From positions 1-12,308 of the forward strand of contig JACCZQ010000402.1 in NCBI GenBank assembly GCA_013695905.1: a stretch of DNA of 12,308 bases, in the 5' to 3' direction. Origin of the DNA: Chthoniobacterales bacterium (lineage in GTDB: Bacteria > Verrucomicrobiota > Verrucomicrobiia > Chthoniobacterales > UBA10450). The translations under genes and the position numbers were made by a program. Below, piece by piece: positions 1-12,308 of this stretch (the first letter of the stretch is position 1; every line of letters begins with the position of its first letter). Under the pieces are notes generated by a model, which had not been told where the DNA came from, searched no databases, and saw nothing but the letters and a program-made list of their open reading frames with translations.

Positions 1-2
1 GG

Positions 3-101
3 GTGAAGCACCACGTGTGGCACGCCACGCGGCCTGAAAAAGTCATTCGCGCGATTCGGGCTTCCCAACGTCCGCAGCCTCTCCTTAATTGCACGGCATG
101 A
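3..101 (+). CDS. C-terminal tail of an unidentified upstream gene (partial)
   Basis: The third forward frame is open from the left edge and stops with TGA at 99-101. This TGA overlaps the mtnP start codon at 98-100 in the ATGA arrangement typical of translationally coupled genes. The visible peptide is about 32 residues and basic, with a central stretch reading RPEKVIRAIRASQ. I do not recognise the family from so short a tail. Other frames in this 100-base stretch cannot be excluded, so the call rests mainly on the ATGA overlap and on the lack of any ribosome-binding site or promoter-like sequence ahead of mtnP. If real, this gene and mtnP share a transcript. Confidence 0.4.
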   Translation: MKHHVWHATRPEKVIRAIRASQRPQPLLNCTA

Positions 102-970
102 GCGCAGCAGCAGCACCCGCCATTGGCATCATCGGAGGCAGCGGTCTTTACCAAATGGAGGGGGTGGAAAATCCCACCGAACACCAGGTGGAGACGCCGT
201 TCGGCGCGCCCTCGGATGTGATCTTCGGCGGCACGATGGCTGGGCGGCAGGTGTATTTTTTGCCGCGGCATGGGCGTGGTCACCGGCTGCTGCCGCATGA
301 GTTGAATCATCGCGCGAATATCTGGGCGCTGCGGTCGCTGAACGTGCGCTGGATCATCTGTGTGACGGCAGTGGGTAGTCTGCAGGAGAAATATGAGCCG
401 CGCGATGTGCTGCTGCCGACGCAGTTCTACGACCGGACGAGTCGGGGGGCGGAGCATACGTTTTTTGGCGAGGGAATCGCGGCGCATATCACGTTTGCGG
501 AGCCGATCAGCGACGACCTGCGCGAGATCCTGGCGGAGGCGGCGGAGGAGAGCGGGGTGAAGGTGCACAACGGCGGCACCTATGTGAACATGGACGGGCC
601 GGCGTTTTCCACCCGCGCAGAATCCGAGCTGAATCGGCGCCATGGTTTCGACGTGATCGGCATGACGAATCTGCCGGAGGCGAAGCTGGCGCGGGAGGCG
701 GAGATCGCGCTTGCGACGTTGGCGATGATTACGGATTACGATTGCTGGAAGGTCGAGGAGGAGGCGGTGTCGGCGCAGGCGGTCTTCGGGCATCTGGTGG
801 CGAATGCCGAGACGGCGAAGAAAATTCTGGCCGCGGCGATCCCGCGGGTGCCGGCCGAGCCCAATTGGCCGGAGCATTCGGCGCTCGATTCGGCGCTGAC
901 GACAGCTCGCAAGCTCTGGCCGGAGGAAACGCTCCGGAAGCTCCAGCCGATTCTGAGCCGGTTTTCATAG
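98..970 (+). CDS. mtnP: S-methyl-5'-thioadenosine phosphorylase
   Basis: This cytosolic enzyme cleaves methylthioadenosine with phosphate to adenine and 5-methylthioribose-1-phosphate, the first step of methionine salvage from polyamine synthesis. The protein is 290 residues, normal for the family. It opens with the phosphate-loop motif GIIGGSGLY (residues 10-18), followed by RHGRGHRLLPHELNHR (57-72), VGSLQE (92-97), FYDRTS (110-115) and MDGPAFSTRAES (165-176). The stretch DYDCW at 213-217 holds the two aspartates (D213, D215) that select adenine rather than hypoxanthine or guanine bases, which favours MTAP over a general purine nucleoside phosphorylase. I chose the ATG at 98 over a TTG at 89 because it forms an ATGA overlap with the upstream frame. 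No other salvage gene is visible nearby. A paired-hairpin repeat begins 9 bases after the stop. Confidence 0.93.
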   Translation: MSAAAAPAIGIIGGSGLYQMEGVENPTEHQVETPFGAPSDVIFGGTMAGRQVYFLPRHGRGHRLLPHELNHRANIWALRSLNVRWIICVTAVGSLQEKYEPRDVLLPTQFYDRTSRGAEHTFFGEGIAAHITFAEPISDDLREILAEAAEESGVKVHNGGTYVNMDGPAFSTRAESELNRRHGFDVIGMTNLPEAKLAREAEIALATLAMITDYDCWKVEEEAVSAQAVFGHLVANAETAKKILAAAIPRVPAEPNWPEHSALDSALTTARKLWPEETLRKLQPILSRFS

Positions 971-979
971 GCGGCGCGC

Positions 980-1070
980 TGTAGCTGCGGCGCTGTGCGC
1001 CGCACGGGTCTTTGCTGGTTCCTGCGAGCAGCACGCACAGACCCGTGTCGCCCACAGGGCGACAGCTACA
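980..1070. repeat. REPIN-like inverted doublet of hairpins (GTAGC-bounded)
   Basis: Two 32-base arms (980-1011 and 1039-1070) are inverted copies agreeing at 26 of 32 positions. The outer ends are TGTAGCTG and CAGCTACA, the inner ends ACGGGTCT and AGACCCGT, around a 27-base centre. Each arm holds its own hairpin: 987-993 pairs with 997-1003 around a TGT loop, and 1047-1053 pairs with 1057-1063 around an ACA loop. All six arm differences fall in these stems and are three compensatory pairs. GTAG directly 5' of a stem-loop is the hallmark of REP sequences recognised by RAYT transposases, and an inverted REP pair is a REPIN. Being just after mtnP, it may also stop transcription or protect the 3' end. 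Membership of a dispersed family is inferred. Confidence 0.75.
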
Positions 1071-1122
1071 AGGGACGGCTGTCGCAAATATGAGTCGCGA
1101 ATAGCAGTAGCAAACATCGTAC

Positions 1123-1156
1123 TTGTCAGCGGACAATAAAGTATAGTAATTATAAG
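1123..1156 (+). promoter_or_regulatory. AT-rich promoter-like patch before the small lipoprotein gene
   Basis: This is the only strongly AT-rich stretch in the mtnP to lipoprotein interval. It contains TTGTCA (1123-1128), TATAGT (1142-1147) and TATAAG (1151-1156). TATAGT differs from the sigma-70 -10 consensus at one base, but the gaps from TTGTCA (13 bases, or 22 to TATAAG) are not the usual 16-18, so the exact boxes are uncertain. The position, 49-82 bases ahead of the start codon and downstream of the repeat, suits a promoter for the lipoprotein gene. Confidence 0.35.
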
Positions 1157-1204
1157 AGCGTCGGCAACGAACAGACTTCTGCCGCTAAAAACGGAGTCAC
1201 AAAC

Positions 1205-1468
1205 ATGATCACCAAACTCATTCCCTGCCTGCTCGCCTTGGCGCTCTGCACCGCCTGCCAATCGACCCAATCAACGGCCGGTGGCCGCCAGACCCTGCAA
1301 CAGCGGATGCTGGCGCAGAATACCACGAACCCGTATTCCGCCGACGAGCCGATGCCGCCAGCCGAAGGCCCGGAAGATATTCCCGCGGAAGGTCCGCTCG
1401 ACGTGGACCGGAATCCGGCCCTGGTGCCGTCGCCGCTGCTCCGCGCCAGCGCAGCCTCCGGGTTGTAA
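1205..1468 (+). CDS. Small putative lipoprotein of unknown function
   Basis: This is an 87-residue protein that I cannot assign to a family. It starts with a short positively charged segment and a hydrophobic core (residues 5-14), then LCTAC with Cys18 as the likely lipidated residue. The match to the lipobox is imperfect because position -3 is Cys15 rather than Leu or Val. The mature part is rich in Gln, Thr, Pro and Glu, with two near-repeats, PAEGPEDI (about residues 52-59) and PAEGPLDV (about 60-67), so it is probably disordered. GGAG at 1193-1196 sits 8 bases before the ATG, a good ribosome-binding site, and a promoter-like patch lies further upstream. The 3' end faces bioF with only 2 bases between the stops. 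It probably acts as a small envelope protein attached to a membrane, which is an inference from the N-terminus alone. Confidence 0.6.
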   Translation: MITKLIPCLLALALCTACQSTQSTAGGRQTLQQRMLAQNTTNPYSADEPMPPAEGPEDIPAEGPLDVDRNPALVPSPLLRASAASGL

Positions 1469-1470
1469 GC

Positions 1471-2667
1471 TCAGGCTGCGACAGCGGGCGCGGCCCGGAG
1501 ACGGTTCACCGCCTCCGCGAGCGCGAGGATCTGCGGCTCTGCGTTTGCCGCCGTGACGGTAATCCGGAGCCGGGCAGCGCCTTTCGCGACCGTGGGGTAG
1601 CGGATCGCCGGCACGAGGAAACCTTCCGTCTGCAGCGCGCGGGAGAGATCGATCGCCTCCTGCTCGTCGCCGACCATGAGCGGGTGAATCGCACTTCCAC
1701 CGGGCGTAGTGCTGCCGGGGAGCGGGGGCGGAAGCTGCAGCGCCTTCCGCAGCGTTTCGATCCGTCGCCACAACTTCAGCCGGCGCTCCTCGCCGGCGGG
1801 CGAGCCGAGGAACTCGAGCGCAGCGGTGGCTGCTGCGGCGAGCGCAGGCGGTGGAGCGGTGGAGAAAATAAACGAGCGAGCGCGATTCACCAGCCACTCG
1901 ATGAGGGTGCGCGAGCCGCAGATGTAACCGCCGCTGACGCCGAGCGCTTTGCTCAGGGTCCCCATCTGCACCTCGATGTGCTGCGTGAGATTCTCCTCCG
2001 CGGCGAGGCCGCGCCCGTGGGTGCCGATCACTCCCACCGCGTGGGCTTCATCGAGCAGGAGCAGCGCCTTGAAACGCCTTTTCAAGCCGACCAGCTCCCG
2101 CAGCGGCGCGCGATCGCCATCCATTGAAAAAACGGATTCCGTGACAATCACCACCCGCGCCTCCGGGCGCTCGCGCCGTGCCCATTCGAGGTGGCTCTCG
2201 AGCTTGCCCAGATGGTTGTGCGGGAACACGCGCAAGGTGGCGCCGCTGAGCTTCGCGCCATCGATGAGGGACGCGTGGCAGAGCTTATCCAGCAGGATGA
2301 CATCCTGTTTACCGGCCAGCGCCGGCAGCGTCCCGACCGCCGCCGCGTAGCCGCTGCTGAAGCAGAGCGCCGCGGCCGCGCCTTTCCACTGCGCCAGCGC
2401 CATCTCCAGGCGCACGTGTGGCGATTGCGTTCCGCTGATCAACCGCGATGCGCCGGCGCCGACGCCGAACTCCGCGACGGCCGCCGTCGCCGCCTCGCGC
2501 AGGAGCGGATCGTTGGCGAGCCCGAGGTAATCGTTCGACGAAAAGTTTACGAGCTGTTGACCGACGATCTCCACCTCAGGCCCCTGGGCGGTGCCGATCT
2601 CGCGCAGCTTGCGGTGCAATGATTGCGCCCGCAGCGCCTGCAACTGCTCGTGGAAGAGCTCGCTCAT
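1471..2667 (-). CDS. bioF: 8-amino-7-oxononanoate synthase (alpha-oxoamine synthase family)
   Basis: This PLP-dependent cytosolic enzyme condenses pimeloyl-ACP or pimeloyl-CoA with L-alanine, the first committed step of biotin ring assembly. The protein is 398 residues, the usual length. It shows NFSSNDYLGL (41-50), GAGASRLISGT (70-80), the PLP-stacking histidine H131 in CHASLIDGAKLSGA, FSMDGDRAPL (180-189), DEAHAVGVIG (206-215, with D206 and H209) and the Schiff-base lysine K240 in GTLSKALGVSGG. The LIDGAKLSGA and FSMDGD wording fits BioF better than 2-amino-3-ketobutyrate ligase or serine palmitoyltransferase, but a related oxoamine synthase remains possible. The ATG overlaps the stop of the upstream carboxypeptidase gene by 4 bases and has no ribosome-binding site of its own, so translation is probably coupled. 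No other biotin gene is in the window. Confidence 0.85.
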   Translation of the reverse strand: MSELFHEQLQALRAQSLHRKLREIGTAQGPEVEIVGQQLVNFSSNDYLGLANDPLLREAATAAVAEFGVGAGASRLISGTQSPHVRLEMALAQWKGAAAALCFSSGYAAAVGTLPALAGKQDVILLDKLCHASLIDGAKLSGATLRVFPHNHLGKLESHLEWARRERPEARVVIVTESVFSMDGDRAPLRELVGLKRRFKALLLLDEAHAVGVIGTHGRGLAAEENLTQHIEVQMGTLSKALGVSGGYICGSRTLIEWLVNRARSFIFSTAPPPALAAAATAALEFLGSPAGEERRLKLWRRIETLRKALQLPPPLPGSTTPGGSAIHPLMVGDEQEAIDLSRALQTEGFLVPAIRYPTVAKGAARLRITVTAANAEPQILALAEAVNRLRAAPAVAA

Positions 2668-3632
2668 GGAGCGCTGCTGGCGCTCGTGCCGGCCAGGGCC
2701 GGGTTGTGCCAGAGTGCCCAGGTGAGGAAGGCCGCGGAATCCTGCCAGATGCGCGGTTTAGTGTGGCCGAGGATCACCGTGATGACATCGCGCCCCGGTC
2801 GCGAAGCGCTGGAGATGAGGCAGGAGCCGGCCAGGTTTGTGTAGCCGGTTTTCATGCCGTTGCAGTAAGGGAGGCTCTTCAACACCTTGTTCGTGTTCTC
2901 CAGCTGCCGGGTGCGCCCGTCATTGAAGCGGAACACCACCTGCGGCATGGCGACGGTTTGGCGGATGGTGGGGTTGGCGTAGGCGGCGCGGGCGATCATG
3001 GCGAGGTCGCGGGCGGTGGAGAATTGCGCCGGGTTCGGGAGACCGTTCGGATTCATGAAGCGGGAGTTGGTCGCGCCGGCCTGGCGCGCGCGCTGGTTCA
3101 TGACCGCAGCGAACGCTTCCGGGCTGCCGGCGTAGTCACGGGCGAGTGCGCTCGCCACGTCGTTTGGGCTTTTCACCAGGAGCGCCCGCATGAGATCGAT
3201 GCGGCGATAAGTCTCACCAGCTTTGACGTTCAGCTTCGTCGGCTCCGCGAACGTGTCGCTGGGCATGATCGTGACCATCTGGTCGAGGTAGCCGCGCTCC
3301 GCGACGATGAGCGAGGTGAGCAGCTTCACCGTGCTCGCCGGGGCGCGGGGCGCGTCGGCGTTTTTTTCGTACAACACTGCACCGGTGCGCGCGTCGATCA
3401 CGATCACGGCCGCAGCACGCGTGTTCGGGATTCCGCCGGGGAGGAACTCCGGCTCCGGCGGGCGCGGAGGCTTGGCCGGTTTCGCTTTCCGGACGGTCTG
3501 CGATTTTTTCGCGGACGAACTTTTGGTCGATTTCTTCTTGGAAGTCGGGGCGGCGACAGCCGTGGTGCAAAGGCAGCACAGCAGCGTCACCCAAAGCTGC
3601 CATCGAAAATACGAAGCCCGCGGGAATTTCAT
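2664..3632 (-). CDS. D-alanyl-D-alanine carboxypeptidase, peptidase family S11
   Basis: This penicillin-binding protein trims the terminal D-alanine from peptidoglycan stem peptides in the periplasm. The protein is 322 residues. Residues 1-28 form a signal peptide with a likely cleavage after Ala-Val-Ala-Ala. A Lys/Ser-rich and then Pro-rich linker follows (about 31-60). The catalytic motifs are complete: S100-T-V-K103, S155-P-N157 and K261-T-G263. It ends soon after the catalytic domain, so it lacks the second beta domain and amphipathic membrane anchor of E. coli PBP5. The product should therefore be soluble or held by its basic linker, more like the short S11 enzymes of the PBP7 type. It lies 55 bases downstream of gloA and overlaps bioF by 4 bases, suggesting one three-gene transcript. 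I see no clear ribosome-binding site before the ATG. Confidence 0.9.
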   Translation of the reverse strand: MKFPRASYFRWQLWVTLLCCLCTTAVAAPTSKKKSTKSSSAKKSQTVRKAKPAKPPRPPEPEFLPGGIPNTRAAAVIVIDARTGAVLYEKNADAPRAPASTVKLLTSLIVAERGYLDQMVTIMPSDTFAEPTKLNVKAGETYRRIDLMRALLVKSPNDVASALARDYAGSPEAFAAVMNQRARQAGATNSRFMNPNGLPNPAQFSTARDLAMIARAAYANPTIRQTVAMPQVVFRFNDGRTRQLENTNKVLKSLPYCNGMKTGYTNLAGSCLISSASRPGRDVITVILGHTKPRIWQDSAAFLTWALWHNPALAGTSASSAP

Positions 3633-3687
3633 TGCGCGAACAGTGCGTCAGACCACCGGCTTTCGCAAGCAGCAGGCGTGCCGGAAG

Positions 3688-4074
3688 TTACTTGCCGGAG
3701 CCGTGTTGGATCAGCTCGATCTCGTAGCCTTCCGGCGCGTCGATGAAAGCGATGAAACCGCCGCTGCTGTTCTTGTGCGGACCATCAGAGAGCGGGTAAC
3801 CCCTGGCTGCGGAATGGCGGGCGAACTCCTCGATGTCGTCCACTTCGAAGGCGAGATGGGTGAGATCAGGCCCTACGATCACGGGACCGCTCTCGTCGAA
3901 TTTGCAGAGCTCGATCTCTTCTTCGCTGCCCGGCGCCTTGAAGAAGACGAGCTGCGAACCGCGACCGGAGGTATGGCGGCGCGTTTCCTCCAGCCCCAGC
4001 ACGTCCTTGTAGAACGAGACGGTTTTCTCGAGATCCTGCACGCGGTAACGGGTGTGGAGTAGGCGCTTTATCAT
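3688..4074 (-). CDS. gloA: Lactoylglutathione lyase (glyoxalase I), VOC superfamily
   Basis: This cytosolic metalloenzyme isomerises the hemithioacetal of methylglyoxal and glutathione (or another low-molecular thiol) to S-lactoylglutathione. From the ATG at 4072-4074 it is 128 residues, close to the 135 of E. coli GloA. It opens with MIKRLLHTRYRV, nearly the E. coli N-terminus. The four metal ligands can be placed by alignment from memory: H7, E55 in EIELCKF, H73 in LTHLAFEV and E120 in GYEIELIQ. The FYKDVLGLEE motif (21-30) is typical of the family. A TTG at 4108-4110 would add 12 residues with no family resemblance, so I reject it. The gene is the first of the minus-strand group and diverges from the acyltransferase gene across 73 bases. 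Confidence 0.88.
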   Translation of the reverse strand: MIKRLLHTRYRVQDLEKTVSFYKDVLGLEETRRHTSGRGSQLVFFKAPGSEEEIELCKFDESGPVIVGPDLTHLAFEVDDIEEFARHSAARGYPLSDGPHKNSSGGFIAFIDAPEGYEIELIQHGSGK

Positions 4075-4135
4075 TGGGAAAGTGAAGCATCGGTGGCAGC
4101 ATTCCGCCAATGAACAACGACAACTCGCCGGCGCC

Positions 4136-4140
4136 GGGAG
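4136..4140 (+). promoter_or_regulatory. Ribosome-binding site that sets a TTG start
   Basis: GGGAG at this position lies 7 bases before the TTG at 4148-4150. It is the only well-spaced Shine-Dalgarno match I see for the acyltransferase frame. It favours the TTG over a GTG at 4052, which would make the gene overlap the 5' end of divergent gloA and add 32 residues not expected in the family. Confidence 0.55.
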
Positions 4141-4147
4141 CGGAGAG

Positions 4148-4792
4148 TTGAAGATCCACGGCTGGCCGGCGCGGGTGGCGATCGCCTGCGGTTACCGGCT
4201 GTTGCAACTCTGGGCCCGCACCCTGCGTTTCGAGATTGAAGATCGGGCGGGCGTCGTCGGCACCGCGCCTAACGAGCGCTACATCGGCGCGCTCTGGCAC
4301 AATCGTCTCCTCCTCCTGCCGCACGTCCTGAAACACTACCTGCCGCAGCGACAGGGCGCCGCCCTCATCAGCGCCAGTCGCGATGGCGATTTGCTCGCCG
4401 ATCTGGTGCAGCGCTTCGGCTATAACGTGGTGCGCGGCTCCAGCTCGCGCAAAGGGGTCACGGCGATGCTGCAGCTGGCCGATGTGATGGCGCGCGGGCG
4501 CGATGCGGTGATGACGCCCGATGGACCGCGCGGGCCGGTTTACCGGCTCGGCGGCGGGATTGTTTTTCTCGCGCAGAAATCGGGCGCCGGAGTGGTGCCG
4601 ATTAACATGGAGTATTCCAGCTCCTGGCGGCTCCGGAGTTGGGACCGCTTCATCCTGCCGCGGCCATTCTCGAAGGTGCGGGTGATCTTCGCCGAACCGC
4701 ACCGGGTGCCGCCGACAAATACGGAGGCGGAGTTTGAAGCCGAGCGCCTGCGTCTGCAGAATGCGATGATGCAAATCGTGGAGATGCACTGA
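4148..4792 (+). CDS. DUF374 family lysophospholipid acyltransferase-like protein
   Basis: Members of this family are predicted membrane-associated acyltransferases acting on phospholipid or lipid A-type substrates; the exact substrate is not settled. From the TTG start it has 214 residues, the normal size. The family signatures appear in order: [11 protein letters not shown] (48-58, H51), [15 protein letters not shown] (73-87, with D79-G80), VRGSSSRKG (95-103), [16 protein letters not shown] (122-137) and [13 protein letters not shown] (140-152). This is the pattern WHxR, SRDGE-like, RGSS and DGPRGP. There is no strong signal peptide, consistent with an inner-face peripheral enzyme. The stop is 1 base before the folD ATG, so the two are probably co-transcribed, although folD is functionally unrelated. 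The start is inferred from the GGGAG at 4136-4140. Confidence 0.85.
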
Positions 4793-4793
4793 G

Positions 4794-5675
4794 ATGGCGC
4801 AATTGATCGATGGCCGCGCGATCGCGGAAAAGGTGTACGCGCAGCTGCGCGGGGAAATCGCAGAGCTGAAGGCGAGTGGCGTCACGCCTGGCCTGGCGGT
4901 GGTGCTCGTCGGTGATGATCCGGCGTCGCGTGCTTACGTGCGTTCGAAGGACAAGATGTGCCGCGAGCTCGGGCTCCACTCGGTGAAACTGGAGCTGCCC
5001 GCCGCCACCACGCAGGAGGAGCTGCTCGCCCGGGTGGAGGAGCTGAACCGCGACGCAACGATCCATGGCATTCTCGTGCAATCGCCGCCGCCGCGGCACA
5101 TCGACGAGGGGGCGATCGTGCGCGCGCTCGATCCCGCCAAAGACGTGGACGGGTTCCACCCGTCCAACGTGGCGAAGCTGGCGCTCGATGATCCTTCAGG
5201 CTTTGTGCCGTGCACGCCGCTCGGTTGTCAGCGGTTGCTGGTGGAGAGCGGGATCGAAGTCTCAGGCGCGCACGTGGTGGTGCTGGGGCGGAGTATGATT
5301 GTGGGTAAGCCGCTCGCGTTGCTCCTCATGCGGAAAGGCCGCGGAGCGGATGCGACGGTGACGGTGGTGCATTCGCGCAGCCGGGATCTGCCGGAGATCA
5401 CGCGCTCCGCGGACATCGTGGTGGCGGCGATTGGCCGCGCCGGTTTTGTCACGGCGGAGCACGTGCGGGATGGGGCGGTGGTGATCGATGTCGGGATTAA
5501 TCGTGTGGAGGACGCAGGTGCTCCGAAGGGTTACAAGCTCGTGGGCGATGTCGCGTTTGCTGAAGTGGCGGCGAAGGCCTCGGCGATGACCCCGGTGCCT
5601 GGGGGGGTGGGTCCAATGACGATCGCGATGCTGATGGCAAACACGGTGAAGGCCTGCCAGCAGGCGCAGGCGTGA
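4794..5675 (+). CDS. folD: Bifunctional methylenetetrahydrofolate dehydrogenase / methenyltetrahydrofolate cyclohydrolase
   Basis: FolD converts 5,10-methylene-THF to 10-formyl-THF through an NADP-dependent dehydrogenase and a cyclohydrolase step, supplying purine and formyl-methionine synthesis in the cytosol. The protein is 293 residues, standard length. It shows YVRSK (48-52) with the catalytic lysine K52, GILVQSPPP (92-100), [10 protein letters not shown] (116-125) with D119, PCTPLG (139-144), the cofactor-binding stretch [14 protein letters not shown] (165-178), VIDVGIN (230-236), GDVAF (251-255) and [15 protein letters not shown] (266-280). These cover the whole fold with no missing key residue. 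The usual VGKL after DGFHPxN is replaced by VAKL, a minor change. GGAG at 4780-4783, inside the end of the acyltransferase gene, is a plausible ribosome-binding site. The gene ends before a paired-hairpin repeat. Confidence 0.96.
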
Positions 5676-5697
5676 TTTGTCTGCGGTGCGGAGTTCT

Positions 5698-5798
5698 TGT
5701 CATGTCGAGCGAAGTCGAGACATCTCTTAACGCCTTCCGGCACTCAGCGTGTCAGAAGCAAAAAAGTAAGAGATTCCTCCACTTCGGTCGGAATGACA
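5698..5798. repeat. Inverted doublet of hairpins between convergent genes (non-GTAG family)
   Basis: Two 32-base arms (5698-5729 and 5767-5798) are inverted copies agreeing at 26 of 32 positions, around a 37-base spacer. The outer ends read TGTCAT and ATGACA, the inner ends ATCTCTTA and TAAGAGAT. Each arm contains a 22-base hairpin (5702-5723 and 5773-5794) with a 5-bp outer stem, tandem G-A opposed bases, one further pair and a six-base loop. All six arm differences are three compensatory pairs. I recall similar GTCAT...CGAAG...ATCTC repeats as dispersed intergenic elements in several phyla, but did not search. It fills the gap between convergent folD and the flavoprotein gene and could end transcription from both sides, although no T-run follows either arm. 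Confidence 0.72.
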
Positions 5799-5820
5799 GG
5801 GTTGAGAAGCGCGCGTGGGG

Positions 5821-5853
5821 GTAGTTAGCGCACCACTGTAATTAGCGCACCAC
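5821..5853. repeat. Short tandem duplication at the 3' end of the flavoprotein gene
   Basis: The 16-mer GTARTTAGCGCACCAC occurs at 5821-5836 and 5838-5853, differing at one base (R) and spaced 17 bases apart. Read on the minus strand, each copy encodes Val-Val-Arg and a TAA stop, so the last codons and stop of the flavoprotein gene are duplicated just past its end. The outer copy is untranslated. Confidence 0.7.
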
Positions 5854-6891
5854 CTTTGTGGTCAGCGCTTCGAGGAGAGCAGGTGGAACAAATCCGCTGC
5901 GCAACAGCGCTGACGTAAACCGCGGCGACAGCACCGCGGCGCGCGCCAGGCGATTCACCCAGAGCCGTCCGCGGTAGAGCTGCTGGTGCTCACGCCGATA
6001 CCAGTCGGCGGCGCGGGTGTCCCCATGCTGCAGCTGCTGGATGACCGCTTGCGCAGCGAGCTCGCCGGAGCGGAGCGCATAGAAAATCCCTTCGCCCGTG
6101 AACGGCTCCACCACCCGCGCCGCATCGCCCACGAGAAACAAATCATGCTGCGCTGGCGACAGGGCAGGACGGCGCAACGGCGTAATCGTGCGCCACGTCT
6201 GCCCCCGCGGCAGGTGGAACTCGGCTTCCGCCCAGGCGCGCAGTCGCGGAAGCGCCGCTGGTCTGCCGACGAGGCACAGGTTCAGCTCGCCACCTCCGAC
6301 GGGCGCTTGTCCGGAGTAGCCATCGGGCAGCAGCTGCAGCACGACGCGGCGGCCGAACCCCTCCGGCAGCGGCACGTGCGCCTGCAGCCCGACTCGTTCT
6401 TTCTCGAACCGCGGCAGCAGGCCGAGCAATCGCGCGACGGTGGAATTTCTCCCGTCGGCCGCCACGACGACGCGCGCCGCGATTTCGCCGTGGCTGGTGG
6501 TGAGCGTCCAGCGTGGGGTCAGTGCCTCGAGGGTGGCGTGCTGCACCTCCGCGCCGCAGGCCATCGCTCGCTGCTGCAGCAGCTCGTCGAAGGCGCTCCG
6601 CTTGACCGCGATCTCGGCCGCGCGCGGCAAGTCCACCCCGACCGCACGTCCGCCGATGGCGATGAACTCCACCCGCTCGATCTTCCCGTGCGGCAGGCGG
6701 TGGACGCGGTCTGCCACCGCGAGCCGCTCCAGCACCGGCCAGCAAGCCGGGTTCAAACAATCGCCGCAGACTTTCTCGCGTGGAAATTTCTCGCGCTCGA
6801 GCAGCAGGGTGCGCAAACCCGCCCGCGCGCAGCTCGCGGCGCAGCTGGCGCCGGCGGGGCCGCTGCCGATGACAGCGACGTCAAACATCAT
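5842..6891 (-). CDS. FAD-dependent oxidoreductase, geranylgeranyl reductase-like
   Basis: This flavoprotein belongs to the family that reduces or hydroxylates lipophilic substrates such as isoprenoids and polyketide-derived lipids; the substrate here is unknown. The protein is 349 residues. Residues 3-32 form the FAD-binding Rossmann start with GSGPAGA (9-15) and the acidic residue E32. EKFPREKVCGDCL (34-46) is the motif characteristic of this subfamily. VVAADGRNS (142-150) and FLVGDAARVVEPFTGEGI (252-269), with G255-D256 contacting the flavin, complete the FAD site. No signal peptide or membrane segment is evident. The neighbours (folD and a site-2 protease) give no clue to pathway; related proteins are known next to type III polyketide synthases and in isoprenoid clusters, neither seen here. 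It diverges from the protease gene. The last codons are duplicated beyond the stop. Confidence 0.82.
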   Translation of the reverse strand: MMFDVAVIGSGPAGASCAASCARAGLRTLLLEREKFPREKVCGDCLNPACWPVLERLAVADRVHRLPHGKIERVEFIAIGGRAVGVDLPRAAEIAVKRSAFDELLQQRAMACGAEVQHATLEALTPRWTLTTSHGEIAARVVVAADGRNSTVARLLGLLPRFEKERVGLQAHVPLPEGFGRRVVLQLLPDGYSGQAPVGGGELNLCLVGRPAALPRLRAWAEAEFHLPRGQTWRTITPLRRPALSPAQHDLFLVGDAARVVEPFTGEGIFYALRSGELAAQAVIQQLQHGDTRAADWYRREHQQLYRGRLWVNRLARAAVLSPRFTSALLRSGFVPPALLEALTTKVVR

Positions 6892-6944
6892 CTGGCCGCG
6901 GGCCCGGAGGCATCGTGGTGAAGGATGGAATCCGATTTACGTGC

Positions 6945-6949
6945 GAAGG
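6945..6949 (+). promoter_or_regulatory. Ribosome-binding site setting the site-2 protease start
   Basis: GAAGG lies 7 bases before the ATG at 6957-6959. It supports this ATG over a GTG at 6915-6917, which would add 14 residues lacking any family match. Confidence 0.55.
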
Positions 6950-6956
6950 TAAACTC

Positions 6957-8078
6957 ATGGGCTGGTCAATCCCGATCCTACGTGTGGCAGGCATTGTGGT
7001 GCGGTTGCACGTCACTTTCCTGCTTTTGCTGGCGTGGCTCGCGTGGAGCTACTACTCGCAGGGTGGCTCGGCGGTGGCGGCCGGGCGCATCGCTTTCATC
7101 CTGCTGCTGTTTCTGTGTGTGCTGCTGCACGAGTTTGGCCATGCGCTGGCGGCGAAGGCGTTCGGCATTCATACACCGGATATCACGCTGTTGCCGATCG
7201 GGGGCGTGGCGCGACTGGAGCGGATGCCGGAGAAGCCGAGCCAGGAATTGATCGTGGCGCTGGCGGGGCCGGCGGTGAACGTGGTCATCGCGCTGGCGCT
7301 GTTCGCCGTGGTGGGGCGGAGCGGGTTAATGAATATGGACGCGGTCGAGGGACCGAACCTGCTGGTGAAGCTCATGGTCATCAATGTGTGGCTGGTGCTG
7401 TTCAATATGCTGCCGGCCTTCCCGATGGATGGCGGGCGGGTGCTGCGGGCGCTGCTGGCGACGCGGATGAATTACGCCCGCGCCACGCAGATTGCCGCGA
7501 CGGTGGGGCAGGGATGCGCTTTCATCTTCGGCTTCATCGGGTTGTTCGGGCCGTGGCTGCTGATTTTTATCGCCCTGTTTATCTACATCGGCGCTTCGCA
7601 GGAGGCGGCGGTGGCGCAGATGCGGGCGGTCTCTACGGGGATGCCGGTGTCGAGCGCGATGGTGCGCGAGTTCCGCACCCTGGCGGTGGGTGCAAATCTC
7701 TACGAGGCGGTCGATGCGCTGCTCGCCACATCGCAGCACGATTTTCCGGTGGTGGATGAGAACGGGATTGTCGCCGGTGTGCTGCTCCGGAACGATCTGA
7801 TCGCGGGGCTGCGCAAGGATGATCCCACCATCGTGGTGGGCGATGTGATGAGGCGCGGCATCCCCACGGTGACCACCGGGACGCCGTTCGATGAAGCGTT
7901 TCGCGTCATGCAGGAGACGGGTTGCCCGGCGGTGCCGGTGCTGGATCGCATGCAGCGGCTGGTGGGGCTCCTCACGCCGGAGAATGTGAGTGAGCTGATG
8001 ATGGTGCATTCGGCTCTGCCGCGGCGGCGCTTGTCTGCCGCGGGGCTGGCGGCGTCGCGTCCGCCACCGTTGCCGTAG
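6957..8078 (+). CDS. Site-2 protease family (M50) metalloprotease with two CBS domains
   Basis: This integral membrane zinc protease cuts substrates within or near the membrane; the CBS pair probably senses adenine nucleotides or another ligand and tunes activity. The protein is 373 residues. Hydrophobic segments lie at about 15-31, 44-65, 97-119, 138-155 and 183-213. The zinc motif HEFGH is at 58-62 inside the second segment, and the second active-site motif N150-MLPAFPMDGGR (to R161) supplies D158. The CBS domains cover about 231-288 and 295-350, with PVVDENGIVAGVLLRNDL and PVLDRMQRLVGLLTPENV as their C-terminal strands. No PDZ domain is present, unlike RseP, so it belongs to the CBS-bearing M50 group. 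The Pro/Arg tail after about 355 is probably disordered. Substrate unknown; no sigma or anti-sigma gene is adjacent. Confidence 0.92.
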   Translation: MGWSIPILRVAGIVVRLHVTFLLLLAWLAWSYYSQGGSAVAAGRIAFILLLFLCVLLHEFGHALAAKAFGIHTPDITLLPIGGVARLERMPEKPSQELIVALAGPAVNVVIALALFAVVGRSGLMNMDAVEGPNLLVKLMVINVWLVLFNMLPAFPMDGGRVLRALLATRMNYARATQIAATVGQGCAFIFGFIGLFGPWLLIFIALFIYIGASQEAAVAQMRAVSTGMPVSSAMVREFRTLAVGANLYEAVDALLATSQHDFPVVDENGIVAGVLLRNDLIAGLRKDDPTIVVGDVMRRGIPTVTTGTPFDEAFRVMQETGCPAVPVLDRMQRLVGLLTPENVSELMMVHSALPRRRLSAAGLAASRPPPLP

Positions 8079-8138
8079 GGCCGGTGGTTGCCATTTCGCA
8101 CCTGCGACCGCAGGCTTTCGGCGGAAGCGAACGCTGAA

Positions 8139-9731
8139 ATGTCCTCCGCATTGCCGAAAGAAAAACCGGACCTCGCCAGGCGCGTCCACGACGTGCCGCA
8201 CAAGCCCGGTGTGTACCTGATGCGCGATCGCTTCAATCGCGTGATCTACGTCGGCAAGGCGCGCGATCTGCGGAAGCGCGTCGGCTCCTATTTCATGCCG
8301 TCGAAGATGGCGCAGGCGGACCTGAAGACGCGCGCGCTGCTCGAGGCGGTTTGGGATTTCGAATTCCACACCGTCGCCAGCGAGCCGGAGTCGCTGCTGC
8401 TCGAGGGGAAGCTGATCAAGGAATATCGGCCGCGGTATAACATCTCGTTCCGGGACGATAAACGGTTCCTCGTCGTGAAAGTCGATCCGACGGAAGACTG
8501 GCCGCGGTTCCGGCTCGCGCGCTTCAAGAAAGACGATCACGCGCGCTACTTCGGCCCTTATGCGCACGCCGGCGCGCTGCGGCAGACGCTGAATTTCATG
8601 CGGAAGAAATTCGGTGTGCTGACCTTCGGCCGCGGCTCACCGACCGAGCGGGAGCTGAAATCTTCCACCTACCAGGTGCCGTTCAGGTTGAGCGAGATTT
8701 CGGCGGAGCAATACCGCGAGCGGGTGGCGCAGGCGTGCGATTTCCTGGAAGGGCAGTCGCGGGAGCTGATCGGCGCCCTCGAAGACGAGATGCGGAAAGC
8801 GGCGGAGAAGCTCGATTTCGAGAAAGCCGCCGAGCTGCGCAACATGCTGGAAGATGTCCGTCGCACCACGAAGCCGATGCGGCGGTTCACCCGTCACAGT
8901 CTGCCGAGCACGATTGACCCGGAGAAGGATGTCGAGGCGCTTCGCGAGGCGCTGCAGCTGCACCGCGCGCCGGCGGTGATGGAGTGTTTCGACATCTCGA
9001 ATATCTCCACGACTCACGTGGTGGCCTCGATGGTCTGTTTTCGGAATGGCGTCCCGGATAAGGATAACTACCGCCGCTACCGCATTCGCACCGTGGAGGG
9101 GCAGGATGATTTCGCGAGTATGGCAGAAGTGGTGAGGCGGAGGTATTCGCGCGTGCTCCTGCAGGCGCGGGAGGTGAACCCGGAGGCGGCGGAGTTTTCC
9201 CAGGAAAATCCGCAGGAAGCGCTGGAGCGGCTCGACCGTAGCGCAAGTTTCCAACTTGCAGGGGAAGCCGGGCAAGTTAAAAACTCGCGCTACGTTCGTC
9301 TCCCGGACCTGATCATCGTCGATGGCGGGAAAGGTCAGCTCTCTTCCGCGTGCCAGGAGTTGCAGCGGCTCGGGTTGTTCGACCTGCCGATTATTGGGCT
9401 GGCCAAGGAGTTCGAGGAGATTTATCGGCCAGGTCGTGCGTTGCCGCTGCAGTTGCCGGCGGACTCCGGCGCGCTGCGCCTGCTCCAGCGCATTCGCGAT
9501 GAGGCACATCGCTTCGCCAACACGTATCACCAGTTGCTCATGAAAAAGCGCATCGGCGAGAGCGTGCTGGATGATTGCCCCGGGGTGAGCCAGAACCGCA
9601 AGAGCCTGCTGCTGCGAAAATTTGGGTCTGTGCAGCGGCTGCGCAAGGCGACCCCGGAAGAGATCGCCGCCACGGAGGGGATCGGTCCGAAACTCGCCGA
9701 GGAAGTGCATCGGTTTTTGCAGCGACATTAA
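8139..9731 (+). CDS. uvrC: Excinuclease ABC subunit C, atypical short form with an inserted repeat
   Basis: UvrC makes both incisions flanking a DNA lesion after UvrAB damage recognition. From the ATG at 8139 it has 530 residues against 610 in E. coli. It contains the GIY-YIG nuclease (PGVYLM 23-28, VIYVGKARDLRKRV 35-48), the UVR helix pair that contacts UvrB (about 210-244), the RNase H-like nuclease with D285 (ECFDIS), D324, D395 (IIVDGGKGQL) and H457 (RDEAH), and C-terminal helix-hairpin-helix motifs (475-527). Three things are odd. The cysteine cluster expected near 163-190 is absent. Only about 41 residues separate the UVR region from D285, where E. coli has about 160. Residues 367-386 are encoded by a palindromic repeat. 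A TTG at 8088 would extend the N-terminus, but GGAAG at 8123-8127 and the family alignment favour 8139. Confidence 0.93.
   Translation: MSSALPKEKPDLARRVHDVPHKPGVYLMRDRFNRVIYVGKARDLRKRVGSYFMPSKMAQADLKTRALLEAVWDFEFHTVASEPESLLLEGKLIKEYRPRYNISFRDDKRFLVVKVDPTEDWPRFRLARFKKDDHARYFGPYAHAGALRQTLNFMRKKFGVLTFGRGSPTERELKSSTYQVPFRLSEISAEQYRERVAQACDFLEGQSRELIGALEDEMRKAAEKLDFEKAAELRNMLEDVRRTTKPMRRFTRHSLPSTIDPEKDVEALREALQLHRAPAVMECFDISNISTTHVVASMVCFRNGVPDKDNYRRYRIRTVEGQDDFASMAEVVRRRYSRVLLQAREVNPEAAEFSQENPQEALERLDRSASFQLAGEAGQVKNSRYVRLPDLIIVDGGKGQLSSACQELQRLGLFDLPIIGLAKEFEEIYRPGRALPLQLPADSGALRLLQRIRDEAHRFANTYHQLLMKKRIGESVLDDCPGVSQNRKSLLLRKFGSVQRLRKATPEEIAATEGIGPKLAEEVHRFLQRH
9237..9294. repeat. REPIN-like palindromic element inside the uvrC reading frame
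   Basis: Two 23-base arms (9237-9259 and 9272-9294) are inverted copies agreeing at 20 of 23 positions around a 12-base centre. The ends read CGTAGCGC and GCGCTACG. Within the left arm 9243-9249 pairs with 9253-9259 (GCAAGTT/AACTTGC, loop TCC). The right arm has the matching hairpin 9272-9278 with 9282-9288 (loop AAA) and one A-C mismatch, which is a G-T wobble on the other strand. This is the same GTAGC plus 7-bp stem plus 3-nt loop plan as at 980-1070, but with an unrelated stem sequence. In the uvrC frame it reads RSASFQLAGE then AGQVKNSRYV with no stop. I recall the GCGCAAGTTTCCAACTTGC word as a dispersed repeat in this kind of genome; that was not searched. Confidence 0.78.
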
Positions 9732-9788
9732 TGTGCCGCGCGCCGGCCGCGATTTACGAACGGCGCGACCTGTTCTCTATTACGGGAC

Positions 9789-11690
9789 GTGAAGAAGTTT
9801 TTCGCATTCGCCGCCACGCTTTGCTGTGCTGCGACCGCGGTCGCACAGGATCCGCCGTCGCCGTCGGTTTCGCCGGAGCCGGCTGAGGAGACGATGGTCC
9901 CGACCTACGAGACGCAGAAACGCGCTCGCGCCTACACTTTGGCCATCCCAGCGCCGCGGGGGCAGATTGTCGATCGCAATGGCGTTCCGCTTGCCCAGAA
10001 CAAGCTCAGCTACAACCTCGCCCTCACCTTCCCGACGCCGCTGGAGTTCTCCGATGCGCAGGCGGTGAGCTACGCCCGCGAGCGCATCCGGGCCGCCGAG
10101 AAGCTGCTCGGCCGCTCCGTGAATGTGGCCGATGCGTTGATTCTCCGGCATTACCAGAATCGAGGCATTCTCCCGCTCGAGATCGCGCAGAATCTCACCG
10201 ATGCGCAGGTGGATCAGATCAAGAACAAGCTGCCCGAAGCTTTGATCCTGCGGCCGATCTACATGCGCGTTTACCCGCAGGGCCGGCTCGCTGGTCACAT
10301 CCTCGGTTACACCGGCCGGACCGGGCGCAATCCTGACGGCGTCATCGACAACCACGAGGTGCTGTGGCCCGACACGGAGGGCCGGGAAGGTCTGGAGCAG
10401 ACATTCAATACCATGCTCTCCGGGCAGCGCGGCGAGTACCGGCTCACCTTCGATCAGGACGGACGGAAAACCTCGGAACGTATCGTGACGCCGCCGATGC
10501 CCGGCTACACCGTGGTGACCACGCTCGACGTGAAGCTGCAGGAGCTGGCGGAGAAGACGCTCGAGGCCAAGGCGAAACGGGGCGCGATCGTCATCACGGA
10601 TCCGAACACCGGCGACATCCTGGCGATGGCTTCATGGCCGACGTTCAACCCGAATTCCTTCATCCCGAGCATCTCCACGGCCGAGTTCAAGAGGCTGCAG
10701 GACGACCCGAACATTCCGCTGCTGCCGCGTGCGTTCCGCTCCTCGTATCCGCCCGGGTCCGTCTTCAAAGTCGCCGTGGGCTTGGCGGCCTTCGAGAGCG
10801 GCGGCATTACCGGCTACGACCAGTTCCAGTGCGTCCCGGCCTACCAGGTGGGGAACCTCACCTTCCGGAACTGGAAGAAAGTGGACACCGGTTCGCTCAA
10901 CTTCATCGAAGCACTGACACAGTCGTGTAACACCTGGTTTTACCAGGTCGGGATCAAGATGGGCGCCGCTCCCATCATCGACTGGTCGCAGCAGCTGGGG
11001 CTCGGCTCGAAGGTGGGCATTCCACTCCGCGGCGAAGTGGACGGCCGGATCCCGGACGATAACTACATGAAGGCACAGTTCGGCCGCAGACTGTTGAACG
11101 GCGACATCGCTAACCTCTCGATCGGGCAGGGGAACACCGAAGTCACACCGCTGCAGATGGCGCAGGCGATGGCGACGATCGGCAACGGCGGCACGGTCTA
11201 TCAATCACGCCTCGTGCAGCAGGTGCAGACACTGGATAACGAAATCGTCTCGGCGTTTCAGGTGCGGGTGAAACGCACCCTCAACATCTCATCGCAGACG
11301 CTCGACCACCTGCGCACGGCCCTGGTGCGGGTGGTGAGCGCACGCACCGGCACCGCGCACCAGGCGAACCTCGGGCGCATCCAGCTCGCCGGCAAAACCG
11401 GCACCGCGCAGTGGGGCCCGAAGAATAAGGAACGCACCGCGGCCTGGTTCGTCGGCTTTGTCCCCGCGCTGCAGCCGCAGTATGCCTTTGCCGCCCTTTT
11501 CGAAGGCGCGGCCGGCGCGGATGTCCACGGCGGCTCGCATGCGGCACCGATGATCGGCACCATCTTCAAGGAAGTTTACAAGGAGTACCTGAAGAAAGAC
11601 AGCACCCCGCTCCGCGCGCTCCCCGTCGATGACGATCCGCTCGACGACGAACTGGACGACGGCGAGTACCAGGAAGACCGCTCGGGGTAA
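9789..11690 (+). CDS. mrdA: Penicillin-binding protein 2-type peptidoglycan transpeptidase (class B PBP)
   Basis: Class B PBPs cross-link peptidoglycan in the periplasm; PBP2 serves the elongation machinery with RodA and MreBCD. The protein is 633 residues, close to E. coli PBP2. After the N-terminus come the dimerisation-domain motif PAPRGQIVDRNG (54-65), the linker EGREGLEQTFNTML (197-210) and TTLDVKLQ (244-251), then the transpeptidase motifs S324-V-F-K327, S379-C-N381 and K536-T-G538. The first 20 residues (MKKFFAF...AVAQ) look like a cleavable signal peptide rather than the usual long membrane anchor. Residues 614-630 are very acidic. The start is GTG, the only start codon after the in-frame uvrC stop, with a weak ribosome-binding site. 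No rodA or mre gene is adjacent; uvrC lies 57 bases upstream. PBP2 fits better than PBP3 by the short N-terminus and linker wording, but this is a family-level call. Confidence 0.9.
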   Translation: MKKFFAFAATLCCAATAVAQDPPSPSVSPEPAEETMVPTYETQKRARAYTLAIPAPRGQIVDRNGVPLAQNKLSYNLALTFPTPLEFSDAQAVSYARERIRAAEKLLGRSVNVADALILRHYQNRGILPLEIAQNLTDAQVDQIKNKLPEALILRPIYMRVYPQGRLAGHILGYTGRTGRNPDGVIDNHEVLWPDTEGREGLEQTFNTMLSGQRGEYRLTFDQDGRKTSERIVTPPMPGYTVVTTLDVKLQELAEKTLEAKAKRGAIVITDPNTGDILAMASWPTFNPNSFIPSISTAEFKRLQDDPNIPLLPRAFRSSYPPGSVFKVAVGLAAFESGGITGYDQFQCVPAYQVGNLTFRNWKKVDTGSLNFIEALTQSCNTWFYQVGIKMGAAPIIDWSQQLGLGSKVGIPLRGEVDGRIPDDNYMKAQFGRRLLNGDIANLSIGQGNTEVTPLQMAQAMATIGNGGTVYQSRLVQQVQTLDNEIVSAFQVRVKRTLNISSQTLDHLRTALVRVVSARTGTAHQANLGRIQLAGKTGTAQWGPKNKERTAAWFVGFVPALQPQYAFAALFEGAAGADVHGGSHAAPMIGTIFKEVYKEYLKKDSTPLRALPVDDDPLDDELDDGEYQEDRSG

Positions 11691-11697
11691 CCGAGGC

Positions 11698-12308
11698 CTA
11701 CGCCACCGCCGCGGGTGCGGTTTCGCTCGCCGGCTCCATCGTCCCTTTAAACTTCGGCTCCTCGCGCTCGACGCCGAAATTTTCCGCATACAGCTCGTTG
11801 ATTTTTGTCATCTCCTCGCTGGTCAGCGGCGGGCAAGCCGGCGCTTTCGCGAACTCCATCAGCTGCGCCTCCTCGTAGATGTTCGGCAGCGTGGAAGCCA
11901 CCCGCTCATCGGCGAGCAGCCACTGCAAGGCGGCCTGGCCTAACGAGCGATCGGCGTTCTCCAGGAAACGAAGGCGGTCGATTTTTTTCACGCCATTCAA
12001 GAGCCAGCTGCGGGGGCGGTGATTGCGATGATCGTTCGGCGGGAACACGGTCTCGGGCGTGTATTTGCCTTCCAACATCCCGGAAGAGTGTGTCACGCGG
12101 ATGAGGAACATAGTGTCCTTGCCCGCCTCTGCCGCCGCCGCCTGCATCGCCTTCCCGGGGTGCTGCTCCAGCAGATTGTAGATGTGCTGCACGCTGGTGA
12201 CGTTTCGCTCGCGGATGCAGTTGACTCCTTCGTAGAGCCAGCCGATCGCCGGCCCGAGGGCAATACCGTAGTAGCGCACCTTCCCGCTCTTCTGCAGCTG
12301 CTCCAGCG
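11698..12308 (-). CDS. Aldo/keto reductase, C-terminal part (cut by the window end)
   Basis: This NADPH-dependent oxidoreductase family acts on aldehydes, ketones and sugars in the cytosol; the substrate cannot be told here. The frame is open from the right edge to a TAG at 11698-11700, giving about 202 C-terminal residues, so the N-terminal half with the catalytic Asp-Tyr-Lys-His residues lies outside. The visible start, LEQLQKSGKVRYYGIA, is the family's strand following the catalytic half. QHIYNLLEQ (in place of Q-x-x-Y-N), the ALQWLLADERVASTLPN stretch and the PLTSEEMTKINEL C-terminal helix are typical. A Glu/Pro/Ala-rich tail follows. The GTG at 12277-12279 is an internal valine, not a start. 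The gene is convergent with PBP2, with 7 bases between the stops. Confidence 0.85.
   Translation of the reverse strand, partial: LEQLQKSGKVRYYGIALGPAIGWLYEGVNCIRERNVTSVQHIYNLLEQHPGKAMQAAAAEAGKDTMFLIRVTHSSGMLEGKYTPETVFPPNDHRNHRPRSWLLNGVKKIDRLRFLENADRSLGQAALQWLLADERVASTLPNIYEEAQLMEFAKAPACPPLTSEEMTKINELYAENFGVEREEPKFKGTMEPASETAPAAVA

Follow-up and report, generated by a model that had tools for sequence, protein, structure and literature searches.

The window analyzed here is a 12,308-nucleotide stretch of contig JACCZQ010000402.1 from a Chthoniobacterales bacterium, whose metagenome-assembled genome (MAG; designated G000) is in 561 contigs and is 76.7% complete. It carries a forward-strand uvrC gene (8139..9731; ATG at 8139, stop codon at 9729-9731) coding for a 530-residue protein that is supported by a 52-row alignment and contains GIY-YIG, UVR, RNase H-like endonuclease, and HhH domains (Pfam PF01541, PF02151, PF08459, and HhH; the scan was run on a longer frame beginning at 8088). 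Lying entirely within uvrC is a GTAG-tagged REPIN (9237..9294, forward strand), which is translated as UvrC residues 367-386 (RSASFQLAGEAGQVKNSRYV), the REP-coded stretch including SASFQLAGEAGQVK. The palindrome, GTAG...CTAC, spans 56 nt at 9238-9293, or 58 nt counting the outer C/G pair at 9237/9294. Its left REP arm, GTAGCGCAAGTTTCCAACTTGC (9238..9259, forward strand), matches the REP arm pattern with no mismatches; a 12-nt spacer (9260..9271, the forward-strand interval between the two pattern hits) separates it from the inverted right arm (9272..9293, reverse strand), which has one mismatch. These are the only two pattern hits in the window, against a mean of 0.01 expected in shuffles.

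The element folds strongly, both as DNA (-19.7 kcal/mol, z = -5.75) and as RNA (z = -6.20), with none of 200 shuffles equally good in either case. A repeat search of the window at default settings returned no inverted pairs, presumably because the arms mismatch. The first-pass annotation had called the element REPIN-like, and its assignment as a REPIN is sound: there is a GTAG foot on an imperfect palindrome, an inverted REP pair with a short spacer, and copies dispersed through the genome. It departs from the strict definition of REPs as extragenic by its position inside uvrC, and its GTAG/CTAC ends differ from the CGTC end of the Rickettsia palindromic element. Two of the three forward phases are open and the remaining one begins with TAG; uvrC does read the element in a phase avoiding this stop, as had been noted, although this is not independent evidence, because any copy inserted in the TAG phase would disrupt its host gene and so escape notice.

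The REPIN sits within an expanded, length-variable loop of UvrC (residues 343-387; 9165..9299, forward strand) that runs from the RRRYSRVL helix to the strand preceding D395, as delineated by structural alignment, a survey of loops, and an AlphaFold2 model. The codons for D285 (8991..8993) and D395 (9321..9323), both on the forward strand, specify residues that are invariant in 52 aligned UvrCs and which we take to be part of the RNase H-like catalytic site; the spacing of 110 residues reported earlier is thus correct. In alignments with solved UvrC nuclease domains, residues 343-386 (44 residues) lie opposite two residues of 3c65, and residues 339-387 (49 residues) opposite two of 2nrt, so that the REPIN accounts for 20 of the roughly 42-47 extra residues, in keeping with the earlier description of an expanded loop adjoining D395. 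In the AlphaFold2 model, built with 52 sequences (mean pLDDT 81.1, pTM 0.51), the REPIN region is poorly modelled between the helix and the D395 strand (mean pLDDT 55 for residues 371-380, and below 50 for 377-381), and there are further low-confidence parts elsewhere.

Measured from the GQDDF motif to the LPDLIIVDGG motif, the loop among relatives comes in 79 distinct sequences with lengths of 26-108 codons; 102 of 130 loci yielded a loop, and the 28 without a motif match were excluded. None of the six congeners examined has the window's REPIN in uvrC. At about the same point, the uvrC of QHNR01000004.1 (L112) has a different GTAG...CTAC palindrome, with a folding energy of -28.9 kcal/mol compared with -17.1 (sd 2.9) in simple shuffles. 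Strongly folding inserts (z down to -6.7) occur in some other UvrC loops, and many loops are without them. Dispersed-repeat matches were found in 41 of the 79 loops, which is a hint only, as the search covered fetched loci and uvrC self-matches passed the filter. In L054, L059, L081, L165, and others, the loop is filled by other palindromic repeats with translations such as HPERSAAKSRDP...SLDSARDD.

A 60-base REPIN query against G000 gave at least 50 matches at E ≤ 10, the best elsewhere at 2e-12. The family was located at 38 places in the fetched contig stretches, merged by hand into 34 elements; of the 36 contigs with hits, this count covers 31, together with the RAYT contigs (198,608 bases including the window), and hits on the other five contigs have E values of 0.15-1.8. 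The mobile-repeat reading of the first-pass annotation therefore stands at both points where it was exposed: the arm recurs at many other places, and there are relatives that lack the residues. The exact arm had no match in a scan of viral contigs, and six plasmid records contain partial RAYT relatives at less than 60% identity.

Fifteen of the 34 elements lie in frame inside 14 recognisable genes, as judged by Pfam and NCBIfam matches to the longest open frames. The hosts are UvrC, UvrB, IspG, GcvP, PheT, CysS, IleS, ValS (two copies), XseA, FtsK, RarA, HrpB, an alcohol dehydrogenase, and an S9 peptidase; four are tRNA synthetases. Host family matches span the insert or flank it on both sides; some hosts (UvrB, IleS, and RarA) are truncated by contig ends and fall below NCBIfam cut-offs. 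One further REPIN, terminal in a homocysteine methyltransferase frame that a contig end truncates, was left uncounted; for the remaining 18, a host of this kind is absent or ambiguous. In 16 in-gene frames, the foot (GTAG or its variant) falls in phase 0 eleven times and in phase 1 five times; the third phase is unobservable where the foot is GTAG, because TAG would stop the frame, and the frames were picked as open, so openness itself is no test. The idea that REPINs are normally extragenic and an in-gene copy exceptional does not hold for G000, where in-gene REPINs are common. The UvrB copy is at 366-424 of L028 (contig 299), and two subunits of the same excinuclease thus carry the family in this genome.

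On contig 43 of G000, a RAYT lies between REPINs at 362-422 and 993-1052 that are 77-81% identical to the window copy. It scores 80.4 bits against NF047646 as a protein (cut-off 80) and 79.1, below the cut-off, in the genome search. The whole REPIN-RAYT-REPIN unit is in frame in valS: a single stop-free frame of 870 codons reads ValRS, REPIN, RAYT (with PNHVHVL and the Tyr motif), REPIN, and ValRS again. This frame scores 783.1 against the valS model (cut-off 704), although contig 43 ends inside valS. The contig 43 RAYT is probably the transposase of the uvrC REPIN family, a link that rests on the 77-81% identity of the flanking copies. G000 also has in-frame RAYTs in the CarB of contig 133 and in the RecG of contig 20, the latter truncated where the contig ends.

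With the ValS-RAYT fusion as query, 36 of 39 genomes matched at E ≤ 1e-60, and G000 and G042 matched through the RAYT. G042 belongs to a different family from G000 and its RAYT is flanked by a different REP type; its ValRS extends in full as far as the C-terminal arm and is the sole ValS match (E ≤ 1e-60) in a 100% complete genome. A third ValS-RAYT is in G029, from outside the 39-genome sample. For comparing ValS loops, a first pattern matched three loci and a looser one all 28 further loci; 27 of these 28 have loops of 23-48 residues, compared with 258 and 266 where a RAYT is present. The loop of G024 ValS (L231) is 208 residues long and matches neither RAYT profile. In the same ValS loop there are microsatellite-like in-frame repeats such as RSQKSEVRSQKSE in L226, L229, and L235, and the loop is REP-like in appearance in L221 and L224.

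We surveyed 58 genomes (G000 and relatives) for related RAYTs. From the matches listed in this search and in the ValS-RAYT search, 39 loci with long frames were fetched, followed by twelve more, and profiles (A1, A2) were built for the two embedded clades. The profile search made no selection on frame, and thresholds (E ≤ 1e-70 for clade B, E ≤ 1e-55 for clade A) were set where scores drop to the other clade or to fragments. Together the two clades have 67 members, 53 of them in open frames of at least 500 aa, and 52 with a named host. Clade B accounts for 32 matches, 30 of which are in such frames, with RecG (20), MetH (6), AlaS (3), and ThrS (1) as hosts; the fused RecG and AlaS proteins would have about 910 and 1160 aa. 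For clade A, 23 of 35 matches are in frames of this length and 12 are outside long frames; the hosts are CarB (16), ValS (3), Sua5 (2), and ClpB (1), with one lacking a nameable host (L270). This last is a 916-codon frame on contig 17 of G037, in which the sole match beyond the RAYT is to DUF4391, below the cut-off. L256 and L270 were examined and left out of the count of RAYTs embedded in known hosts, as was L243, which has an aminotransferase domain on one side only.

Forty-five of the 52 named-host loci were fetched, and in 42 of them there is host sequence on both sides on the same contig (the short host sides of L248 and L342 were judged by eye); L274, L050, and L279 have one host side on another contig. 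The seven further named hosts, all CarB, rest on matches running through the RAYT. For each host, Pfam domains lie on both sides in at least one member; ClpB, RecG, CarB, MetH, AlaS, and ThrS pass NCBIfam cut-offs, and Sua5 gave no NCBIfam match at the threshold used. Flanking REP palindromes are clear by eye at many of 40 embedded-RAYT end pairs, including ValS, ThrS, AlaS, MetH, and many RecG copies, and are less clear at CarB, Sua5, and contig-end copies. In copies outside long frames, again by eye, the RAYT frame runs into an apparent right REP in clade B (L313, L327, L328, L343, L344) and ends soon in clade A (L346-L349). A second partial clade B RAYT is present in a MetH frame (G009 contig 150, 3-344), and a clade B RAYT fragment in the CarB of G028 (L350).

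In a phylum-wide sample of 288 genomes, which shares G000 and G016 with the 58-genome set, clade B is present in seven, all seven times in frames of 568-1316 aa, with RecG (3) and AlaS (4, one having its N-terminal part on another contig) as hosts. Fifty of 80 named genomes, overlapping the other samples, gave 39 clade B matches in 31 genomes, with 34 in frames of at least 463 aa, a count that goes by frame length.

Because the 40 embedded RAYTs were chosen for long frames, openness is no test by itself. When 30 codons on each side are included, all 37 of 37 embedded RAYTs have stops in both other frames, and only two of 29 control RAYTs from other clades stay open for that distance beyond both ends; embedding is no effect of GC-rich open frames. 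The dN/dS values of the RAYTs are 0.08-0.17 in 12 of 16 hand-picked pairs, the other four being saturated, and those of the RecG host are 0.08-0.12 in eight pairs; these values are rough, with synonymous sites near saturation in most pairs. The low dN/dS argues that the embedded RAYTs are not decaying. HUH and Tyr motifs are kept in 37 of 40, and three have lost a catalytic residue. Flanks of 76 REP-like sites, some of them false, showed no 5′ target motif, with at most 0.18 bit per position.

Residence in these loops turns over. In RecG, the loop contains a RAYT in 20 of the 58 genomes and is without one in 30, by our reading of the matches; one genome is ambiguous and seven have no proper RecG match. 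The G013 RecG loop (L288), counted among the 30, has a REP-like scar, GRARVSRASRRDACAIQ, without a RAYT. Identities of RecG and of its RAYT are nearly uncorrelated (Spearman 0.13, p 0.08, over 190 non-independent pairs from 20 genomes), and different RAYT lineages occupy the loop in sister genomes; G032 and G026, for example, share 93% in RecG and 48% in the RAYT. Same-genus monophyly of the RAYTs is rejected in four genera with at least three rows (AU p values from 2e-72 to 3e-5), with constraints that were set after the tree had been inspected. On a 39-row host tree, presence and absence takes nine changes, or 14 with RAYT types as we named them. Part of the pattern is plain inheritance, because RAYT and host identity go together within same-genus pairs of one RAYT type (0.72-0.80 for the RAYT beside 0.79-0.86 for the host). 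Nine clade A copies in CarB nearly cluster in the tree. In five genomes from five families (G014, G050, G119, G208, and G319), the insert splits AlaS near model positions 371-379, and no second AlaS match was found in G119, G208, or G319. On G239 contig 9, about 337 bp (12386-12723) are inserted in frame in AlaS where the RAYT usually sits, and no clade B RAYT was found there. The turnover may reflect independent insertion, allele exchange by recombination, or precise loss.

We consider it very probable that the uvrC REPIN is a RAYT-dependent transposed insert tolerated in a variable loop, and that it is one case of a wider habit of protein-embedded RAYTs. A non-autonomous REPIN of a RAYT-dependent family would have transposed into uvrC, and the insert would have survived through its stop-free phase and a loop, perhaps surface-exposed, tolerant of extra residues. 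The source transposase would be the HUH/Tyr RAYT on contig 43, predicted to be translated as an internal segment of ValRS. As the ends of the two RAYT clades are open in the RAYT frame, insertion would add residues rather than kill the gene. Embedded in a small set of loops in essential or core proteins, a RAYT would be carried along by expression of its host, which may benefit the element, and its loss there would be harmless only if precise or in frame.

The first-pass annotation described the element as domesticated, which would mean that the insert is kept for an effect on UvrC activity, stability, or mRNA folding; in a similar vein, a RecG-RAYT could add a single-stranded DNA nuclease. 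The recurrence of DNA-metabolism hosts (UvrC, UvrB, XseA, RarA, and FtsK in G000, and RecG for 20 of 30 clade B RAYTs) and the low dN/dS would fit this, and a similar remark is made in PMC3733652. We nonetheless find it unlikely, since the insert is absent from six congeners, the loop is widely variable, the hosts also include MetH, CarB, ThrS, Sua5, and ClpB, and the RecG loop lacks a RAYT in 30 of 58 genomes and has unrelated RAYTs in sister genomes. Nothing indicates use of the lineage-specific insert in UvrC, and "tolerated mobile insert" fits better than "domesticated."

Inteins reside in frame, at the same sites, and patchily in essential genes. The embedded RAYTs share this patchy, lineage-swapping residence, which raises the idea that the inserts are removed before they matter, by protein splicing, as an intron, or by translational bypass. 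We regard such removal as quite improbable. No Rfam intron family was found at gathering scores in nine sources totalling 68,510 bases (among them the window and the ValS, RecG, CarB, MetH, and AlaS loci), with only two tRNAs matched; the inserts begin and end in translated REP sequence with no intein junctions seen by eye; and the frames are open throughout, a feature that bypass would not require. Unlike inteins, then, the RAYT and REP inserts show no splicing features by eye and are predicted to stay in the protein. REPs are also repeats able to mis-join assemblies, and the window's genome is in 561 contigs, so that the fusions could be chimeric joins in MAGs; this is less probable still, as many genomes share in-frame joins at identical sites and some of them are in few contigs, including RecG joins in G016 (10 contigs) and G038 (20 contigs), the sole ValS match of G042 (40 contigs, 100% complete), and the sole AlaS match of G208 (30 contigs). 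That the uvrC element is a chance palindrome or native UvrC residues, as a variable loop in a GC-rich genome might allow, is already contradicted by the folding z-scores and by the recurrence of the sequence at dozens of unrelated sites, and has next to no probability.

The preferred reading, a tolerated insert of a RAYT-dependent family, has published counterparts. GTAG REPs and their RAYTs, with in-gene REPs in several species, were described previously (PMC3733652), and that study counts in-gene copies as REPs. The Opitutus terrae elements, the most numerous in-gene GTAG REPs in that work, resemble those described here in GTAG ends, palindromes, inverted dimers, and 20-30 encoded residues, and likewise in occurring in repair and tRNA-synthetase genes of Verrucomicrobia in association with RAYTs. 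Many in-gene REPs there are in replication or repair genes, with "excinuclease ABC complex proteins" and "UvrABCD" named; the word uvrC is absent from its main text, but the study may already include a uvrC among its REP-bearing genes. The difference is that REPs are inside genes in the material available from that study, and RAYT genes are inside host genes here (PMC3733652). The earlier likening of the uvrC element to Rickettsia palindromic elements is fair as an analogy, both being short palindromes in frame in many proteins, but does not extend to kinship: according to the same source, the Rickettsia elements have CGTC ends, and CGTC repeats are without a dedicated transposase, unlike the GTAG ends and RAYT of G000 (PMC3733652). 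In TnpAREP subclass 2.4 (RAYT group 4), as described in PMC6006769, REPs are translated in frame within a RAYT gene having the HUH/Tyr core, as here; there the REP is inside the RAYT, and here the RAYT and its REPs are inside host proteins. That work notes a few unexpectedly long proteins, termed gene fusions or annotation errors and discarded (PMC6006769). The biochemistry of GTAG recognition is treated in PMC8266576. In a search that took in the open-access literature and few subscription papers, we found no report of RAYTs in frame inside housekeeping proteins. The uvrC REPIN itself is a further case of published in-gene REPs, and RAYTs embedded in essential proteins are new as far as we have seen.

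We lean toward a broader proposal, that for two Verrucomicrobiota RAYT lineages the main home is in the loops of essential or core proteins. There, complete transposases flanked by REPs readable in the RAYT frame would be translated as internal domains of RecG, CarB, MetH, AlaS, ThrS, ValS, Sua5, or ClpB. They would return repeatedly to particular loops, whether through independent insertion or through allele replacement, and seed in-frame REPINs such as that of UvrC, forming a protein-resident class of transposon with an intein-like ecology but unspliced. The published remark on REPs in repair and tRNA-synthetase genes becomes testable at large scale, and RAYT surveys with length filters would discard such fusions. 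The loops indicate natural insertion-tolerant sites in core enzymes, useful for structural biology and protein engineering. The picture of where a transposon can live would change as well, since these elements would occupy neither intergenic space nor a segment removed by splicing, but a permanent part of essential proteins.
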